NCBI RefSeq assembly: GCF_002300555.2
Contig: NZ_NTHN02000001.1
Span: forward strand, 124,001-188,000
DNA: 64,000 nt
Direction: 5' to 3'
Origin: Alloyangia mangrovi
Lineage (GTDB): Bacteria > Pseudomonadota > Alphaproteobacteria > Rhodobacterales > Rhodobacteraceae
Shown piece after piece: positions 1 through 64,000 of the stretch. The position numbers and the translations under genes are program-made. The notes under the pieces were generated by a model that did not search any database, was not told where the DNA came from, and was given only the letters and a program-made list of their open reading frames with translations. How positions within the stretch are numbered: position 1 is the first letter of the stretch; each line of letters opens with the position of its first letter.

Positions 1-1296
1 GCCGAGGAAATCGATGCCACCGGTCTGCTGCTGCTGCCGGGCGGCATCGATGCCCATGTCCATCTGGCCCAGGAGCAGGGCGATGGCACCGTCATGGCCG
101 ATGACTTCGACTCGGGCACGCGTTCTGCGGTAGCCGGCGGCAACACCACCGTTCTGCCCTTCGCGCTGCAGCGGCGCGGGCAGTCGCTGCGCCAGGCAGT
201 CGCGGACTACCACGCACTGGCCGAGGGGAACTGCTGGTGCGACGTGTCCTTCCACATGATCATCACCGACCCCACACCCCAGGTGCTCGGGCAGGAGCTG
301 CCCGCGCTGGTGCGTGAGGGCTACACCTCCTTCAAGGTCTTCATGACCTATGACGACATGGTCCTGAACGACGCCGAGCTGCTCGAGGTCTTCGACGTCG
401 CCCGGCGCGAGGGAGCGCTGGTGATGGTCCACGCCGAGGGCCACGATGCGATCAAGTTCATGACCCGCAAGCTTGAGGAGAGCGGCCGCACCGCGCCTTA
501 TTTCCACGCCGAGGCCCATGCCCATATCGCCGAGCGCGAGGCCACGCACCGCGCCATCAGCCATGCCGAACTGGTCGACGTGCCGGTGGTGATCGTGCAT
601 GTCTCGGGCCGCGATCCGATGGAGCAGATCCAATGGGCCAAGCGTCGCGGGCTCAACGTCTTTGCCGAGACCTGCCCGCAGTACATCGCGCTGACCAAGG
701 AGGACCTCAAGGGCCTGAACATGGACTTCGAGGGTGCGAAATACGTTTGCTCGCCGCCGCCGCGGGATCGCGACAGCCAGGAGGCGATCTGGCAGGGGCT
801 GCGGGATGGCACCTTCGATCTCTTCTCCTCTGATCATTGCCCGTTCTACTTCGATGGCGAAGGCGGGACGGGAAAGGACAATCCGCGCGCCCGCACGTCC
901 TTTAAATGGGTGCCAAACGGTATCCCGGGTGTCGAGACGCGGCTGCCGATCCTCTATTCCGAGGGCGTCTCGAAGGGCCGGATCAGTCTCGAGCGCTTCG
1001 TTGCCCTGACCTCCAGCAACCCGGCCAAACTCTACGGCATGTACCCGCGGAAAGGCGCCCTGGTGATCGGGGCGGATGCCGACATCACGCTCTGGGATCC
1101 CGAGCGCCGCGCCGTGGTCCGTCAGGAAGACATGCACCATGGCGCGGATTACACGCCCTACGAAGGCATGGAGATCACCGGATGGCCGGTGCGCACCATC
1201 CTGCGCGGGCGCACGGTCTACGCGGCGTCGGAGGGCGTCACGCAGGAGGCTCAAGGTCAGTACCTCGCGCGTGAGAAATCCCCGCAACGTCTTTGA
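1..1296 (+). CDS. hydA: Dihydropyrimidinase / D-hydantoinase (5' partial)
   Basis: The frame is open from base 1, so the start lies outside the window. The product is a cyclic amidohydrolase that hydrolyses dihydropyrimidines or hydantoins to N-carbamoyl amino acids in pyrimidine catabolism. Visible metal-site residues of the family are the HVH pair in GGIDAHVH (about nt 55-63), the lysine expected to be carboxylated in YTSFKVF, the histidines in VHAEGHD and VHVSGRD, and the aspartate in SSDHCPF. At least 431 residues are present against a usual 470-490, so only the N-terminal strands are missing. The gene is convergent with the DUF2147 gene. Substrate range (dihydrouracil versus hydantoins) cannot be read from this part. 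Confidence 0.9.
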   Translation, partial: AEEIDATGLLLLPGGIDAHVHLAQEQGDGTVMADDFDSGTRSAVAGGNTTVLPFALQRRGQSLRQAVADYHALAEGNCWCDVSFHMIITDPTPQVLGQELPALVREGYTSFKVFMTYDDMVLNDAELLEVFDVARREGALVMVHAEGHDAIKFMTRKLEESGRTAPYFHAEAHAHIAEREATHRAISHAELVDVPVVIVHVSGRDPMEQIQWAKRRGLNVFAETCPQYIALTKEDLKGLNMDFEGAKYVCSPPPRDRDSQEAIWQGLRDGTFDLFSSDHCPFYFDGEGGTGKDNPRARTSFKWVPNGIPGVETRLPILYSEGVSKGRISLERFVALTSSNPAKLYGMYPRKGALVIGADADITLWDPERRAVVRQEDMHHGADYTPYEGMEITGWPVRTILRGRTVYAASEGVTQEAQGQYLAREKSPQRL

Positions 1297-1334
1297 ACAG
1301 GCGTGGTCCAGCCTCCCGGATAGGGCAACATTGT

Positions 1335-1364
1335 CACGGGCGCCCTGCAAGTGGGGCGCCCGTG
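1335..1364. terminator. Palindromic terminator-like hairpin between convergent genes
   Basis: Perfect 11-bp arms CACGGGCGCCC and GGGCGCCCGTG are separated by an 8-nt loop. The hairpin lies between the stop codons of the convergent dihydropyrimidinase and DUF2147 genes, so it can serve both strands. The T-tract on the plus strand is short (CCTTTGG), so termination strength is uncertain. Confidence 0.6.
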
Positions 1365-1389
1365 AGGCCTTTGGTCCCAGGCGAGCTTG

Positions 1390-1785
1390 CTATTGAACGC
1401 GGGTCCAGATCTGCCCGCGGCAGAACCCCAGGACGCAGCCATAGACCTCAAGCCGGTCTCCGGTGAGCTCCATCCTGGAGGAGTACGTCTTGTCGCGGTC
1501 GGGCGCCCAGATTCGACCTGCCTCGTATTTCCCCGCGCCCTTGGGCTGCATGTCCCAGACGATCTGCCGCCCGACCGACGCCGATGGGATCGCCCCGCCC
1601 CTCGCATCGAAGGCGCGGCTCAGTGTGCCGCAGACCTTGCCTCCGCAGGGCGCCATGGTCACGAAGCCGAAATGGCCGTCATCACCAGGCTGGGTCCGCC
1701 AGGTCCCTAGGACCGGATCGGCGGCGAGGGCGGGTGCGGCTGCCAGGATCAGCAGGCTGGCGAGCCGTGCGAGGCGGGTCATCAT
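1390..1785 (-). CDS. DUF2147 family secreted protein
   Basis: A small exported protein of about 131 residues. It has an N-terminal signal peptide (charged MMTRLAR, hydrophobic core, cleavage near APALAAD), then a domain beginning DPVLGTWRTQPGDDGH with paired cysteines (PCGGKVCG and YGCVLGFCRGQ) typical of DUF2147. I chose the ATG at 1785 because GGGGAA lies just upstream and the signal peptide begins correctly there; an in-frame start 27 bp upstream would put a charged extension before it. Function is unknown; DUF2147 proteins are periplasmic beta-rich proteins. It sits at the end of the minus-strand fatty-acid gene run but need not belong to that pathway. Confidence 0.75.
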   Translation of the reverse strand: MMTRLARLASLLILAAAPALAADPVLGTWRTQPGDDGHFGFVTMAPCGGKVCGTLSRAFDARGGAIPSASVGRQIVWDMQPKGAGKYEAGRIWAPDRDKTYSSRMELTGDRLEVYGCVLGFCRGQIWTRVQ

Positions 1786-1818
1786 GGGCTTTCCCCTTAG
1801 AACACGGATCAAGAGCGG

Positions 1819-2646
1819 TCAGCTTTCGGAGACGAAGAGGTCTGTCAGCAGCGGCTCGGTGGGATCGACCGCATAGTGCGAGAAATCCTCGACTCCCGTT
1901 TCGCGCAGCACGTCCTCGTCGATGAAAAAATTGCCGGTGCAACTCTTGGCGGGGCGGGTCAGGATGGCGTGGGCTGCGTCGGCGACGATTTGCGGCGTCC
2001 GGCAGTTCTTCGGCTGGACCGCGCCGCCCAGCATGGCAAGCGCGGCGGTGTCGATCACCGTGCGGGGCCAGAGCGCGTTGGCGGCGATGCCAAGCGGGCG
2101 GAACTCCTCGGACCAGCCGAGCACGCAGAGGCTCATCCCCATCTTCGAGATCGTGTAGGCCACATGCGGCCCGTACCATCTGGGGTCGAGCGATGGCGGC
2201 GGCGAGAGCGTCAGCACATGCGGGTTCGCCGCCCGCTTCAGCGCCGGCAGGCAGGCGCGGGTGACAGCGAAGGTACCGCGCGTGTTGACCTGCATCATCA
2301 GGTCGAAGCGCTTCATCTCGGTGTCGGGGGTCGGCGTCAGCGAGATCGCGCTGGCGTTGTTGACCACGATGTCGATGCCGCCGAAATGCGCCTCGGCCTT
2401 GCGCACCGCCTCGGCCACCGCGGCGTCGTCGCGGATGTCGAGCATGAGGGGCAGGGCGCGCCCACCCTGCGCCTCGACCTCGGTCGCGGCGTCCTCGATG
2501 GTGCCGGGCAGGCGGGGATGCGGGGTGACGGTCTTGGCCGCCAGCACCACGTTGGCGCCGTCCCGCGCGGCGCGCAGCGCGATGGCCCGCCCGATGCCGC
2601 GGCTGCCGCCGCTGATGAAGAGTGTCTTGCCGGCAAGATCGCCCAT
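1819..2646 (-). CDS. SDR family oxidoreductase (HSDL2-like)
   Basis: A 275-residue short-chain dehydrogenase/reductase. The cofactor motif GGSRGIG is at residues 13-19, NNAS at 96-99, and the catalytic tyrosine and lysine are Y164 and K168 (YTISK), with S148 as candidate catalytic serine. The insert after the second strand (TPHPRLPGTIEDAATEVEAQGG) resembles the hydroxysteroid-dehydrogenase-like 2 subgroup, often found beside beta-oxidation genes. It follows fadE on the same strand with a 71-bp gap and is probably the last pathway gene of the locus. The substrate is not predictable; a hydroxyacyl-CoA or related lipid is an inference from context. Confidence 0.85.
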   Translation of the reverse strand: MGDLAGKTLFISGGSRGIGRAIALRAARDGANVVLAAKTVTPHPRLPGTIEDAATEVEAQGGRALPLMLDIRDDAAVAEAVRKAEAHFGGIDIVVNNASAISLTPTPDTEMKRFDLMMQVNTRGTFAVTRACLPALKRAANPHVLTLSPPPSLDPRWYGPHVAYTISKMGMSLCVLGWSEEFRPLGIAANALWPRTVIDTAALAMLGGAVQPKNCRTPQIVADAAHAILTRPAKSCTGNFFIDEDVLRETGVEDFSHYAVDPTEPLLTDLFVSES

Positions 2647-2717
2647 TTCGTCCGTTCCTTTCCTGTCCTTTCCTGTCCTGTGCCGCCGCCAGGGCCCGCG
2701 CCCCGGCGGCGGCGGGT

Positions 2718-4508
2718 TCAGAACGCTGCCTCGTCGAGCGCCATGACGGTCTGGCCGCCCGCCATGATCTGCGACAGCAGCGTGCCGGTCTGTGGCAACA
2801 TCTTCTCCATGAAGAACCGCGCCGTAACCTGCTTGGCGGCATAGTAGCCGTCCGCATCGCCGGTCTCGCGGCTCTTGGCCATGGCGGTCTCGGCCATGCG
2901 CGCCCAGAGATACCCCAAGGCAGTCAGCCCGAAGAGGCGCAGGTAATCCGTCGCCGCGGCGCCCGCCTCGTCGGGGTTGGCAAGCCCCCTCTGGGCGATG
3001 GTGGCCGAGGCCGTCTGCAGCCGGCCGAAGGCCTTGGCGAGCGGGCCGATGTAGGGCGACATCTGGGGAACCTCGGCCTGCGCCGCTATGTACTCCGAGA
3101 CCGGGTGGAAGAACCGCCGCAGGTAGCGCCCGCCGTTGGCGCCCAGCTTGCGGCCCACGAGATCGAGCGCCTGGATGCCGTTCGTGCCCTCGTAGACCTG
3201 CGTGATGCGCGCGTCGCGGACGTATTGCTCCATGCCGTGCTCGCGGATGTAGCCGTGTCCGCCCAGCACCTGCATCCCGAGGTTGGCGTTCTCGAAGCCG
3301 AGGTCGGTGAAGAGCGCCTTCACGATCGGGGTCATCAGCGCGACGAAATCCTCGGACGCCTTGCGCACTTCGGGCTCGGGGTGGTGGGTCTGCTTATCGA
3401 GCTCCTTGGCCACCCAGACCGCCATCGCCCGGCAGCCCTCGGTTGCGGCCCGTTGCAGGAGCAACATCCGCCGTACGTCGGGGTGCACGATGATCGGGTC
3501 GGCGGGCTTGTCAGGCGCCTTGGTGCCGGTCAGCGACCGCCCTTGCAGGCGCTCGCGGGCATAGGCGACCGACCCCTGGTAGGCCGCCTCGGCCAGCCCC
3601 AGCCCCTGTCCGCCGACTGCAAGGCGCTCGTTGTTCATCATGGTGAACATCGCCTGCAGCCCCTTGTGCGGCGCTCCGACGAGCCAGCCCTGCGCCTCGT
3701 CGAAGTTCATCACGCAGGTCGAGGAGGCCTTGATCCCCATCTTGTGCTCGATGCTTGAGCACATCACGCCGTTGCGCTCGCCAGGGGCGCCCTCGGCGGT
3801 GGGCAGGAACTTCGGCACGACAAACAGGCTGATCCCGCGCGAGCCCTTGGGCGCATCCGGGAGCCGGGCCAGCACGAGGTGGATGATGTTCTCGGTCAGG
3901 TCGTGCTCGCCGGCCGAGATGAATATCTTGGTGCCGGTGATGCGGTAGCTGCCGTCTTCCTGTGGCAGCGCCTTGCTGCGCAGAAGCCCCAGGTCCGTAC
4001 CGCAATGCGGCTCGGTGAGGCACATGGTGCCCGACCAAGTGCCGTCGACGAGCTTCGGCAGATAGGCCTGCTTCAGCTCGTCCGATCCGTGGCTGTGCAG
4101 CGCGAGGTAGGCGCCGTGCGAAAGACCGGGGTACATGCCGAAGGACAGGTTCGCCGAGCAGATCATCTCGGTCACCAGCACGTCGGCGGCGGCGGGCAGC
4201 CCCTGTCCGCCATATTCCGGGTCGCAGGTGATTGCCGTCCAGCCGCCCTCGCGGAACTGGCGGTAGGCCTCGGGGAAACCCGACGGGGTGCGGACCACGC
4301 CGTTCTCGAGACGGCAGCCCTCCTCGTCGCCGGAGCGGTTGATAGGCTGCAGGACCTCGGCACAGATCTTGCCGGCCTCTTCGAGGATCGGGTCGATCAG
4401 GTCGGGAGTGAACTCCTCGAAGCCGGGCAGCTCCGCCAGATCGTCGCAACCCAGCAGCTCGTGGTAGACAAAGCGCATGTCGCGCAGGGGAGGCGTGTAA
4501 TTGGCCAT
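2718..4508 (-). CDS. fadE: Acyl-CoA dehydrogenase, FadE type (596 aa)
   Basis: FAD enzyme for the first step of beta-oxidation, acyl-CoA to trans-2-enoyl-CoA. The 596-residue length matches the large FadE/DmdC-like class rather than the 380-residue class. Visible motifs are CLTEPHCGTDLG (163-174, flavin and substrate contacts), IEHKMGIKAS (253-262) and VYEGTNGIQ around E440, the expected catalytic base. The last 130 residues form the extra C-terminal helical domain. It lies 39 bp downstream of fadN on the same strand, matching the FadN-FadA-FadE set of Bacillus. A methylmercaptopropionyl-CoA dehydrogenase (DmdC) role is the main alternative, but the neighbours favour fatty acids. Confidence 0.9.
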   Translation of the reverse strand: MANYTPPLRDMRFVYHELLGCDDLAELPGFEEFTPDLIDPILEEAGKICAEVLQPINRSGDEEGCRLENGVVRTPSGFPEAYRQFREGGWTAITCDPEYGGQGLPAAADVLVTEMICSANLSFGMYPGLSHGAYLALHSHGSDELKQAYLPKLVDGTWSGTMCLTEPHCGTDLGLLRSKALPQEDGSYRITGTKIFISAGEHDLTENIIHLVLARLPDAPKGSRGISLFVVPKFLPTAEGAPGERNGVMCSSIEHKMGIKASSTCVMNFDEAQGWLVGAPHKGLQAMFTMMNNERLAVGGQGLGLAEAAYQGSVAYARERLQGRSLTGTKAPDKPADPIIVHPDVRRMLLLQRAATEGCRAMAVWVAKELDKQTHHPEPEVRKASEDFVALMTPIVKALFTDLGFENANLGMQVLGGHGYIREHGMEQYVRDARITQVYEGTNGIQALDLVGRKLGANGGRYLRRFFHPVSEYIAAQAEVPQMSPYIGPLAKAFGRLQTASATIAQRGLANPDEAGAAATDYLRLFGLTALGYLWARMAETAMAKSRETGDADGYYAAKQVTARFFMEKMLPQTGTLLSQIMAGGQTVMALDEAAF

Positions 4509-4547
4509 CGTCGCGATGTCCCTTTCTCTGCGGCCCAGGGCCGGGGT

Positions 4548-6875
4548 TCAGTTCCGAAGCGGCTTGCCGGTCATCAGCATGGACTCGATCCGCTCGAGCG
4601 TGCCGGACCGGCGGACCAGCGTCGTGAAACGCTCCCGCTCGAGCTTCAGCAGCTGGCTGTCGGTGAGCGTCTCGATCGGATCGGTGTCCCCGCCCGACAG
4701 CACCTCGGCCAGCGCGGCGGAGACGACCTCGTCATATGGCGTCGCCTTGCCCAGCTTGCGGAACTGCTGCACTGCCATCTCCATGGCCACGAGGCCCGAC
4801 GGTCCCGGCAGCGTGTAGTCCCGCGCCTCGGGCGGCGCATACCCCTCGACCATGGCGAGCGCCCGGGCCTTGGCATCGGCCAGCAGCCGGGCGCGGTTCA
4901 TGGTGATGCCATCCTCGGGCCGAAGGAACAGCAGCTCCTTGGCCTCGGCAGCGGATTTCGCCACCGTCGCGGTGCTGAGGATCTCGAAGACCTTCGAGGG
5001 CGCCGGCATCGGGCCCTTGGGCAGTCGCCCGAACCGCTGCCAGCGGTGCAACATCTCGGTGCAGCCGCCCCAGCCGGGAATGAGCCCCACACCCACTTCG
5101 ACAAGGCCGATGTAGCTTTCGGCATGGGCCTGCACTGCGCCGCAATGCAGCAGCACCTCGCAGCCGCCACCAAGGGCCATGCCCGAGGGCGCGCCGACCA
5201 CCGGGAAGGGGGCACTGCGCATGTCCTGGAACACCTGCTGGCCGAGGGCCACGAGCCCGTCGATCTGGTCCCAGGCAGCGATATTGGCGGCGAAAAGCGC
5301 GAGGCCGAGGTTGGCGCCGACCGAGAAGTTCGTGCCTTCGTTGTGGATCACCAGCGCCTTGTACTCGGCCAGCACCAGCTTCAGCGTCTTCGCCAGCAGC
5401 GTCAGGATCTGGTCGTCCATCGCGTTCATCTTGGAGGTGAACTCGAAGCACAGAACGCCGTCGCCGATATCCCAGACCGCGGCGGATCCGTTCTTAAGCA
5501 CCGGCTTCGCGCCGCGCTTGATGTCCGCAAGCAGCAGCACGCCGTCGGGGCGGGTCACCGGATGATAGGCACCGTCGAGGCCCAGCTGCTCGAGCCGCCC
5601 GTCCTCGACACGGTAGAAGCTGCGGCCACGGGCGCGCTCGAGGATCGGCGGCACGGTCTGACCCTCCGCCTCCAGCCGATCCGCCAGCCAGTCGGGGCCG
5701 ATCTTGTCCATCAGCGCGAAGGGGCCATCCTTCCAGCCGTAGCCAAGGCACATCGCCTCGTCGATGTCGGCGATGCTGTCGGCGACTTCCCCGGCCAGCC
5801 CGGCGGCATAGCGCAGCGTCGCGCACATGACCTCGGCGGCATAGCGGCCTTCGGCACTGTCATGCGCCATCAGCGCCCGGGGGCTGCGCCCGGCCTCCTC
5901 CATCGCCTCGGACCGTGGTTTCCGGGCGACAGCGTAGTGGCCGCTCGAAAGGTCGACGGCCTCCTTCAGCTTCTGCCCGCCCTCGCGGTTCAGCCGGTAG
6001 AAGCCGCCCTTTCCCTTGCGACCGGTGTAGCCCTCGGCGATCATCCTCTGCACGACCGGCAGCGGGCGGTTGGCGGTATGGAAGGCATCACTCGGCGGCA
6101 GCGCGGCGGCAAGGCTCGCGTTCACATGCGGCATGAGGTCAAGTCCGACCAGGTCGAGCAGGCCAAAGACCCCGGTCTTGGGGATGCCGAAGGGCTTTCC
6201 GATCAGCGCGTCGGCCATTTCGACGCCGATGCCCTGTTCAGCCGCCTCGATCACCGCCGTTTGCAGCCAGTAGATGCCGAGCCGGTTGGCGATGAAGCTC
6301 GGCGTGTCCTTGGCCCGGACCACCGTCTTGCCGAGCCGCCGGTCCGCGAACTCGGTGATGAACTCGGCCGCATCCGCGCGCGTTGCTGCGCCGGTGACCA
6401 GCTCCATCAGCCGCATGTAGCGGGGCGGGTTGAAGAAATGGGTGACGAGGAAATCCTGCGCGAAGCTCTCGGGCAGGCCGTCCACCAACGTCGCAAGCGG
6501 GATCGTCGAGGTGTTGGACGACACGATGCTGCCGGGCTTCCGGGCGGCCTCGATCTTGCGGTAGAGATCCTGCTTGATGTCGAGCCGCTCGATCACCGCT
6601 TCGATGATCCAGTCGGCCTCGGCGAGGCGCGTAAGGTCATCCTCGAGGTTGCCAGCCTCCACCAGACGCGCCGCCTTGCGACCCATGAAGGGGGCGGGGT
6701 CGGCCTTCAACATTCGCGCCACGGCACCCTCGGCCAGCGCGTTGCGGCTCGCCGCGCCCTCGGGCACGATGTCGAGCAGCAGCACCTTGGTCCCGGAGTT
6801 GGCCACATGGGCCGCGATCGCGGCCCCCATGACGCCGGCACCGATGACGGCGACTTTCTCGATATTGGCCATCAT
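4548..6875 (-). CDS. fadN: 3-hydroxyacyl-CoA dehydrogenase / enoyl-CoA hydratase, FadN type
   Basis: A bifunctional beta-oxidation enzyme of 775 residues with the FadN domain order: an N-terminal NAD-binding hydroxyacyl-CoA dehydrogenase (VAVIGAGVMGAAIA near residues 8-21, SSNTSTIP and THFFNP further on), its C-terminal domain, then a crotonase domain at the C-terminus (GMALGGGCEVLL, glutamate in GLVEVGVGLIPGWGG). This is the reverse of FadB/FadJ, where the hydratase comes first. The start at 6875 is chosen because its ATG overlaps the fadA stop as ATGA, implying translational coupling. It acts between FadE and FadA. Confidence 0.9.
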   Translation of the reverse strand: MMANIEKVAVIGAGVMGAAIAAHVANSGTKVLLLDIVPEGAASRNALAEGAVARMLKADPAPFMGRKAARLVEAGNLEDDLTRLAEADWIIEAVIERLDIKQDLYRKIEAARKPGSIVSSNTSTIPLATLVDGLPESFAQDFLVTHFFNPPRYMRLMELVTGAATRADAAEFITEFADRRLGKTVVRAKDTPSFIANRLGIYWLQTAVIEAAEQGIGVEMADALIGKPFGIPKTGVFGLLDLVGLDLMPHVNASLAAALPPSDAFHTANRPLPVVQRMIAEGYTGRKGKGGFYRLNREGGQKLKEAVDLSSGHYAVARKPRSEAMEEAGRSPRALMAHDSAEGRYAAEVMCATLRYAAGLAGEVADSIADIDEAMCLGYGWKDGPFALMDKIGPDWLADRLEAEGQTVPPILERARGRSFYRVEDGRLEQLGLDGAYHPVTRPDGVLLLADIKRGAKPVLKNGSAAVWDIGDGVLCFEFTSKMNAMDDQILTLLAKTLKLVLAEYKALVIHNEGTNFSVGANLGLALFAANIAAWDQIDGLVALGQQVFQDMRSAPFPVVGAPSGMALGGGCEVLLHCGAVQAHAESYIGLVEVGVGLIPGWGGCTEMLHRWQRFGRLPKGPMPAPSKVFEILSTATVAKSAAEAKELLFLRPEDGITMNRARLLADAKARALAMVEGYAPPEARDYTLPGPSGLVAMEMAVQQFRKLGKATPYDEVVSAALAEVLSGGDTDPIETLTDSQLLKLERERFTTLVRRSGTLERIESMLMTGKPLRN

Positions 6876-8008
6876 GCGGCCTCCAGCACGGTGGCGATGC
6901 CCTGACCGCCGCCGATGCACTGCGTGGCCAGCGCGTAGCGGCCGCCCTCGCGCTTCAGCAGGCTGGCCGCCTTGCCGACGATGCGCGCGCCGGTGGCGCC
7001 GAGCGGATGGCCGAGCGCGATGGCGCCGCCGTCGAGGTTGACCCGCGAAGGATCGAGATCGAGATCGCGGATGCAGGCGATGGACTGGCTGGCAAAGGCC
7101 TCGTTGAGCTCGATCACATCGAGATCGGCCGCCGAGATCGCGGCGCGCTCCAGCGCGGCGCGGGTGGCGGCCACCGGGCCGATCCCCATGATGTCGGGCG
7201 CGCAGCCCTTCACCGCCACGGATTTCACGTAGGCCAGCACCGGCAGCCCGGCCTTCTCGGCATAGCCCTCAGAGCAGATGAGCACCGCCGCGCAGCCATC
7301 TGTCAGCGGAGAGGAGGTTCCCGCGGTCACAACGCCCTGCGCATCGAAGGCGGGCTTCAGTTCGGCTAGGCGCTCGAGCGTCGTCTCGGGGCGCAGGCAG
7401 CCGTCGGTGTCCACGACGCCACCCCGCCCGGTGATCGGCACGATCTCGTCGGCGAAGCGGCCCTGCTGCAGCGCCGCCGCGGCCTTTTCCTGCGAGTGCA
7501 GCGCGAATTCTTCCTGCTCGGCGCGGGTGATCTGCCAGCGCCGGGCGACGTTCTCCGCCGTCTCGCCCATGCCCATGTAGGCCTCGGGGTGGGCGCGGGC
7601 GAACTCGGGATGCGGCATCGGGTTGAAGCCCATCATCGGCACCCGGCTCATGTTCTCGACCCCAGCGCAGACAAAGGCGTCTCCCGCCCCCATCGCGATC
7701 GATCCGGCGGCGACATGGACCGAGGTCATCGACGAGCCGCAGAAGCGGTTGATCGTGGCGGCACCCACCGTCTTGGGCAGCCCGCTCATCAGCCCGACCA
7801 GCCGGGCGAGGTTCAGACCCTGCTCACCCTCGGGGAAGGCGCAGCCGAGCAGCAGGTCCTCGATCGCGTCGGGATCGACCCCCGAGCGCTCGACCAGCGC
7901 CCGGATCACCTGGGCGGCCAGATCATCGGGCCGAACCTTGGCCAGCGCGCCCTTGTGGGCCAGGGTGAAAGGCGAGCGCGTGTAGCCCGCGACAACGACA
8001 CGTGTCAT
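6872..8008 (-). CDS. fadA: Acetyl-CoA C-acyltransferase (3-ketoacyl-CoA thiolase)
   Basis: Thiolase of 378 residues that cleaves 3-ketoacyl-CoA to acetyl-CoA and a shortened acyl-CoA. The nucleophile C90 lies in NRFCGSSM, the histidine motif is GHPLGATGAR, and the second cysteine is in CIGGGQG near the C-terminus. NEAFA is also present. The stop overlaps the fadN start by 4 bp. It is downstream of the MerR gene on the same strand, with a 64-bp gap. Biosynthetic acetoacetyl-CoA thiolase is the alternative, but the FadN/FadE neighbours indicate a degradative role. Confidence 0.92.
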   Translation of the reverse strand: MTRVVVAGYTRSPFTLAHKGALAKVRPDDLAAQVIRALVERSGVDPDAIEDLLLGCAFPEGEQGLNLARLVGLMSGLPKTVGAATINRFCGSSMTSVHVAAGSIAMGAGDAFVCAGVENMSRVPMMGFNPMPHPEFARAHPEAYMGMGETAENVARRWQITRAEQEEFALHSQEKAAAALQQGRFADEIVPITGRGGVVDTDGCLRPETTLERLAELKPAFDAQGVVTAGTSSPLTDGCAAVLICSEGYAEKAGLPVLAYVKSVAVKGCAPDIMGIGPVAATRAALERAAISAADLDVIELNEAFASQSIACIRDLDLDPSRVNLDGGAIALGHPLGATGARIVGKAASLLKREGGRYALATQCIGGGQGIATVLEAA

Positions 8009-8072
8009 CGGTAACTCTCCGGAGTTGCATGGGGGATGTGTTGAGACGGAACCCTGCGGGGTCCGGCCGGGA

Positions 8073-8483
8073 TCAGGTCTTCCGCGCCGTGGTGGCGGCG
8101 GCGGTCTTTTCGTGGCGCTCCAGCGCGTCCAGCGACATCTGCTCGATCTCGCGCAGCTCGCCGAGCGTCACGCGCAGCGTCTCGAGCTGTTCGTCCAGTT
8201 CCTGGATGCGGTGACGGACCTTGCCCAGCAAGGCATCGATCTGCTCGCGCTGCGTCGGATCGGCATCGTAGAGATCGAGGTATTCCCGGATGTCCTTGAG
8301 GGTGAAACCCAGACGCTTCCCGCGCAGGATCAGGATCAGCCGACCGCGATCCCGGGCGGTGTAGATCCGGTTGGTGCCGACCCTTTGCGGCAGCAGCAAC
8401 CCCTGCTCCTCGTAGAAGCGGATGGTGCGCGGCGTCACGCCAAGCTCCTTCGATAGGTCCGAGATCGAGAAAAGCTTGTCCAT
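8073..8483 (-). CDS. MerR family transcriptional regulator (LiuR-like)
   Basis: A 136-residue one-domain regulator. The winged helix-turn-helix occupies residues 1-70 (FSISDLSKELGVTPRTIRFY, GTNRIYTARDRGRL), followed by a long C-terminal dimerisation helix (HRIQELDEQLETLRVTLGEL). There is no metal-binding cysteine cluster, so it is not a metal sensor. I chose the ATG at 8483 because the conserved N-terminus begins there; an extension to 8552 adds unlike sequence. It sits inside the fad gene run between fadD and fadA. MerR regulators of this kind (LiuR type) control acyl-CoA degradation genes, so it probably regulates this locus, perhaps through the palindrome upstream of fadL. Confidence 0.85.
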   Translation of the reverse strand: MDKLFSISDLSKELGVTPRTIRFYEEQGLLLPQRVGTNRIYTARDRGRLILILRGKRLGFTLKDIREYLDLYDADPTQREQIDALLGKVRHRIQELDEQLETLRVTLGELREIEQMSLDALERHEKTAAATTARKT

Positions 8484-8603
8484 AAGAGGCCTGTCGCAAC
8501 AAAGGGTTGTCCGGTCGCGCCGGTCGCAACCCGCGTTGGTTTGTACCACCACGCTCCGGGCGATGAACAGACCCTTCCGGTCGCGTGATGACGCTGACGT
8601 GGA

Positions 8604-10337
8604 TCATGATGCCGCCGCGCCCCCTGATTGGGCAGACGCGGCGCGCGCGGCTTCGCTGTCGAGAAGAGCCTTCTTCGACAGCTTGCCGACCGGGGTCTTC
8701 GGCAGGCTCTCGCAGATCTGGATGTGCTTGGGCATCTCGATGGGCGAGAGATATTCCTTGAGGAAGTCCTGCAGCGCGTCCTCGGGAGTCTCGAGGGGGG
8801 TCTTCAGCACCACGAACGCCTTGGGCGCGCTGCCGCGATAGGCGTCCGGCACGCCGATCACCGCGGCCTCGGCCACCGCCGGGTGCTGGTAGAGGGCTTC
8901 TTCGATGACCCGCGGGTAGACGTTGTAGCCGCTGCAGAGGATCACGTCCTTGATCCGGTCGACGATGAAATAGAAGCCGTCCTCGTCGACATAGCCGACA
9001 TCCCCGGTCCGCAGCGCGCCGTCGACGAAGGTCGCACGAGTCTCGTCAGGGCGGTTCCAATAGCCCTGCATGACCTGCGGGCCGCGCACGCAGAGCTCGC
9101 CCTTTTCATGTGGTCCGCACAGGCGGGTCGGGTCGGCGAGATCGCGGATCTCCACCTGCGTGCCGGCCAGCGGCTTGCCGATTGATCCGTCGCGCGCGCT
9201 GCCGTCGAAGGGGTTGCAGCAGACCACCGGCGAGCTTTCGGACAGGCCGTAGCCTTCGCTGAGGCGGCAGCCGCTCAGGGCCTCGAAGCCGCGGCGGACC
9301 TCGCCCGGCAGGGGCGCGCCTCCCGAGATGCAGCAGCGCAGCGAGGACAGATCCGCCGGGCGCTTCTCGAGCGCGTGGTTGATCGCGGTGTAGAGCGTCG
9401 GCACGCCGGGAAAGAGCGTCGGCTTCTGGCGCTCGATCACCTTGATCGTTCCCTCGATGTCGAAGCGCGGCACCAGGATGATCTCGGCGGCGATCCGCAC
9501 GGCGAGGTTCATCGCCACGGTCATGCCGAAGACATGGAACAGCGGCAGCACCGCCAGAACCCGCTCCTCGCCCATTTTGGGAGCGGGCAGCCGCTGGAGG
9601 ATCTGCTCGGCATTGGCGACGATATTGGCGTGGGTCAGCATCGCGCCCTTGGAAAGCCCGGTTGTTCCGCCGGTGTATTGCAGGGTGGCAAGGTCGGTCT
9701 CGGGGGTGATCGCGGGCGGGGTCACGGCGCCGGGCGTCCGGGTCAGCTGCCGGAAAGAGATGTGCCGGGCATCGGTGGGAATGCGGGCAAGCTCGTGGCG
9801 TTTCAGAAGCGGGAAGAGCAGTCCCTTGAGCGGGGGCAACATCTCGGCCATCGGACAGATGACCAGCCGCTCCAGCGCGCCGCGCCCGAGCTGCGCCGCC
9901 ACCTTGGGATAGATCGCGGCCAAATCCGTGGTGACCATGAGCGAAATGCCCGAGTCCTCGATCTGGTGCTGCAGCTCGCGGGGGGCATAGAGCGGGTTGA
10001 AGTTCACCACCGTGCCGCCGGCCTTGAGCACCGCGAAGTAGCAGATGACGAAGGCAGGCATGTTGGGCAGGCAGAGCCCGACGCGGACACCCTTGGTGAC
10101 GCCTTGCTGCGCAAAACCCGCAGCCGCCCGGTCAACAAGCGCGCCGAGCTCCCGATAGCTGTAGCGGCGCCCGAGGAAATGCATGGCGGGGCGATCGCCG
10201 TGCAGGCGCACCGCGCTGTCGAGGAGCGCGGAGACGGTTCCGGCGAGGGTGGGCATCTCGCCCGCGGCGGGCTCGGACGCACCCGTGGCATCCCGGGGCG
10301 GGATCAGAGTGTCGGGTGCGATGTCATTCGGGCTCAT
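8604..10337 (-). CDS. fadD: Long-chain acyl-CoA synthetase (AMP-forming)
   Basis: Adenylate-forming enzyme that activates fatty acids to acyl-CoA. The P-loop-like motif YTGGTTGLSKGA lies at about residues 221-232, GYGLSESSPVV follows, then the hinge and A8 region (TGDVGYVDEDGFYFIVDRIKD) and the C-terminal lysine in PKTPVGKLSKKAL. The start at 10337 gives 577 residues and has GGAG 9 nt upstream; an in-frame ATG at 10400 lacks a clear ribosome site and adds a 21-residue tail. It is downstream of fadL and upstream of the MerR gene, so uptake, activation and regulation are adjacent. Confidence 0.9.
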   Translation of the reverse strand: MSPNDIAPDTLIPPRDATGASEPAAGEMPTLAGTVSALLDSAVRLHGDRPAMHFLGRRYSYRELGALVDRAAAGFAQQGVTKGVRVGLCLPNMPAFVICYFAVLKAGGTVVNFNPLYAPRELQHQIEDSGISLMVTTDLAAIYPKVAAQLGRGALERLVICPMAEMLPPLKGLLFPLLKRHELARIPTDARHISFRQLTRTPGAVTPPAITPETDLATLQYTGGTTGLSKGAMLTHANIVANAEQILQRLPAPKMGEERVLAVLPLFHVFGMTVAMNLAVRIAAEIILVPRFDIEGTIKVIERQKPTLFPGVPTLYTAINHALEKRPADLSSLRCCISGGAPLPGEVRRGFEALSGCRLSEGYGLSESSPVVCCNPFDGSARDGSIGKPLAGTQVEIRDLADPTRLCGPHEKGELCVRGPQVMQGYWNRPDETRATFVDGALRTGDVGYVDEDGFYFIVDRIKDVILCSGYNVYPRVIEEALYQHPAVAEAAVIGVPDAYRGSAPKAFVVLKTPLETPEDALQDFLKEYLSPIEMPKHIQICESLPKTPVGKLSKKALLDSEAARAASAQSGGAAAS

Positions 10338-10496
10338 GAGCAAGGGCTCCGGGTACAGGACGGCTGGTCCGGCGCTCGGGGAGCGCAGGCTGTTGGTCAT
10401 GGCCAGGGATCCCGGACATGGCTCTTTCGTTGGGGTGGCAGGTGCCCTCCGGTGCCCCGCGCATCGCATGTGCCATGCGCGGGGTCCGGTGGCGGA

Positions 10497-11774
10497 TCAG
10501 AACCTGTAGGTCAGGCTGGCACTCAGGATATCGGCGTGGCCTTCATAGGTGCCCTTGAGGGTGCCGAAGGCGGTCGTTTCCTCAATGTCGGCGTCGTCGA
10601 AGAAGATATGCGTGTAACCGAAGTTGATCGTCCGATCCGGCGCGAACTCGTAGCTGTAGCCCAGCGATGCCCAGTAGCGGTCGGAATCGGGGATCCGGGC
10701 TGTCCGATTGTCGTTCGGCACCGGGCTCTGGTCGTAGGCGACACCGAAATGGATCGTGTGGTTCTCGCGCGGCTTGTAGTCAGCCCCGAGGGCGACGAAC
10801 CAGGAGTCGTGCCAGTTTTCTTCGGTGACGCTGTCGGCCCGGCCATCGTCGAATTTCACCCGCAGCTCGTCGAAAGTCGACCAGTTCGTCCACGAGACGT
10901 CGCCCATCACCGCCCATTGCGGGTTTATCTCATGATAGGCCCCGATGGACACGACATCGGGCATGGTCACTTCGGCCTCGGCATCGGAGCTTCGAAGCGC
11001 CGGCACCGCGGAGACATAGGCATCCGGCACGCCGGTGATCTTGGCGGTGCCCTCGAGCGTGTATTTCGCCTTGGAGCGATAGCTCAATCCGACCCGCGTC
11101 GTCGGCGCGATGTCGTAGAGCAGGCCCAGCGTGAAGCCGTATCCGTAGCCGTCGCCGGTCAGTTCCGATTTCCCGTCGCCGAGACCGAGCGTCGTGAGAT
11201 TAAGCGCGTTCGATAGCGTAGCGTCGGCATGGCCGATCTGGATGCCGGCCCCCAGCGACAGCTGGTCGGTTGCCTGCCAGGCGATGCTCGGTGTCAGGAC
11301 GAGGTTCTGGATCTCGCTCTCGATGGCGAAATAGCGGCCTTTCCAGTCCTCGTCGTACTCGGTGGCAAGGCCGAAGGGCACGGTCAGCGAAAGACCCGCC
11401 TTGATCGTGGGCGTGAGGTCGATGAGGCCGTAGAACGCCGGGACGAGCGTGCTCTCGCCCGCGTCTCCGCCGCTGTTGCCGGAATAGCTGAAACCGGCCA
11501 CTCCCGCGTCGCCCGAGAAGCGGATCGACGGGGCGATATAGTTCAGGTCAATCTGGGCCTGCGTGCCCGGGATATGCGTCATCCCGGCGGGGTTGGTGTA
11601 GATCGTGGACAGGTCCGTCGCCTTGGCGGTCGCGCCGGAAAAGGCCGTACCCACGCCTTCGGCGCTCATCTCACGTAACTGGAACCCGGCGGCATTCGCC
11701 TTGTCCGTCAATGGCAAGAGCGCAATCACTGCTCCTGCCGCCACAATAGCGGAATGCTTCACGCATCCAGACAT
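10497..11774 (-). CDS. fadL: FadL/OmpP1 family outer membrane fatty acid transporter
   Basis: A 425-residue outer-membrane beta-barrel protein. The signal peptide is residues 1-28 (cleavage near ANA-AGF). The mature N-terminus AGFQLREMSAEGVGTAFSG and the NPAGM motif are FadL-family hallmarks, many alternating aromatic strands follow, and the chain ends SLTYRF with the terminal phenylalanine typical of barrel proteins. It passes long-chain fatty acids or other hydrophobic substrates across the outer membrane. It is the first gene of the minus-strand fad run and has the large palindrome 60 bp upstream. Confidence 0.9.
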   Translation of the reverse strand: MSGCVKHSAIVAAGAVIALLPLTDKANAAGFQLREMSAEGVGTAFSGATAKATDLSTIYTNPAGMTHIPGTQAQIDLNYIAPSIRFSGDAGVAGFSYSGNSGGDAGESTLVPAFYGLIDLTPTIKAGLSLTVPFGLATEYDEDWKGRYFAIESEIQNLVLTPSIAWQATDQLSLGAGIQIGHADATLSNALNLTTLGLGDGKSELTGDGYGYGFTLGLLYDIAPTTRVGLSYRSKAKYTLEGTAKITGVPDAYVSAVPALRSSDAEAEVTMPDVVSIGAYHEINPQWAVMGDVSWTNWSTFDELRVKFDDGRADSVTEENWHDSWFVALGADYKPRENHTIHFGVAYDQSPVPNDNRTARIPDSDRYWASLGYSYEFAPDRTINFGYTHIFFDDADIEETTAFGTLKGTYEGHADILSASLTYRF

Positions 11775-11833
11775 TGATCGCTCCTCCCTAAAAACGATCG
11801 GATTTCTGAAATCCGTAAGCTTTGGTAGCGATG

Positions 11834-11871
11834 CATAACCAATACGTCAACAGGTTTACGTAATGGTTATG
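11834..11871 (-). promoter_or_regulatory. 38-bp inverted repeat upstream of fadL, candidate operator
   Basis: Arms CATAACCAATACGT and ACGTAATGGTTATG match at 13 of 14 positions around a 10-nt spacer. Read on the minus strand, TTGACG lies in this element and could be a -35 for fadL, with TACCAA 17 bp on as a weak -10. The ACGTCAA/TTTACGT core recalls sites of MerR regulators that control acyl-CoA degradation (LiuR type), and a MerR gene lies in the same locus. The pairing of site and regulator is inference. Confidence 0.6.
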
Positions 11872-12232
11872 TCGAGTGGCTCGCCAGGATCGAGACCGCG
11901 CAAGCGCTATTTAAAGGCGATGCGCGATCTGGTTCACGTTTGGCCGGAATTTACGCTGCGTCGCGGCGGGTTGCAGGCCTTTGCGCCGGCCTGAGGAAAG
12001 TGCGACGGATTGTCCGGCCAGATTCTGGCCGGCATGCTGGGAGGTGGGTCGGTCAGAAGGTGGCGCTTTGGGAGGAGCGGCCATCTCCAGCGATCCGGTC
12101 GCCTCTCGAGGAGAAGGGGCGGCCGGACGAGCGCTCCGGCGCCTTTGGAGCGGCTTGGCAGGTCAGTGAAGAGCCGGGCCATGTCTAGCTGCGGTATGCA
12201 TGCAACACAAAACAGGTCTGCAAAGCTGACCG
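11872..12232. other. Intergenic region without a supported gene
   Basis: About 360 bp between the fadL palindrome and the small-RNA promoter. Several overlapping open frames of 60-105 codons exist on both strands, but they are arginine- and glycine-rich with no recognisable domain and no good ribosome site, so I call none of them. In particular there is no DUF1127 gene of the kind that precedes CcsR-type RNAs in Rhodobacter. Confidence 0.5.
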
Positions 12233-12261
12233 TTGTGCTGCAAAGCAGCATTGTGTAGATA
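12233..12261 (+). promoter_or_regulatory. Candidate promoter of the hairpin small RNA
   Basis: TTGTGC at 12233-12238 and TAGATA at 12256-12261 are separated by exactly 17 bp. The predicted start falls just before the first of three consecutive perfect hairpins. The spacer itself contains a small hairpin (GCTGC-AAA-GCAGC). It is inferred from spacing and position only. Confidence 0.45.
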
Positions 12262-12265
12262 TGTT

Positions 12266-12465
12266 CTCAAGACGCAGAGATGCGTCTGCGAGTTTCCCGG
12301 GGTTCTCTCCTCCTCCCTGAACCCCGGAAATTGGCGGCGACCCTTCTCCTCCTCCCTTGGGTCGCCGCCGCACTCACCTCCTGATCGCAAGACATTTGAA
12401 TGGCTCTGCCAACCTGCGAAGCCCGCGGTAACGTCGTGGCCGCGCGGGCCAATTGGCAGGTTTTT
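12266..12465 (+). ncRNA. CcsR/cuckoo-type small RNA with two anti-Shine-Dalgarno loops
   Basis: Three perfect hairpins occur in a row. The first (12270-12287) has arms AGACGCA/TGCGTCT and a GAGA loop. The second (12297-12327) has arms CCGGGGTTC/GAACCCCGG and a 13-nt loop containing CCTCCTCCC at 12309-12317. The third (12333-12369) has arms GGCGGCGACCC/GGGTCGCCGCC and a 15-nt loop containing CCTCCTCCC at 12348-12356. Two stem-loops that each expose CCUCCUCCC are the defining feature of the alphaproteobacterial CcsR (UpsM-linked) or cuckoo RNAs, which bind ribosome-site-like sequences. A further CACCTCCTGA follows at 12375-12384. The 3' end is placed at the terminator-like structure; a shorter RNA ending near 12372 by processing is equally possible. 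Confidence 0.7.
12406..12465 (+). terminator. Terminator-like structure after the small RNA
   Basis: An outer stem CTGCCAA (12406-12412) with TTGGCAG (12453-12459) encloses an inner stem GCCCGCG (12421-12427) with CGCGGGC (12443-12449), and is followed by GTTTTT. It could end the small RNA; the compound stem is unusual for an intrinsic terminator. Confidence 0.45.
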
Positions 12466-12556
12466 GCCGTTTCCGGTCATGATATTGGCGGATGCTTGCA
12501 ATGCCCGCGGGCTGGCGCAGTCTGATCCCGATTGGCTTCGGGAGATTTTGGCCATT

Positions 12557-12751
12557 ATGCAAAGACCGCGTTTTCAAGCCGGTACGAGAGTTCTCGTGCA
12601 GCCAAAGAAGAGACGGCCGCGGGAGATTGGACTTGTCACGGACGGACCGATGATCGTGTCGGGCGATCCCTTCTTCAAGGTCGAGACCAGCGAGATTGCG
12701 GCTTGGTACTCTGTCGAGCACATTCGTCCCTACCTCAGGGTTGTCGAATAG
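12557..12751 (+). CDS. Small hypothetical protein (64 aa)
   Basis: I do not recognise this protein. The frame begins MQRPRFQAGTRVLVQPKKRR and ends EHIRPYLRVVE; the basic N-terminal half followed by short beta-like stretches (VLVQ, EIGLVTD, MIVSG) looks like a small KOW/SH3-like barrel, similar in style to YodC/DUF2158 proteins, but I cannot assign it. The ATG at 12557 has GGGAGA 11 nt upstream. The frame stays open upstream to 12233, but that part overlaps the hairpin RNA and is low in recognisable protein features, so the short form is preferred. Confidence 0.4.
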   Translation: MQRPRFQAGTRVLVQPKKRRPREIGLVTDGPMIVSGDPFFKVETSEIAAWYSVEHIRPYLRVVE

Positions 12752-12872
12752 CTCCGGGCGCGCGTCGGCGCTCCCTCTGCTCATGCCACCTGCGCCCGGG
12801 CTGGCCGAGCTTGGGCGGAGTGGTGGCATTGTTCCCCCGACCTCTCAGGGAAGAACCTCTGCTAAGCGGGGT

Positions 12873-13376
12873 TCACGAGGGAGGCTGCAGCCTGGTGTCG
12901 AGCGTGAAACGGGTCTGCTGGACATCGTCGTAAAGTCCCTCAGCCTGGTCCGCGTCCATGAGCAGGTTCCAACTGAAACGGGACACAGCCGAGGGAATCA
13001 GGAAGCACCCATGCCTTGCCAGCAGGTCGTTTCCGAACTTCTGCTGGTTGCGGCTGAGCGGCGCCGGGCTGATCCAATGCGGGTTGGGGATGTCGTCGGG
13101 GTAGACGACATGGAGCTTTGCCGGCGCGACGATCCGCGCCGAGGTGAGGAAGTGGGGAGCGATGTCCAGCGCCTCGAATCCCTTGTGAACCGCGACCTCA
13201 AGGCAGGCGGTGGCAGGGTCGAGGGACGCATAGATCGCCCGCACTCCCGAGGTATTCCACCGGCCACCGACGCGGAAGGCGCCCTCGCCGGTGAACCATG
13301 TCTGGTAGTGCTTTTTCTGGTCGATGCGCCAGAATCTGAAGTCTCCGGTCCCGAGGGGCGGCGGCAGGGGCGTCAT
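12873..13376 (-). CDS. RES domain toxin (NAD-degrading)
   Basis: A 167-residue RES-domain protein. The name-giving arginine, glutamate and serine can be placed in FRFWRI/GGRWNTSG, ATACLEVAVHK and the later SAVSRFSWN segment; IYASLDPATACLEV is the characteristic core. RES toxins related to MbcT arrest growth by consuming NAD+. The start codon overlaps the stop of the preceding Xre-family antitoxin as ATGA, the usual antitoxin-first order. The product acts in the cytoplasm and should be held inactive by its neighbour. NAD phosphorolysis versus hydrolysis cannot be decided from sequence. Confidence 0.9.
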   Translation of the reverse strand: MTPLPPPLGTGDFRFWRIDQKKHYQTWFTGEGAFRVGGRWNTSGVRAIYASLDPATACLEVAVHKGFEALDIAPHFLTSARIVAPAKLHVVYPDDIPNPHWISPAPLSRNQQKFGNDLLARHGCFLIPSAVSRFSWNLLMDADQAEGLYDDVQQTRFTLDTRLQPPS

Positions 13377-13840
13377 GTATAGACCCCGTACTCCATGCGG
13401 GTCAGGTATTCTTCAACCACTTCCGCTCCGGCAGAGGTTGCGACAAGGTCGATCGGGCAGCGGCGCTCCAAGCCGATCGCCGGCTTGTTCATCCAGTCCA
13501 CCGCGGCGGCTTCGGAGCCAAGGACCTCGATCGCCTTGCCGAAGATCTCGGCGAAGCGCCAGGCACGACTGCTCTGTTCGCGGCTGAGCAACTCATCCGC
13601 GCCCTTGGCCTTCATCCGCTGCAGGGTCCGCACGGAAATCCCGACCGCATTGTATAGGGCCGGGCCCTGATCAAGGAACCCGACCGAGGAGACGAGATGC
13701 AGGAGCGCGCCCGCCGGCAGCCCCTTCATCAGGACCTCATGCGCGTCGAGCGCGCTGTTGACCTTGGCCTCCATGGTCTTCTCGCCCCCGAGGAGGTGGA
13801 CGGCGCGGCCGATGTCGCTGTCGAAATGAGTGGCTTCCAT
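13373..13840 (-). CDS. Xre/MbcA/ParS family antitoxin (DUF2384)
   Basis: A 155-residue antitoxin. The N-terminal part (about 25-95) is a helical Xre-like region with VGISVRTLQRMKAKG as recognition segment; the C-terminal DUF2384 domain carries WMNKPAIGLERRCPIDLVAT and ends VEEYLTRMEYGVYT, the highly typical tail that binds RES toxins. The ATG at 13840 is preceded at 7 nt by GGAGGGT (13847-13853), a strong ribosome site; upstream in-frame starts are rejected. It is co-transcribed with the toxin (4-bp overlap) and likely represses its own promoter through the repeat at 13865-13883. Confidence 0.9.
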   Translation of the reverse strand: MEATHFDSDIGRAVHLLGGEKTMEAKVNSALDAHEVLMKGLPAGALLHLVSSVGFLDQGPALYNAVGISVRTLQRMKAKGADELLSREQSSRAWRFAEIFGKAIEVLGSEAAAVDWMNKPAIGLERRCPIDLVATSAGAEVVEEYLTRMEYGVYT

Positions 13841-13864
13841 GTCATGACCCTCCATCGCGTCACA

Positions 13865-13883
13865 TGTCGCAATATATACGACA
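13865..13883 (-). promoter_or_regulatory. Candidate promoter/operator of the toxin-antitoxin pair
   Basis: An inverted repeat TGTCG/CGACA with a 9-nt AT-rich centre lies 25 bp upstream of the antitoxin start. On the minus strand the centre contains TATATT, a good -10 candidate, so a bound antitoxin would block transcription. This matches the usual autoregulation of RES-Xre modules; binding is inferred. Confidence 0.5.
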
Positions 13884-14093
13884 CGCGGCGCAAAGTTCAA
13901 GATGGCGGCCCGGCATGACGCGCGCTTCGGAAATGCCGGACAAAGCCCTTTGCGGGGTTCTCGTTTTGTGCTAGGAGGGGTCTCCGCCGGAAAATCCGGT
14001 GGACACCCGAACATCCAGCGCTTGCCAGTGGACGACATGTCTCGCCCTGCTGGGCTTGCCATGTCCGGGCAACGAAAAAGGGAGAACATTCAC

Positions 14094-14264
14094 ATGGGTA
14101 TTTTCAGCCGCGAACAGACCACCGCCATCGAGCGACTGCTGCAGCAGGGCGTGTCCGATTTCGACATTGCCCAGAAAATTTGTCCCGCCGGAGAGGATCC
14201 GGAGCTGCTGCTCGAGGCGGTTTCCATGCACCGCGACCGGCATGAAAAGGCCACCTTGGCCTGA
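14094..14264 (+). CDS. Small hypothetical protein (56 aa)
   Basis: Starts MGIFSREQTTAIERLLQQG and ends HRDRHEKATLA. It is an acidic, helical protein with no domain I recognise. The ATG has a strong ribosome site (AAAGGGAGA, 8 nt upstream), and a convincing intrinsic terminator follows 25 bp after the stop, so this is a well-delimited single-gene transcript. The frame is open further upstream, but only this start has a ribosome site. It lies divergent from the toxin-antitoxin pair. Function is unknown. Confidence 0.6.
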   Translation: MGIFSREQTTAIERLLQQGVSDFDIAQKICPAGEDPELLLEAVSMHRDRHEKATLA

Positions 14265-14288
14265 CGCCGATAGACAGCCTGATTTTCT

Positions 14289-14322
14289 GAGCCCGCTGGA
14301 GAGTTGCTCCGGTGGGCTCTTT
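14289..14322 (+). terminator. Intrinsic terminator after the 56-aa gene
   Basis: A 13-bp stem (GAGCCCGCTGGAG with CTCCGGTGGGCTC, two G-T wobbles) with a 5-nt loop is followed by TTTGATT. It lies 24 bp after the small-protein stop codon. Confidence 0.75.
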
Positions 14323-14423
14323 GATTCAGAGGCGGTGCGCCCTGTCGACCTGGGGGCCTGTTCCGGCGTTTGGCGATCGCCGATCATCGCGGCCAAGGCC
14401 GATGCCGCCGCTCTCGCGCGGCC

Positions 14424-15548
14424 TCAGAGGGCCGCGCGGTAGATGTCGTGAATATCCTCCACGCTCATGTCGCGCGGGTTGTTGTCCATGAGCCGCCGGA
14501 TGGCATGCGCCTCGCCAGCCCAGCCTTCCAGCGCGGGCGCTTCAGCGCCATGCGCCGAGAGGCGCATCTCCACGCCCAGATCGGCGCAGAACCCATGCGC
14601 CGCCATCAGCAGACCCTCGGGGCTGCCCGCCCCGGCCAGTCCGAGTGCGGCCGAGACCTCGGCGGTCTTTTCTGGGCGCACCGGCTGGTTGAAGGCCAGA
14701 ACATGCGGGAAGATGATCGCATTCGCCAGCCCGTGCGGCAGCGACAGGCGGGTGCCGAGCGGATAGGCCAGCGCATGGCCTGCGGCGGTGTTCACCGGCC
14801 CGAGGCAGAGGCCGCCGTAGTAGCTGGCCAGCATCATCCCCGCCCGCGCCTCGGAATCGGCGCCGTTCTCGACCGCGCGTCGAAGGAACCTGCCGACCAG
14901 AGAGATGCCGAGCCGTGCGTAGGCGTCGATCAGGTCGTGGGCGCGGATGTTGGTGAAGGCCTCGACGCAATGCGCCATGGCGTCGATCCCGGTCGCTGCG
15001 GTGACCGCGGGCGGTACGGAGTAGGTTAGCTCGGGGTCAAGAATGGCGATATCGGCCAGCAGGTAGGGGCTCTCAACCGCCACCTTGGACTTCGTCTCGG
15101 GATCGGTCAGCAGCGCGCGGATGCCGGCCTCCGAGCCTGTACCGGCGGTGGTGGCCACCTGGGCGAGTCTGGTGCGGCGTCCGGAGACCCTGTTCGGCCC
15201 GGCCACCTCCGCCAGAGCCTGCGGGCTGTCCCAGAGCGCGGCGGTCAGCTTGGCCACGTCGAGCACCGAGCCGCCGCCCAGGCCGACCACGAGGTCGGGA
15301 CCATGCGCGCGGGCCACCTCGAGCACCGCTTCGAACGCGGGAATGTCGGGCTCGGGCGGGACGTTGTCGATCACACGGACGTCGCCGCTCAGGCCGAGGC
15401 GCTCGACATATTGCTGCGTCGGGCCGCTGGCGATGACCAAGGGGCGCGCGGCCCCCTCGGCCCAGGTGCCGAGCGTACGCGCTGCGCCGGTGCCGATTTC
15501 GAGCCGTGGCGGCTGGTGCAGGGTGATGGGGCGGTCCATGCCGAACAT
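14424..15548 (-). CDS. Iron-containing alcohol dehydrogenase (maleylacetate-reductase-like)
   Basis: A 374-residue group III alcohol dehydrogenase. GGGS at 91-94 is the cofactor motif, TTAGTGSE (133-140) is typical, and the metal ligands are visible as D189, H193, H258 and H272 with the spacing expected for this family. Such enzymes oxidise alcohols or reduce aldehydes, ketones or maleylacetate with NAD(P)H. It starts 30 bp after the sialidase-like gene on the same strand and likely forms an operon with it, divergent from a peptide-type ABC importer. The real substrate is unknown; a sugar-acid or keto-acid derivative is an inference from the context. Confidence 0.85.
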   Translation of the reverse strand: MFGMDRPITLHQPPRLEIGTGAARTLGTWAEGAARPLVIASGPTQQYVERLGLSGDVRVIDNVPPEPDIPAFEAVLEVARAHGPDLVVGLGGGSVLDVAKLTAALWDSPQALAEVAGPNRVSGRRTRLAQVATTAGTGSEAGIRALLTDPETKSKVAVESPYLLADIAILDPELTYSVPPAVTAATGIDAMAHCVEAFTNIRAHDLIDAYARLGISLVGRFLRRAVENGADSEARAGMMLASYYGGLCLGPVNTAAGHALAYPLGTRLSLPHGLANAIIFPHVLAFNQPVRPEKTAEVSAALGLAGAGSPEGLLMAAHGFCADLGVEMRLSAHGAEAPALEGWAGEAHAIRRLMDNNPRDMSVEDIHDIYRAAL

Positions 15549-15577
15549 TGCGGGTCTCCTTCGTGCGGGAACAGGGC

Positions 15578-16748
15578 CTAAGCGCCGAGCGCGGCCAGGG
15601 CGGCGGCGTCGAGGCGGACGTGACGGATGGCGCGCCGGTAAAGCGTGTAGGCAATGTCGAGCCCGCCGTCGGGTCGGGGCAGTAGGACGGGATAGGACAG
15701 CTCCTTGTTGTGCCCATCTAACGAGTTATTCGACAGGCAGGTGCCGGGGCTGTCCTCGATCACGTGGCGGACCGGGAAGCTGCGTCCGCCGTCGCGCGAC
15801 AGGCAGAGCGTCAGCGGTGCGCGCTCGACGCCCCAGATCGGGTTGCAGCCTTCCTCGGTCTCGGGGCGGTCGTCGCCCTCGTCGAGCTCGTCGTAGAGCG
15901 AGGCGCGGCGGGCATCCGATTGCGCGGCGGAGATTGGGTTGCAGACCAGCGCCAGCCGCCCCTCGCCGAGCATCGCAGCGCCGATCGAGCTGTTGTTATT
16001 GGGCACGTCGACGGCGGCGGGTGCGCTCCAGCTGCGCCCGCCGTCATGGCTTTCCGAGCGGTGCACCCAGTCGGCCTGTCGGCGGCGGTAGAAGGCGGCG
16101 AGTGACCCGTCGTCCAGCGGCACCGGGCTCATGTGGACGGCGCCGGGCGAGTCCGGTACCTCGGTGATCTCCCAGCTTGCGCCGCCGTCGGTGCTTACCG
16201 CCATGGCGGCGGTGTCGAAGGCACCGGTCCAGCGGATGCCGGGGCGGGGGTTGCAGCGGAACAGCGGCAGCATCCAGGCGCCATCGTCGCGCAGCAGCGG
16301 CGCGGCGCGGATGAAGGTGCCGGGCGGAAGGCCGGTGTCGCGGGCCGGGCCAGAGACGAGATGATCGCCGTCGCGGTGCAGGGGGCGCATGAACACCCGG
16401 GACTCGTCCTGGTTGCCGGCGGGCTGGGCGGTGTTGAAGAGCCAGATTGCACCATCCGCTGCGACGAAGATCACCGGGTTCTGTTCGGAGCGGTCGGGGT
16501 CATCGGTCAGCCGCACCGCAGCCCCCCCAGCGCGTGGCGCCCTCGTCCAGCAGGCAGCCGTGGATCGAGATGTCGGACTTGCCCTCGAGCGTGCCGCCGA
16601 ACCAGACGCAGGCAAGCGCACCATCCGGCATGCGGGCAAGGAAGGCCGCGTGGTTCTGCACCGTCGGCGCGGGCAGGATCGCCTCTTTGCCACCGTCCCT
16701 TGGCAGCAGCTCACCAGTCATTCCTGCAGCGATGTCTTCGGGTGTCAT
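15578..16748 (-). pseudogene. Sialidase/BNR-repeat family protein (frameshifted in this sequence)
   Basis: Two frames together encode a 389-residue sialidase-fold protein. The N-terminal part begins MTPEDIAAGMTGELLPRD and includes the family motif FLARMPDGALACVWFGGT; the C-terminal part has three Asp boxes (STDGGASW, SHDGGRSW, SRDGGRSF). The frames meet at a run of seven C at 16522-16528; six would restore continuity. There is no signal peptide, so the product is cytoplasmic, unlike classical secreted sialidases, and may be a glycosidase or lyase-like enzyme with the same six-bladed propeller. It is first in an operon with the iron alcohol dehydrogenase. The frameshift is probably a homopolymer miscount. 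Confidence 0.8.
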
Positions 16749-16786
16749 CCGCGCTCCTCCTTAAGCGTGATTCCGGCCCGAGAGAA

Positions 16787-16816
16787 CAAGTTTGCAGACA
16801 AGTTGTCAAGTTTGTC
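16787..16816. promoter_or_regulatory. Cluster of CAAGTT repeats, candidate operator
   Basis: Three copies of CAAGTT start at 16787, 16799 and 16807, and the middle region contains GACAA-G-TTGTC (16797-16807), a perfect palindrome with a one-base centre. They lie just upstream of the sialidase-like gene. A fourth copy at 16939 falls inside the opposing promoter. The arrangement suggests one regulator controlling both divergent operons; no regulator gene is adjacent. Confidence 0.5.
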
Positions 16817-16924
16817 GCGAGCCGTTGGCTTGAATCGACATCGCTAATCTAACATTAAAACAAGCAATATCAATTATTTGACGCTTGATTTCTAAGTCCG
16901 TTGAATTTTCGAAAACAAAGTCAT

Positions 16925-16953
16925 TTGACACATCTTATCAAGTTTACCAATAT
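16925..16953 (+). promoter_or_regulatory. Promoter of the peptide-type ABC operon
   Basis: TTGACA (16925-16930) and CAATAT (16948-16953) with a 17-bp spacer form a near-consensus vegetative promoter about 180 bp upstream of the binding-protein gene. A CAAGTT motif lies in the spacer, where a bound repressor would block RNA polymerase. Confidence 0.6.
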
Positions 16954-17135
16954 GCCCGCACCGCAACTGGCCGAGGGAGGAGACCTATGCCAGGCTTCGG
17001 AATGACACAGCGACGTTTCCACCGCCGCCCTGCGTTCCGGGCGGAGCCACGGCGGCCGTGGCAGCGCGTCGGAATGGCAGTGGCCGGGCGGTCGGTGAAC
17101 GGCTGACACGGCGGATTTTCAGGGAGGACACCACA

Positions 17136-18638
17136 ATGAAATACATCACGGCCCTTGCCGGGCTACTGCTGGCCAGCACGGCGATGTCGCCGGCCTTCGC
17201 TCAGGACAATCACGATGTGACCGTCGTGCTGGCCGAGGAGGCCGACGTCATCGAGCCCTGCATGGCGACCCGCTCGAACATCGGGCGCATCGTGCTGCAG
17301 AACATTTCCGAGACGCTCACCGAGCTCGACGTGCGCGGCGACAAGGGTCTGATGCCCCGCCTTGCCGAAAGCTGGGAGATGGCCGGTGACAATACCTGGC
17401 GCTTCCACCTGCGTGAGGGGGTCAAGTTCTCGGACGGCAGCGATTTCGACGCCGAGGACGTGAAGCACAGCTTCGAGCGCGCCGGCAGCGACCAGATCAC
17501 CTGCGAGATCTCGCGCTATTACGAGGGCATCGATATCACCCCCAAGGTGGTCGATGCGCACACGATCGATTTCACCACCGAGCCGGCGCAGCCGATCCTG
17601 CCGCTGCTGCTGTCGCTGCTGACCATCGTGCCCTCCGAGACGCCGCTTGAATTCACCCGCAATCCCATCGGCACCGGCCCCTACATGCTGGCGGAATGGA
17701 ACCCGGGGCAGGACATCAAGCTGGCCCGCCGCGATGATTACTGGGGCGAGGCACCCGCGGTGACCGGAGCGACCTACCTCTTCCGCACCGATGCTGCCGT
17801 GCGCGCCGCCATGGTGCAGACCGGCGAGGCCGATATCGCGCCGTCGATCTCGGCCACCGATGCCACTGACCCGGAGATGGATTTCTCCTACCCGAACTCG
17901 GAAACGACCTACCTGCGGATCGATCAGAACGTTGCGCCGCTGGGCGACAAGCGGGTGCGCGAGGCGCTAAACCTCGCTCTCGACCGCGAGGCCTTCATCG
18001 GCACCATCCTCGCCGAGGGCACGCAGATCGCCACCGCCATCAACGTGCCGACCACGCTGGGCTGGAACCCGGACGTGACGGCCTGGCCCTATGATCCCGA
18101 CAAGGCTCGCGCGCTTCTGGCAGAGGCCAAGGCTGACGGCGTTCCCGTCGAGACCACGATCTCGCTGATCGGACGTACCGGCAACTTCCCCGGCGCCACC
18201 GAGGTCTTCGAGGCGATCCAGGGCATGCTGACCGACGTCGGCTTCAACATCGACCTGCAGATGGTCGAGGTCGCTGAGCACGAGCAGTACTACTCGAAGC
18301 CCTACGTCGAGGATCGTCCGATCCTTGTGGGCGCGCAGCATGACAACTCGCGCGGCGATCCGGTCTTCTCGATGTACTTCAAGTATCATTCCGAGGGGCG
18401 GCAGTCGGGGATCAACGATCCCAAGGTCGACGAGCTGATCGAGACCGCGACGGCGGCAACGGGTGAAGAGCGCAGCGCGCTTTGGTCCGAGCTTTTTGCC
18501 TACCTGCATGACGACGTGGTGGCAGACGTGCTGCTCTTCCATATGGTCGGCCATGCCCGTGTCGGCGGCCGCGTGGACTTCACGCCGACCATCGCCACCA
18601 ACAGCTCGCTGCAGCTGTCGGAAATCGGCTTCAAGTAA
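17136..18638 (+). CDS. ABC transporter substrate-binding protein, family 5 (peptide type)
   Basis: A 500-residue periplasmic binding protein. The signal peptide is residues 1-22 (MKYITALAGLLLAS..., cleavage AFA-QD). The SBP_bac_5 signature is seen in LAESWEMAGDNTWRFHLREGVKFSDGS and in NPIGTGPYMLAEW. Family members bind oligopeptides, opines, nickel or sugars, so the name does not fix the ligand. The ATG at 17136 has AGGGAGG upstream. It heads an operon of two permeases and a fused ATPase, divergent from the sialidase and alcohol dehydrogenase genes, so a glycoconjugate-derived ligand is possible. Confidence 0.92.
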   Translation: MKYITALAGLLLASTAMSPAFAQDNHDVTVVLAEEADVIEPCMATRSNIGRIVLQNISETLTELDVRGDKGLMPRLAESWEMAGDNTWRFHLREGVKFSDGSDFDAEDVKHSFERAGSDQITCEISRYYEGIDITPKVVDAHTIDFTTEPAQPILPLLLSLLTIVPSETPLEFTRNPIGTGPYMLAEWNPGQDIKLARRDDYWGEAPAVTGATYLFRTDAAVRAAMVQTGEADIAPSISATDATDPEMDFSYPNSETTYLRIDQNVAPLGDKRVREALNLALDREAFIGTILAEGTQIATAINVPTTLGWNPDVTAWPYDPDKARALLAEAKADGVPVETTISLIGRTGNFPGATEVFEAIQGMLTDVGFNIDLQMVEVAEHEQYYSKPYVEDRPILVGAQHDNSRGDPVFSMYFKYHSEGRQSGINDPKVDELIETATAATGEERSALWSELFAYLHDDVVADVLLFHMVGHARVGGRVDFTPTIATNSSLQLSEIGFK

Positions 18639-18715
18639 GCGACCCCCAAGTGACCCACAGGCGCGCGGCCCCGTGCCGCGCGTCTCCAAGGCTCCGCAGA
18701 CCCCGGGAGGCCCTC

Positions 18716-19630
18716 ATGTCGTCCATGCTGGGAAAACGCGCCGTGTCGAGTTTCATCTCGCTGATGGTGCTGATCGTGCTCGTCTTCTTCCTGTCCCGCC
18801 TGACCGGCGATCCGGCGGCTCTCTACCTGCCGGTCGATGCCTCCGAGGAGATGCGGCAGAACTTCCGCGAGATTCACGGGCTCAACGATCCGGTGCTCGT
18901 GCAGTTCGGCCATTACCTCGCCGACCTCGTGCGCTTCGATTTCGGCGACAGCTTGCGCAAGGCGCGCCCCGCGCTCGAGGTGGTTCTCGAGGCCTTTACC
19001 TGGACGCTCGAGCTGGCGCTGATCACCATGGCGCTGGTCACCGCGGCGGCCATCGCCCTCGGCTCGCTCGCCGCCTTCAACATCGGCTCGCCGCTCGACC
19101 GCATTGCTTCGCTGCTGTCGCTGATCGGCGCCTCGGCGCCGGATTTCTGGATCGCCATTGTCGGAATCGTACTCTTCTCGGTCTCGCTCGGCTGGCTGCC
19201 GACCTCGGGAACCGGCTCGGTCTGGCACTGGATCCTGCCGATCTCGGTGCTCTTCATCCGTCCCTTCGGCCTGATCCTGCAGGTGGTGCGCGGCTCGATG
19301 ATCACCGCGCTCGGCTCGGCCTACGTGAAGACCGCCCGGGCCAAGGGCGTGAAGAACCGGCCGATCATCTTCGTGCACACGCTGCGCAACGCCATGCTGC
19401 CGGTGATCACCGTGATCGGCGACCAGGCCGCGGCGCTGCTCAACGGTGCGGTGGTGGTCGAGACGATCTTCGGCTTCCCCGGCGTCGGCAAGCTGATGAT
19501 CGACAGCATCCTGCAGCGAGACTTCAACGTCATCCTTGCGGCGATCATGGTCACCGCGCTGGCCATCTTCGTGATGAACCTGCTGATCGACATCGCCTAT
19601 GCACTGCTCGATCCGCGCATCCGCACCTGA
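18716..19630 (+). CDS. ABC transporter permease, DppB type
   Basis: A 304-residue inner-membrane permease with about six membrane segments. The first long segment (FISLMVLIVLVFFLSRLTGDPAALY) and the GDSLRKARP loop are typical of DppB/OppB, and the cytoplasmic EAA motif appears as AYVKTARAKGVKNRPIIFVHTLRNA. The start at 18716 has GGGAGG just upstream. It lies 77 bp after the binding-protein gene and 12 bp before its partner permease. Confidence 0.92.
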   Translation: MSSMLGKRAVSSFISLMVLIVLVFFLSRLTGDPAALYLPVDASEEMRQNFREIHGLNDPVLVQFGHYLADLVRFDFGDSLRKARPALEVVLEAFTWTLELALITMALVTAAAIALGSLAAFNIGSPLDRIASLLSLIGASAPDFWIAIVGIVLFSVSLGWLPTSGTGSVWHWILPISVLFIRPFGLILQVVRGSMITALGSAYVKTARAKGVKNRPIIFVHTLRNAMLPVITVIGDQAAALLNGAVVVETIFGFPGVGKLMIDSILQRDFNVILAAIMVTALAIFVMNLLIDIAYALLDPRIRT

Positions 19631-19642
19631 GAGGATGCCGCA

Positions 19643-20585
19643 ATGACCCTTACAAGCACCGAGACCACCATGGCCCCTTCCCAGTCCCCCCCACCGCGAG
19701 CCCGGCAGGATCCGCCGTGTCTTCGCGATGCTCTGGGCCGACAAGTTCGCCTTTGCCGCGGCCCTGTTCCTGATGCTGATGCTGCTCTTTGCGATCTTCG
19801 GCCCGGCGCTGCTCGACGGCGTGGCGTCGAAACAGAATTTGCGTGCCCGCAATGCCGCGCCCTTTACGGTCGAGCGTGGCTTTCTATATCTGCTCGGCGG
19901 GGATGCGCTGGGGCGTCCGCTGCTGGCGCGGATCATCGTGGCGGCGCAGAACACCCTGACCATTGCTGCCGGTGCCGTGGCCGCGTCCATGGTGATTGGG
20001 TCGACGCTCGGGCTGATTGCCGGCTATGCCGGCAAGACCACGGGTGAGGTGATCATGCGGCTTGCGGATGTCATCATGTCCTTCCCGTCGCTGCTCCTGG
20101 CGGTAATCGTGCTTTACATGCTCGAGCCCTCGATCGGGAACCTTGTGCTGGTGCTGGCGATCACCCGGATCCCGATCTACCTGCGGACCACTCGCGCCGA
20201 GGTGCTCGAGGTGCGCGAGCGGATGTTCGTGCAGGCGGCGCAGGTGATGGGCGCCTCGACGTCCAGGATCATCTTCCGGCACATCCTGCCGGTGATCCTG
20301 CCGACGCTGCTGACCATCGCCACGCTCGACTTCGCCTTCGTCATGCTGGCGGAATCCGCGCTGTCCTTCCTCGGCATCGGCATCCAGCCGCCCGAGGTCA
20401 CCTGGGGCCTCATGGTCAGCCAGGGAAGGCAGTATCTCACCAACGCCTGGTGGCTGGCCTTCTGGCCGGGCCTGATGATCATCCTGACGACCATGTCCCT
20501 CAACCTGCTCTCGGGCTGGATGCGTGTCGCGCTCAACCCGACACAGCGCTGGCGGCTCGAGCTTGGAGGCAAGCGCAATGGCTGA
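19643..20585 (+). pseudogene. ABC transporter permease, DppC type (frameshifted near the start)
   Basis: Partner permease with about 313 residues when corrected. The natural start at 19643 leads into a seven-C run at 19686-19692; with six C the frame continues as SPHREPGRIRRVFAM into the membrane part that reads MLWADKFAFAAALFLMLML. The EAA motif is MFVQAAQVMGASTSRIIFRHILP and the family motif LSFLGIGIQPPEVTWG is intact. As given, translation could only begin at the internal ATG 19728, losing 27 residues of the cytoplasmic tail. It ends 8 bp inside the ATPase gene. Confidence 0.85.
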
Positions 20586-22197
20586 GCATCTTCTCGAAGT
20601 GCGCGACCTTTCGGTGCGCTTCCACACCGCGCGCGGGGTGGTGAACGCGGTCAACGGCATCTCCTGGCACCTCGACCGGGGCGAGACGCTCGCCATCCTC
20701 GGCGAGTCTGGCTCGGGCAAGTCGGTCTCGGCCTCGGCGATCATGAACCTCATCGACTGCCCGCCGGGCGAGATCACCTCGGGGCAGATCCTCTTCGAGG
20801 GGCGCGACCTGCTGACGCTGGGCGGCGAGGCCCGGCGAGAGATCAACGGCCGGCGCATTGCGATGATTTTCCAGGACCCGCTGAGCCATCTCAACCCGGT
20901 CTACCCGGTGGGCTGGCAGATCGCCGAGGCAGGCATGGCCCATGGCGAGAGCCGGCACGACGCCTATGCGCGCACGCTCGAGCTGATGCGCCGCGTCGGT
21001 ATTCCCGAGCCCGACGCGGCGATGAAGAAATACCCGCACCAATTCTCGGGCGGGCAGCGGCAGCGCCTGATGATCGCCATGGCGCTGGTGCTGAAGCCAG
21101 ACATCCTGATCGCCGACGAGCCGACCACCGCGCTCGACGTGACGGTGCAGGCCGAGGTGCTCTCGCTGCTCGAGGAGTTGCAGGAAGAGACCGGCATGGG
21201 GCTTTTGCTGATCACCCACGATCTGGGGGTGGTGGCCGAGGCAGCGGACCGGGCGGTGGTGATGCAGGGCGGGCGGATCGTCGAGACGGGCACCCCGCGC
21301 GAGCTCTACCACAACGCCCAGCATCCCTACACGCGCAAGCTGCTGGCCGCCGCGCCCGGGAAGGGTGCCATGCGCCAGGCCGACGAGAGACCCGCGCCGA
21401 TCCTGCAGGTGCGCGGGCTAACCAAGAGCTACGGCGCCTTCACCGCGCTCAAATGCGCCGACTTCGACCTGCGCGCCGGCGAGACGCTGGCGGTGGTGGG
21501 GGAGAGCGGATCGGGTAAGTCCACCGTCGCGCGGCTCATCCTGCGCCTCGAGGAAGCCAGCGGCGGCGAGGCGCTCTGGAAGGGCGAGGACCTTCTGAAG
21601 AAATCGCACCGGCAGATGGCGCCGCTGCGCCGACAGTTGCAGATGGTGTTCCAGGACCCGACGCAATCGCTCGCGCCGCATATGTCGGTGTTCGAGATCA
21701 TCTCCGAGGCCTGGGCGATCCACCGCGACATCCTACCAAAGGCGCGCTGGCGGGCGCGGGTGACCGAGCTGCTTGAGCAGGTCGGTCTGCAGCCCGAGCA
21801 CGCCGACCGCTACCCGCACCAGTTCTCGGGCGGGCAGCGCCAGCGCATCGCCATTGCCCGCGCGCTGGCGCTCGAGCCCGAGCTGATCATCTGCGACGAG
21901 GCGGTCTCGGCGCTCGACGTGTCGATCCAGGCGCAGGTGATCGACCTTTTGGGCCGGCTGCGCGACGAGCTTGGCATCGCTTTCATCTTCATCGCCCATG
22001 ACCTGCCGGTGGTCCGCGATTTCGCCGACAGGGTGCTGGTCATGCAGAAGGGTGAGATCGTCGAGCAGGGGCCGGTGACGGAAATCTTCGAACGCCCGCG
22101 CGAGCTTTACACGCAGCGCTTGCTGGCGGCGGGTCTCGACGCCGACCCGGACGTGCAGGCCGGGCGCCGCGCCGCGCGGCTGGCGCTGGCGGGTTGA
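20578..22197 (+). CDS. Fused dual ATPase of a peptide-type ABC importer (DppD-DppF)
   Basis: A 539-residue protein with two complete ABC ATPase domains in tandem. Domain 1 has Walker A GESGSGKS, signature FSGGQRQR and Walker B DILIADEPTTALD; domain 2 has GESGSGKST, FSGGQRQR and ELIICDEAVSALD. Each is followed by the oligopeptide-ATPase C-terminal segment (HPYTRKLLAAAPG; RELYTQRLLAAG). It energises the two upstream permeases as a single polypeptide rather than a heterodimer. The start at 20578 overlaps the upstream permease by 8 bp. Confidence 0.93.
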   Translation: MAEHLLEVRDLSVRFHTARGVVNAVNGISWHLDRGETLAILGESGSGKSVSASAIMNLIDCPPGEITSGQILFEGRDLLTLGGEARREINGRRIAMIFQDPLSHLNPVYPVGWQIAEAGMAHGESRHDAYARTLELMRRVGIPEPDAAMKKYPHQFSGGQRQRLMIAMALVLKPDILIADEPTTALDVTVQAEVLSLLEELQEETGMGLLLITHDLGVVAEAADRAVVMQGGRIVETGTPRELYHNAQHPYTRKLLAAAPGKGAMRQADERPAPILQVRGLTKSYGAFTALKCADFDLRAGETLAVVGESGSGKSTVARLILRLEEASGGEALWKGEDLLKKSHRQMAPLRRQLQMVFQDPTQSLAPHMSVFEIISEAWAIHRDILPKARWRARVTELLEQVGLQPEHADRYPHQFSGGQRQRIAIARALALEPELIICDEAVSALDVSIQAQVIDLLGRLRDELGIAFIFIAHDLPVVRDFADRVLVMQKGEIVEQGPVTEIFERPRELYTQRLLAAGLDADPDVQAGRRAARLALAG

Positions 22198-22220
22198 AAC
22201 CCAAGGGTTGGAGAGCAGGC

Positions 22221-23256
22221 ATGTCCACCACATTGCACTATTTCAAATGGGCGTTTCTCGTCACCGGGATGGGTCTCGCGGGCAGCTTCTGGCTCGGCTG
22301 GCTCTATGGCGGTACGCTCGGCTCGGCGCTCTCGTTCCTGCTGATCGGCGCTGTGCTTGCGGTGCTCGAAATCTCGCTGAGCTTCGATAATGCCATCGTC
22401 AATGCCAACAAGCTCAAGACCATGCACCCGCTCTGGCGCAGGCGCTTCCTGACCTGGGGCATTCTCATCGCGGTCTTTGGCATGCGCATTGTCTTCCCGC
22501 TGGCGGTGGTCGCAATTGCCGCGCATGTGGGGCCGATCGATGCGCTGATCCTGGCCGCCCGAGAGCCGCAGGAATACGCCCGGCTGATGTCCGAGAGCCA
22601 CCTGTCGATTGCCGCCTTCGGGGGCGCCTTCCTGATGATGGTGGCATTGTCCTTCTTCATCGACGAGGGCAAGGACATCGACTGGATCGCCCGGGTCGAG
22701 TGCCGCATGCGCTCGATCGGCACGGTCAAGGGCGTCGCCTATGGGCTGGTGTTGCTTTTCGTGATGCTCTTCGGGCTCGGGCTCGGGGTGCACGACCAGG
22801 CGACTTTCTACCGGGCCGCGATCATGGGGCTCGTGGTCTACATGGGGGTCGACACGCTGAGCCATCTGCTCGACGCCGAGACCGAGGTGCTGAGTGCCGC
22901 GCGGGCCGGGGGGGCTGGGGGCCTTCCTTTATCTCGAGGTGCTTGACGCATCCTTCAGCTTCGACGGGGTGATCGGGGCCTTCGCGCTGACCCAGAACCT
23001 CTTCCTGATCGCGATCGGCCTCGGCATCGGAGCCATGTATGTGCGCTCGATGACGCTGATGCTGGTCGACCGCCGCACCCTCAGCGAGTTCCGCTTTCTC
23101 GAGCATGGCGCCTTCTACTCGATCCTTGCGCTTTCCATGATCATGTTCGCGCAGAGCGTGGTTCATGTGCCCGAGGTGGTGACCGGGCTGCTCGGCGCGA
23201 CAATCATCGGCTTGTCCCTGTTTTCCTCGATCCAGTTCAACCGGCGCAGCGCCTGA
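22221..23256 (+). pseudogene. DUF475 (TerC/YgjT-like) integral membrane protein (frameshifted)
   Basis: A 344-residue polytopic membrane protein. The hallmark motif AVLEISLSFDNAIVNANKL lies near residue 50 and its repeat DASFSFDGVIGAF in the second half, giving the internal duplication with buried acidic residues typical of TerC-superfamily proteins linked to metal (Mn2+) export. The two halves are out of frame at a seven-G run, 22908-22914; six G restores RAGGLGAFLYLEV. It starts 24 bp after the ABC ATPase and may be co-transcribed, though a functional link to that importer is not evident. Confidence 0.85.
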
Positions 23257-23341
23257 GCCATCGCGCTGCTGCGTCGCGCCGGAAGCCGCCGGGGCTCCCT
23301 GTTTGAACATTGTGTGTGCGCTACTTGAAGCGCGACTCCCA

Positions 23342-23648
23342 TTACCTGCGACGGTAGGGGCACCCGCCCATTTCCTCCATCATCTTTTCTCGGAAGACCT
23401 CGGCCGGGGTCCGCCATCCGAGGCATTTGCGGGGCGTGTTGTTGAGCTGGTCGCAGAGTTGCTTCAGCTCAAGCTCCGTCATGGCCGCGACGTCACGCTG
23501 CCTTGGAAGCCAGCGGCGGAGGCGGCGGTTGGTGTTCTCGACTGCACCTTTCTGCCAGGGCGAGGATGGGTCGCAAAACCAGGTTTGGGTTCCGAGCTGG
23601 GCCTGCAGGTGCGGCCATGACACGAACTCCGTGCCGCGGTCGAAGGGA
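23342..23648 (-). mobile_element. IS30 family transposase remnant
   Basis: About 100 codons of the C-terminal catalytic part of an IS30 transposase remain, beginning at DPFDRGTEF and including FCDPSSPWQKGAVENTNRRLRRWLP, which carries the last acidic residue of the DDE triad, then LNNTPRKCLGWRTPAEVF. The N-terminal helix-turn-helix and the first part of the catalytic core are absent. The fragment abuts the RidA-domain stop codon directly, so one boundary is a deletion or insertion junction. No complete terminal repeats were found; it cannot transpose. Confidence 0.85.
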
Positions 23649-25137
23649 TCAGCCGGGCAACATCGCCTCGGCCTCGATCTCCACCCGATAGGGGCCGATA
23701 AGCTGCGCCACCTGCAGCAGGGTGTTGGCCGGCGGGTGATCTCCGAAGAAGCGCCCATGCGCGATGGAGACAGGCTCGCAATCCTCGGCGTCGATCAGGT
23801 AGACCCGGGTGCGCACCACGTGTTCGGGACCGGCGCCATGGGCGCGGAGGGCGGCGACGATCTTGTCGAGCACATAAGTTGCCTGCGCCCCGGCATTTCC
23901 GGGGGCGACGTTGTGAGTGTCTCCATGGGTCGCGGTGGTGCCCGAGACAAGGATCCGGTTGCCCACCTTCACCGCACGGCAATAGCCGGCGATCGGCTCC
24001 CACTTTGAGCCGGTGAAGACCCGGGCGCGGTCTGGAAGGGTGGCATCGGCCACCGCGGGGTGCACCGGGGGGGATCTCGCTCAGGTGATGCGACAGATCC
24101 CCCGAGGCGGTCAGGAAGGGCGGCTTGCGGTATTCGTCGCCGCAGTCTCCCGGCACCATGGTCATGCGCGCGAAGACCGCGTCGAGCTTCGCGTGATCCT
24201 CGGTATCGAGCGCGAAGCCGAAGATCTGCAGGTTGTCGGCGCGGTGCTCGGCCTCGGTGATGCGGGCGCCGATGATCGTCGCCGCAACCGAGGGGATGTC
24301 GAGCACCCAGCGCGAGGCGACGTTGGACAGTGACACGCCGTGCTTCTGGCCGATCTCATGCGCCGCCGCGAGCAGATCCTGGAAGCGCTGCCATCCCCCG
24401 GCCACGTCGATGAAGCGCTTGTACTTCATCCGCGACCAGTCGGGGATGTCGCGCGGCTCGGGCTTGCCGAGCCACTTCTCGGAGATGAAGCCGCCGCAGA
24501 GCGTGCCATAGGCCAGCAACTTGACCCCCGAGCGCTTGCAGAGCGCGGTCAGTGCGCCGGCTGCACGGCGGTCGACGAGAGAAAAGCTCACCTGGTTCGA
24601 GACGATCTCGATGCCCTCGGCCAGCGCGACCTCGAGGTGTGCAGCATCGAAGTTGGTGACCCCGATGGCGCCGATCAGCCCCTCGGAACGCAGCGCCTCG
24701 ATTTCGCGCAGGGCGTCGAGCCAGCGCGGGTCCTCGAAGCTCCACCAGTGAAATTGCAGCAGGTCGATGCGGTCGGTGCGCAGCCGGTCAAGCCGGTCCT
24801 GGATGCCGGCGCGGACGATCTCGGGGGTCATCGGGCCGGGCTCGGGGCACCACTTGGTGAATGCGGTGACCCGCGCCATGCCGGGGCGCGAGGTCAGCTC
24901 GCCGGTGATGACCTCGGCCGAGCCGTAGTGGTCGGCCATGTCGAAACTGTCGAAGCCCGCGGCGGCATAGGCCTGCAGCCGGTCGGCGGCCGCGACCGGG
25001 TCGAGCGTGCTGCCGTCCTTTTCGAGATCGGCGACCTGCCACAGCCCGCAGACGAGCCGCGCGATGTTGAGCCCCGGCGCGAGGTCGACGCGCGGCAGGG
25101 CAGGGGCAGTGCCAGCGGAAAGGGAGGTGTCAGGCAT
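23649..25137 (-). pseudogene. Aldo/keto reductase fused to a RidA domain (frameshifted at the junction)
   Basis: The first 355 or so residues form an aldo/keto reductase barrel with catalytic D66, Y71, K95 and H130 (FDMADHYGS, FTKW, LLQFHWW). The last 130 form a RidA/YjgF domain (GNRILVSGTTATHG, VVRTRVYL, PYRVEIEAEAML). As given they are in different frames at a seven-base run (24067-24073). With six, the reading continues as LSEIPPVHPAVADATLPD, giving one 495-residue protein. RidA domains hydrolyse reactive enamines and imines. If the frameshift is real, RidA could start alone at the GTG at 24065. The start overlaps the livM stop by 8 bp. The substrate is unknown. Confidence 0.8.
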
Positions 25138-26116
25138 TGGTCTCGGTTCCTTCGGAGATCTTGGGGGCGGTGCGCGTCTTGGCTCGCCGCAGGGTTCCGG
25201 CCTCGCCGAGGAGGCCGCGCGGGCGCAGCAGCAGCACGGCGCAGAGCGCAACGCCGATCATGACGATCTGCAGCGAGGCGGCGCGGGCCTGCTGCTCGGT
25301 GGGAAAGAGCGCGCTGACGGCGGAGCCCGAGACGGCCCAGATCGCCCAGACCAGAACTGCGCCGAGGATCGCGCCGCGCATGTTGCCCGAGCCGCCGACG
25401 ATCAGCATGGTCCAGACCTGGAAGGTCAGGATCGGCAGGTAGTTGTCGGGGGCGATGAAGCCGATGAAATGGCCCTGCGCGGCGCCGCCGATGCCCATCA
25501 CGAAGCCGCCGATGGCAAAGGCCTGCAGCCGGTAGGTCACCGGGTTCTTGCCGAGCGCGCGGGCGGCGGTCTCATCCTCGCGCAGCGCTCGCAGCACGCG
25601 GCCCCAGGGGGAGCGGACGAGGTGTTCGAGCGCGAGATAGCAGATTAGCACGGTGACAATCATCACCGAGAGGTTGGACAGCGCGAAAAGGTCGGCATCG
25701 CCCTGCAGCGCGCCGAAGGGGCGGGGGATGAACCCGACGCCGAAGGGGCCGCCGGTCAGCCCCTCGAGGTTCAAGAGCGCCAGCTGGATGACCACCGCGG
25801 CCCCGAAGGTGGCGATGGCGAGGTAGTCCGAGCGCAGCCGCAGCGTCAGCGCGCCGATGGCAAGGCAGAGCAGCCCCGCGGCCAGCCCGCCACCCAGCCA
25901 TCCAAAGATCATCGGCAGCTCGAAGCCGCCGAGACGGCCCTCGATCGGCGGGGTGGTCAGGATCGCCGAGACATAGGCGCCCACGGCGACAAACCCCGCG
26001 ACCCCGACGTTGAAGAGGCCGGTCTGGCCCCATTGCAGGTTCAGTCCGAGGCAGATGACCGCATAGGTCAGCGCCATGGTCAGGAAGAAGGCCGCGTAGG
26101 AGAGCAGGTCGATCAT
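25130..26116 (-). CDS. livM: Branched-chain amino acid-type ABC permease, LivM
   Basis: A 328-residue inner-membrane permease. LNLQWGQTGLFNVGVAGFVAVGAY near the N-terminus and RVLRALREDETAARALGKNPVTYRLQAFAIGG (EAA-like loop) are LivM signatures. The ATG at 26116 overlaps the livH stop as ATGA. Liv-type systems import hydrophobic amino acids, amides, urea or aromatic acids. Here the neighbours are two aldo/keto reductases rather than amino-acid enzymes, so the ligand may not be a branched-chain amino acid. Confidence 0.92.
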   Translation of the reverse strand: MIDLLSYAAFFLTMALTYAVICLGLNLQWGQTGLFNVGVAGFVAVGAYVSAILTTPPIEGRLGGFELPMIFGWLGGGLAAGLLCLAIGALTLRLRSDYLAIATFGAAVVIQLALLNLEGLTGGPFGVGFIPRPFGALQGDADLFALSNLSVMIVTVLICYLALEHLVRSPWGRVLRALREDETAARALGKNPVTYRLQAFAIGGFVMGIGGAAQGHFIGFIAPDNYLPILTFQVWTMLIVGGSGNMRGAILGAVLVWAIWAVSGSAVSALFPTEQQARAASLQIVMIGVALCAVLLLRPRGLLGEAGTLRRAKTRTAPKISEGTETNA

Positions 26117-27027
26117 GCGCTGACCTTTCCGAAGATGCCCTGCGGACGCAGCAGCAGGACCGCGACAAGGATGACGAAGGACACGGCAGCACGCCATTCC
26201 GCGCCGATGACCTGCACGGTCAATGCCTCGGCCAGCCCAACGATCAGACCGGCCAGCATCGCCCCCGGAACCGAGCCGATCCCTCCGAGGATCGCCGCGG
26301 CGAAGAGCGGCAGCAGCAAATCATGCCCCATGGTGGGCCGGATCTGCACCACCACGCCGGACATGATCCCCGCCACCGCGGCCAGCGCCGCGCCAAGGAC
26401 CCAGACCATGCGGATCACCGCGCGCGTGTCGATGCCGACCAGCGCCGAGAGCTGCGGGTCCTCCGACACCGCGCGCATCGACCGGCCCGCGGCGGTGCGG
26501 GTCAGCAGCAGGTGCACCAGCACCACCAGCACCACGCCAAGCGCCACGACCAGCAGCTGGTCGGGGGTGGCGCGCAGGCCGGGCAGGATCTCGCGGCTGA
26601 TCTGCAGCGCGTTCGAGAAGTACTTAGGGCTCGAGGTATAGGCGAACTCCAGCAGGTTGCGCAGCGCCAGCGCCGCGCCGAAGGAGGCCATGACAAGGAT
26701 GATGGTCACCGCACCCGAGCGGCGCAGCCGGCCGAAGAGCAGCCAGTCCACGGCAAGCGTCAGCGCTGCGGTCAGCAGGATAGACCCCACCATGGCGATG
26801 GGGACCGACCAGCCGAAACTGAACGGCCCAAGCGACGTCCCCAGCCCGGGCAGCAACGCTCCGAGCGCGCCGCTGAGCGTCAGCGCGAGATAGGCACCCC
26901 AGCTCAACAGCTCGCCGTGGGCGAAGTTCGCGAAGCGCAGGATCGCGTAGGTCAGGGTCACGCCGATGGCGCCGAGACCGATGATCGCCCCGTTGACCAG
27001 CCCGTCCATGATCGGCTGCAGCGTCAT
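26113..27027 (-). CDS. livH: Branched-chain amino acid-type ABC permease, LivH
   Basis: A 304-residue permease with eight or so membrane helices. The N-terminal motif GAIIGLGAIGVTLTYAILRFANFAHGE is diagnostic for LivH, and GRSMRAVSEDPQLSALVGIDTRAVIRMVW is the coupling loop. It overlaps livM (ATGA) and livF, whose stop overlaps its start, so translation of the four transporter genes is tightly coupled. Confidence 0.93.
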   Translation of the reverse strand: MTLQPIMDGLVNGAIIGLGAIGVTLTYAILRFANFAHGELLSWGAYLALTLSGALGALLPGLGTSLGPFSFGWSVPIAMVGSILLTAALTLAVDWLLFGRLRRSGAVTIILVMASFGAALALRNLLEFAYTSSPKYFSNALQISREILPGLRATPDQLLVVALGVVLVVLVHLLLTRTAAGRSMRAVSEDPQLSALVGIDTRAVIRMVWVLGAALAAVAGIMSGVVVQIRPTMGHDLLLPLFAAAILGGIGSVPGAMLAGLIVGLAEALTVQVIGAEWRAAVSFVILVAVLLLRPQGIFGKVSA

Positions 27028-27758
27028 GCCTGTGCCTCCTTCTGGTGGCCGCCGAGATAGAGGTCTGCCACGATCGGGTCATTGGTAAGCGCATCTGAGG
27101 GGGCATCATGCGCCACGCGGCCCTCGACCAGCACCACGCCGCGGCTGGCGATCTCGAGGCCGGCGCGCACGTTCTGTTCCACCAACAAGATTGTCGTTCC
27201 TCTTGCGTTGATGTCGCGCAGCCGGTCGAAGACTTCCGAGACCATCAGTGGCGAGAGGCCCGCGGAGGGTTCGTCGAGGATCAGCACCTCGGGGTCGATG
27301 ATCAGCGCGCGCGCCACCGCCAGCATTTGCCGCTGCCCGCCCGAAAGGCTGCCAGCGCGGGTGCCGGGACGGCGGGCGAGGTCGGGGAAGGTCTCCATCA
27401 TCGCGGCGATCCGTTCGGCGCGCGCCGGTTTCGGCAGGATCTGCGCGGCGAGCTGAAGGTTCTCGCGGATCGTCATGCGGGCAAAGATATTCTCGGTCTG
27501 CGGCACGAAGGCCAGCCCGTGCCGCAGGCGCAGGTGTGCGGGCAGGTCCGAGATCTCCTCGCCGCGCAGCTGGATCGATCCGCCATGCACGGGCACCAGT
27601 CCCGCCACGGTCTTCACCAGTGTCGACTTGCCCGCGCCGTTTGGGCCGAGCAGCACGACGAATTCGCCCTCGCTCACCGCCAGATCGACCCCCTTCAGGA
27701 TCGCCAGCTCGGGCTGGTACCCGGCCGAGAGATCGCGGACGCGCAGCACATCGCTCAT
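27024..27758 (-). CDS. livF: Branched-chain amino acid-type ABC ATPase, LivF
   Basis: A 244-residue ATPase with Walker A GPNGAGKST, signature LSGGQRQM, Walker B VLILDEPSAGLSP and the LivF-type tail (GHQKEAQA). FVPQTENIFARMTIRENL is the Q-loop region. The start at 27758 overlaps the upstream ATPase stop by 4 bp. It pairs with LivG to power the LivHM channel. Confidence 0.93.
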   Translation of the reverse strand: MSDVLRVRDLSAGYQPELAILKGVDLAVSEGEFVVLLGPNGAGKSTLVKTVAGLVPVHGGSIQLRGEEISDLPAHLRLRHGLAFVPQTENIFARMTIRENLQLAAQILPKPARAERIAAMMETFPDLARRPGTRAGSLSGGQRQMLAVARALIIDPEVLILDEPSAGLSPLMVSEVFDRLRDINARGTTILLVEQNVRAGLEIASRGVVLVEGRVAHDAPSDALTNDPIVADLYLGGHQKEAQA

Positions 27759-28531
27759 GCGGCATCCCCCAGGTACGCGCGCACCACCTCGGGCTCGCGG
27801 ATCACCGCGTCCGGGGCGCCCTGCGCCAACTCCCGGCCAAGCGCCATGACCACGACGCGCGAGCAAAGCCGCGCCACCATGTCCATATTGTGCTCGATCA
27901 GCAGGATCGACACGCCCTGCGTGTTGAGGTCCACGATCCGCGCCATGATCTGCTCGAGCAGCGAGGGGTTCACCCCGGCGGCGGGCTCGTCGAGCAGGAT
28001 CACCTTGGGGTCTGCCATGAGGATCCGCGCCAGTTCCAGCAGCTTCCGCTGGCCGCCGGAGAGCACGCTCGCGGGCTGGTCGGTGAGGTACGAGAGCAGC
28101 AGGAAATCGAGGATGTGCCGCGCCTTTTCCAGGGCGCGGGCCTCGTCCCGGCGCGAGGCGCCGATGCGGAAGGCGGCGCCAAAGACGCTTTCGCCGCTCT
28201 GCTTCTGCGCGCCGCAGAGGACATTTTCCAGCACGCTCATCCGCGGGAAGGGGCGGGGGATCTGGAAGGTGCGTCCGAGCCCGCGGCCCAGGCGCTTCTC
28301 GGCGCCCTCGGCGGTCACGTCACTGCCCATGAGTTCGATCCGCCCGGCAGAGGGCTGAAGAGAGCCCGCGAGCATGTTGAACATGGTGGTCTTGCCCGCA
28401 CCATTCGGTCCGATCAGGCCCAGCAGCTCGCCCGGGGCCAGCGAGAGGGACATGTCGTCCACCGCGCGGTTCCCCTGGAAGCTGCGGCAAAGGCCATGCG
28501 CCGAAAGGACCGCGCCTCGGATCGTTTCCAT
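27755..28531 (-). CDS. livG: Branched-chain amino acid-type ABC ATPase, LivG
   Basis: A 258-residue ATPase with Walker [10 protein letters not shown], signature LSGGQRKL, Walker [14 protein letters not shown] and [19 protein letters not shown] as Q-loop region, which is specific for LivG. The start at 28531 has AGGGAAAG upstream and lies at the divergent promoter shared with the GntR regulator, so it is the first gene of livGFHM and the reductase-RidA gene. Confidence 0.92.
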
Positions 28532-28581
28532 TCCACTTTCCCTATGGACGCCGGGACCGGCATTGCACTCGGCATAATTGT

Positions 28582-28597
28582 ATCTTTGATCAAAGAT
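28582..28597. promoter_or_regulatory. Perfect 16-bp palindrome between livG and gntR, candidate operator
   Basis: ATCTTTGATCAAAGAT lies in the 123-bp divergent intergenic region. On the minus strand it is followed by TACAAT, a good -10 for livG, with TGTCAA 17 bp upstream as weak -35, so the palindrome fills the spacer. Binding by the adjacent GntR protein would repress livG; that pairing is inference. Confidence 0.65.
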
Positions 28598-28654
28598 TAT
28601 TGACACGGATCTCGGATGCAAGCCAAAAACAACTGAACGGCACGGCGAGGACAG

Positions 28655-29371
28655 ATGAACGACTCCCAAACGGACAACGTGGCGGTGCCCGGGCTGGGGC
28701 GCGTGGGACGCGCTTCTCTGCAGCAGCGAGTCTACGAGGAACTGACCAAATCGCTGATCCACGGGGCCTTTGCCGCGGGGCAGGTGCTGCGCATGCAGGC
28801 CGTGGCCGACACGCTGGGCGTGTCGATCATGCCGGTGCGCGAGGCGCTTGGCCGGCTGGTAACGGAAGGCGCGCTGGAGGTCATGCCGAACCGCTCGACC
28901 CGGGTGCCGCTGATCACCGAGGCGCGTCTCGACGACCTCTCGCGCGCCCGCTGCCTGATCGAGGGCGAGCTGGTGCGCCTCGCCGCGGTGCAGATTAATG
29001 CCGAAACGGTCGATCTGCTGCGGCAGCAGACGCAGGCCTGCGAAGAGGCCTTCGTGCGGCTCGATGCCGAACATGCCACCGAGACCTCGGTGCTGAACAA
29101 TGATTTCCACTTCACGATCTACCGCGCTGCCGGCTCCGAGGTGCTTCTGCCCATCGTGCGCAGCCTCTGGATGCAGTCAGGGCCCTTCGTACGGGCTTCT
29201 GCAATTATTTACGGGCGCAACCCGTCCCTGACCGCGGTGCACCACCACTGGGCGCTGATCGCCGCGCTCGAGGCGCGTGATGCCGAGGCGGCCGTGGCCG
29301 CGCTGCACGCCGACATCACCCAGTCCTTCGACCTGATCCGCGCCGACATGAAGAGGGCCCAAGATGACTGA
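28655..29371 (+). CDS. GntR family transcriptional regulator (FadR/FCD subfamily)
   Basis: A 238-residue regulator. The winged helix covers about residues 20-88 (QQRVYEELTKSLIHGAFAAG, TLGVSIMPVREALGRL), and the C-terminal all-helical FCD domain (from about 90) contains metal-ligand positions such as the D and H in NNDFHFTIYRAAG and the later histidines in AVHHHWALIAAL. It is divergent from livG and followed, with an 8-bp overlap, by a TIGR04076-like gene and an aldo/keto reductase, so it probably controls both arms in response to a small organic acid or a pathway intermediate. Confidence 0.9.
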   Translation: MNDSQTDNVAVPGLGRVGRASLQQRVYEELTKSLIHGAFAAGQVLRMQAVADTLGVSIMPVREALGRLVTEGALEVMPNRSTRVPLITEARLDDLSRARCLIEGELVRLAAVQINAETVDLLRQQTQACEEAFVRLDAEHATETSVLNNDFHFTIYRAAGSEVLLPIVRSLWMQSGPFVRASAIIYGRNPSLTAVHHHWALIAALEARDAEAAVAALHADITQSFDLIRADMKRAQDD

Positions 29372-29723
29372 CGACAGCTTCGAACTCTGGGATCTGAGGA
29401 TCGAGGTGGTCGCGCCCGAGGGCGGCGCGATCTATTGCAACGCCAAGCCCGGAGACTGGTTCGAGCTGCGCGGAGAGATGCTCTACCTGCCGCCCGGGCA
29501 GGGGTTCTCGATCTACTCGCTGGCCTCCGTGCTGCCACTGCTCGCGGCGAAGCAGCGCCAGACCCACCCCAACGACTGGATGAGCACCGACGCGGAGGTG
29601 GCCTGCCCGGATCCCAACTGCTCAACCCGGCTGCGCATCACGCGGACCGGCAAGCGGCGGTTCAGCCATGCCGAGACCACCGCCGTCCCGTTGCCCGCCG
29701 CATCTCTGCCCAAGGAGACCTGA
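29364..29723 (+). CDS. TIGR04076 family-like protein
   Basis: A 119-residue cytoplasmic protein. YCNAKPGDWFELRGEMLYLPPGQGFSIYSLASVLPLLAAKQRQ, split across residues 24-66, fits the TIGR04076 pattern of a G-D/E-F strand followed by a helix, and ACPDPNCSTRLRITRT supplies the C-terminal strand with two cysteines. The family has no established function. It overlaps the regulator gene and sits 1 bp before the aldo/keto reductase, so it is translated from the same message and may be an accessory to that enzyme. Family assignment is by pattern only. Confidence 0.6.
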   Translation: MTDDSFELWDLRIEVVAPEGGAIYCNAKPGDWFELRGEMLYLPPGQGFSIYSLASVLPLLAAKQRQTHPNDWMSTDAEVACPDPNCSTRLRITRTGKRRFSHAETTAVPLPAASLPKET

Positions 29724-29724
29724 C

Positions 29725-30780
29725 ATGACCATGCCGCGCACCACCCTCGCCCCCGGCTACGAGATTTCTCGCGTGATCCGCGGCGGCTGGCAGTTGGCCG
29801 GGGGCCATGGCGAGATCGACCATGCCGAGGCGGTCGAGGACCTGATCGCCGCCGCCGAGGCCGGGATCACCACCTTTGACTGCGCCGACATCTACACCGG
29901 CGTCGAGGAGATCATCGGCGCCTTCCGCGCCGAATACGGCAACCGCCACGGCGCCGAGGCGCTGGCGCGGATCCGCGTGCATACCAAATGCGTGCCCGAC
30001 CTCGACAAGCTCGGCCGGCTGACCCGGCCCATGCTGCGCGAGACCGTGGCCCGCTCGGCGGTGCGGCTCGGGGTCCAGCGGCTCGACCTCGTGCAGTTCC
30101 ACTGGTGGGATTACGCGCAGGGCGACTGGCTGCAGGCGGCGCAGTGGCTCAAGGAATTCCAGGACGAGGGGCTGATCCACCTGCTCTCGGGCACCAACTT
30201 CGACACCGACCACGTGGCGACCATGTTCGGCGCGGGCATCCGGCTGGCGACGCTGCAGACGCAGTACTCGCTGCTCGACCGCCGCCCCGAGAAGCGCATG
30301 GCGGCGCTGGCGGCGCAGGAGGGGATGCGCTTCCTTTGCTATGGCACCGTCGCGGGCGGCTTCCTGTCGGACCGCTGGCTCGGCCAGGCCGATCCCGAGG
30401 GCGAGATGGAGAACCGCTCGCTGACCAAGTACCACCTGATCATCGAAGATTTCGGCGGCTGGGACCTGTTCCAGAGCCTTCTGGAAACCCTGCGCGCCAT
30501 CGCCGACACCCATGGCTGCGACGTGGCGACCGTGGCCTCTGCCGCGGTACTGACCCGGCCGCAGGTGGCCGGGGTCATCGTCGGGGCGCGCAACCGCAGC
30601 CACCTCGCCGCGAACCTGAAGGTCGGAGAGATCGTGCTGACCGGGGCCGACATGGCCGCGATCGACGCTGTGCTGGCGCAGGCCCGGCAACTCGAAGGTG
30701 ATGTCTACACGCTGGAGCGCGACCGCCACGGGCGCCACGGCTCGATCATGAAGTACAACCTCAACAAAGAAGAGGCCTGA
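29725..30780 (+). CDS. Aldo/keto reductase
   Basis: A 351-residue NAD(P)H-dependent barrel oxidoreductase with catalytic D52, Y57, K88 and H126 (FDCADIYTG, HTKC, LVQFHWW). It is clearly related to the reductase domain at 23649-25137: both share FHWW, GTNFD/GVTNFD, LLDRR/LVDRR and the YGT-x-x-GGF segment. The start at 29725 has AAGGAG 7 nt upstream. It lies between the TIGR04076-like gene and the LivK-type binding protein, so the two paralogous reductases bracket the transporter. The substrate is probably a sugar or aldose-like carbonyl, by family only. Confidence 0.88.
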   Translation: MTMPRTTLAPGYEISRVIRGGWQLAGGHGEIDHAEAVEDLIAAAEAGITTFDCADIYTGVEEIIGAFRAEYGNRHGAEALARIRVHTKCVPDLDKLGRLTRPMLRETVARSAVRLGVQRLDLVQFHWWDYAQGDWLQAAQWLKEFQDEGLIHLLSGTNFDTDHVATMFGAGIRLATLQTQYSLLDRRPEKRMAALAAQEGMRFLCYGTVAGGFLSDRWLGQADPEGEMENRSLTKYHLIIEDFGGWDLFQSLLETLRAIADTHGCDVATVASAAVLTRPQVAGVIVGARNRSHLAANLKVGEIVLTGADMAAIDAVLAQARQLEGDVYTLERDRHGRHGSIMKYNLNKEEA

Positions 30781-30830
30781 GCCTCCGATCCCAGCCCAGA
30801 GCGGGCACCTTCCAACAGGAGCATCCTGAA

Positions 30831-32087
30831 ATGAAACATCTTCTTCTTGCCTCTGCGGCTACTGCCGCTCTGGCGACCGGGGCCATGGCCCAGGACTGCG
30901 AGGTCGAGGTCGGCATGGTCATGGAGCTGACCGGTCCCGCCGGCGTTTACGGCCAGGCCGGGGCAAAGGCCGTGGACATGGCCTTCCGCGACATCAACGA
31001 GGCCGGCGGCGTGCTGGGCTGCAAGATCACCTCGGACACCCGCGACAGCCAGAGCCAGGGCAATGTCGCCGTCGATCAGGCGACGCAGCTGGTCAACATC
31101 GGCAAGGTGCCGGTGCTGATCGGCGGCATCATTTCCTCGGTCTCGATCCCGATCCTGACCTCGGTCACCGGTCCCGCGGGCGTGGTGCAGGTCTCGCCGG
31201 CGTCGTCGTCGCCGACGCTGACCCAGCTCGGCCAGGACGGCAAGACCGGCGGCTACTTCTTCCGCACCATCACCTCGGATGCGCTGCAGGGCACGGCGGC
31301 GGCGCAATATGCCATCGACCAGGGGCTCAAGAAGCTCGCGATCATCCACGTGAACAATGATTTCGGCGTCAACATGATGCGGGAATTCAAGAAGACCTAC
31401 GAGGCGCTCGGCGGCGAAATCACCTCGGTCACGCCGTACAACGAGAAGCAGGCGAACTATTCCTCGGAGGCGACCGCCGCGCTCAAGGGCAACCCCGAGA
31501 GCCTCTATCTGATCTCCTACCCGGTCGATGGAGCGACCATCGCGCGGGCGTGGATCTCCTCCGGCCGACCGCAGAGCTTCCTGCTGAACGACGGCATGAA
31601 CTCGTCGGACTTCATCAGCGCTGTGGGCGCGCAATATCTCAACGGCGCCTACGGTACGTCCTCGGGCACGTCGGAAACCGCATCGACCACCTATTTCTAC
31701 GACAATTTCGCCGCGTTCTCCGGCGGCATCGCACCCGACGCGCCGGCGGCGGACCGCTCCTATGATGCCGGTGCTATCGTCGCGCTGGCCATCGCGCAGG
31801 CGGGCGAGGCCTCGGCCGAGGCGATCCGCGACGCGATCCCGCAGGTTACTGGCACCGAGGGAGAGCCGATCTACGCCGGTCCCGAGGAGTTCGAGAAGGC
31901 GCTCGAGTTGATCAAGGCTGGCGAGAAAATCCGCTACGAAGGCGTGATCGGCCCGGTGGTCTTCGACCAGTACGGCGACATCACCGGACCGTTCCGCCTT
32001 TGGAAGATCACCGATGGCGAGGTGGTGACCTCGGGCACCATGTCGCCCGAAGAGGTCGCGAAGGTGAAGGCCGCGATCACCGAGTGA
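30831..32087 (+). CDS. ABC transporter substrate-binding protein, LivK family
   Basis: A 418-residue periplasmic protein with a signal peptide (residues 1-20, cleavage AMA-QD) and a Peripla_BP_6 fold: VGMVMELTGPAGVYGQAGAKAVDMAFRDINEAGGV is the N-terminal ligand region, and LAIIHVNNDFGVNMMREFKKTYEALGG marks the hinge domain. It is the binding partner for LivHMGF although encoded on the other arm of the divergent locus, 50 bp after the aldo/keto reductase. A terminator follows directly. Ligand unknown. Confidence 0.92.
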   Translation: MKHLLLASAATAALATGAMAQDCEVEVGMVMELTGPAGVYGQAGAKAVDMAFRDINEAGGVLGCKITSDTRDSQSQGNVAVDQATQLVNIGKVPVLIGGIISSVSIPILTSVTGPAGVVQVSPASSSPTLTQLGQDGKTGGYFFRTITSDALQGTAAAQYAIDQGLKKLAIIHVNNDFGVNMMREFKKTYEALGGEITSVTPYNEKQANYSSEATAALKGNPESLYLISYPVDGATIARAWISSGRPQSFLLNDGMNSSDFISAVGAQYLNGAYGTSSGTSETASTTYFYDNFAAFSGGIAPDAPAADRSYDAGAIVALAIAQAGEASAEAIRDAIPQVTGTEGEPIYAGPEEFEKALELIKAGEKIRYEGVIGPVVFDQYGDITGPFRLWKITDGEVVTSGTMSPEEVAKVKAAITE

Positions 32088-32103
32088 GCTGCCGCGGTTG
32101 ACG

Positions 32104-32135
32104 AGAAACGCCCCGGCGCTGTCAGGGGCGTTTCT
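32104..32135. terminator. Bidirectional terminator
   Basis: Perfect 11-bp arms AGAAACGCCCC and GGGGCGTTTCT around a 10-nt loop lie between the convergent LivK-type and ribulokinase genes. The stem ends in A/T runs on both strands, suiting termination in either direction. Confidence 0.8.
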
Positions 32136-32163
32136 GTAGGCGGCACATTCAGGGTGCGGGACT

Positions 32164-33771
32164 TCAGCTCGCCGCCATGATCTCGCGATAGGCCGCGTGG
32201 TCCGCCTGCATCCGGCGGAACACGCGGTACTTGGCATCGTGGTAGGCAGCGATCTCGCCGCCGCGCGGGGCGATCTCCTGCACCGCGGGGGCCATGGCGC
32301 GCATCGCCCCGCCAAGCGACGGCTGCGCTCCCGCCGCCACCGCGCCCAGCATGGCCGAGCCGAGCAGCACCGGCTCGGGGGTCTTTGGGACAATCACCGG
32401 TACGCCGCAGGCATCCGCCGTCTCGCGCAGGTAGAGCGCGTTCTTCGCCAGCCCGCCCGAGACGACGATGCTGCCGATCCCGGCCCCGGCGGCGCGCATC
32501 TCGTCCAATATGTGCCGCGTGCCATAGGCGAGCGCCTGCAGCGTCGCGAGGTAGTCGAGCGCCAGATCGTCCCGCCCGGTGTCGAGCGTGATCCCGTCGA
32601 TGCCGCCTCTGCGCCAGGGCGCGGCCAGCGGCGAGCGGTTGCCATGCGCGTCTGGCTGGACGTGGCGGGCACGGGTGAGCGTGGCGCTCTCCTTTCCCAT
32701 CTCGGCGAGCCGTGTGTCGAGAAGGGCGGCGGGGTGCTGGCCCGCGGCCATGGCCTCTGCCCTCAGCGCAGGGAAAGCCCCGTGGCGGGCGAGCATCGCG
32801 TCGATCAGCGCCCCCGCCGCCGACTGACCGCCCTCGTTGATCCAGAGCCCGGGCAACAGCGCGCCGAAATATGGGCCCCAGACGCCCGGAACATAAGCCG
32901 GTTCGCCGGTCACCGCGATGTGGCAGGTCGAGGTCCCGGCGATCATCGCGAGGCTCTGCGTGCTGCCCGCGCCAAGCGTGCCGAGCGCGCCGGCATATGC
33001 GTCGATCAAGCTCGCGCCGACCGCGATGCCCTCGGGCAGGCCAAGCTCGGCGGCAGCCTGCGCCGTCAACCCGCCGAGCCGGGTGCCGGGTGCGGCAATC
33101 TCGGCGCCGATGCGGGCGTGGCCCCCGGGGCCGGTCAGCGCCTCGAGGCCGATGGCCGAAAGGAAGCCATCGTCCCAGCCCTCACCGCCGAGGCCGAGAT
33201 GGCCGAGATAGGTCCATTTGCAGACCAGCGAACAGAGCGAGCGTGCCCGACTTCCGCAGGCGCGCCAGACCAGCCAGTCGGGCAAATCCCACAGATGTGC
33301 GGCGCGGGCGAAACGCTCGGGCATCTCGCGCTGCAGCCAGCGCAACTTGGGCATCTGCATCTCGGGGCTGATCGCTTCGCCTACGTGGCGCAGCGGAGCA
33401 CCGCCGATGGCATTGATCTCCTCGGCGTCCGACAGCGCCCGGTGGTCCATCCAGACGAGGATATCCTGTTCGGGCGCCTCCCCGGGGTCCACTGAAACCG
33501 GTCGGTCATCGGCATCAGCCAGTACCAGAGAGCAGGTGGCGTCGAAGCCGAGGCCCGCCACCTCCGCAGGGCGGATGCCCGAGGTGGATACGGCCTCGCG
33601 CACCGCGGTGCAGATCGCCTCCCAGATGTCGGTGCTGCTCTGCTGCGCCCAGTCCGGTCGGGGCCGCCACATGGCGATCTCGCGGCCGCCAGAGGCGAGC
33701 AGGTTTCCCTCCGCGTCGAACACCCCGGCGCGCGCACTTCCGGTGCCCACGTCGATGCCGATGAAATTCAT
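32164..33771 (-). CDS. FGGY-family carbohydrate kinase (D-ribulokinase type)
   Basis: A 535-residue sugar kinase. The N-terminal phosphate motif is FIGIDVGTGSARAG; LVWMDHRA, ARSLCSLVCKWTYLG, GTSTCHIAV, GVWGPYFGALLPGLWINEGGQS and HGNRSPLA match the FGGY/D-ribulokinase subgroup closely, and SGGLAKN is the C-terminal adenosine motif. It phosphorylates a pentulose such as D-ribulose. The start at 33771 has GAGGTGG upstream; upstream in-frame codons lack conservation. It is the last gene of the minus-strand run that includes the M24 peptidases, 143 bp after the nearest, so its link to them is unclear. Confidence 0.9.
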   Translation of the reverse strand: MNFIGIDVGTGSARAGVFDAEGNLLASGGREIAMWRPRPDWAQQSSTDIWEAICTAVREAVSTSGIRPAEVAGLGFDATCSLVLADADDRPVSVDPGEAPEQDILVWMDHRALSDAEEINAIGGAPLRHVGEAISPEMQMPKLRWLQREMPERFARAAHLWDLPDWLVWRACGSRARSLCSLVCKWTYLGHLGLGGEGWDDGFLSAIGLEALTGPGGHARIGAEIAAPGTRLGGLTAQAAAELGLPEGIAVGASLIDAYAGALGTLGAGSTQSLAMIAGTSTCHIAVTGEPAYVPGVWGPYFGALLPGLWINEGGQSAAGALIDAMLARHGAFPALRAEAMAAGQHPAALLDTRLAEMGKESATLTRARHVQPDAHGNRSPLAAPWRRGGIDGITLDTGRDDLALDYLATLQALAYGTRHILDEMRAAGAGIGSIVVSGGLAKNALYLRETADACGVPVIVPKTPEPVLLGSAMLGAVAAGAQPSLGGAMRAMAPAVQEIAPRGGEIAAYHDAKYRVFRRMQADHAAYREIMAAS

Positions 33772-33914
33772 CTTTCCACCTCGTCCTCTCGGCGTCCTGC
33801 ACAGCCCGGATGTGTGCCTTGCCCCCCCGCATCGAAGGGGATTTCCGGGCGAAGTGCAAATGACAGATGCATCTCCGAAGCCCGCAAAGAGCAGGTCGCG
33901 CGCGCCCGCCACTG

Positions 33915-35069
33915 TCAGAGGGTCATGTCCTCGAGGCTGTCCGGTCCGTCGGTCAGGCGGAGGTTGCCGGTCTCGGTGACGAGGATCGTGTCGGAGTGGC
34001 GGAAACCGCCGATGCCGGGAAAGTAGATGCCCGGTTCGACGGTGAAGCACATGCCCGCCGCCAGCACCCTGCCGTCGCCCTCGGCGAGGAAAGGGGCCTC
34101 ATGCGCGGTGACGCCCATCCCGTGACCGGCGCGGTGCAAGAGGTTCTGCCCGTAGCCCGCTGCACGGAAAAGCGCGTTCACCCGCGCGTCGACCTCGGAC
34201 ATCACAACGCCGGGTTTGACCAGTTCGAAGACCAAATGGCGCGCCTGCATCATCACCTCATATGGCTTGCGGGCAGCGTCCGGCACCTCTCCGAGAAAGA
34301 AGGTCCGTTCGATTTCCGCGCCGTAGCCATCCATCACCGCGTTGATGATGCCGACATGCGGACCGCCGTGCTGCATGCGCATGTCCAGATCGCCGAAGTT
34401 GTGCGGATCGTGCGAATATTGCGCCGGATGGAAGACCGAGGTGAGCTTGGTGGCCTGCGGGTTGATCGAGGGGTTGTCGGCGACCATGGCCGCGTAGATC
34501 AGCCGGTTTGCCGCGGCAGTGACCTCGCCCAGCGACCGGCCCGGAGTTGCCGTAGCGAGCATGTCGGCCATCGCGGCCGAGGCGATCTGGCCCGCCCGCA
34601 GCATGCGGCCGATTTCATAGGGCGTCTTCACCATGCGCAAATCGTCGATGATGTCGGTCCGGACGCGCTCGCCCCTGATGGCCTCGAGAATTTGCATCTG
34701 GCAGACCGACTCCACGCCGACGCGCCCGCCGTCCCCGAGGGCCTCGGCCAGCTTGTCGAACCAGTTGCCGCCCTCGGGCGCGGGGAACTCGACGTAGTCC
34801 AGCAATGTCAGCGCGCCAATGGCGCGGCTTTCCACATGCGGGATCTCCAGCTTCGGGACCACGAAGACCGGCATGCCACTGGCGGGGACCAAGAGGACGA
34901 AGGGCCGCTCGTGCACGAAGTTGGCGAAATTCGTGAGGTAATAGACGTTGTCCGGCTGGAAGGAGACGTACCAGTCGAGCCCCTGTGCCGCCATTTCGGC
35001 CTGCAGCCGCGACAGGCGCCCCGAGATTTCCTCGGGGTGTGGCGGATGGTGGATCGGCGTCATCTCCAT
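33915..35069 (-). CDS. M24 family metallopeptidase (creatinase/prolidase-like)
   Basis: A 384-residue pita-bread enzyme. The creatinase N-terminal domain (about 15-145, WYVSFQPDNVYYLTNF) precedes the M24 domain, in which HDP..N, DMRMQHGGPHVGIINAV, the GHGMGVTAHEAPFL histidine region and FTVEPGIYFPGIGGFRHSD are visible. A classical prolidase has aspartates in the dinuclear site; here the first of these appears as GDLDMRMQ rather than D-x-G, so metal ligation may differ. Start at 35069 with GAGGAAT upstream. The chain is in tandem with another M24 gene and could act on X-Pro dipeptides or small amides. Confidence 0.85.
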   Translation of the reverse strand: MEMTPIHHPPHPEEISGRLSRLQAEMAAQGLDWYVSFQPDNVYYLTNFANFVHERPFVLLVPASGMPVFVVPKLEIPHVESRAIGALTLLDYVEFPAPEGGNWFDKLAEALGDGGRVGVESVCQMQILEAIRGERVRTDIIDDLRMVKTPYEIGRMLRAGQIASAAMADMLATATPGRSLGEVTAAANRLIYAAMVADNPSINPQATKLTSVFHPAQYSHDPHNFGDLDMRMQHGGPHVGIINAVMDGYGAEIERTFFLGEVPDAARKPYEVMMQARHLVFELVKPGVVMSEVDARVNALFRAAGYGQNLLHRAGHGMGVTAHEAPFLAEGDGRVLAAGMCFTVEPGIYFPGIGGFRHSDTILVTETGNLRLTDGPDSLEDMTL

Positions 35070-35107
35070 GGGAATTCCTCGCGGTCGGGACAAAGGGACA
35101 GCACGCC

Positions 35108-35126
35108 CCCCCGGCCGGGCCGGGGG
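35108..35126. terminator. GC hairpin between the two M24 genes
   Basis: CCCCCGGC and GCCGGGGG pair perfectly around a 3-nt loop in the 86-bp gap. There is no T-tract, so it may be a stability or processing element rather than a terminator. It begins inside a seven-C run whose length may be miscounted. Confidence 0.35.
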
Positions 35127-35155
35127 AGCGCCGCTTCAGCGGTGATCAACTTGGG

Positions 35156-36392
35156 TCAGGCCTCGGCCATGACCTCGTAGCCGAATGGGTCATCGATGCT
35201 GTGACAGGGCTTGGTGAACCAGCGCGGACCGTCTTCGGCGATATAGGCGCAATCCTCGAGGCGGATGCCGAAGGCGCCATAGATGCAGATCATCGGCTCG
35301 ATCGAGAAGCACATGCCGGTTTCCAATGGCCGGTTGTTGCCCCGGACGATGAAGCTTTCCTCGTGGACCTCAAGCCCGATGCCGTGACCGGTGCGGTGCG
35401 GCAATCCGGGGGTCTTGTAATCGCTCTCGAAGCCGGGTGCGGCTTCGATCAGGCTGCGTGCGCTCTTGTCCACGGCCTCGCAGGGGTTCCCAGGAAGCGC
35501 CGCGGCGAAACCGGCGGCCTGCGCGGCGAGTTCAAGCTCCCAGACCTCGCGTTGCCGGTCGCTCGGGGTGCCGAAGACGTAGCTTCGGGTCATGTCGGAG
35601 CGATAGTCCCCGACGAAGCAGCCGATATCGATCAGCACCATGTCGCCCTCGACGAGGGTCTGGGGATAGTCGACCCCATGCGGATAGGCGGTGGCCTCGC
35701 CGAAGAGCACGATGGGCCGGCCGCTCGGGGGGGACCTTACCACCGAGACGGCGGAAGGCTTCGAGGATGAATTCCTCGACCTCGGGCGTGGTGATGCCAG
35801 CGTGCAGGATGCGGGCCGCGGCCTTGTGGACCTCGAGCGCGATATCGTTCGAGCGCTGCATCAGCGCGATCTCGCGCGGGGTTTTGACCGACCGCAGGGC
35901 GCCGGTGATCTGCGCGCCGTTGACCAGATCGTAGCGGTTTGCGTGCTTGCGCAGGCCATCGACGTTGAAGAAGGGCGCGTGGGGGTCGATGGCAACGGTG
36001 CCCTTGGCATACCCCATGGCCTCAAGGCTGTCGGCGACCAGATGCGCGGGGTCCTCATGTTCTTCCCAGCAGCGGATCTCGCCCGGGATCTTCAGCATCG
36101 AGTGGGTCTTGGGTTCCTCAAAGGCTGGACTGAGATAGACGATCGGCCCCTCCGCGGGGATCAGCGCACCATGCAGCCGCTCGGTCAGCTTCAGGCTGAT
36201 GCCGGTGAAATAGGTCAGGTTGACCGAGGTATCGAGATAGAGCGCGTCGATCCCCGTCTCGCGCATCAGCGCCTGCGCCGCGGCGATGCGGGCCGCGCGG
36301 TCGTCATTGTCGATGAGGGTGACTCCGCCCGTGCGGTCCGCCATCTTCGCGAATTCCTGTGCGGGGGTCGATCCCCCTACGCCGATCGTCAT
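35156..36392 (-). pseudogene. M24 family metallopeptidase, second copy (frameshifted)
   Basis: A 411-residue aminopeptidase P/prolidase-like protein when corrected. The N-terminal domain starts MTIGVGGSTPAQEFAKMADR and includes LYLDTSVNLTYFTGISL; the catalytic domain has LIDIGCFVGDYRSDMTRSYVFG (two metal-site aspartates), PHRTGHGIGLEVHEESF (histidine) and GMCFSIEPMICIYG (glutamate), so the dinuclear metal site looks intact. The frames split at a seven-base run, 35727-35733; six restores GKVPPSGRPIVLFGEA. The start at 36392 has GAGGA upstream. It follows the CobW gene by 40 bp on the same strand and is probably co-transcribed. Confidence 0.85.
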
Positions 36393-36432
36393 GATCCGTA
36401 TCCTCTGTGGGGTGAATGGGCTGCAGGGCGCC

Positions 36433-37404
36433 TCAGGCGGCGACCCCGTCCCGGCAGGTCTCGAGCAAGGCGGAGAAGCGCTCCGGGTCGACGCCGTCGC
36501 CGAGCCCGATGGTGACGAGAAGGCTTTCTGTGGCCTCGGTCCCCGGTGGCAGCTCGGTCCAGCGCGCGCGGCGACCGACCTGCTGGTATTCGAGCGCGGC
36601 GATGCGGCCATCGACGCGCGCCACGCGCAGCACCCCCTTGGCGCGGAGCAAGCCGCGGCCGATGTCGCGCAGGGTGCGGCGGAGCCGGGCCTCATCGAGC
36701 GGTTCTGTGCTGCGCCAGGACCAGGAGGTGAAGGCGGAGAGGTGCTCTTCGGGAGCGTGATGATGACCGCAGCCACAGCCGGGACCGTGGTCGTGGGGAT
36801 GCGGCGCGGCCCGCGCGACCGATCCGAAGAGCAACTCGTGCGGCAGCTCGGCGGCGACGCAGGGCAGCATGCGCGCCGATCCCTGCACACCCGAAAGACG
36901 GCTCTTCAAGGCGGCCATCTCCGCCTCGGTGACAAGATCGGCCTTGTTGAGCAAGATCACGTCGGCGCCGGTGATCTGGTCGAGCGCAAGCTCGGTGGCG
37001 GCGAAATCAAGCTCGGGAAATCCCGCCGCATCGACCAGGCAGAACATCCCGTCGAGCCGGATGCGCCCGGCCAGCGCCTCGCTTTCCACCAGATCGGTGA
37101 GCGGCAGTGAGCGCGAGACGCCGCTGGCCTCGATGACGATACGGTCGAGATCTGGGCGGTCTCGCAGGAGTTTCTCGATCGCCTCGACCAGCTCGGTCTG
37201 GATGGTGCAGCAGACGCAGCCGTTGGACAGGGTGAGACTGTCGGCCTGACCCTCGACGACCAGCGCCGCGTCGATGTTGATCTCGCCGAAATCGTTGACG
37301 AGCACGGCGATCTTCAGTCCGCCCGGATCGCGAAGCAGGGCACGCAGGAGCGTCGTCTTGCCGGCGCCGAGAAAGCCGGTGAGCACAGTGACGGGAACGG
37401 GCAT
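36433..37404 (-). CDS. CobW/COG0523 family metallochaperone GTPase
   Basis: A 323-residue P-loop GTPase. Walker A GFLGAGKTT is at 10-18, the metal-binding GCVCCT at 62-67, Walker B-like VIEASG follows, NKAD (base specificity) is in VILLNKADLV, and a His-rich loop HPHDHGPGCGCGHHH precedes the CobW C-terminal domain. COG0523 proteins insert Zn, Co, Fe or Mn into client enzymes using GTP. The ribosome site AGGAGAG overlaps the stop of the upstream permease, so it is part of the ABC/hydrolase operon. All nearby clients (three amidohydrolases, two M24 peptidases) need divalent metals, which suggests a dedicated chaperone. Confidence 0.9.
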   Translation of the reverse strand: MPVPVTVLTGFLGAGKTTLLRALLRDPGGLKIAVLVNDFGEINIDAALVVEGQADSLTLSNGCVCCTIQTELVEAIEKLLRDRPDLDRIVIEASGVSRSLPLTDLVESEALAGRIRLDGMFCLVDAAGFPELDFAATELALDQITGADVILLNKADLVTEAEMAALKSRLSGVQGSARMLPCVAAELPHELLFGSVARAAPHPHDHGPGCGCGHHHAPEEHLSAFTSWSWRSTEPLDEARLRRTLRDIGRGLLRAKGVLRVARVDGRIAALEYQQVGRRARWTELPPGTEATESLLVTIGLGDGVDPERFSALLETCRDGVAA

Positions 37405-37413
37405 TCTGCTCTC

Positions 37414-38292
37414 CTAGTCGCGAAACTTCTGGCGGGTCATGATCCCGGCGAGGACCGTCAGCACCAGGGTGCTGGCCATCAACACGAAGGCGACGGCGGC
37501 CGAGAAGGGCCAGTTGTTGAGCTGGAACTGGTTGTAGATCATCGGTGACATCATGCGGAATTCCGGCCCGCCCAGCAGCACCGGCGTGGCATAGGCGTTC
37601 ATCGCCAGGATGAAGGTAAGGATCACGCCGGCGGTGGTGCCGGGCAGGGCCAGCGGCCAGAGCACCCGGCGGAACATGACCATCGGCGCGGCGCCGAGCG
37701 AGAAGGCGGCCTCTTCGATGTGCCGCCCGATGCTCTCGATGACGCTCTGCAGCGTGAGCACCATGTAGGGCAGGTTCACCGCGACGATGCCGAGGATGAC
37801 CGCGGTCTCGGAGTACATGATCTCGACCGGTTCGTCGGTGATCCCGAGGCGCATCAGCCAGACCGACAGGAAGCCGCGGCTGCCGAGCAATGTCATCCAT
37901 CCGGCGGCGCGCACGGCGTTGCCGACGAAAAGCGGAATGACCACGCCGATGATCATCAGGTTCTTGTAGCGCGACTGGGTGCGCGCCAGCACGTAGGCCA
38001 GTGGAAATCCGAGAACGATGCAGATCACCGTGCAGAACAGCGAGATGCGGATCGTGGTCCAGAAGGTGGACAGATAGTAGGTGTCCGAGAAGAACTCGAT
38101 GTAGTTCTGCGCGGAGAAGGCCGAGATCATCAGCTCCCGCGGATCGTAGAGATTCAGGCTGTAGCGCGCCAGCAGCAGGAGCGGCCCCAGCACTCCGAGG
38201 GCGACGATCAGGGTGGCGGGGCCGATCAGCCCGGAGGCGGTCAGGCCCTGGGCCCGCAGCTTGCGGCGTTCGGTCAGCGTGATGCTGGACAT
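37414..38292 (-). CDS. ABC transporter permease, PotB type
   Basis: A 292-residue permease with about six helices and the EAA-like loop EEAAFSLGAAPMVMFRRVLWPLALPG. The first segment and YSLNLYDPRELM... match spermidine/putrescine and related permeases. The start at 38292 has GAGGAAGA upstream. Gene order (permease, ATPase, binding protein, permease) is split around the binding protein, which is unusual but all parts are present. It follows the binding-protein gene by 65 bp. Confidence 0.9.
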   Translation of the reverse strand: MSSITLTERRKLRAQGLTASGLIGPATLIVALGVLGPLLLLARYSLNLYDPRELMISAFSAQNYIEFFSDTYYLSTFWTTIRISLFCTVICIVLGFPLAYVLARTQSRYKNLMIIGVVIPLFVGNAVRAAGWMTLLGSRGFLSVWLMRLGITDEPVEIMYSETAVILGIVAVNLPYMVLTLQSVIESIGRHIEEAAFSLGAAPMVMFRRVLWPLALPGTTAGVILTFILAMNAYATPVLLGGPEFRMMSPMIYNQFQLNNWPFSAAVAFVLMASTLVLTVLAGIMTRQKFRD

Positions 38293-38357
38293 CGGTCTTC
38301 CTCGATAGGAGCGTGAAGCCGCCGGGCCCTGGCGGACCCGGCGGGCAGTCTCATGGG

Positions 38358-39410
38358 TCAGGCCTTGAAATCCTTGTCCCACCAACCCTTCATCTCGGCG
38401 TCATTCTCGAGGATGTAGCCGTAGTCGGGCGACTTGAGGTTCGCGACCTCTTCCTCGCTGAAGCCGATCTTCTTTTGCAGATCGCCCGGAACGCTGGCGT
38501 TGGTGATCGTCGGGTTGTAGCCCATGTCCTCTGCAAAGGCTTCCTGCGCCGCGGGCTCGAGCATGGCGTCGAGATAGGCGTAGGAGCCCTCCATGTTCGG
38601 CGCGTTCTTGGGGATCACGAAGCCGGATTCATAGGCGATGGCGCCTTCGGTGGGGGCAATCGATTGAACCGGGATCCCGGCGTTCTGCCACTGGACCACG
38701 CGGGCCTTCCACATGACGCCGATGCCGATTTCGCCGTTCGACAGGCCCTGTGCGAAGGCCTCGTTGGTCGGGTAGATGCGGGCACCGGCGGCGCGGGCCG
38801 CCGTCAGCAGGGGCTTGCCGGGCTCGACATCCGACATGCCGCCACCGGCAGCAAGCGCCGCGGCCAGCATGGTGTACTGGTACTGGATGTCGATGATGCC
38901 CATCTTGTCGCCCCACTTGGGGTCGAAGACATCGGCAAAGGACTTGGGCGCCTCGACCATGTCCGGATTATATACGGCGACCATGCCCGAGTAGATGTGT
39001 CCCACGCCGAAGTCGTGCTTCATCGCCGGCAGGAGATTGCCGCCGTTCTTCAGCTTCGAGTAGTCGACGGTCTCGGTCAGCCCCTGTTCGTACACGAGGT
39101 ACATGTTGACGCCGGTCAGACCCTGGATGTCGGTGGAACCGCGGGGCAGGCGGCGTTCGGCGGCCATCTTGGCGCGGCGCTCGGGGTCACCGGACTGGTC
39201 CTGGATCACCTCCCAGCCGTTCGAGATCAGGAAGGGCTGTTCGATGTTCTCGTTCAGCAGGCGGCCGTAATCGCCGCCCCAGGTGCCGACGACCACGCGA
39301 CCGCCCGCGGCGCGGGAAATCGAGGGCGCTGCAAGGCTCGCGGCCCCGGCAGCCATGCCCATCATCAGGTGGCGGCGATTCAAGCAAAGGGAAGGGGTCT
39401 TCTTCGTCAT
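38358..39410 (-). CDS. ABC transporter substrate-binding protein, PotD/family 1, Tat-exported
   Basis: A 350-residue periplasmic binding protein. A twin-arginine signal (NRRHLMMGMAAGAASLAAP, cleavage near SRAAGG) directs folded export. VVVGTWGGDYGRLLNENIEQPFL is typical of binding proteins for polyamines and related cations. The reading frame can begin at TTG 39422 or ATG 39413, but the ATG at 39410 has GGAG at proper distance. It serves the PotB/PotC/PotA-like partners on either side. The ligand may be a small peptide or amine given the neighbouring hydrolases; this is inference. Confidence 0.9.
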   Translation of the reverse strand: MTKKTPSLCLNRRHLMMGMAAGAASLAAPSISRAAGGRVVVGTWGGDYGRLLNENIEQPFLISNGWEVIQDQSGDPERRAKMAAERRLPRGSTDIQGLTGVNMYLVYEQGLTETVDYSKLKNGGNLLPAMKHDFGVGHIYSGMVAVYNPDMVEAPKSFADVFDPKWGDKMGIIDIQYQYTMLAAALAAGGGMSDVEPGKPLLTAARAAGARIYPTNEAFAQGLSNGEIGIGVMWKARVVQWQNAGIPVQSIAPTEGAIAYESGFVIPKNAPNMEGSYAYLDAMLEPAAQEAFAEDMGYNPTITNASVPGDLQKKIGFSEEEVANLKSPDYGYILENDAEMKGWWDKDFKA

Positions 39411-39470
39411 CATAGTCTCCAACTGTTGGGGCCGTTCGGGCCAGGGCCGCCCTTCTCCGGGGCGGTGGGG

Positions 39471-40529
39471 TCAATGCCCGCGCGCGTGTGGATCGCTTGC
39501 GGGGAATGCGGTGGCATCGGGCCAGCTGACGTGCACGGTGTCACCAAGTTCGGGGATCAGGCTGCCTTCGCGGTTGCTGACCTGCGCTACGACCAGGTCG
39601 GTCGGGCTGAGGCGCAGGTGCAGGTCGATGAGGCCGCCCATGTAGGAGACGAATTCGACCTCGCCCGGCACGCTGCCGGGATGAGGTTGCGCGGCGACGG
39701 TCATGCGTTCGGGGCGCAGGGCGATGACGGCGGGGCCACGTATCGGCTTGTCGCAGGGCAGCGTGAGCCCGCCAGGGGTGGTGAAGCGGCCATCGCGGAT
39801 CTCTCCCTCGAGGAAGCTCGAGCGGCCGACAAATCCGGCCACGAAGCGGCTGGCCGGGCGCTCATAGAGATCGCGCTGGCTGCCGACCTGGCGCACCTGG
39901 CCATCGCTCATCACCACCAGCCGGTCGGCCATGGTCAGCGCCTCTTCCTGGTCGTGGGTGACCATGACCGCTGTGATGCCGAGGCGTTGCTGCAGCGCGC
40001 GGATCTCGATGCGCACCTCGTGGCGTAGCTTGGCATCGAGGTTGGAGAGCGGCTCGTCGAGGAGCAGCACGTCGGGGCGGAACACCAGCGCCCGCGCAAG
40101 CGCGACGCGCTGCTGCTGGCCACCCGACATCTGCCGAGGGTAACGGTCGGCCAGATGGCCGAGCTGCACCAACTCCAGCGCGTCCTGCACCCTGGGGGCG
40201 ATCTCGCGCTTGGCAATGCCGCGCATTTCCAGCCCGAAGGCGACGTTCTGCGCCACGGTCATATGCGGGAAGAGCGCGTAGTTCTGGAACACCAGCCCGG
40301 TGTTCCGCTTCCACGGCGGCAGCGTGGTGACATCCTTGCCGCCGATGCGGATGCTTCCTTCGGTTGGATCGACGAAACCCGCGATCATCCGCAGGGTGGT
40401 CGTCTTGCCGCAGCCAGACGGCCCGAGAAGCACCAGGAATTCGCCTTCCTTCACCTCCAGTTCGACATTCTGCGTTGCGTGAAAGTCGCCGTACCGCTTG
40501 GTCAGCCCATGAAGTTGTAGTCCAGCCAT
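39471..40529 (-). CDS. ABC transporter ATPase, PotA type
   Basis: A 352-residue ATPase: Walker A GPSGCGKTT, signature MSGGQQQR, Walker B DVLLLDEPLSNLD, and a C-terminal TOBE domain (about 270-345, ALRPERMTV). The ATG overlaps the stop of the upstream permease (TAATG). It powers the spermidine-type importer encoded around it. Confidence 0.93.
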   Translation of the reverse strand: MAGLQLHGLTKRYGDFHATQNVELEVKEGEFLVLLGPSGCGKTTTLRMIAGFVDPTEGSIRIGGKDVTTLPPWKRNTGLVFQNYALFPHMTVAQNVAFGLEMRGIAKREIAPRVQDALELVQLGHLADRYPRQMSGGQQQRVALARALVFRPDVLLLDEPLSNLDAKLRHEVRIEIRALQQRLGITAVMVTHDQEEALTMADRLVVMSDGQVRQVGSQRDLYERPASRFVAGFVGRSSFLEGEIRDGRFTTPGGLTLPCDKPIRGPAVIALRPERMTVAAQPHPGSVPGEVEFVSYMGGLIDLHLRLSPTDLVVAQVSNREGSLIPELGDTVHVSWPDATAFPASDPHARGH

Positions 40530-41347
40530 TATACCACCCGGCTCAGTTTCACGAAACGATCGGTCACCAGAAGTGCCACCGCGATGATCAGGATCTGCAG
40601 CACCGAGATCGCTGCGATGGTCGGGTCGATCCGCCATTGCAGGTACTGCAGGATGGCGATGGGCAAGGTCGTCTCGCCCGGCGCGACCAGGAAGAGGCTC
40701 ATCTCGAGGTTCCCGAAGGAGGAGACGAAGCCGAAGAGGGCGCCCGCGACGATCCCCGGCAGGATCGAGGGCATGGTCACCCGGCGGAAGGTCGTCATCC
40801 GCCCGGCCCCCAGATTCATCGCCGCCTCTTCCAACGTGCGGTCGAAGCCTGCGAGGCTGGCAAGGATCAGGCGCACGGTCCAGGGGATCACCAGAAGCAC
40901 GTGGCCGAAGACCAGCCCCCAGAAACTGCCCATGATCGGCAGGCCCGTGGCGATCTCGGTCTCGACCTGGAAGACGTAGAGCGCAAAGCCCAGCACGATC
41001 CCTGGAACGATCAGCGGCATCAGCAGCAGGTTGCCAAGCGCGGCATGGCCGAAGAACCGGTAGCGGTTCAATGCGAGGGCCGCCGGAAGCGCCACGGCCA
41101 GGCCGATGATCGTGGCAAGGATGCCGACCTTGGCGGAGGTGGCAAAGGCATCGATGAACCTCTCGTTGGCTATCGCCGCGGAATACCAGCGCAACGAGTA
41201 TCCCTCGGGCGGATACGACGGAATTTCCTGCCGGTAGAAGGACAGCCAGGTCACGAAGATCAGTGGAATCGACAGGTAGAGGAAGGACAGCATGGCTGCC
41301 GCGTTCAGCGTCCAGCGGCCGAGATGGCGTCGGGAGAGTGCGGTCAT
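40529..41347 (-). CDS. ABC transporter permease, PotC type
   Basis: A 272-residue permease with six helices; the coupling loop is LEEAAMNLGAGRMTTFRRVTMPSILPG, and the N-terminal LSFYRQEIPSYPPEGYSLRWY is typical of PotC-like proteins. Its start overlaps the amidohydrolase stop by one base (TGATG), so hydrolase and transporter are translated from one message. This coupling is good evidence that the hydrolases act on the imported substrate. Confidence 0.92.
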   Translation of the reverse strand: MTALSRRHLGRWTLNAAAMLSFLYLSIPLIFVTWLSFYRQEIPSYPPEGYSLRWYSAAIANERFIDAFATSAKVGILATIIGLAVALPAALALNRYRFFGHAALGNLLLMPLIVPGIVLGFALYVFQVETEIATGLPIMGSFWGLVFGHVLLVIPWTVRLILASLAGFDRTLEEAAMNLGAGRMTTFRRVTMPSILPGIVAGALFGFVSSFGNLEMSLFLVAPGETTLPIAILQYLQWRIDPTIAAISVLQILIIAVALLVTDRFVKLSRVV

Positions 41348-42594
41348 CAGGCGGCCCTTCCCAGATGCATTTTGTGGAAGGCTCCGCCCTTCATGATCGC
41401 CGGCATGTGGCGACCCTGACCCTCGAGCAGGGTGATGTCCCGGGTCGGATCGCCGTCGACCAGCAGCAGGTCGGCCCAGGCCCCCGGCGCGACGGTACCA
41501 AGCTGGCCGGGGCGGCGGATCACCTCGGCCCCGATAGTCGTGGCGGCGCGGATCACTTCGATGGGCGGCATGACCTCGGCCCGGATCGAGAACTCGCGGC
41601 TCTGGTCCTCGATCAACTCGCCGAGCAGATCCGTGCCGTAGGCGACCTTGACCCCGGCCTCGCGGCAGAGCTCCAGCGAGCGGTAGCCGCCTTCGAGGAC
41701 GACCTCGTTCTTGGCGAGCATGTCGGCGGGCATGCCGTAGCCCGCGGCGCGTTCCTTCATCGCCACATAGGCCACGAGGTTCGGCACCATGTAGGCACCG
41801 CGCTCAGCCATCAGCTTCGCAGCCGGGGCGTCGATCAGGTTGCCGTGCTCGATGGTGCGGACCCCGGCGGTGACGGCGCGGGTGATGGCTTCGGCGGAAT
41901 AGGCATGGGCGAGCACGTAGCGCCCGAAGTTCTCGGCCTCCTCGACCGCAGTCTCGATCTCGCCCAGCGAGAATTGCAGGCTGTCGAGCGGGTCATGCGG
42001 CGAGGCGACGCCGCCCGACACCATGATCTTCACGTGGTCGGAGCCTTGACGCATCTGCTCGCGCACCGCCTTGCGCAGCGCGTCTTCGCCATCGACGACG
42101 ACGCGCAGGAAGGCAAAGCCGTTGCAGCAGGGGCAGTTCCAACCGTCGGAGGTGCGTGGGCGACCGTCGCTGTGCCCGCCTGTCGGTCCGATCGAGCGGC
42201 CAGCGATGAACAGGCGCGGACCGGGGATCAGCCCCTGTTCCACTGCGGTCTTCATCCCCCAGTCGGTGCCGCCGGCGTCGCGCACCGTCGTGAAACCGCG
42301 ATCGATCATCCCCCTGAGACGTCCGGCGGCGCGGGCCGCGGCCAGGGTCAGGGGGATGTCTTCGAGCTTGCGGGTATAGACCTCGGAGTGCATCGAGTGG
42401 ACGTGGCAGTCGATCAGGCCCGGCATCAGGACGCGGCCACCGCAGTCGATGATCTCGGCGTCTTTCAGGGTGACCGGGGTGTCGGAGACCTCGCGGATGC
42501 GGTCGCCTTCGACGACGACCTCATAGCCCTCTCGCGGCTCGTCGAACGCGGGATCGAGCAGCTTGAGATTGCGAAAAAGGATGGGGGCGGTCAT
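41347..42594 (-). CDS. Amidohydrolase, Xaa-dipeptidase/prolidase-like (copy 1)
   Basis: A 415-residue amidohydrolase of the group that includes imidazolonepropionase-like Zn dipeptidases. The metal ligands are H64 and H66 (DCHVH), carboxylated K189 (HVKIMVSGG), H230 (LAHAYS), H250 (IEHG) and D322 (YGTDLLGE). A cysteine cluster CPCC at 154-157 is unusual and recurs as CGCC in copy 2 but not copy 3. Characterised relatives cleave dipeptides with C-terminal Pro, Arg or Lys. It is translationally coupled to the PotC-type permease. The exact substrate is not predictable. Confidence 0.88.
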   Translation of the reverse strand: MTAPILFRNLKLLDPAFDEPREGYEVVVEGDRIREVSDTPVTLKDAEIIDCGGRVLMPGLIDCHVHSMHSEVYTRKLEDIPLTLAAARAAGRLRGMIDRGFTTVRDAGGTDWGMKTAVEQGLIPGPRLFIAGRSIGPTGGHSDGRPRTSDGWNCPCCNGFAFLRVVVDGEDALRKAVREQMRQGSDHVKIMVSGGVASPHDPLDSLQFSLGEIETAVEEAENFGRYVLAHAYSAEAITRAVTAGVRTIEHGNLIDAPAAKLMAERGAYMVPNLVAYVAMKERAAGYGMPADMLAKNEVVLEGGYRSLELCREAGVKVAYGTDLLGELIEDQSREFSIRAEVMPPIEVIRAATTIGAEVIRRPGQLGTVAPGAWADLLLVDGDPTRDITLLEGQGRHMPAIMKGGAFHKMHLGRAA

Positions 42595-42628
42595 CTGCGG
42601 TCTCCGCTCTTGGAATTCGTCGCTCCGG

Positions 42629-43873
42629 TCATTGCAGGGCCATCCGGTGGAAGCGTCCGGCCTTCATCACCATCGGCATATGCCGGCCCTGACCCTCGAA
42701 GAGACCGAGATCGCCGAGCGGGTTGCCGTCGAGCAGAATGAGATCGGCCATGGCGCCCGGCCGCAGGCAGCCAAGTTCGCCCTCGCGGCGCAGGAGCCGC
42801 GCGCCGACCAGCGTGGCCGAGCGGATGATCTCGATGGGCGAGAGAACCTGCGCACGGATGCGGAACTCCCGGCTCTGCTCGCTGCGCAGTTGGCCCAAGA
42901 GGTCGCTGCCGAAGGCCACGGGCACCCCGGCGCGCTTGCAGATCTCGAGCGAGCGCAACCCGCCCTCGATCACCACGTCGTTCTTCTCGAGCATGTCGCT
43001 GCTCATGCCAAATTCGGCGGCGCGCTCTTTCATCGCGGTGTAGGCGATGAGGTTGGCGACGAGGAACATGCCCTTTTCCGCCATCTTCGCCGCGGCCTCG
43101 TCGTTGATGAGATTGCCATGCTCGATGGTGCGGACGCCGCCTTCCGCAGCGCGCAGGATCGCCTCTGCCGAATAGGCATGGGCGCAGACATACCGGCCAA
43201 AGGCCTCGGCCTCCTCGACGGCAGCGCGCACCTCGGGCATCGAGAACTGCAGGCTGTCGAGCGGATCGTAGGGCGAGGCCACACCACCCGACATCATGAT
43301 CTTGATGTGATCGCACCCCTGACGCATCTCTTCGCGCACGGCCCGGCGCACTTCCGGCACGCCATCCGCCAGCGAGAGGGTAAATGCCATGGCATCGCAG
43401 CAGCCGCAGCTGAAGCCGGTGTCGGTGCGGCGGCGGCTGTCGCTGTGACCGCCGGTCGGGCCGATGGCGCGGCCTGCCACGAAGAGACGGGGCCCCTCGA
43501 TATGTCCGTCTTCGACGGCCTTGCGCAGACCCCAGTCCGCGCCGCCGGTGTCGCGCACCGAGGTGAAGCCCCGTCCAAGCATGGCCTTCATCTCGACCAT
43601 CGCATGGGCGGTCATCAAGGTCAGCGGCTGGCTCTCGAGTTTCGGAAGAAAGACCTCGTTCAGGACCACATGGACGTGGCTGTCGATCAGGCCGGGCATC
43701 AGAACCCGGCCGCCGCAATCGATGACTTCCGCCTGCCTAGAGGTGACGGTTTCGCCGATTTCGCGGATCCGCTCGCCCTCGACCAGCAGACACAGCCCCT
43801 CGCGGAGCTCGTCCTGCTCGGGGTCGAGCAGACGGACGTTCTTGAAGAGGATCTGGCGCGCGCCAGTGGTCAT
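42629..43873 (-). CDS. Amidohydrolase, Xaa-dipeptidase/prolidase-like (copy 2)
   Basis: A 414-residue paralogue of the downstream gene, sharing long stretches such as GLID-HVH, AIGPTGGHSD, HIKIMMSGGVASP and ACAHAYSAEAI. Metal ligands are all present, as is the CGCC cluster (GFSCGCCDAM). The ATG at 43873 has GGGAGA upstream; the frame is open further upstream but without a ribosome site and into promoter-like AT-rich DNA. It lies 34 bp before copy 1 and is probably the first gene of the transporter operon. Two similar enzymes may cover different side chains. Confidence 0.88.
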   Translation of the reverse strand: MTTGARQILFKNVRLLDPEQDELREGLCLLVEGERIREIGETVTSRQAEVIDCGGRVLMPGLIDSHVHVVLNEVFLPKLESQPLTLMTAHAMVEMKAMLGRGFTSVRDTGGADWGLRKAVEDGHIEGPRLFVAGRAIGPTGGHSDSRRRTDTGFSCGCCDAMAFTLSLADGVPEVRRAVREEMRQGCDHIKIMMSGGVASPYDPLDSLQFSMPEVRAAVEEAEAFGRYVCAHAYSAEAILRAAEGGVRTIEHGNLINDEAAAKMAEKGMFLVANLIAYTAMKERAAEFGMSSDMLEKNDVVIEGGLRSLEICKRAGVPVAFGSDLLGQLRSEQSREFRIRAQVLSPIEIIRSATLVGARLLRREGELGCLRPGAMADLILLDGNPLGDLGLFEGQGRHMPMVMKAGRFHRMALQ

Positions 43874-44006
43874 GGAAGTCTCCCTCGGTCCTACGCGGGA
43901 CAGCCCGGGACCGAGGTCCCGGATTGTCGTTTCGTCAGATGCTAGAGGGCTTCCCTGTAGCCCGTCCAATCCTTGGTCCGGTATCCTTTCCGTCTTGCGG
44001 ATTACT

Positions 44007-44053
44007 GTATATATACTCCGCAACTATCTGATATTGCACAATTAATATGCAAT
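44007..44053 (-). promoter_or_regulatory. AT-rich promoter/operator region upstream of amidohydrolase copy 2
   Basis: A 134-205 bp stretch before the copy-2 start is AT-rich in an otherwise GC-rich window. It holds GTATATATAC (44007-44016, perfect palindrome, a -10 candidate TATATA on the minus strand) and ATTGCA/TGCAAT with a 9-nt spacer (44033-44053). A minus-strand promoter for the operon is likely here; exact boxes are uncertain. Confidence 0.5.
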
Positions 44054-44078
44054 TTGTTGTTTGGGGCTAGGCCGTGCT

Positions 44079-45302
44079 TCAGCCCTTGATCACCTCGCCG
44101 CCCTTGAGGATCGTCGAGATCCGGTCGCCCTGGCCCGAGAGCACCGAAAGATCCTCGAGCGGGTTGCCATCGACGATGACGACGTCGCCAAAGGCCCCCG
44201 GGGCGAGCGTGCCGATTTTGCCTTCCATGCGCAGAAGGCGCGCGGCGATTACGGTGGCCGAGGCGATGACCTGCTGCGCCGGAAGCACCCGGCCGCGCAG
44301 CTCGAATTCGCCCGACTGGTGCTTCTGCATGCCGCCGAGCAGGTCGCTGCCATAGGCCATCGGCAGACCCGCCTCGGCCATGATCGCGAGCGACTGCATT
44401 CCGGCAAGGCGCACGTCGTCGACCTTGGCCACAGAGGCGGCGGGCAGCCCCATCGCGGCGCCCTCGTTGGAGAGCTTGTCATAGGTGATGAGCGTGGGGC
44501 AGGCGATGCAGCCCGCCTCGGCAGCGCGGCGCGCGGTCTCGGGGGTGATCAGGTTGCAATGCTCAAGCGAATGCACACCGCACTCGACCGCGCGGGCGAT
44601 TGCCGCGTCGGTATAGAGATGGCCCGCGACATAGGTCCCGGCGTTCTCGGCCTCCTCGACGATTGCGCGGATCTCGGCGCGCGAGTACTGCAGGAAATGG
44701 ATCGGATCGGTGGGCGAGGACACGCCGCCGTTCGCCATGATCTTGATGAAGTCGGCGCCGCCCTTGATCTGCGCCCGGGCCGCGCGCTGGACCGCGGGGA
44801 TCCCGTCGCAGATGATGCCCATGGCGCCCAGCGGGACATTGTCCCGAGGCATCGCGCTTTCATCGAAGACCCCGCGCTGGTCGCAATGGCCGCCAGTCTG
44901 CGACAGCGCCTTGCCCGAGATGTTCAGCCGCGGCACCGGGATCGGCGAGTAGCCGGCCGCCGCCCGCAGCACCCCGGTGGCGCCGCCCAGGTCCCGCACC
45001 GTCGTGAAGCCGCGCAGGAGCATGGCGTTCATCAGGTTGATCGAGCGCACCATGACGACGGCATCGGGCAGCGCCGCGTTGGCCTTGAGATCCGCATCGG
45101 CCGCATTCACGTGGACATGGGCATCGGTCAGGCCGGGCATCACGAACCGCCCGCTGGCATCGATCACCCGCGCGTCGCCGGCAGAGAGATCCGGGCCGAC
45201 CTCCTGAACCACGCCGTCTGCGATCCGCAGGCAGACGGCGTCTGCGGCCCGATCAGAGGTTCCATCGACAATCCGCGCATTCCGGATCAGCACATCGGTC
45301 AT
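44079..45302 (-). CDS. Amidohydrolase, Xaa-dipeptidase/prolidase-like (copy 3)
   Basis: A 407-residue amidohydrolase, more diverged than copies 1 and 2. HVH (DAHVHVN), the carboxylated-lysine segment FIKIMANGGVSSP, GHLYTD, LEHCN and YGSDLLGG supply the metal site. It lacks the cysteine cluster. It lies 13 bp after the TetR gene on the same strand and is separated from copy 2 by the AT-rich promoter region, so it is probably co-transcribed with the regulator rather than with the transporter. Confidence 0.87.
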   Translation of the reverse strand: MTDVLIRNARIVDGTSDRAADAVCLRIADGVVQEVGPDLSAGDARVIDASGRFVMPGLTDAHVHVNAADADLKANAALPDAVVMVRSINLMNAMLLRGFTTVRDLGGATGVLRAAAGYSPIPVPRLNISGKALSQTGGHCDQRGVFDESAMPRDNVPLGAMGIICDGIPAVQRAARAQIKGGADFIKIMANGGVSSPTDPIHFLQYSRAEIRAIVEEAENAGTYVAGHLYTDAAIARAVECGVHSLEHCNLITPETARRAAEAGCIACPTLITYDKLSNEGAAMGLPAASVAKVDDVRLAGMQSLAIMAEAGLPMAYGSDLLGGMQKHQSGEFELRGRVLPAQQVIASATVIAARLLRMEGKIGTLAPGAFGDVVIVDGNPLEDLSVLSGQGDRISTILKGGEVIKG

Positions 45303-45315
45303 TCAAGTCTCGCTT

Positions 45316-46000
45316 TCAACTGGATGGAGAGGGGGGAACCGCTGCCGTGTCGCGCTGAAGCAGCATCGGAAGGATCTGCTTCCATTGGGCCAGCATGTCC
45401 CGATAGTAGGCCGGGTCGTCGCGCAGGATGGTCTGGGCGATCATTCCCCGATAAAGACACATCGTCATGTTCAGGATGACCGAGGCCTGTTTCGCGTCGC
45501 AGGAGGTCTTTCTGGCCAGATGACTCCAGATGGCCTCGAGCCCGTTGTGGAACTCCTTGGTCACCGGGACGAGACGGGCCTTGAGGGACTCGTTGTGGCG
45601 CACCTCCGGCAGGTATTCGAGGGTCACGTAGAAGACGCCGCCCGACATCATCTTCCACAGGTAATCCGCGATCGCGCCGACCTCGGTCTCGTTTTCCTGC
45701 ATCGTCTCGGCGAAGGCGAGCAGCTTCTGGTTCAGCGCTGTCAGGTGGTGGTGGATCGCCTCCGCGATCAATTCCTCGCGCGATTGGAAATGGTGGGTCA
45801 GTGCTCCGCGCGAGACGCCGGCTTTCTTCGCGATGGCCTGGGTCGTCATCCGCGACAGCCCGTCCGAAAGCATCAGCTCCATCGTGGCCTCGAACAGGGC
45901 GGTGGTGGTCTCTTCCGTCCGCTGGGCCTGCGTCCGTTTCTGCCCCGCGGCTTTGCGGGGGGGGCGAAATCGTGGCGCTGTCCTTCGGCTTCTCGGTCAT
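45316..46000 (-). pseudogene. TetR family transcriptional regulator (frameshifted near the start)
   Basis: A 227-residue regulator when corrected. The start MTEKPKDSATISPP at 46000 (GAGGA upstream) reaches an eight-base run at 45957-45964; seven restores SPPRKAAGQKRTQAQRTEETT, leading into the helix-turn-helix (GLSRMTTQAIAKKAGVSRGALTHHFQSREELI). The C-terminal ligand domain (about 80-215) is intact. As given, translation could start internally at 45882, losing helix 1. It precedes amidohydrolase copy 3 by 13 bp and probably represses this locus through the palindrome at 46038-46069. Confidence 0.85.
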
Positions 46001-46037
46001 CAGAATCCTCAAGTCCTTCTCGCAGTATGCATGCGTT

Positions 46038-46069
46038 ACTTTCAAAACAAACATGAATGTTTTGAAAGT
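46038..46069 (-). promoter_or_regulatory. 32-bp palindrome upstream of tetR, candidate operator
   Basis: Perfect 12-bp arms ACTTTCAAAACA and TGTTTTGAAAGT flank an 8-nt centre, 38 bp upstream of the tetR start. Size, symmetry and position fit a TetR autoregulatory operator. Confidence 0.7.
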
Positions 46070-46671
46070 CAGAAAATTTCTGGCCGTCTGCCTCGATCCT
46101 GTGCATGCGGGTCGTCTTGCCCTTGATGGCTGAGCTACCGGCCCTGTCGTGACTGCTGGGTGGCGGCGAAGGCAACGCGATTGACCTGGGGCGTGTCGCC
46201 CCGGGTTAAAGGATCGCCAAATGGTTGAGTTAAAGCGGAACCCGGCACAATGCGGCTTCCGCCGGTGGAGATCGGAAAAGCAATCCCCGTATTCAGAGCG
46301 GGCCCGAGGGCGCGGCATCGGTTGTGTCTTTGCGCCTCGCATGAGGGGGCCCGTCGGCAAGAATTGGCGCGCGGGTCGCCTTTCCGGCGAGATCGGGCTG
46401 AGGCATCGGGAAACCCGTTGCGAATCCTGATTTCTTGTCGCTAGGCTTGCACTGACGGCATTGTAGAAAAATACATTGAAATAGGGGTCTTAGCCTTGCA
46501 GGCGATCCGTTTCTCCCCGGCTTTCGACATCCGGCGTCTATCCGTCGCCGGTGACCTTCGCGATCCTGAGGTGTCTACCTGCCTGTCTGCGAACATACCG
46601 GACAGGGAAGGGTCGCTGGCGATCCCTGCCGCGACGGTATCGACGGCCGACGGATAGGGTGGGGCCCGATC
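46070..46671. other. Intergenic region without a supported gene
   Basis: About 600 bp between the TetR operator and the APC permease. Open frames here are short and without domains or ribosome sites. TTGCAC at 46447 with an AT-rich stretch downstream (GTAGAAAAATACATT) could be a promoter for the permease gene, about 200 bp upstream of its start. A tRNA-like GGGCCGGTAGCTCAGC on the minus strand near 46130 does not continue into a tRNA. Confidence 0.45.
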
Positions 46672-48040
46672 ATGCCGCAAAGCACCCGGACGACAAAACC
46701 CGCTCTTGGCCTGACTGCCTGCACCGCCCTGGTGGTGGGCAATATGGTGGGGTCCGGCATCTTCCTGTTGCCGGCCTCGCTGGGTACCTTCGGACCGATT
46801 TCGCTCCTGGGTTGGGGAGTCACCTCGGTCGGGGCGCTGCTTCTGGCGATCCTGTTCGGCCGGCTCGCGATGCTGGTGCCGAGGACCGGTGGTCCCTACG
46901 CCTATACCGCCGAGGCCTATGGCGAATTCACCGGCTTTCTCATCGCCTGGGGTTATTGGATCGCGCTCTGGACCGGGAATGCGGCGGTGGCCGTCGCGCT
47001 GGTCGGCTACCTGGGATTTCTTTTCCCTGTGGTTGCGGAGTCGCATGTCTATACCGTCGCCGTGGCGCTGCTCGCGATCTGGACGCTGACCCTTGTCAAT
47101 GTGCGCGGTGTGGCGGGGGCGGGGCTCATCCAGACGGTGACCACCGTCGCCAAGTTGGTTCCTCTGGCCGCCATCGCGCTCTTCGGGATCTTCCAGGTCG
47201 ACCCGACGCTTCTGACCCCCTTCAACCAGAGCGGCCAGGGGAGTTTCTCGGCCATCACCGCGACGGCCTCGCTGACGCTCTGGGCCTATCTCGGGCTCGA
47301 GTCCGCGACGGTTCCCGCGGGCGACGTGGTCGATCCGACCCGCACGATCCCCAAGGCGACCCTTCTTGGCGTGCTCATCGCCGCGGTGATCTATATCGCC
47401 GTCACGGGGGTTGCGATCGGTATCGTGCCCTCGGCGGAGCTTGCGACCTCGGCATCGCCGCTGGCGGATGTCGCCATGGTGATTTGGGGGGCGGGGGGAG
47501 CGACCGCGGTTGCCGTGGGCGCGGTGATCGCAACGTTCGGCACTCTGAACGGCTTCACGCTCCTCTCCGGACAGGTGCCCTACGGCGCGGCAATGGATCG
47601 CGTCTTTCCTCCGGCGCTGGGGGTCATCAGCAGCTACGGGACGCCCGCCAACGCCCTGGTCCTCTCAAACCTTCTGGCCTCGGTTCTGGTGGTGATCAAC
47701 CTCGCCAACGGGCTGGTGGAGACCTTCAACACAATCATCCTGCTGGCGGTGATGTCGAGCCTTCTGCCCTACGCCCTCTGCGCTCTGGCCGAGCTCCTCA
47801 TCCGGCTCAAGGGTGTGGGTGCGCCACTGGAGCGGGGGGGGGCTCATGAAGCCGGCCTGCCTTGGACTGCTGGGCTTCTTCTATTCGGTCTGGGCCTTGT
47901 GGGGCTCCGGGCAGGACACGGTCTTCTACGGCGTTCTGCTCTTGATGGCAGGCATTCCGATCCACGTCTGGATCAAGTGGCGCAACCTGAGGTTCCCCGA
48001 TGCCGGGACTGCCGAGATCACCGATCGGGACGGGGCGTAG
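46672..48040 (+). pseudogene. APC superfamily amino acid permease (frameshifted near the C-terminus)
   Basis: A 455-residue, twelve-helix permease when corrected. GNMVGSGIFLLPASLGTFG is the unwound first helix that binds the amino-acid backbone, and WAYLGLESATVPAGDVVDPTRTIPKAT lies in helices 6-7; the layout resembles AdiC-type transporters. The last two helices (CLGLLGFFYSVWALWGSG, FYGVLLLMAGIPIHVWI) are in another frame after a nine-G run at 47834-47842; eight G restores LERGGLMKPACLG. Divergent from the TetR/hydrolase operon, so it could export or import a product of those peptidases. Confidence 0.87.
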
Positions 48041-48041
48041 A

Positions 48042-48293
48042 ATGTGGGGCAGTGGATTTTCCAAGTCCGCACGACCGCGCAAGCCGCCCGGGGATGTGAC
48101 CCAGCCGGTGCCCGACGCCACCCGCGAGATCACCCAAGGCCAAGCCTATCTGCATGACGGGGCCATCGATCCCTTCGGCTTCCTGTTGCGCCTGAAGCAG
48201 CATGTCATCGGCAAGTTCTTCCCACCGCCCGGGACACGCCAGCCGATGCCGCGACTGACCGTCAGCAAGGACAGGTGGCGAAGCAGGAGCTGA
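48042..48293 (+). CDS. Hypothetical protein (83 aa, low confidence)
   Basis: The ATG lies one base after the permease stop. The product reads [18 protein letters not shown] at the start and contains the more protein-like stretch [20 protein letters not shown]. No family is recognised and no clear ribosome site is seen; coding status is uncertain. It could be the remnant of a longer gene. Confidence 0.25.
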
Positions 48294-48641
48294 CGCTTCT
48301 GGATACGGCGTTCACAAAGGTCACGCAGCGCTCAAATCTCTGTGGCGGCGCCCTGATCCCCCTCGCCGAGACCAATAACCAGCGCATCGGCATCACCCTT
48401 GGCGGCACGGACCGCTCCGGCGGTGGTCAACTCGAAGACCGGCACGCGAATGCTCGGCATAGAAACAGGGGCGCATCGAGGCCACTAAGCGCGCGACCCT
48501 CTGCGGTCCTGAAGGTAGGAGGGCCGATCTGCTGGTCGCGCTACAGCGAACAGTTCGCCCCGTTGCGGGGAAAGCTGTCGGATCATCGGTGAGGGAGCAA
48601 TCGCTTGACAGCCTGTTCCCGCCGGGCATTACGATCCCGCC
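48294..48641. other. Intergenic region without a supported gene
   Basis: About 350 bp upstream of the LysR gene. Short overlapping frames occur on both strands without domains or ribosome sites. I see no clear promoter boxes, repeats or mobile-element ends. Confidence 0.4.
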
Positions 48642-49523
48642 ATGTTCGGCTTCAAAGACATCGAGATCATCCGCTCCGTGGTGCGTTATGGCGGCTTTCG
48701 CGCCGCCTCGGATGCCACCGGACTCGCCCAGTCGGCGATCTCGCGGCGGATCCGCCACCTCGAGGACCGCATGGGCATCACCATCTTCGAGCGCGACGGC
48801 CGCGGTGTGCGGCTGAGCGCGGCCGGACGGCGGCTCTGCGACGAGGCCGAGGTGCTCATCGCGCAGCGCGACCGCATCCTCGAAGAGCTCACGCAGGGGG
48901 TGATGGCGGGCGTCGTGCGGCTCGGCGTGGCCGAGACGATGACCCACACCATCCTGCCGCGGATGCTGACCACCCTGCGCAGCCGCCACCCGATGCTGCG
49001 CTTCGAGATCTCGGTCGACACCTCGGACCAGATGGGGCAGGCGCTGAAGGAGGACTCGCTCGACGTGGCCATCCTGCTGCGCGACCAGGCGCCCCGCGGC
49101 ATCGCGCTGACGCCGTTGCCGCCCGAGAGCATGGGCTGGTTCGTCTCGCCAGAGCATTTCACCTTGCCCAGCCCGGCGGCGATCGACGACCTGGTGGCGC
49201 TGCCGATCGTCTCGTTTCCCAAGACTACGATCCCGCACCGGCAGGTGCTCGACCTGCTCACCTCGGGACGGCGGCGGCCCGCGACCGTGCATGGCTCGGC
49301 CTCGCTCGCGACCGTTTTGCACCTCGTCCAGCAGGGATTCGGCATCGGCACGATTCCCCACTCCATCGTTGCCGCCTGGCCGCAGACCAGCCTGCGCGAA
49401 ATCGAGACCCTGGCCGAGGCCACCTTGCGGCCTCTGGAGTTCGCGATCTGCTATGATCCTGAAAGAAACGAGGAAATCGGCAGAGCCGTGACCCGGGCTG
49501 CGGTGGAGGCCGGCGGGAATTGA
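48642..49523 (+). CDS. LysR family transcriptional regulator
   Basis: A 293-residue LysR regulator. The helix-turn-helix is FRAASDATGLAQSAISRRIRHLEDRMGITIFERDGRGVRLS (in parts across 19-60), and residues 90-293 form the periplasmic-binding-like effector domain. It is encoded upstream of, and in the same direction as, the 5-oxoproline genes, with an 88-bp gap containing an inverted repeat that overlaps its own stop codon. It therefore probably activates the downstream operon in response to 5-oxoproline or D-glutamate; the effector is inferred. Confidence 0.9.
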   Translation: MFGFKDIEIIRSVVRYGGFRAASDATGLAQSAISRRIRHLEDRMGITIFERDGRGVRLSAAGRRLCDEAEVLIAQRDRILEELTQGVMAGVVRLGVAETMTHTILPRMLTTLRSRHPMLRFEISVDTSDQMGQALKEDSLDVAILLRDQAPRGIALTPLPPESMGWFVSPEHFTLPSPAAIDDLVALPIVSFPKTTIPHRQVLDLLTSGRRRPATVHGSASLATVLHLVQQGFGIGTIPHSIVAAWPQTSLREIETLAEATLRPLEFAICYDPERNEEIGRAVTRAAVEAGGN

Positions 49524-49566
49524 TCTCATTTATAGATCAATAATGGCAACAACTGAACTGTTGATC
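49519..49566 (+). promoter_or_regulatory. Inverted repeat and extra half-site before the 5-oxoproline operon
   Basis: ATTGATCT (49519-49526) and AGATCAAT (49534-49541) pair perfectly around a 7-nt spacer, a T-N11-A-like LysR box, and a third TTGATC occurs at 49561-49566. The element overlaps the lysR stop codon and lies 46-93 bp upstream of the hydro-lyase gene, the right place for activation. Confidence 0.6.
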
Positions 49567-49611
49567 TAATCGGTCGTTCTGCGGAATCCTTGCGTCAACC
49601 GGAGGATTTCG

Positions 49612-50427
49612 ATGATCGACACCCGCAGTACACTTTCCGACCCCAAGGCGCTTCGCGCGGAAATCCGCGCCGGCCGGTTCGACGGCCCGACCGCGGGGCA
49701 GGGCGGTGACGCGCTCCAGGCCAATCTGGTGATCCTGCCGCAGGCCGACGCGCAGGATTTCCTGCGCTTCTGCCAGGCCAACCCGAGGCCCTGTCCGCTG
49801 CTGGCCGTGGGCGAGCCGGGCAACCCTGCCCTGCCGACGCTGGGCGACATTGATCTGCGCCACGACGTGCCGCGCTACCGGCTGTGGCGGGACGGCACGC
49901 TGGTCGCCGAGCCAACCGATATCGCCGATCTCTGGCGCGACGACATGGTTTCCTTTGCCCTCGGCTGCTCGTTCAGCTTCGAGGATGCGCTGACCCGCGC
50001 CGGCATCCCGGTGCGCCACCAGCTGGCCGGGCGCAACGTGCCGATGTACCGCACCAACCTGCCGACCCGCGCCGCCGGGATGTTCTCGGGCCCGGTGGTC
50101 GTCAGCATGCGCCCGATGCCGGCAGCCGATGCCATCGAGGCGGTTGCCATCTGCCAGCGGTTCCCGCTGGCGCATGGCGCGCCGGTGCACTTGGGCGATC
50201 CTTCGCAGATCGGCATCGCCGACATCGACCGCCCGGACTATGGGGATGCCCCCGATATCCGGCCCGGCGACATCCCGGTGTTCTGGGCCTGCGGGGTGAC
50301 GCCGCAGGCCGCCATCGACGCCGCCCGGCCCGCGCTGGCGATCACCCATGCGCCGGGGCACATGCTGGTGACGGATATCCCCTCCGGCCAGGCGGAACGG
50401 TGTCTCACGGGAGTCCACCCCGGCTGA
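49612..50427 (+). CDS. Putative hydro-lyase, DUF1445/YcsI (D-glutamate cyclase family)
   Basis: A 271-residue protein of the YcsI/DUF1445 family. [31 protein letters not shown] and [12 protein letters not shown] are characteristic, as is the C-terminal [12 protein letters not shown] and [12 protein letters not shown]. The mammalian homologue (C14orf159/DGLUCY) interconverts D-glutamate and 5-oxo-D-proline, and bacterial ycsI commonly sits beside 5-oxoprolinase genes, as here. A role in feeding D-glutamate into, or producing, 5-oxoproline is therefore likely. It is the first gene of a nine-gene plus-strand operon. Confidence 0.85.
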
Positions 50428-50474
50428 GGCGCCAACAAAAAAACTTAACAAACTTATCCAACAGGAGAAACCAA

Positions 50475-51518
50475 ATGAAAAAGACGATGATGACCGCCCT
50501 CACGGTCGCGCTGCTCGGCAGCACCGCTTCGGCGCAGGAGCAGCTGGCCGTGGTCGGCAGCTGGTCCAACCTGCCGCTCTACAAGCAGTTCACCACGCCG
50601 TTCTGGACCGAAGAGCTGCCGGCGATGACGGATGACACCTTCACCGCGCAGCTGACCAGCTTCGACCAGATGGGCATCGCCGGGGCCGACGTGCTGCGGA
50701 TGCTGGGAGACGGCGTCTTCGACATCGGCCAGACCGTGGCGGACTACACCGTCGGTGACGCGCCGGAACTCGAGGGGCTCGACGTGCCGCTGGTCGCCGC
50801 CACCGCCGACGAGGCCAAGGCGATGGTCGATGCCGCGCGCCCGATGGTCGAGGACATCATGCACGACCGCTTCGACGCCGAGCTGCTGGGCATCGCGCCC
50901 TATCCGCCGCAGGTGGTGTTCTGCAAGGGCGCCGTCACCTCGCTGGCCGACCTCAAGGGCAAGAAGGTCCGCGGCTCGGGCCGGATGACCACAAAACTGC
51001 TCGAGGCGCTCGGCGCCGAGGGCATCAACATCGCCTTCTCGGAAGTGCCGGGCTCGCTGCAGCGCGGGGTGATCGACTGCGCCGTGACCGGCGCGGGGTC
51101 GGGCTATTCGGCCGGCTGGTGGGAAGTCTCCGACCACCTGCTGACGCTGCCGCTCGGCGGCTGGGATCCGGTGGTCATCGCGATGAACAAGGACCGTTTC
51201 GACGGCCTCGCGCCCGAGGCGCAGGAGCAGCTCAAGGCGGCGGTGAAGGAAGGTCTCGAGGACAAGGCCTGGGCGGCGGCGCAGGGTGGTCTCGAGAGTG
51301 ACATCGCCTGCCTGACTGGGCAGGGCGAGTGCGCCGCGGGCACCTCGGCGACGATGACGCTGGTCGAGCCGAGCGAGGCCGACATGACCGCAGCGCGCGA
51401 TGTACTCGAGAGCGAAGTGCTTCCCGAGTGGGCCGAGCGGGCCGGCGGCGACTGGGCGACGCGCTGGAACGACAGCGTCGGCAAGGTCGTGGGCGTGACC
51501 GTTCCGGTCGCCAACTGA
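50475..51518 (+). CDS. TRAP transporter substrate-binding protein, DctP type
   Basis: A 347-residue periplasmic protein with a signal peptide (residues 1-20, cleavage ASA-QE). LKGKKVRGSGRMTTKLLEALGAEGINIAFSEVPGSLQRGVIDCAVTGA, in parts, is the DctP core including the arginine that binds a substrate carboxylate. The start at 50475 has AGGAGA upstream. Its two membrane partners follow immediately. The context suggests 5-oxoproline or a related acidic amide as ligand. Confidence 0.92.
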   Translation: MKKTMMTALTVALLGSTASAQEQLAVVGSWSNLPLYKQFTTPFWTEELPAMTDDTFTAQLTSFDQMGIAGADVLRMLGDGVFDIGQTVADYTVGDAPELEGLDVPLVAATADEAKAMVDAARPMVEDIMHDRFDAELLGIAPYPPQVVFCKGAVTSLADLKGKKVRGSGRMTTKLLEALGAEGINIAFSEVPGSLQRGVIDCAVTGAGSGYSAGWWEVSDHLLTLPLGGWDPVVIAMNKDRFDGLAPEAQEQLKAAVKEGLEDKAWAAAQGGLESDIACLTGQGECAAGTSATMTLVEPSEADMTAARDVLESEVLPEWAERAGGDWATRWNDSVGKVVGVTVPVAN

Positions 51519-51519
51519 G

Positions 51520-52080
51520 ATGACGCGCGTGAGCCGCATCGACACATTGGAAGGCGCGCTGCGGCGCGCCAACCGCCTCGTCGCGCTGGTTCTTGGCGCG
51601 GTTCTGGTGGCCACGGTGGTCTTCGTGCTGATCGACGTGATCGGGCGCAAGACCGGCTGGGGCTCGCTCGGCGGCTCCGACGAGATCTCGGGCTACGTCA
51701 TGGCGGCGGTTGCGAGCTGGGGGCTGGCCTGCGCCCTGCTTGACCGCGCGCATGTGCGGATCGACCTGATCCGCCTGCGTCTTGGGGCGGGCGGTCAGGC
51801 GCTGATGGACGTCTTCGCGATGATCGTGACCAACGCCGTCGTGCTGCTGATCGCCTACCATTGCTGGCCGGTCCTGCAGAAGACGCTCGAGCGCGGCTCG
51901 CGCGCCAACACCCCGCTCGAGACGCCGCTGTGGATCCCGCAGGGCATCTGGTTCAGCGGCTGGGCCTGGTTCGCGCTGAGCACCACGCTGCTGAGCCTCA
52001 TCGCCCTCGCCTACCTCGTGCAGGGACGCCGCGCGGATCTGTCCAACGCCATCGGCATCGGCTCGGAGCTGGAACAATGA
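51520..52080 (+). CDS. TRAP transporter small permease, DctQ type
   Basis: A 186-residue membrane protein with four predicted helices (LVALVLGAVLVATVVFVLIDV; GYVMAAVASWGLACALL; AMIVTNAVVLLIAYHCW; WFALSTTLLSLIALAYLV) and the DctQ motif DVIGRKTGW. It starts 1 bp after the binding-protein stop and overlaps the large permease by 4 bp. Confidence 0.92.
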   Translation: MTRVSRIDTLEGALRRANRLVALVLGAVLVATVVFVLIDVIGRKTGWGSLGGSDEISGYVMAAVASWGLACALLDRAHVRIDLIRLRLGAGGQALMDVFAMIVTNAVVLLIAYHCWPVLQKTLERGSRANTPLETPLWIPQGIWFSGWAWFALSTTLLSLIALAYLVQGRRADLSNAIGIGSELEQ

Positions 52081-53360
52081 TCTGGACTGTCGCAGTTTCC
52101 CTTCTCGGGCTCATGGCCCTGTCGATCCCGGTGGGGATCGTGCTCTTCATCCTCGGCATCGGCGTGGGCGAGGTCTTCTCGGCCTTCCCGCTGCTGCGCG
52201 GGCTGGGGCAGGTGGTGTGGTCCTCCTCCTCCTCCTCGACGCTCATAGCCATCCCGCTCTTTGTCCTCTTGGGCGAGATCCTCGTGCGGGGCGGCGTCGC
52301 GGCGCGCACCTACGGCGCACTGGACAAGTGGCTGAGCTGGCTCCCGGGCGGGCTGATCCATGCCAATATCGCGACCGCGACGATGTTCTCGGCGACCTCG
52401 GGCTCCTCGGTGGCCACCGCCGCGACCGTGGCGACCGTGGCAATGCCGCAGGCCGACCGGCTGAACTACGACCCCAAGCTGTTCTCGGGCGCCATCGCTG
52501 CCGGCGGCACGCTTGGCATCCTGATCCCGCCGTCGATCAACCTCATCGTCTATGGCTTCCTCACCGAGACCTCGATCCCGCAGCTCTTTTCCGCGGGTCT
52601 GCTTCCGGGTCTGTTGATGGCGCTGGCCTTCGTGGTCATCACCGCGTTGATCTGCAAGGCGCGCCCCGCGCTCGGCGGCCCGTCACGCAGCTTCAGCTGG
52701 TCCGAACGGCTGGGTAGCCTCGTGCAACTGGTGCCGATCATCATCCTCTTCACCGTGGTCATCGGCTCGATCTACGCCGGCTGGGCAACGCCCACGGAAT
52801 CCGCCGCGATCGGCGTGGTGATTGCAGCGCTCATCGCGGTGACGCTGGGCACCGGGCTGGGCCTCGGCACCGTCGGAGAGGCGTTGCAGGGCACCATCCG
52901 CATCTCGGCGATGATCATGCTGGTGATCACCGGGGCGTATTTCCTCAACTTCGCCATGACCTCGGCAGGGCTGGGCCGGCAGCTGACCGCGATGCTCGAG
53001 AACACTGGCCTTCCACCGCTCGGCACGCTGCTGCTGGTGGTGCTGCTCTACCTCGTGCTCGGCTTCTTCATCGAGACGCTGTCGCTCATGGTCGCGACGA
53101 TCCCGATCATCGTGCCGATCATCGCCGGGCTCGGCTATGACAAGGTCTGGTTTGGGGTGCTGATGATCGTGCTGATCGAGATGGCGCTGATCACGCCACC
53201 GGTCGGGCTCAATCTCTTCGTCGTGCAGAGCGCGCGCACCAAAGGATCGATGAACGACGTGATCCTCGGCGTCATCCCCTATGTGCTCGTCATGCTCTGC
53301 ATGATCGCCCTGCTCATCGCCGCGCCGGGTCTGGCGCTCTGGTTGCCCTCCGTTCTCTGA
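52077..53360 (+). CDS. TRAP transporter large permease, DctM type
   Basis: A 427-residue, twelve-helix membrane protein. Features of DctM include SGSSVATAATVATVAMPQ (first sodium/substrate hairpin), GGTLGILIPPSINLIVYG and the repeat TPPVGLNLFVVQS near the end. It couples sodium entry to uptake of the ligand delivered by the binding protein. ATGA overlap with the small permease gene. Confidence 0.93.
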   Translation: MIWTVAVSLLGLMALSIPVGIVLFILGIGVGEVFSAFPLLRGLGQVVWSSSSSSTLIAIPLFVLLGEILVRGGVAARTYGALDKWLSWLPGGLIHANIATATMFSATSGSSVATAATVATVAMPQADRLNYDPKLFSGAIAAGGTLGILIPPSINLIVYGFLTETSIPQLFSAGLLPGLLMALAFVVITALICKARPALGGPSRSFSWSERLGSLVQLVPIIILFTVVIGSIYAGWATPTESAAIGVVIAALIAVTLGTGLGLGTVGEALQGTIRISAMIMLVITGAYFLNFAMTSAGLGRQLTAMLENTGLPPLGTLLLVVLLYLVLGFFIETLSLMVATIPIIVPIIAGLGYDKVWFGVLMIVLIEMALITPPVGLNLFVVQSARTKGSMNDVILGVIPYVLVMLCMIALLIAAPGLALWLPSVL

Positions 53361-53371
53361 CAGGAAATCCC

Positions 53372-54046
53372 ATGAACCTTGAATTCCGTGCCGCCGGCGC
53401 GCAGCTTCCGCTCGCCCTGAAACATCTCATCGTCGCCGGCTGGACCGGCCGTGATGCGGCCGCCATCGCTCATCACATCGAGGAACTGGCCGCGCTCGGT
53501 GTGCCGGCACCGTCGCAGACGCCGCTCTACTATCGGGTCTCGGCGCCGCTGCTGACCATGGCGGACACGATCGAGGCCGTGGGCGGCGCCTCTTCCGGCG
53601 AGGTCGAGCCGCTGATCGTCGTCGCGGACGGCAAGCGCTACCTCGGCCTTGCCTCGGACCACACCGACCGCGCGCTCGAGGCCCATTCCGTGGCAATGTC
53701 GAAGCAGGTCTGCGCCAAGCCCTGCGCGGCGGAGCTCTGGGACTGGGACGAAATCGCGGGCCGTGTCGAGGAGATCGAGCTGGAAAGCTGGATCGAGGAA
53801 GACGGGGCCTGGGTGCCCTACCAGTCGGGCACCATCGCCTCGATCCGTCCTCTGGCGGAGCTGATCGAGGGAAGCCGCATCGACGAGCTGGCGTCGGACG
53901 GGCCGGTCGCGATGCTCTGCGGCACCTTCGGCGCCAAGGGCGGTGTACGCCCTGCCGGGCGGTTCCGCATGGAAATGCGCGACCCGGCGACCGGCCGCAA
54001 GATCACCCACGAATACGAGACGGTCACCCTGCCGGAGGTCGCATGA
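53372..54046 (+). CDS. DUF2848 family protein (fumarylacetoacetase-fold)
   Basis: A 224-residue protein of DUF2848. LKHLIVAGWTGRDAAAIAHHIEELAALGVPAP is the family signature, YLGLASDHTDRALEAHSVAMSKQVCAKP places likely metal-site acids, and FGAKGGVRPAGRFRMEM lies near the end. The fold is related to fumarylacetoacetate hydrolases, suggesting a hydrolase or decarboxylase, but no reaction is established. It is translationally coupled to the amidase (ATGA) and conserved beside amidase/5-oxoprolinase genes. Confidence 0.85.
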   Translation: MNLEFRAAGAQLPLALKHLIVAGWTGRDAAAIAHHIEELAALGVPAPSQTPLYYRVSAPLLTMADTIEAVGGASSGEVEPLIVVADGKRYLGLASDHTDRALEAHSVAMSKQVCAKPCAAELWDWDEIAGRVEEIELESWIEEDGAWVPYQSGTIASIRPLAELIEGSRIDELASDGPVAMLCGTFGAKGGVRPAGRFRMEMRDPATGRKITHEYETVTLPEVA

Positions 54047-55306
54047 GCGTTGATCTGACCGCCAAGGTAGAGGCCGCCATAGCCCGCGTCGGGGCGCTGC
54101 CCGACGCCGAGCGGCGCGCGATCTTCACCGAGTTCTCGCCCGAGCGCATCCGCGCCGAGGCTGCGGACCTTCTGGCCCGCCACGCGTCGGGCGAGGCGAT
54201 GCCGCTCTACGGCACGCTGGTGTCGGTCAAGGATCTCTTCGACGAGGCCGGGCAGGTCACCGGCGCGGGCTCGCGGCTGTTGGCGGATCGGCCCGCGGCC
54301 AGGGCCGATGCCCCCGCCGTGGCCCGGCTGAAGCGCGCCGGGGCGCTGATGTTCGGGCGCAGCTCGATGTCAGAGTTCGCTTATTCCGGCGTCGGGCTCA
54401 ACCCGCACCACGGCACCCCCTCGGGCGCGCTGGTGCAAGGCGGTATGCCGGGGGGGCTCCAGCTCGGGCGGGGCGGTCTGCGTCGGGCTCGGCATCACCG
54501 ATGCGGCGATCGGCACCGACACCGGCGGCTCGCTGCGCATTCCCGCCGCAGCAAACGGCATCTGGGGCTTCAAGCCGAGCCAGGGGCTGATCGACGCGCA
54601 GGGCGTGCATCCGCTGGCGCCGACCTACGACGTGCCCGGCCCGATGGCGCGGGACCTGCCGTTGCTCGGCCGTCTCGCCGAGGTGATGGCAGGCGAGGCG
54701 CTGGACGTCGCCGCGCCGGGGTCGCTGCGCCTCGCGGTGCCTTCGGGAGCCTTCACCGACGGGCTCTCGGCGGAGGTCGCCGCGCTCTTCGAGGCGGAAA
54801 AGGCCCGGCTCGCCGCCATGGGACACAGCCTCGCGCCGGTCGACCTGAGCGACATCGGCGCCGCCATCTCGCTCAACAAGATCATCGTCGCGGTCGAGGC
54901 CCATCGCCTCTATGGCACCGATCTGGACCGGCTGGCCGAAATCGGCGATCCCCGGGTGCTCTCGCGCATCCGCTTCGCCGAGACCCTGAGCACCGCCGAG
55001 ATCGACGCCGCCTATGACCGCCGTGCCGAGGTGGTCGCCCGCTTCGCCGCCGCGATGGCCGATGTCGACGCGCTGATCGCGCCGGTGCTGATGCGCCTGC
55101 CGCCGAGCATCGCTGAGGTCGAGGCCGAGTTCGACCGGCTCAACATGGAAATGCTGCGCAACACTTCGCTGGTCAACCTGGTGGACGGCTGCGCCCTGGC
55201 CATGCCGACGCCCGGGGCCGTGCCGGCCTATGCGATGACCATGCTGGTCGGGGTGAAGGGCGCGGATGCCCGCCTGCTGGCCATCGCCGATGCCGTGAGC
55301 GGGTGA
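54043..55306 (+). pseudogene. Amidase (amidase-signature family, frameshifted)
   Basis: A 420-residue amidase when corrected. The catalytic triad is K63 (VSVKDLF), the cis-serine in GGSSSGG and the nucleophile serine in GTDTGGSLRIPAA. The frame breaks inside that signature at a seven-G run, 54450-54456; with six the reading is MPGGSSSGGAVCVGLGITDAA, an exact match to the family. Such enzymes hydrolyse amides, releasing ammonia. Within this operon it may act on glutamine-like or oxoproline-related amides. The start overlaps the DUF2848 stop. Confidence 0.87.
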
Positions 55307-55311
55307 TCCCG

Positions 55312-56058
55312 ATGACCATCGCCTCCGCTCTCCGTCCAGAGGTGCTGGCCACCGGCCTCGACGCATTCCTCGTCCGCTTCGCGCTGACGCCGGAGCCCGC
55401 GGCGATGACTGCGGCACGGCGCCTCGCCGACCAGCTCGAAAGCCGGGCGCCCGAGGGGGTCTGCGAGATCGCCGCAGCGCTGGTTTCGGTGTTCGTGCGG
55501 TTCGACGCCGCGCTCACGGACCGGGCTGGACTGAAGGCCTGGCTGGAGACGCTCGCGCAGCAGACCGCGCAGGGCCCGCTAGAGATGCCCGAGCCATCGC
55601 GCCGTTGGACCATCCCGGTGGCCTTCGGCGCAGGCGAGGGGCCGCAGCTGGCCGAGGTCGCTGGCGCTCTCGGGCTCGGCGAAGAGGCTGCGGTTGCCCA
55701 GATCTGCGCGGCGGACCTGCGGGTGCTGACCATCGGCTTCGCGCCGGGACAGCCCTACATCGGTCTCATGCCCGAGCCTTGGAACCTGCCGCGCATGGCG
55801 CAGCTCAACCCGTCGGTGCCGGCGGGAGCGCTGGTCGTGGCGGTGCGGCAATTCGTGCTCTTCGGCGCCGAGTCCGCGACCGGCTGGCAGCAGGTCGGCC
55901 GCGCCGCCTTCCGCACCTTCCGGCCAGAGCGCCAGCCGCCGATGCCGCTACAGGGCGGCGACGCGATCCGCTTCGCCCGCGCGACGTCCGATGAGATCGC
56001 CGCTCTCGCCGACAGTCCCGATCCGATGGGCGGCGCAAAGCTCGAGGTGCTGCGGTGA
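55312..56058 (+). CDS. pxpB: 5-oxoprolinase subunit PxpB
   Basis: A 248-residue KipI/allophanate-hydrolase-subunit-1-like protein. GFAPGQPYIGLMPEPWNLPR and VPAGALVVAVRQFVLF are the family core. With PxpA and PxpC it forms the prokaryotic ATP-dependent 5-oxoprolinase that opens 5-oxoproline to glutamate. The frame can start at GTG 55303, overlapping the amidase stop, or at ATG 55312; I use the ATG. Its stop overlaps the pxpC start (GTGA). Confidence 0.88.
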   Translation: MTIASALRPEVLATGLDAFLVRFALTPEPAAMTAARRLADQLESRAPEGVCEIAAALVSVFVRFDAALTDRAGLKAWLETLAQQTAQGPLEMPEPSRRWTIPVAFGAGEGPQLAEVAGALGLGEEAAVAQICAADLRVLTIGFAPGQPYIGLMPEPWNLPRMAQLNPSVPAGALVVAVRQFVLFGAESATGWQQVGRAAFRTFRPERQPPMPLQGGDAIRFARATSDEIAALADSPDPMGGAKLEVLR

Positions 56059-57070
56059 CCGTGCTGAAGATCATCCGCGCCGACGGCATCCTGACGGTGC
56101 AGGACATGGGCCGCCCCGGCCATCTCGCTGCGGGCCTGTCGCGCGGCGGGGCAATGGACCGCCTTGCCGTGCTCGAGGCCGCGGCGCTGCTGGGTGGAAA
56201 GGCCCCGCTGGCGGGCCTCGAAATGGCTGGCGCCGGGGGTGAGTTCACGGTGACCGGGGCGACGCGGATCGCCCTCACCGGAGCGCCGATGACCGCAACA
56301 CTCGATGGCGAGCCGCTGCGCTGGAACGCCAGCCACCCTGTCTTGCCCGGTCAGATCCTGCGCATCGGCGGTGCCCGTGCCGGGGTCTACGGCTATCTCA
56401 CCCGGCGGGGGGCATCGCCAGCGAGCCCTGGCTCGGCAGCCGTTCGGCGCATCTCAGCATTGCCATCGGCGGCGCGCTGCTGCGCGGCGATGCGGTGCCG
56501 ATCACCGAAGATCCCGACCCCGCGCGCCCGGCGCAGGGGCTCGCACCCGAGCCGCGCTTCGATGGTGGCACGGTCCGGGTGATCGACGGGCCGCATACCG
56601 CTCTCTTCAGCGACGCGGTGCTCGAGGACTTCTACGCCACCGCCTTCCGGCGCGGGGCGCGCGGCAACCGCCAGGGCATCCAGCTTGAGGCCGAGGTGCG
56701 CTTTACCAGTGCCCATGCCAAGGGTCTGGCCTCGGACCTCATCGGTCCCGGCGACGTGCAGATGACCGGCGACGGGGTGCCCTATATCCTGATGGCCGAG
56801 TGCCAGACAGTCGGCGGCTACCCGCGGATCGGCACCGTGCTGCCGGCGGACCTGCCGCGCGTGGCGCAGGCGGCGCCGGGCGTGGTGCTGCAGCCGCGCC
56901 GGGTGACGCTCGAAGAGGCGCTCGCGGCGACCCCGACCGAGACCGAGATCCTGCGCCGGCTGACCGGTCTCTGTACGCCGCTGGTCCGCGACCCTGCGAC
57001 CATCCGCGATCTCCTGTCCTATCAGCTGGTCAGCGGCGTGACATGCGGCGACGACCTGGAGCGGGCATGA
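56055..57070 (+). pseudogene. pxpC: 5-oxoprolinase subunit PxpC (frameshifted)
   Basis: A 338-residue KipA/biotin-dependent-carboxyltransferase-like protein when corrected. The N-terminus ILTVQDMGRPGHLAAGLSRGGAMD and [29 protein letters not shown] are diagnostic. The frame breaks at a six-G run, 56407-56412. Here one base is missing rather than extra: with seven G the text reads TRRGGIASEPWLGSRS, restoring the conserved GGI. GTG start overlapping pxpB, ATGA overlap with pxpA. Confidence 0.87.
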
Positions 57071-57823
57071 AGATCGATCTGAATTGCGACATGGGCGAGG
57101 GCTTCGGTCCCTGGCGGATGGGCGACGACGCGGCGCTGCTCGAGATCGTGACCTCTGCCAACATCGCCTGCGGCTTTCACGCGGGCGACCCGCAGGTGAT
57201 GGCGGCAACCATGCAGGCGGCGGTCGCGCGCGGGGTCGGGATCGGGGCGCATCCCGAGTTCGCCGATCTTCAGGGCTTCGGCCGGCGTCGCATGGCGCTC
57301 ACGACCGAAGAACTCGCGGCGATGGTTGCCTACCAACTGGGGGCGGCGCAGGCGCTGGCGCGGCGCGCCGGGGGGGCGGGTGCGCCATCTCAAGCTGCAC
57401 GGGGCACTGTCGAACATGGCGGCCGAGGATGCCGAGATAGCGCGCGCCTGTTTCGAGGCCGCGCTGGCGGTCGATCCGGACCTGTGCCTCGTGGTGTTGC
57501 CGCAGACCGCGATGGAGCAGGTGGCCCGGGAACTGCGGGCGGATTGGGCGGGAGAAATCTTTGCCGACCGCGCCTATGCGGATGACGCGTCCCTGCTGTC
57601 CCGCGCCGAGCCTGGGGCCGTTTTGCACGATCCTGCCGACGTCGGCCCGCGGATCGCCGAGATGTTGCGCGAAGGGGCAATCATCGCGGCCAGCGGCAAG
57701 CGCGTTCCCTGCCGGATCGATACGGTCTGCGTGCATGGCGATGGCCGCGATGCGGTGGCGATGGCGCGAAGCCTTCGGGATCATCTTCGCGGTGCCGGGC
57801 TGACGATCGAAGCCTTCGGCTGA
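57067..57823 (+). pseudogene. pxpA: 5-oxoprolinase subunit PxpA (LamB/YcsF, frameshifted)
   Basis: A 251-residue LamB/YcsF protein when corrected. The N-terminus [20 protein letters not shown] and the [15 protein letters not shown] motif are diagnostic, and [10 protein letters not shown] and ASGKRVPCRIDTVCVHGDG complete the deacetylase-like barrel. The frame breaks at a seven-G run, 57370-57376; six restores [14 protein letters not shown]. It is the last gene of the operon; a small hairpin follows. Confidence 0.9.
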
Positions 57824-57843
57824 GAGGACGCCGTTTGTCCTCT
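57823..57843 (+). terminator. Hairpin after the pxp operon
   Basis: AGAGGAC and GTCCTCT pair perfectly around a 7-nt loop, beginning at the pxpA stop codon. No T-tract follows, so it may only partly terminate or may protect the 3' end. Confidence 0.4.
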
Positions 57844-57883
57844 GCCGGTACGAGTGCAGAAGTCCTGCAGTCAAACCGGAACT

Positions 57884-57901
57884 GGCCCCAACACCGGGGC
57901 C
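57884..57901 (-). terminator. Hairpin after the oxidase gene
   Basis: GGCCCC and GGGGCC with a 6-nt loop lie just beyond the oxidase stop on the minus strand, in the 80-bp gap between convergent operons. Short stem and no clear T-tract. Confidence 0.35.
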
Positions 57902-57903
57902 GC

Positions 57904-59160
57904 TCAGCGGTCCAGCGCGTCACGTAAGCGGTAGTAGTGGATGCCGAGGCCGCCGTAGATCGGGTGCAGCGCGTGGAAGGGCAAGGAGGGAATGCTCGGG
58001 CTCGGCGGGATCGGCAGGGGCGTTCCCTGCGCGAAATGCGCCGCCATGGCCTTGCCGAGGGAGATCGAGAGCGCGACGCCCCGCCCGTTGAAACCGGTGG
58101 CGGCCAGCAGACCGGGCCCCGGGGCGCAGAGACGGAGGCGGTGATCGGGCGTCATGCCGACCCGGCCGAACCAGCGATGGGTGATCTCGAAACCCGACCC
58201 GAAGAGCCCCGCCAGTTCCGCCTCTATCCGTGCAAACCCCGCGGCGCTCTGCGGATCGGCAAAACTGCCGCGCCCGCCGAGCATCAACCGGTTCTCGGGG
58301 CCAAGGCGGAAATAGGTGCCGACGCGGCGCGCTTCGGAGACCACCTCGCCGCCGGGCAGGATGCGCGCGAGTTGATCGGCGGTCAGCGGGGTGGTGGCGA
58401 TCTGGAAACTGTTCGCGGGCACGGTCGCCCGGGCCAGCTGCGGCTCGAGCGAGGTCGGGGTGTAGACATTGCTGGCGAGGATCACCCTCTCTGCCTCGAC
58501 AGTGGCACCAGCGTCGAGCCGGGCCTGCCAGCCCGTGCCGCCTCGGGCAAGCCCGGCCACCTTGGAGTGCGCGAAGAGCTTGACGCCCGCCGCCGCCGCC
58601 GCCTGAGCCAGTCCGCGCGCCAGCTTCAGCGGGTGCACCCGACCGGCCCGCGGATCGCGCCAGCCGCCGACGAAGCCGCGGGCGCCAGTCACCCGCTCCA
58701 TGGCTGCCGCGTCGAGCCAGTCGGCGGCGACGCCGCGCGCCTGCCATTGCGCCATGCGCGCCTGCAACCCGGGCAGATGCACCTGACGGTTGCCGGCCTG
58801 AATCCAGCCGCCCTGCACCGCGTCACAGTCGATGCCGAGCCGCGCCACCAGTTCAAACAGCGTGTCGGCTGTGCGTCCGGCGAACTCGCTCGCGGCAGGG
58901 CCCCAGAGCCGGTCGAGCGTGTCCGGATCGTCCTTCAGGCCGGGTATCACCTGCCCGCCGTTGCGCCCGGAAGCGCCGAAGCCGGGCTCCTGTGCCTCGA
59001 GCAGCACCACCTCGGTGCCGGCCTCGGCGAGATGCAGCGCGGCGGAAAGCCCCTGGAATCCGCCACCGATCACCAGCACGTCGCAGCCGAGGCTGTGATC
59101 GAGCTGCGGCCAGCTTGGTGCGGCGGGGGCCGAAGTGGCCCAGAGCGACGGGAAGTCCAT
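57904..59160 (-). CDS. FAD-dependent amino acid/amine oxidase (OrdL/PuuB-like)
   Basis: A 418-residue DAO-family flavoenzyme. The FAD-binding motif VLVIGGGFQGLSAALHLAEAG is at 29-49, with GFGASGRNGGQV (the GASGRNGG motif of the gamma-glutamylputrescine oxidase/OrdL group) at 61-72 and GFNGRGVALSISLGK near the C-terminus. It oxidises a primary or secondary amine or amino acid, giving an imine, then a carbonyl and hydrogen peroxide. It is last in an operon with a polar amino-acid ABC importer, so the imported compound is its likely substrate. Confidence 0.88.
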   Translation of the reverse strand: MDFPSLWATSAPAAPSWPQLDHSLGCDVLVIGGGFQGLSAALHLAEAGTEVVLLEAQEPGFGASGRNGGQVIPGLKDDPDTLDRLWGPAASEFAGRTADTLFELVARLGIDCDAVQGGWIQAGNRQVHLPGLQARMAQWQARGVAADWLDAAAMERVTGARGFVGGWRDPRAGRVHPLKLARGLAQAAAAAGVKLFAHSKVAGLARGGTGWQARLDAGATVEAERVILASNVYTPTSLEPQLARATVPANSFQIATTPLTADQLARILPGGEVVSEARRVGTYFRLGPENRLMLGGRGSFADPQSAAGFARIEAELAGLFGSGFEITHRWFGRVGMTPDHRLRLCAPGPGLLAATGFNGRGVALSISLGKAMAAHFAQGTPLPIPPSPSIPSLPFHALHPIYGGLGIHYYRLRDALDR

Positions 59161-59172
59161 GGCGGGCTCCGA

Positions 59173-59904
59173 TCAGATGGGATGGGTGACGCGGCGCAGG
59201 AACTCCTGCGTGCGCGGGTTTTGCGGGCGGCTCAGAACCTCTTCGGCGCCGCCATGCTCCGCGATCCGCCCCTGGTCAAGGAAGATCACGCCATCGGCAA
59301 CTTCGCGGGCGAACTGGATCTCATGGGTGACGATGAGCATGGTCATATGCTCCTGCGCCAGATCGCGCAGAACCGAGAGCACCTCTCCGACCATTTCGGG
59401 ATCGAGCGCCGAGGTGGGTTCATCAAGCAGGATCGCGTCGGGCCGCATGGCAAGGGCACGGGCGATGGCGACGCGCTGCTGCTGCCCGCCGGAGAGGGCC
59501 GAGGGGTAGAAATCCATCTTCTCGGCGAGCCCGACGCGGCGCAGGTGTTCTTCGGCGCGGGCACGGACCTCGTCACGGTCTTCTCCCAGCACATGCACCG
59601 GCCCTTCCATGACGTTCTGCAGCGCGGTCATATGGGGGAAGAGGTTGAATCGCTGGAATACCATTGCCACGCGCGTGCGGATCGCGTGGATCGAGGCGGC
59701 ATGGGCGTCGATCGTCTCGCCCTCGATGCTGATCCGGCCGGACTGGTAATCCTCGAGCCCGTTGACGCAGCGCAGCAGCGTCGATTTTCCCGAGCCCGAG
59801 GCGCCGATCAGGCACACGACCTGACCCTTGTCGACTTCGGCATCGATCCCCTTGAGCACCTCGTGCTTGCCAAAGGACTTGTGCACATTCTCGAAACGGA
59901 TCAC
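59173..59904 (-). CDS. Polar amino acid ABC transporter ATPase, GlnQ type
   Basis: A 243-residue ATPase: Walker A GASGSGKST, VFQRFNLFPHMTALQNV (GlnQ-type Q-loop), signature LSGGQQQR, Walker B AILLDEPTSALDPE. I chose the GTG at 59904 because it overlaps the permease stop (GTGA) and has GGGAG 7 nt upstream, and the protein then begins MIRFENVHKSFG as usual. It lies 12 bp before the oxidase gene. Confidence 0.92.
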   Translation of the reverse strand: MIRFENVHKSFGKHEVLKGIDAEVDKGQVVCLIGASGSGKSTLLRCVNGLEDYQSGRISIEGETIDAHAASIHAIRTRVAMVFQRFNLFPHMTALQNVMEGPVHVLGEDRDEVRARAEEHLRRVGLAEKMDFYPSALSGGQQQRVAIARALAMRPDAILLDEPTSALDPEMVGEVLSVLRDLAQEHMTMLIVTHEIQFAREVADGVIFLDQGRIAEHGGAEEVLSRPQNPRTQEFLRRVTHPI

Positions 59905-60557
59905 GTCGCGGCTCCCATCTTCAGTTCGACCCGGCGCATCAGGAAGTTCAGCGGGATCGTCAGGCACAGGTAAAGCGCCGCGACCATGGTGAAGACCGTC
60001 ATGTTGTCGAAGGTCGAGGAGGCCAGCATCTTGCCCTGCATGGTCAGCTCGGCAACCGAGATCACCGAGACCTGACTGCTGTCCTTTAGAAGCATGACCA
60101 TGTTGTTGCCATAGGGCGGCAGGGCGATGCGGAAGGCCTGCGGCAGCACGATGCGGCGCATCATCTTGCCGTGTTTCATGCCGATGGATTTCGCGGCCTC
60201 GATCTGGCCGCGATCCACAGCTTCGATGCCGCCCCGGAAGGTCTCGCCGATGTAGCACGAATAGGTGAGCGCAAGCCCCATGACGCCGGCCTGGAAGGCG
60301 GTCAGGTCGAGCCCCACCTCGGGCATCACGAAGTAGATGTAGAAAAGCACGACGAGGATCGGGATGCCGCGCAGGAACTCGACGATGTAGCGCGCGGGCA
60401 GGCTCAGCCAGCGGCTCCCGGAGCTGCGCATCAACGCCCACATCAGTCCCAGCGCCGAGGCGAGGACAAGCGAAAGCAGGGTCACGGCAATGGTCTGCCA
60501 GAGCCCGGTGACAAGCAGCGGCAGATACTCCTGTATCCGCTCGGAAAGGGGGGACAT
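59901..60557 (-). CDS. Polar amino acid ABC transporter permease, HisM/GlnP type
   Basis: A 218-residue permease with about five helices. EFLRGIPILVVLFYIYF and EAAKSIGMKHGKMMRRIVLPQAFRIALPPYGN (EAA loop, in parts) are typical of the His/Glu/Gln family. One permease gene only, so the channel is probably a homodimer. Its start is followed upstream by a short gap to the binding-protein gene. Confidence 0.93.
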   Translation of the reverse strand: MSPLSERIQEYLPLLVTGLWQTIAVTLLSLVLASALGLMWALMRSSGSRWLSLPARYIVEFLRGIPILVVLFYIYFVMPEVGLDLTAFQAGVMGLALTYSCYIGETFRGGIEAVDRGQIEAAKSIGMKHGKMMRRIVLPQAFRIALPPYGNNMVMLLKDSSQVSVISVAELTMQGKMLASSTFDNMTVFTMVAALYLCLTIPLNFLMRRVELKMGAAT

Positions 60558-60623
60558 GGAGGTCTCCTGTCAGGACGTCATGGGCCCGGCGCTAGTCCGG
60601 GCCCGGCAGGTCTCGCGAGAGGC

Positions 60624-61361
60624 TCAGAGGCCGTACTTGCCGAAGATCTCGGCCAGCTCACCGCTCTGCTGCATCTCGGCGATGGCGGCGTTGACCTGAT
60701 CCAGCAGCTCGGGCTTGTCCTTCGAGACCGCGAGCGCCACGTCACCGACGCCCATCGGCGTGTAACCGTCGACCAGCTTCACCCCCAGGCCCGGGTTCTG
60801 CGCGATCTGGTAGGCGACGATCGGCTTGTCGCCGAAGCCCGCCTTGATCCGGCCTAGCTTCACGTCGCGCATGATGTCGACGAGGCTGTCGTAAAGTTTC
60901 ACCTCGCTGAAGATGCCCTTGGCCTGCAGCTGGTCCGCGAAGGTGGTGCCGATCTGCGCGCCGACCACTTCGCCCGCGAGATCCTCAAGCTGATAGGCGC
61001 CCGCGTCGTCCGCCGCCACGAAGGCCGCGTCGCCGTAGCTGTAGACCGGCGTCGAGAAGTCGACCACTTCCTTGCGCTTGTCGGTGGCAAACATGCCGGC
61101 CGAGATGACGTCGATCTTGTCGGTCTGCAGCGCCGGGATCAGCGCCGAGAACTGGGTGATCGCGAATTCTGGCGTCATCTGAAGGTCTTCGGCAATGGCC
61201 GCGGCGAGGTCAACCATGGCTCCCGTCGGCTTCTGCGTGCCGGTGTCGACAAAGGTGAAGGGAATGCCGGTCGTGGTGATCCCGACCGTGAAATCCTCGG
61301 CGTGGGATTGGGCGGCGCAGAGCGCGAGCGCCCCGGCCATGGCGAGCGAGCGGAATTTCAT
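60624..61361 (-). CDS. Polar amino acid ABC transporter substrate-binding protein, family 3
   Basis: A 245-residue periplasmic binding protein with a signal peptide (residues 1-21, cleavage SHA-ED). VGITTTGIPFTFVDTGTQKPTGAMVDLAAAIAEDL is the family 3 N-terminus and FSTPVYSYGDAAFVA supplies the hinge. The acidic residue that usually binds the amino group appears in the late GYTPMGVGDVALAVSKD segment. First gene of the importer-oxidase operon, divergent from the XRE-cupin regulator. Confidence 0.92.
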   Translation of the reverse strand: MKFRSLAMAGALALCAAQSHAEDFTVGITTTGIPFTFVDTGTQKPTGAMVDLAAAIAEDLQMTPEFAITQFSALIPALQTDKIDVISAGMFATDKRKEVVDFSTPVYSYGDAAFVAADDAGAYQLEDLAGEVVGAQIGTTFADQLQAKGIFSEVKLYDSLVDIMRDVKLGRIKAGFGDKPIVAYQIAQNPGLGVKLVDGYTPMGVGDVALAVSKDKPELLDQVNAAIAEMQQSGELAEIFGKYGL

Positions 61362-61486
61362 CGGCGGTCTTCCCTGTGTCTGGCGCTACGCTTGCCGCCG
61401 GGGCGGGGTGGCGCGGTTTCAATCTGGGCTTCACGATATTGAAGAACGTCCGCATTGCAACAAGTTTTGCCAAGAAATTTCACTCA

Positions 61487-61532
61487 GATGAAAAATGAAT
61501 CTCTATACGCTGGTTTCTCTTCATTTTTCGTC
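61487..61532. promoter_or_regulatory. Inverted repeat in the divergent importer/regulator region
   Basis: GATGAAAAATGAA (61487-61499) and TTCATTTTTCGTC (61520-61532) match at 12 of 13 positions with a 20-bp spacer. The pair is symmetric between the binding-protein gene and the XRE-cupin regulator and is a likely operator for that regulator. Confidence 0.55.
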
Positions 61533-61606
61533 AGGGAGAAGCTAGACAAGTCACGTCGGCCGGGCGATGCCGCCGACGCCGCGTTCACTGGGATGAAGAT
61601 TCGCCG

Positions 61607-62218
61607 ATGCCCTCAGTCGAAAATGAAGCAAAGCTGCTGTCAGACCCGATGGGCGAGATGGACGACATCTCGCTTGGAGAGGCGGTGCGGCAGGCGCGCA
61701 AAGGGCGCGGGCTTTCGCTGCAGACCGTCGCCGAGGGGGTGGGTATTTCCACCGGGCTGCTGAGCCAGATCGAGCGGGGCATCTCTTCGCCTTCGATCCG
61801 CAACCTGAGGGCGATCTGCGAGGCCATCGGTATTCCCTTCCTGTCGCTCTTCGCCGAGACCGACGGCGCCAGCCGCGAGGCCGGGATCATCGTCCGCGAA
61901 GGGCGGCGGCGCACCGTCGATTTCGGTGACAAGGGCATGGTGAAATCCTTCCTCACCGCGCACGACAAGGGCGCGCTGCAGGTCATGGAGATCGTCCTCG
62001 ATCCGGGCGGCAGCTCGGGAGAGGAATCCTATTCCCATGAAGGCGAGGAATGCGGTGTCGTGCTCAGCGGCAAGCTCGAGCTCTGGGTCGAGGATGACCG
62101 TTTCGTGCTGGGTGCGGGCGACGCCTTCCATTTCGAAAGCCGTCGCCCGCACAGGTTCCGCAATCTCGGCAACGAGCAAAGCCGGGTGATGTGGGTGACG
62201 ACGCCGCCAGTCTGGTAG
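61607..62218 (+). CDS. XRE family transcriptional regulator with cupin domain
   Basis: A 203-residue regulator. The helix-turn-helix spans about 22-80 (LGEAVRQARKGRGLSLQTVAEGVGISTGLLSQIERG), and the C-terminal cupin (about 110-200) carries HEGEECGVVLSGKLELWVEDD and FHFESRRPHRFRN with metal-site histidines and glutamate. PuuR-type regulators with this layout control polyamine or amino-acid catabolism, which fits the divergent importer and OrdL/PuuB-like oxidase. Confidence 0.9.
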   Translation: MPSVENEAKLLSDPMGEMDDISLGEAVRQARKGRGLSLQTVAEGVGISTGLLSQIERGISSPSIRNLRAICEAIGIPFLSLFAETDGASREAGIIVREGRRRTVDFGDKGMVKSFLTAHDKGALQVMEIVLDPGGSSGEESYSHEGEECGVVLSGKLELWVEDDRFVLGAGDAFHFESRRPHRFRNLGNEQSRVMWVTTPPVW

Positions 62219-62241
62219 GGCGCCGGGGTCTTCGGCGGCGT

Positions 62242-63037
62242 CTAGTTCCGCTGCTCGAGGCCGAGGAATGCGCGCATGCGCTCGGCCTGGCAGGCGGCCA
62301 TCTCCTTTCCGGCCACTGCCGGAATCCCGTGCAGCCGGGCGGCTTTTAGCAGCGCGGTCTCTTCCGGGTCGGTCAGGGCATCCGCCACGCATCGCGCGCC
62401 TGCGATCAGCGCTTCGACGAAGGGGGGGCGGAGCCGCACCGGGACTTCCGGCCGGTGACGCGTTCACGAGAATGTCCGCGCCGTCCGGCATCTCCGTGGT
62501 CACGCGCAGTCTTGCCGCCGATCGGACCTTTTCCGCCAGCGCCGACGCCCGCTCGGGGTCTGCATCGATGAGGGCAATCTCTTCGGCGTGCCGGTTCGCG
62601 GCCTCTAGGGCGATGGCGCCGCCGGCGGCACCGGCGCCGCAGATCACCAGCCGCGCTCCCGCCAGGGTCGCGCCGCTTTGCTCGATCGCATCCAGCATGC
62701 CGTGGCCGTCGAACATCTCTCCGATCAATGCGCCGCCTTCGCCCAGCCGGACGGTGTTCACGACGCCCAGCAGACGCGCAGTGGCAGAGAGCTCGTCGCA
62801 GGCCAGCGCAAGCGAAGCCTTGTGCGGAACGGTGGTCAGGAAGCCCGGCACGTTCCGGGCCTCGCGCACCCAGCTCAGGAAGGGGTCCAGCCCGGCGGAA
62901 GGCAGATCGATGGGCACGCAGACCGCGTCCTGCCCCCTTGCGTGAAAAACCTCGTTCCAAAGCCTGGGGGTCGCCACCTGCGCCACCGGATCGCCGAGGA
63001 TCGGGATCACCTGCGTGGCGGTCTGGGTCGTTTTCAT
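62242..63037 (-). pseudogene. Shikimate/quinate dehydrogenase family protein, AroE-like (frameshifted)
   Basis: A 264-residue protein when corrected. The NAD(P) motif GAGAAGGAIALEAAN and the catalytic lysine K73 (VPHKASL) and aspartate D110 (FDGHG) are present, but the serine pair of true AroE (HSLSP) is replaced by AQVATP and NTD by MFD, so shikimate specificity is doubtful. The frame breaks at a seven-base run, 62422-62428; six restores PPPFVEALIAGARC. It is divergent from the GntR gene, a catabolic rather than biosynthetic setting. Confidence 0.82.
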
Positions 63038-63144
63038 GCGCGGCCTCCTCGGCAAAAAAACACTGCGCCTCTTGACGCCCTATCTCGAACACTTCTAATA
63101 AAGTTACACATTTTGGAGATCAAGTAACGAAAGGACCCGACGCA

Positions 63145-63834
63145 ATGTTCGGTCGCAAGCCTCAGAAAACGACTGCGGAAACCGTGGTGTCGGTCGTGGC
63201 TGCATCGCTGCGGAGGGACATTGCCTTTGGTGAACTGCCGCCCGACTCCAAGCTGAAGATCGAGGAACTGCGCGCCCGCTATGGCGGGTCCAACCACTCG
63301 GTGCGCGAGGCACTGACGCTGCTTGCCTCCGAGGGGCTGGTGGAGGCCACGGCCCAGCGAGGCTTCCGTGTCGCCTCGGCCACCGAGGCGGATCTTCGGG
63401 ACATCATCAAGTTTCGCGCGGAGCTGGAGCCCCTCGCGCTGAAGTGGTCGATGCAGACGCCCGACATCGCCTGGGAGGGCAGGCTTGTCGCCGCGCTGCA
63501 CGCGGCCGACCGGGCGACGGAGCGGCTGCTTCAGGATCCGGACGGCGCGGTCATGATGTGGGACGAAGCAGGGCGTGCGCTGCACCGCGAGCTCATCGCG
63601 GGCTGCGGCTCGCCGCGGATGATCCGAGTTTTGGGCCAACTCTACGACCAGTCGCGGCGCTTCCGGTTGGCGGCGCTGCGCGAAGGGCGCTGCGACCCGC
63701 GCGTGCTGCGGACGCTGCATGCCGAGATGGTCGAGGCCATTCTCGCCAACGATATCGATGCCGCGGTTCGGGCGCTCGTCGCCGACATCCGGCATGACCT
63801 GGACACATCGCACTCGCGGAGGAGCGATCCCTAG
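63145..63834 (+). CDS. GntR family transcriptional regulator (FadR/FCD subfamily)
   Basis: A 229-residue regulator. The winged helix covers about 15-80 (ASLRRDIAFGELPPDSKLKIEELRARYGGSNHSVREAL), with the FCD domain behind it (DIIKFRAELEPLALKW; metal-site D/H pattern in WDEAGRALHRELIAG and later histidines). It lies between the divergent AroE-like gene and a co-directional ABC-type binding-protein gene and probably regulates both. Confidence 0.9.
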   Translation: MFGRKPQKTTAETVVSVVAASLRRDIAFGELPPDSKLKIEELRARYGGSNHSVREALTLLASEGLVEATAQRGFRVASATEADLRDIIKFRAELEPLALKWSMQTPDIAWEGRLVAALHAADRATERLLQDPDGAVMMWDEAGRALHRELIAGCGSPRMIRVLGQLYDQSRRFRLAALREGRCDPRVLRTLHAEMVEAILANDIDAAVRALVADIRHDLDTSHSRRSDP

Positions 63835-63843
63835 ACCATCTAG

Positions 63844-63858
63844 GCCTCGGTTCGAGGC
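63844..63858 (+). other. Small hairpin between gntR and the binding-protein gene
   Basis: GCCTCG and CGAGGC pair around a 3-nt loop in the 50-bp gap, followed by AT-containing sequence and a strong ribosome site. It may be a processing or weak termination element separating regulator from transporter expression. Confidence 0.3.
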
Positions 63859-63884
63859 ACTTATCTGAAGGAGGAGGACCCCAA

Positions 63885-64000
63885 ATGAAAACTCTGACAA
63901 GGCGCGCTACGCTGGCTGTCATCGGCGGCGCACTCGCCACGCCCTACCTGGTGCGCTCCGCGCGCGCCGGCACCACGGTGAACGTCGGGGCCATGCGCTT
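63885..64000 (+). CDS. ABC-type substrate-binding protein, Tat-exported (3' partial)
   Basis: The first 38 codons only. The N-terminus MKTLTRRATLAVIGGALATP is a twin-arginine signal, with likely cleavage after ARA and a mature start GTTVNVGAMRF, which resembles NMT1/TauA-type binding proteins. GAAGGAGGAGG precedes the ATG. The rest lies beyond the window, so the family is provisional. Confidence 0.6.
   Translation, partial: MKTLTRRATLAVIGGALATPYLVRSARAGTTVNVGAMR

Follow-up and report, generated by a model that had tools for sequence, protein, structure and literature searches.

The window analysed here is a stretch of 64,000 nucleotides from Alloyangia mangrovi, part of a 5.5-Mb draft genome (G000, contig C81), in which two multi-hairpin elements lie in succession on the plus strand (Table 1). 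The downstream element, at 12270-12373, comprises three hairpins, two of them with CCTCCTCCC loops. The upstream element, at 12023-12127 and about 105 bp 5′ of the promoter of the first, consists of three hairpins with GGGAGG or GAGG loops complementary to the cuckoo motif; this mirror-image element was absent from the initial annotation of the DNA. Divergent from the cuckoo locus lies a gene identified by Pfam as FadL (10497-11774, minus strand). On the other side, 12557-12751 (+) encodes a 64-aa protein that matches no Pfam family at E<=1, followed at 12873-14089 (-) by a RES-domain protein (PF08808) and an Xre/MbcA/ParS antitoxin (PF09722), which are likely a toxin-antitoxin pair and keep their order next to the locus on the A. 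pacifica plasmid. A 56-aa protein at 14094-14264 (+) has no Pfam family above the cut-off, and a relative of it, recognised by eye, is encoded between the partner element and the cuckoo RNA in loci of type B (L013-L015).

Table 1. Positions of the features discussed, in window coordinates, with the evidence for each.
Feature	Position	Strand	Evidence or remark
AGGGAGGAG ribosome site of fadL (gene 10497-11774, -)	11781..11789	-	9/9 complementary to cuckoo loop; candidate local target
Anti-cuckoo hairpin 1, loop ATGCTGGGAGGTGG	12023..12058	+	model matches; -19.7 forward vs -6.7 kcal/mol reverse
Anti-cuckoo hairpin 2, loop GCTTTGGGAGGAGCG	12058..12086	+	-15.2 forward vs -11.3 kcal/mol reverse
Anti-cuckoo hairpin 3, loop CGAGGAGA	12094..12127	+	-24.9 forward vs -17.3 kcal/mol reverse
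Promoter-like TTGTGC (12233-12238), 17 bp, TAGATA (12256-12261)	12233..12261	+	read from sequence; TTGnnn-N17-TA conservation
5′ hairpin AGACGCA-GAGA-TGCGTCT, GAGA loop	12270..12287	+	sequence, fold, covariation
First cuckoo hairpin, perfect 9 bp, loop CCTCCTCCC at 12309-12317	12297..12327	+	sequence, fold, covariation, within CcsR1 match
Second cuckoo hairpin, perfect 11 bp, loop CCTCCTCCC at 12348-12356	12333..12369	+	sequence, fold, covariation, within CcsR1 match

The three hairpins of the downstream element had been proposed in the initial annotation, and all of them can be read directly from the sequence. The region 12290-12372 folds at -45.6 kcal/mol against -24.5 (sd 2.9) for shuffled sequences (z -7.3, equalled by 0/200 shuffles), and z is about -7 in both determinations (-7.2 and -7.3). 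The initial annotation had further suggested a comparison of related genomes for conserved and covarying stems, and both were found when 19 orphan cuckoo loci of Salipiger/Alloyangia, that of the window among them, were aligned: 96.0% of the cells are paired, 13/29 pairs are changed on both sides, and such double-sided changes occupy 42 cells against 12.2 in shuffles, with 0/500 shuffles reaching 42 and slid controls giving 2 to 9. One of five covariation measures, the number of further pair types, shows no excess (28 vs 26.6 in shuffles). In the 5′ hairpin, double-sided changes occur at 5/6 pairs, and its loop is of the GNRA kind in types A and W but not in B. The full CCUCCUCCC is kept in both loops of all 19 aligned RNAs. 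A protein reading, with the cuckoo region in the 5′ part of a 172-aa TTG frame, was discarded on account of the stem covariation.

The spacing of the promoter is conserved: TTGnnn-N17-TAnnnn stands 72-76 nt 5′ of the first loop in 17/19 orphan cuckoo loci, B_G012 and C116 being the exceptions. A sigma-70 consensus scan did not find a promoter for this RNA, so that the promoter with 17-bp spacing claimed initially rests on conservation. CcsR RNAs are characterised by stress induction that depends on RpoHI/RpoHII. According to the available text of PMC10673084, TTG and TAT are marks of RpoH promoters; the conserved TTG/TA fits these marks, without separating RpoH from sigma-70. A CATGC...TGCA block, seen by eye, recurs farther 5′ of the promoter. 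The terminator-like stem of the initial annotation was not confirmed: a terminator scan found none for the orphan cuckoo RNA, the fold of 12400-12470 is equalled by 2/200 shuffles (z -2.45), and no counterpart was seen by eye in the closest relative.

An Rfam scan of the whole window returned no family at its gathering score. Below that level, CcsR1 (RF02791) matches 12292-12373 over its full model with 55.2 bits (E 1.3e-12; gathering score 65.3), and ar14 (RF02344) likewise matches 12289-12397 over its full model with 48.1 bits (E 1.5e-7; gathering score 58.8). The CcsR/cuckoo identity first suggested for the RNA is therefore right in kind, and the RNA is a relative of CcsR1 and not a member by the Rfam rule, because its score lies below gathering. 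Nor does it have the form of ar14, as two CCUCCUCCC hairpins and the GAGA hairpin take the place of three CCUCCUCCC hairpins and the score is again sub-gathering. CcsR1-type matches at E<=0.01 number 5 to 14 per genome in 20/20 genomes of the genus, none of which has a match above the gathering score; the same search gave matches, below the cut-off, in 2/14 unrelated control genomes. The DUF1127 gene linked to CcsR RNAs at CIN1 loci was not seen among the ORFs of 9000-16000, of which six proteins were scanned with Pfam. This agrees with the initial statement for the window locus, while the genome itself does possess a standard locus on contig C110 (L004, about 2200-2940 of the locus), where a DUF1127 gene is followed by five tandem dual-hairpin cuckoo units, 5′ of a frame taken by eye for valyl-tRNA synthetase. 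The whole genome has 10 CcsR1-type matches at E<=0.01, and among the eight matches listed are four orphans (the window, C91 twice and C116) and four units of the C110 array.

Cuckoo RNAs were reportedly defined by Reinkensmeier and Giegerich in 2015, and the broad definition, known here at second hand, describes covarying hairpins that expose CCUCCUCCC, which is what the window RNA displays. In view of its fold, the CcsR1 and ar14 matches, the covariation, the conserved promoter and the standing of the DUF1127 locus elsewhere in the genome, the RNA at 12270-12373 (+) is a genuine orphan cuckoo RNA in the broad sense.

Several related elements were noticed during the survey. Group C elements (L038, L052, L054, L058) have two hairpins which, in the opposite-strand reading, show CTCCTCCTCCC-type loops. 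The stretch fetched around them contains no other cuckoo, and they may form a further subfamily of cuckoo RNAs. Two hairpins with CTCTCCTCCC-type loops are found in L050 (about 1500-1620) and in L059. In L050 they follow directly 3′ of a phasin-like reading frame recognised by eye, and a 3′-UTR-derived anti-Shine-Dalgarno RNA is possible there. A long cuckoo array in another genus (L061, G045) packs eight CCTCCTCC-type loops into about 0.4 kb.

The mirror-image element upstream is itself a repeated and conserved structure. In its second hairpin, GGGAGGAG (12070-12077) is complementary to CTCCTCCC at every base. The element was modelled from ten copies and then from 19 rows, and the models match the window at 12022-12138 and 12022-12142 (G000:C81:136022-136138 and 136022-136142). 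The first model found matches in 15/20 genomes of the genus at E<=0.001, the refined one in 18/20 at the looser E<=0.05. After hand sorting, which kept 19 of 30 refined-model rows, there are 19 copies in 16/20 genomes, with G003, G004, G006 and G016 left without any. The rows dropped were antisense matches to cuckoo arrays (G004:C33, G008:C12, G012:C5:41381, G006:C5:355795), the four group C elements, readable by eye as opposite-strand cuckoos (energies were compared for L038 only), L053 with two hairpins only, and L050 and L059. The 19-row model-fitted alignment differs from the final 19 copies in that it includes L038 and lacks L048. BLAST with the C91 copy gave hits in 11/41 genomes, all of the own genus. 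With stricter filters, the first model matched 2 of 248 genomes that sample the family at roughly one per genus, both of them within the own genus; among 41 genomes the refined model matched 3, namely the own genome and two weak cases judged by eye to be non-partners, one of them antisense of a cuckoo array. At this sensitivity the element looks genus-restricted. A pattern scan of named genomes retrieved six stretches, three in Alloyangia/Salipiger and three from gut, Bacillales and Planctomycetota bins.

The copies fall into type W (the window, L018, L019), type A (tandem, in seven genomes) and type B (nine genomes). Their loops are mostly GGGAGG, GGAGG or GAGG and vary in length and register, and their stems covary. 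There are exceptions: such a loop is missing from hairpin 1 in type A and in G011, the motif has been lost from hairpin 2 of G001, and some hairpin 2 loops are reduced to GGGAG or GGGGAG. In the ten-copy alignment 96.8% of cells are paired and 14 cells show double-sided changes (4.5 in shuffles, 0/500), and in the 19 model-fitted rows there are 35 such changes (14.5 in shuffles, 0/500); further pair types show no excess over shuffles in either alignment. A block TGGAC[AT]-N17-TnnnnT precedes the element in 16/19 copies and is absent from all three W copies, including that of the window.

The element is closely linked to cuckoo RNAs. Seventeen of the 19 copies lie 155-736 nt from a cuckoo RNA (<0.75 kb), on the same strand in types A and W (9 copies) and convergently in type B (8). 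By our estimate, a site placed at random would come this close to a cuckoo (1 kb or less) in about 0.2% of cases, given roughly five cuckoo loci in 5.5 Mb. The other two copies are more than 1.5 kb from any cuckoo RNA: among the matches listed, the nearest cuckoo to L019 (G014:C3) lies on the same strand, about 7 kb further downstream, and that to the G008 element is tens of kb away.

Complementarity of the loops to the cuckoo loop was compared with that to the 16S rRNA tail. Of 43 loops, 39 form a more stable duplex with the cuckoo loop than with the tail. Near-duplicates were left out, as was hairpin 1 in type A and in G011, where the motif is missing, so that the proportion applies to motif-bearing loops. 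The mean duplex energies are -14.2 and -11.0 kcal/mol, respectively, against -8.6 and -7.8 kcal/mol for shuffled loops, and at least six exact complementary bases are found in 38 loops with the cuckoo loop and in 16 with the 16S tail. When the cost of opening is included, the two partner RNAs of the own genome are predicted to pair with each of five of its cuckoo RNAs with energies of -11.0 and -10.7 kcal/mol, compared with means of -6.9 and -6.8 for 30 shuffled cuckoos. The best values among the shuffled ones were -15.5 and -11.1 kcal/mol, so that pairing energy by itself is indecisive. As the predicted energy is alike for all five cuckoos, a sponge would not tell the siblings apart.

On these grounds a mechanism can be proposed for the locus. 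The region 12270-12373 would encode an orphan anti-Shine-Dalgarno small RNA transcribed from its own promoter, which, by analogy with NfeR1 and CcsR, may silence mRNAs with GGGAGGAG-like ribosome sites. The adjacent fadL is a candidate target: AGGGAGGAG-N3-9-ATG occurs at 30 sites in the genome, fadL among them, compared with 1 in a reversed control, and the fadL site is kept in the relative L018. The region 12023-12127 would encode a second small RNA whose three hairpin loops copy the ribosome site. Read from sequence, this second RNA would be transcribed and, in the cell, would form loop-loop pairs with cuckoo RNAs at their exposed CCUCCUCCC loops; the effect is expected to run against the cuckoo RNAs, which it may block or destabilise. 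We regard this reading, an orphan cuckoo under its own promoter with a linked RNA sponge for cuckoo RNAs beside it, as slightly better than an even bet. Its more general form comes a little short of even in our judgement: here anti-Shine-Dalgarno cuckoos and a genus-specific Shine-Dalgarno mirror with up to three loops, perhaps derived from an inverted cuckoo copy, would constitute a linked and mutually complementary multi-hairpin pair in which all siblings are titrated. The mirror-element model also picks up cuckoo RNAs in antisense, and the ar14 model does so with some of the mirror elements, a cross-scoring that fits an origin by inverted cuckoo duplication; short-loop complementarity on GC-rich stems would give the same signal.

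The strand is the weak point of the mirror-element reading, because the stems are palindromic. The element might instead be an opposite-strand RNA of the cuckoo/ar14 type and no sponge at all; it would then have three hairpins, like ar14, and CCUCCC loops. The ar14 model matches that strand at L006, L021 and L033 (37.3, 33.8 and 29.8 bits), three of four loci scanned, although loop complementarity alone would give such a match and none is seen at L018, the type W locus. Whole elements fold better forward in 17/19 rows, the exceptions being L012 (by 0.1) and L038, in a comparison that in a control recovered the known strand for 7/11 cuckoo units; the window copy stands at -63.8 forward against -39.9 kcal/mol. 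A strand-neutral hairpin search, which missed hairpin 2 of the window copy, counted 34 G-U and 24 A-C pairs, and the model-fitted alignment, which leans forward, 36 and 14. Energies per hairpin were compared in 15/19 copies (near-duplicates G009:C2, G015, G013 and G019 omitted; hairpin 1 of G011 and G002 blank). In type W, 9/9 hairpins are more stable on the GGGAGG strand, with loops masked as well. Hairpins 2 and 3 are forward in all of A (8/8) and B (16/16) unmasked, but with masking hairpin 2 of A ties in 4/4 and hairpins 2 and 3 of B tie in 3/8 each. Hairpin 1 goes the other way: the opposite strand is favoured in 6/6 of type B and in 2/4 of type A (one tie, one forward), or in 4/4 of the latter once masked. 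Several copies carry a TATCT-like block, seen by eye, on the side of that strand, whereas the forward block keeps its fixed 17-nt spacing in 16/19; T content behind either end is non-discriminating (4.8 vs 4.6 T of 14 in 18 copies). Moreover, the full CCUCCUCCC, present in all 19 orphan cuckoos, is missing from most opposite-strand loops. The evidence for the forward strand is thus clear for subfamily W and mixed elsewhere, and we consider an opposite-strand cuckoo unlikely.

If the forward strand is taken, the loops could still serve other partners. A ribosome-site decoy for 16S rRNA, or for another anti-Shine-Dalgarno family such as aR8 (Sis/MmgR), would account for the 4/43 loops that pair better with the 16S tail, and GGGAGGA also fits the aR8 core UUUCCUCCCU, as given in the available text of PMC12559287. 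The remaining 39 loops and the genomic linkage point to cuckoo RNAs instead; of 14 TTTCCTCCCT (aR8 core) sites in the genome, 9 were classed by script as ribosome sites of the other strand, facing a start codon, and no clear aR8 gene was recognised by eye among the 14. This reading is improbable. Several hairpin loops contain GGA, which resembles CsrB/RsmZ, yet a decoy for a CsrA/RsmA-type protein can practically be dismissed and was rejected, since CsrA (PF02599) was found in 0/20 genomes of the genus while 3/14 control genomes are positive. A different doubt concerns the window copy itself, which might be a decaying remnant beside a cuckoo RNA that alone is active here: it lacks the TGGAC block, its third loop retains only CGAGGAGA, and it scores 99.6 bits with the first model, whereas the genome's second copy reaches 152.7. 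Its three stems nevertheless still fold well forward and the A. pacifica plasmid copy has the same layout and gene order, which makes such decay improbable as well.

The CcsR1-4 RNAs of Rhodobacter sphaeroides are products of the ccaF1 transcript with a role in stress, according to the available text of PMC8307010, PMC8625941 and PMC10253847. The window RNA shares with them (RF02791; CIN1 locus, PMC10253847) dual hairpins with CCUCCUCCC loops (E 1.3e-12), and differs in its sub-gathering score, its own promoter, the lack of a DUF1127 gene at the locus and the additional 5′ hairpin. NfeR1, an ar14 RNA of Sinorhizobium meliloti, uses redundant CCUCCUCCC motifs to silence mRNAs at the ribosome site (PMC10746234, in the part available). 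The likeness to ar14 (RF02344) lies in the CCUCCUCCC hairpins, of which ar14 RNAs are described as having three and the window RNA has two, at 48.1 bits against a gathering score of 58.8. Since cuckoo and ar14 RNAs occur in several copies with one common seed, a multi-loop complementary sponge beside an orphan cuckoo gene, if confirmed, would be a simple common off-switch by which the siblings are silenced jointly. The conserved mirror-image neighbour is what is added here beyond the orphan cuckoo RNA. On its GGGAGG strand, Rfam gives weak chance-level matches only, and no partner of this kind for cuckoo, CcsR or ar14 RNAs was seen in the literature searched, which was largely without subscription papers. 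Bacterial sponge RNAs that sequester small RNAs include QrrX, SroC and AgvB (as cited in the available text of PMC12559287), none of which is described there as a mirror-image multi-hairpin RNA. The closest parallel is CrfA of Caulobacter crescentus, reported in 2025, in which a G/A-rich stem-loop sequesters four sibling anti-Shine-Dalgarno small RNAs, SisA-D of the aR8 family (PMC12559287, in the part available), so that such sponge logic exists in another alphaproteobacterium. Both are alphaproteobacterial RNAs with G/A-rich stem-loops complementary to the anti-Shine-Dalgarno core common to sibling small RNAs, the mirror-image element having loops complementary to a seed that the cuckoo siblings share. 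In the Caulobacter system, as far as that text describes it, the aR8 siblings present a single-stranded UUUCCUCCCU to one CrfA stem-loop and the linkage of crfA to its targets is unmentioned, whereas here the cuckoo siblings carry CCUCCUCCC in loops, and the putative sponge offers up to three complementary loops and adjoins a cuckoo gene.
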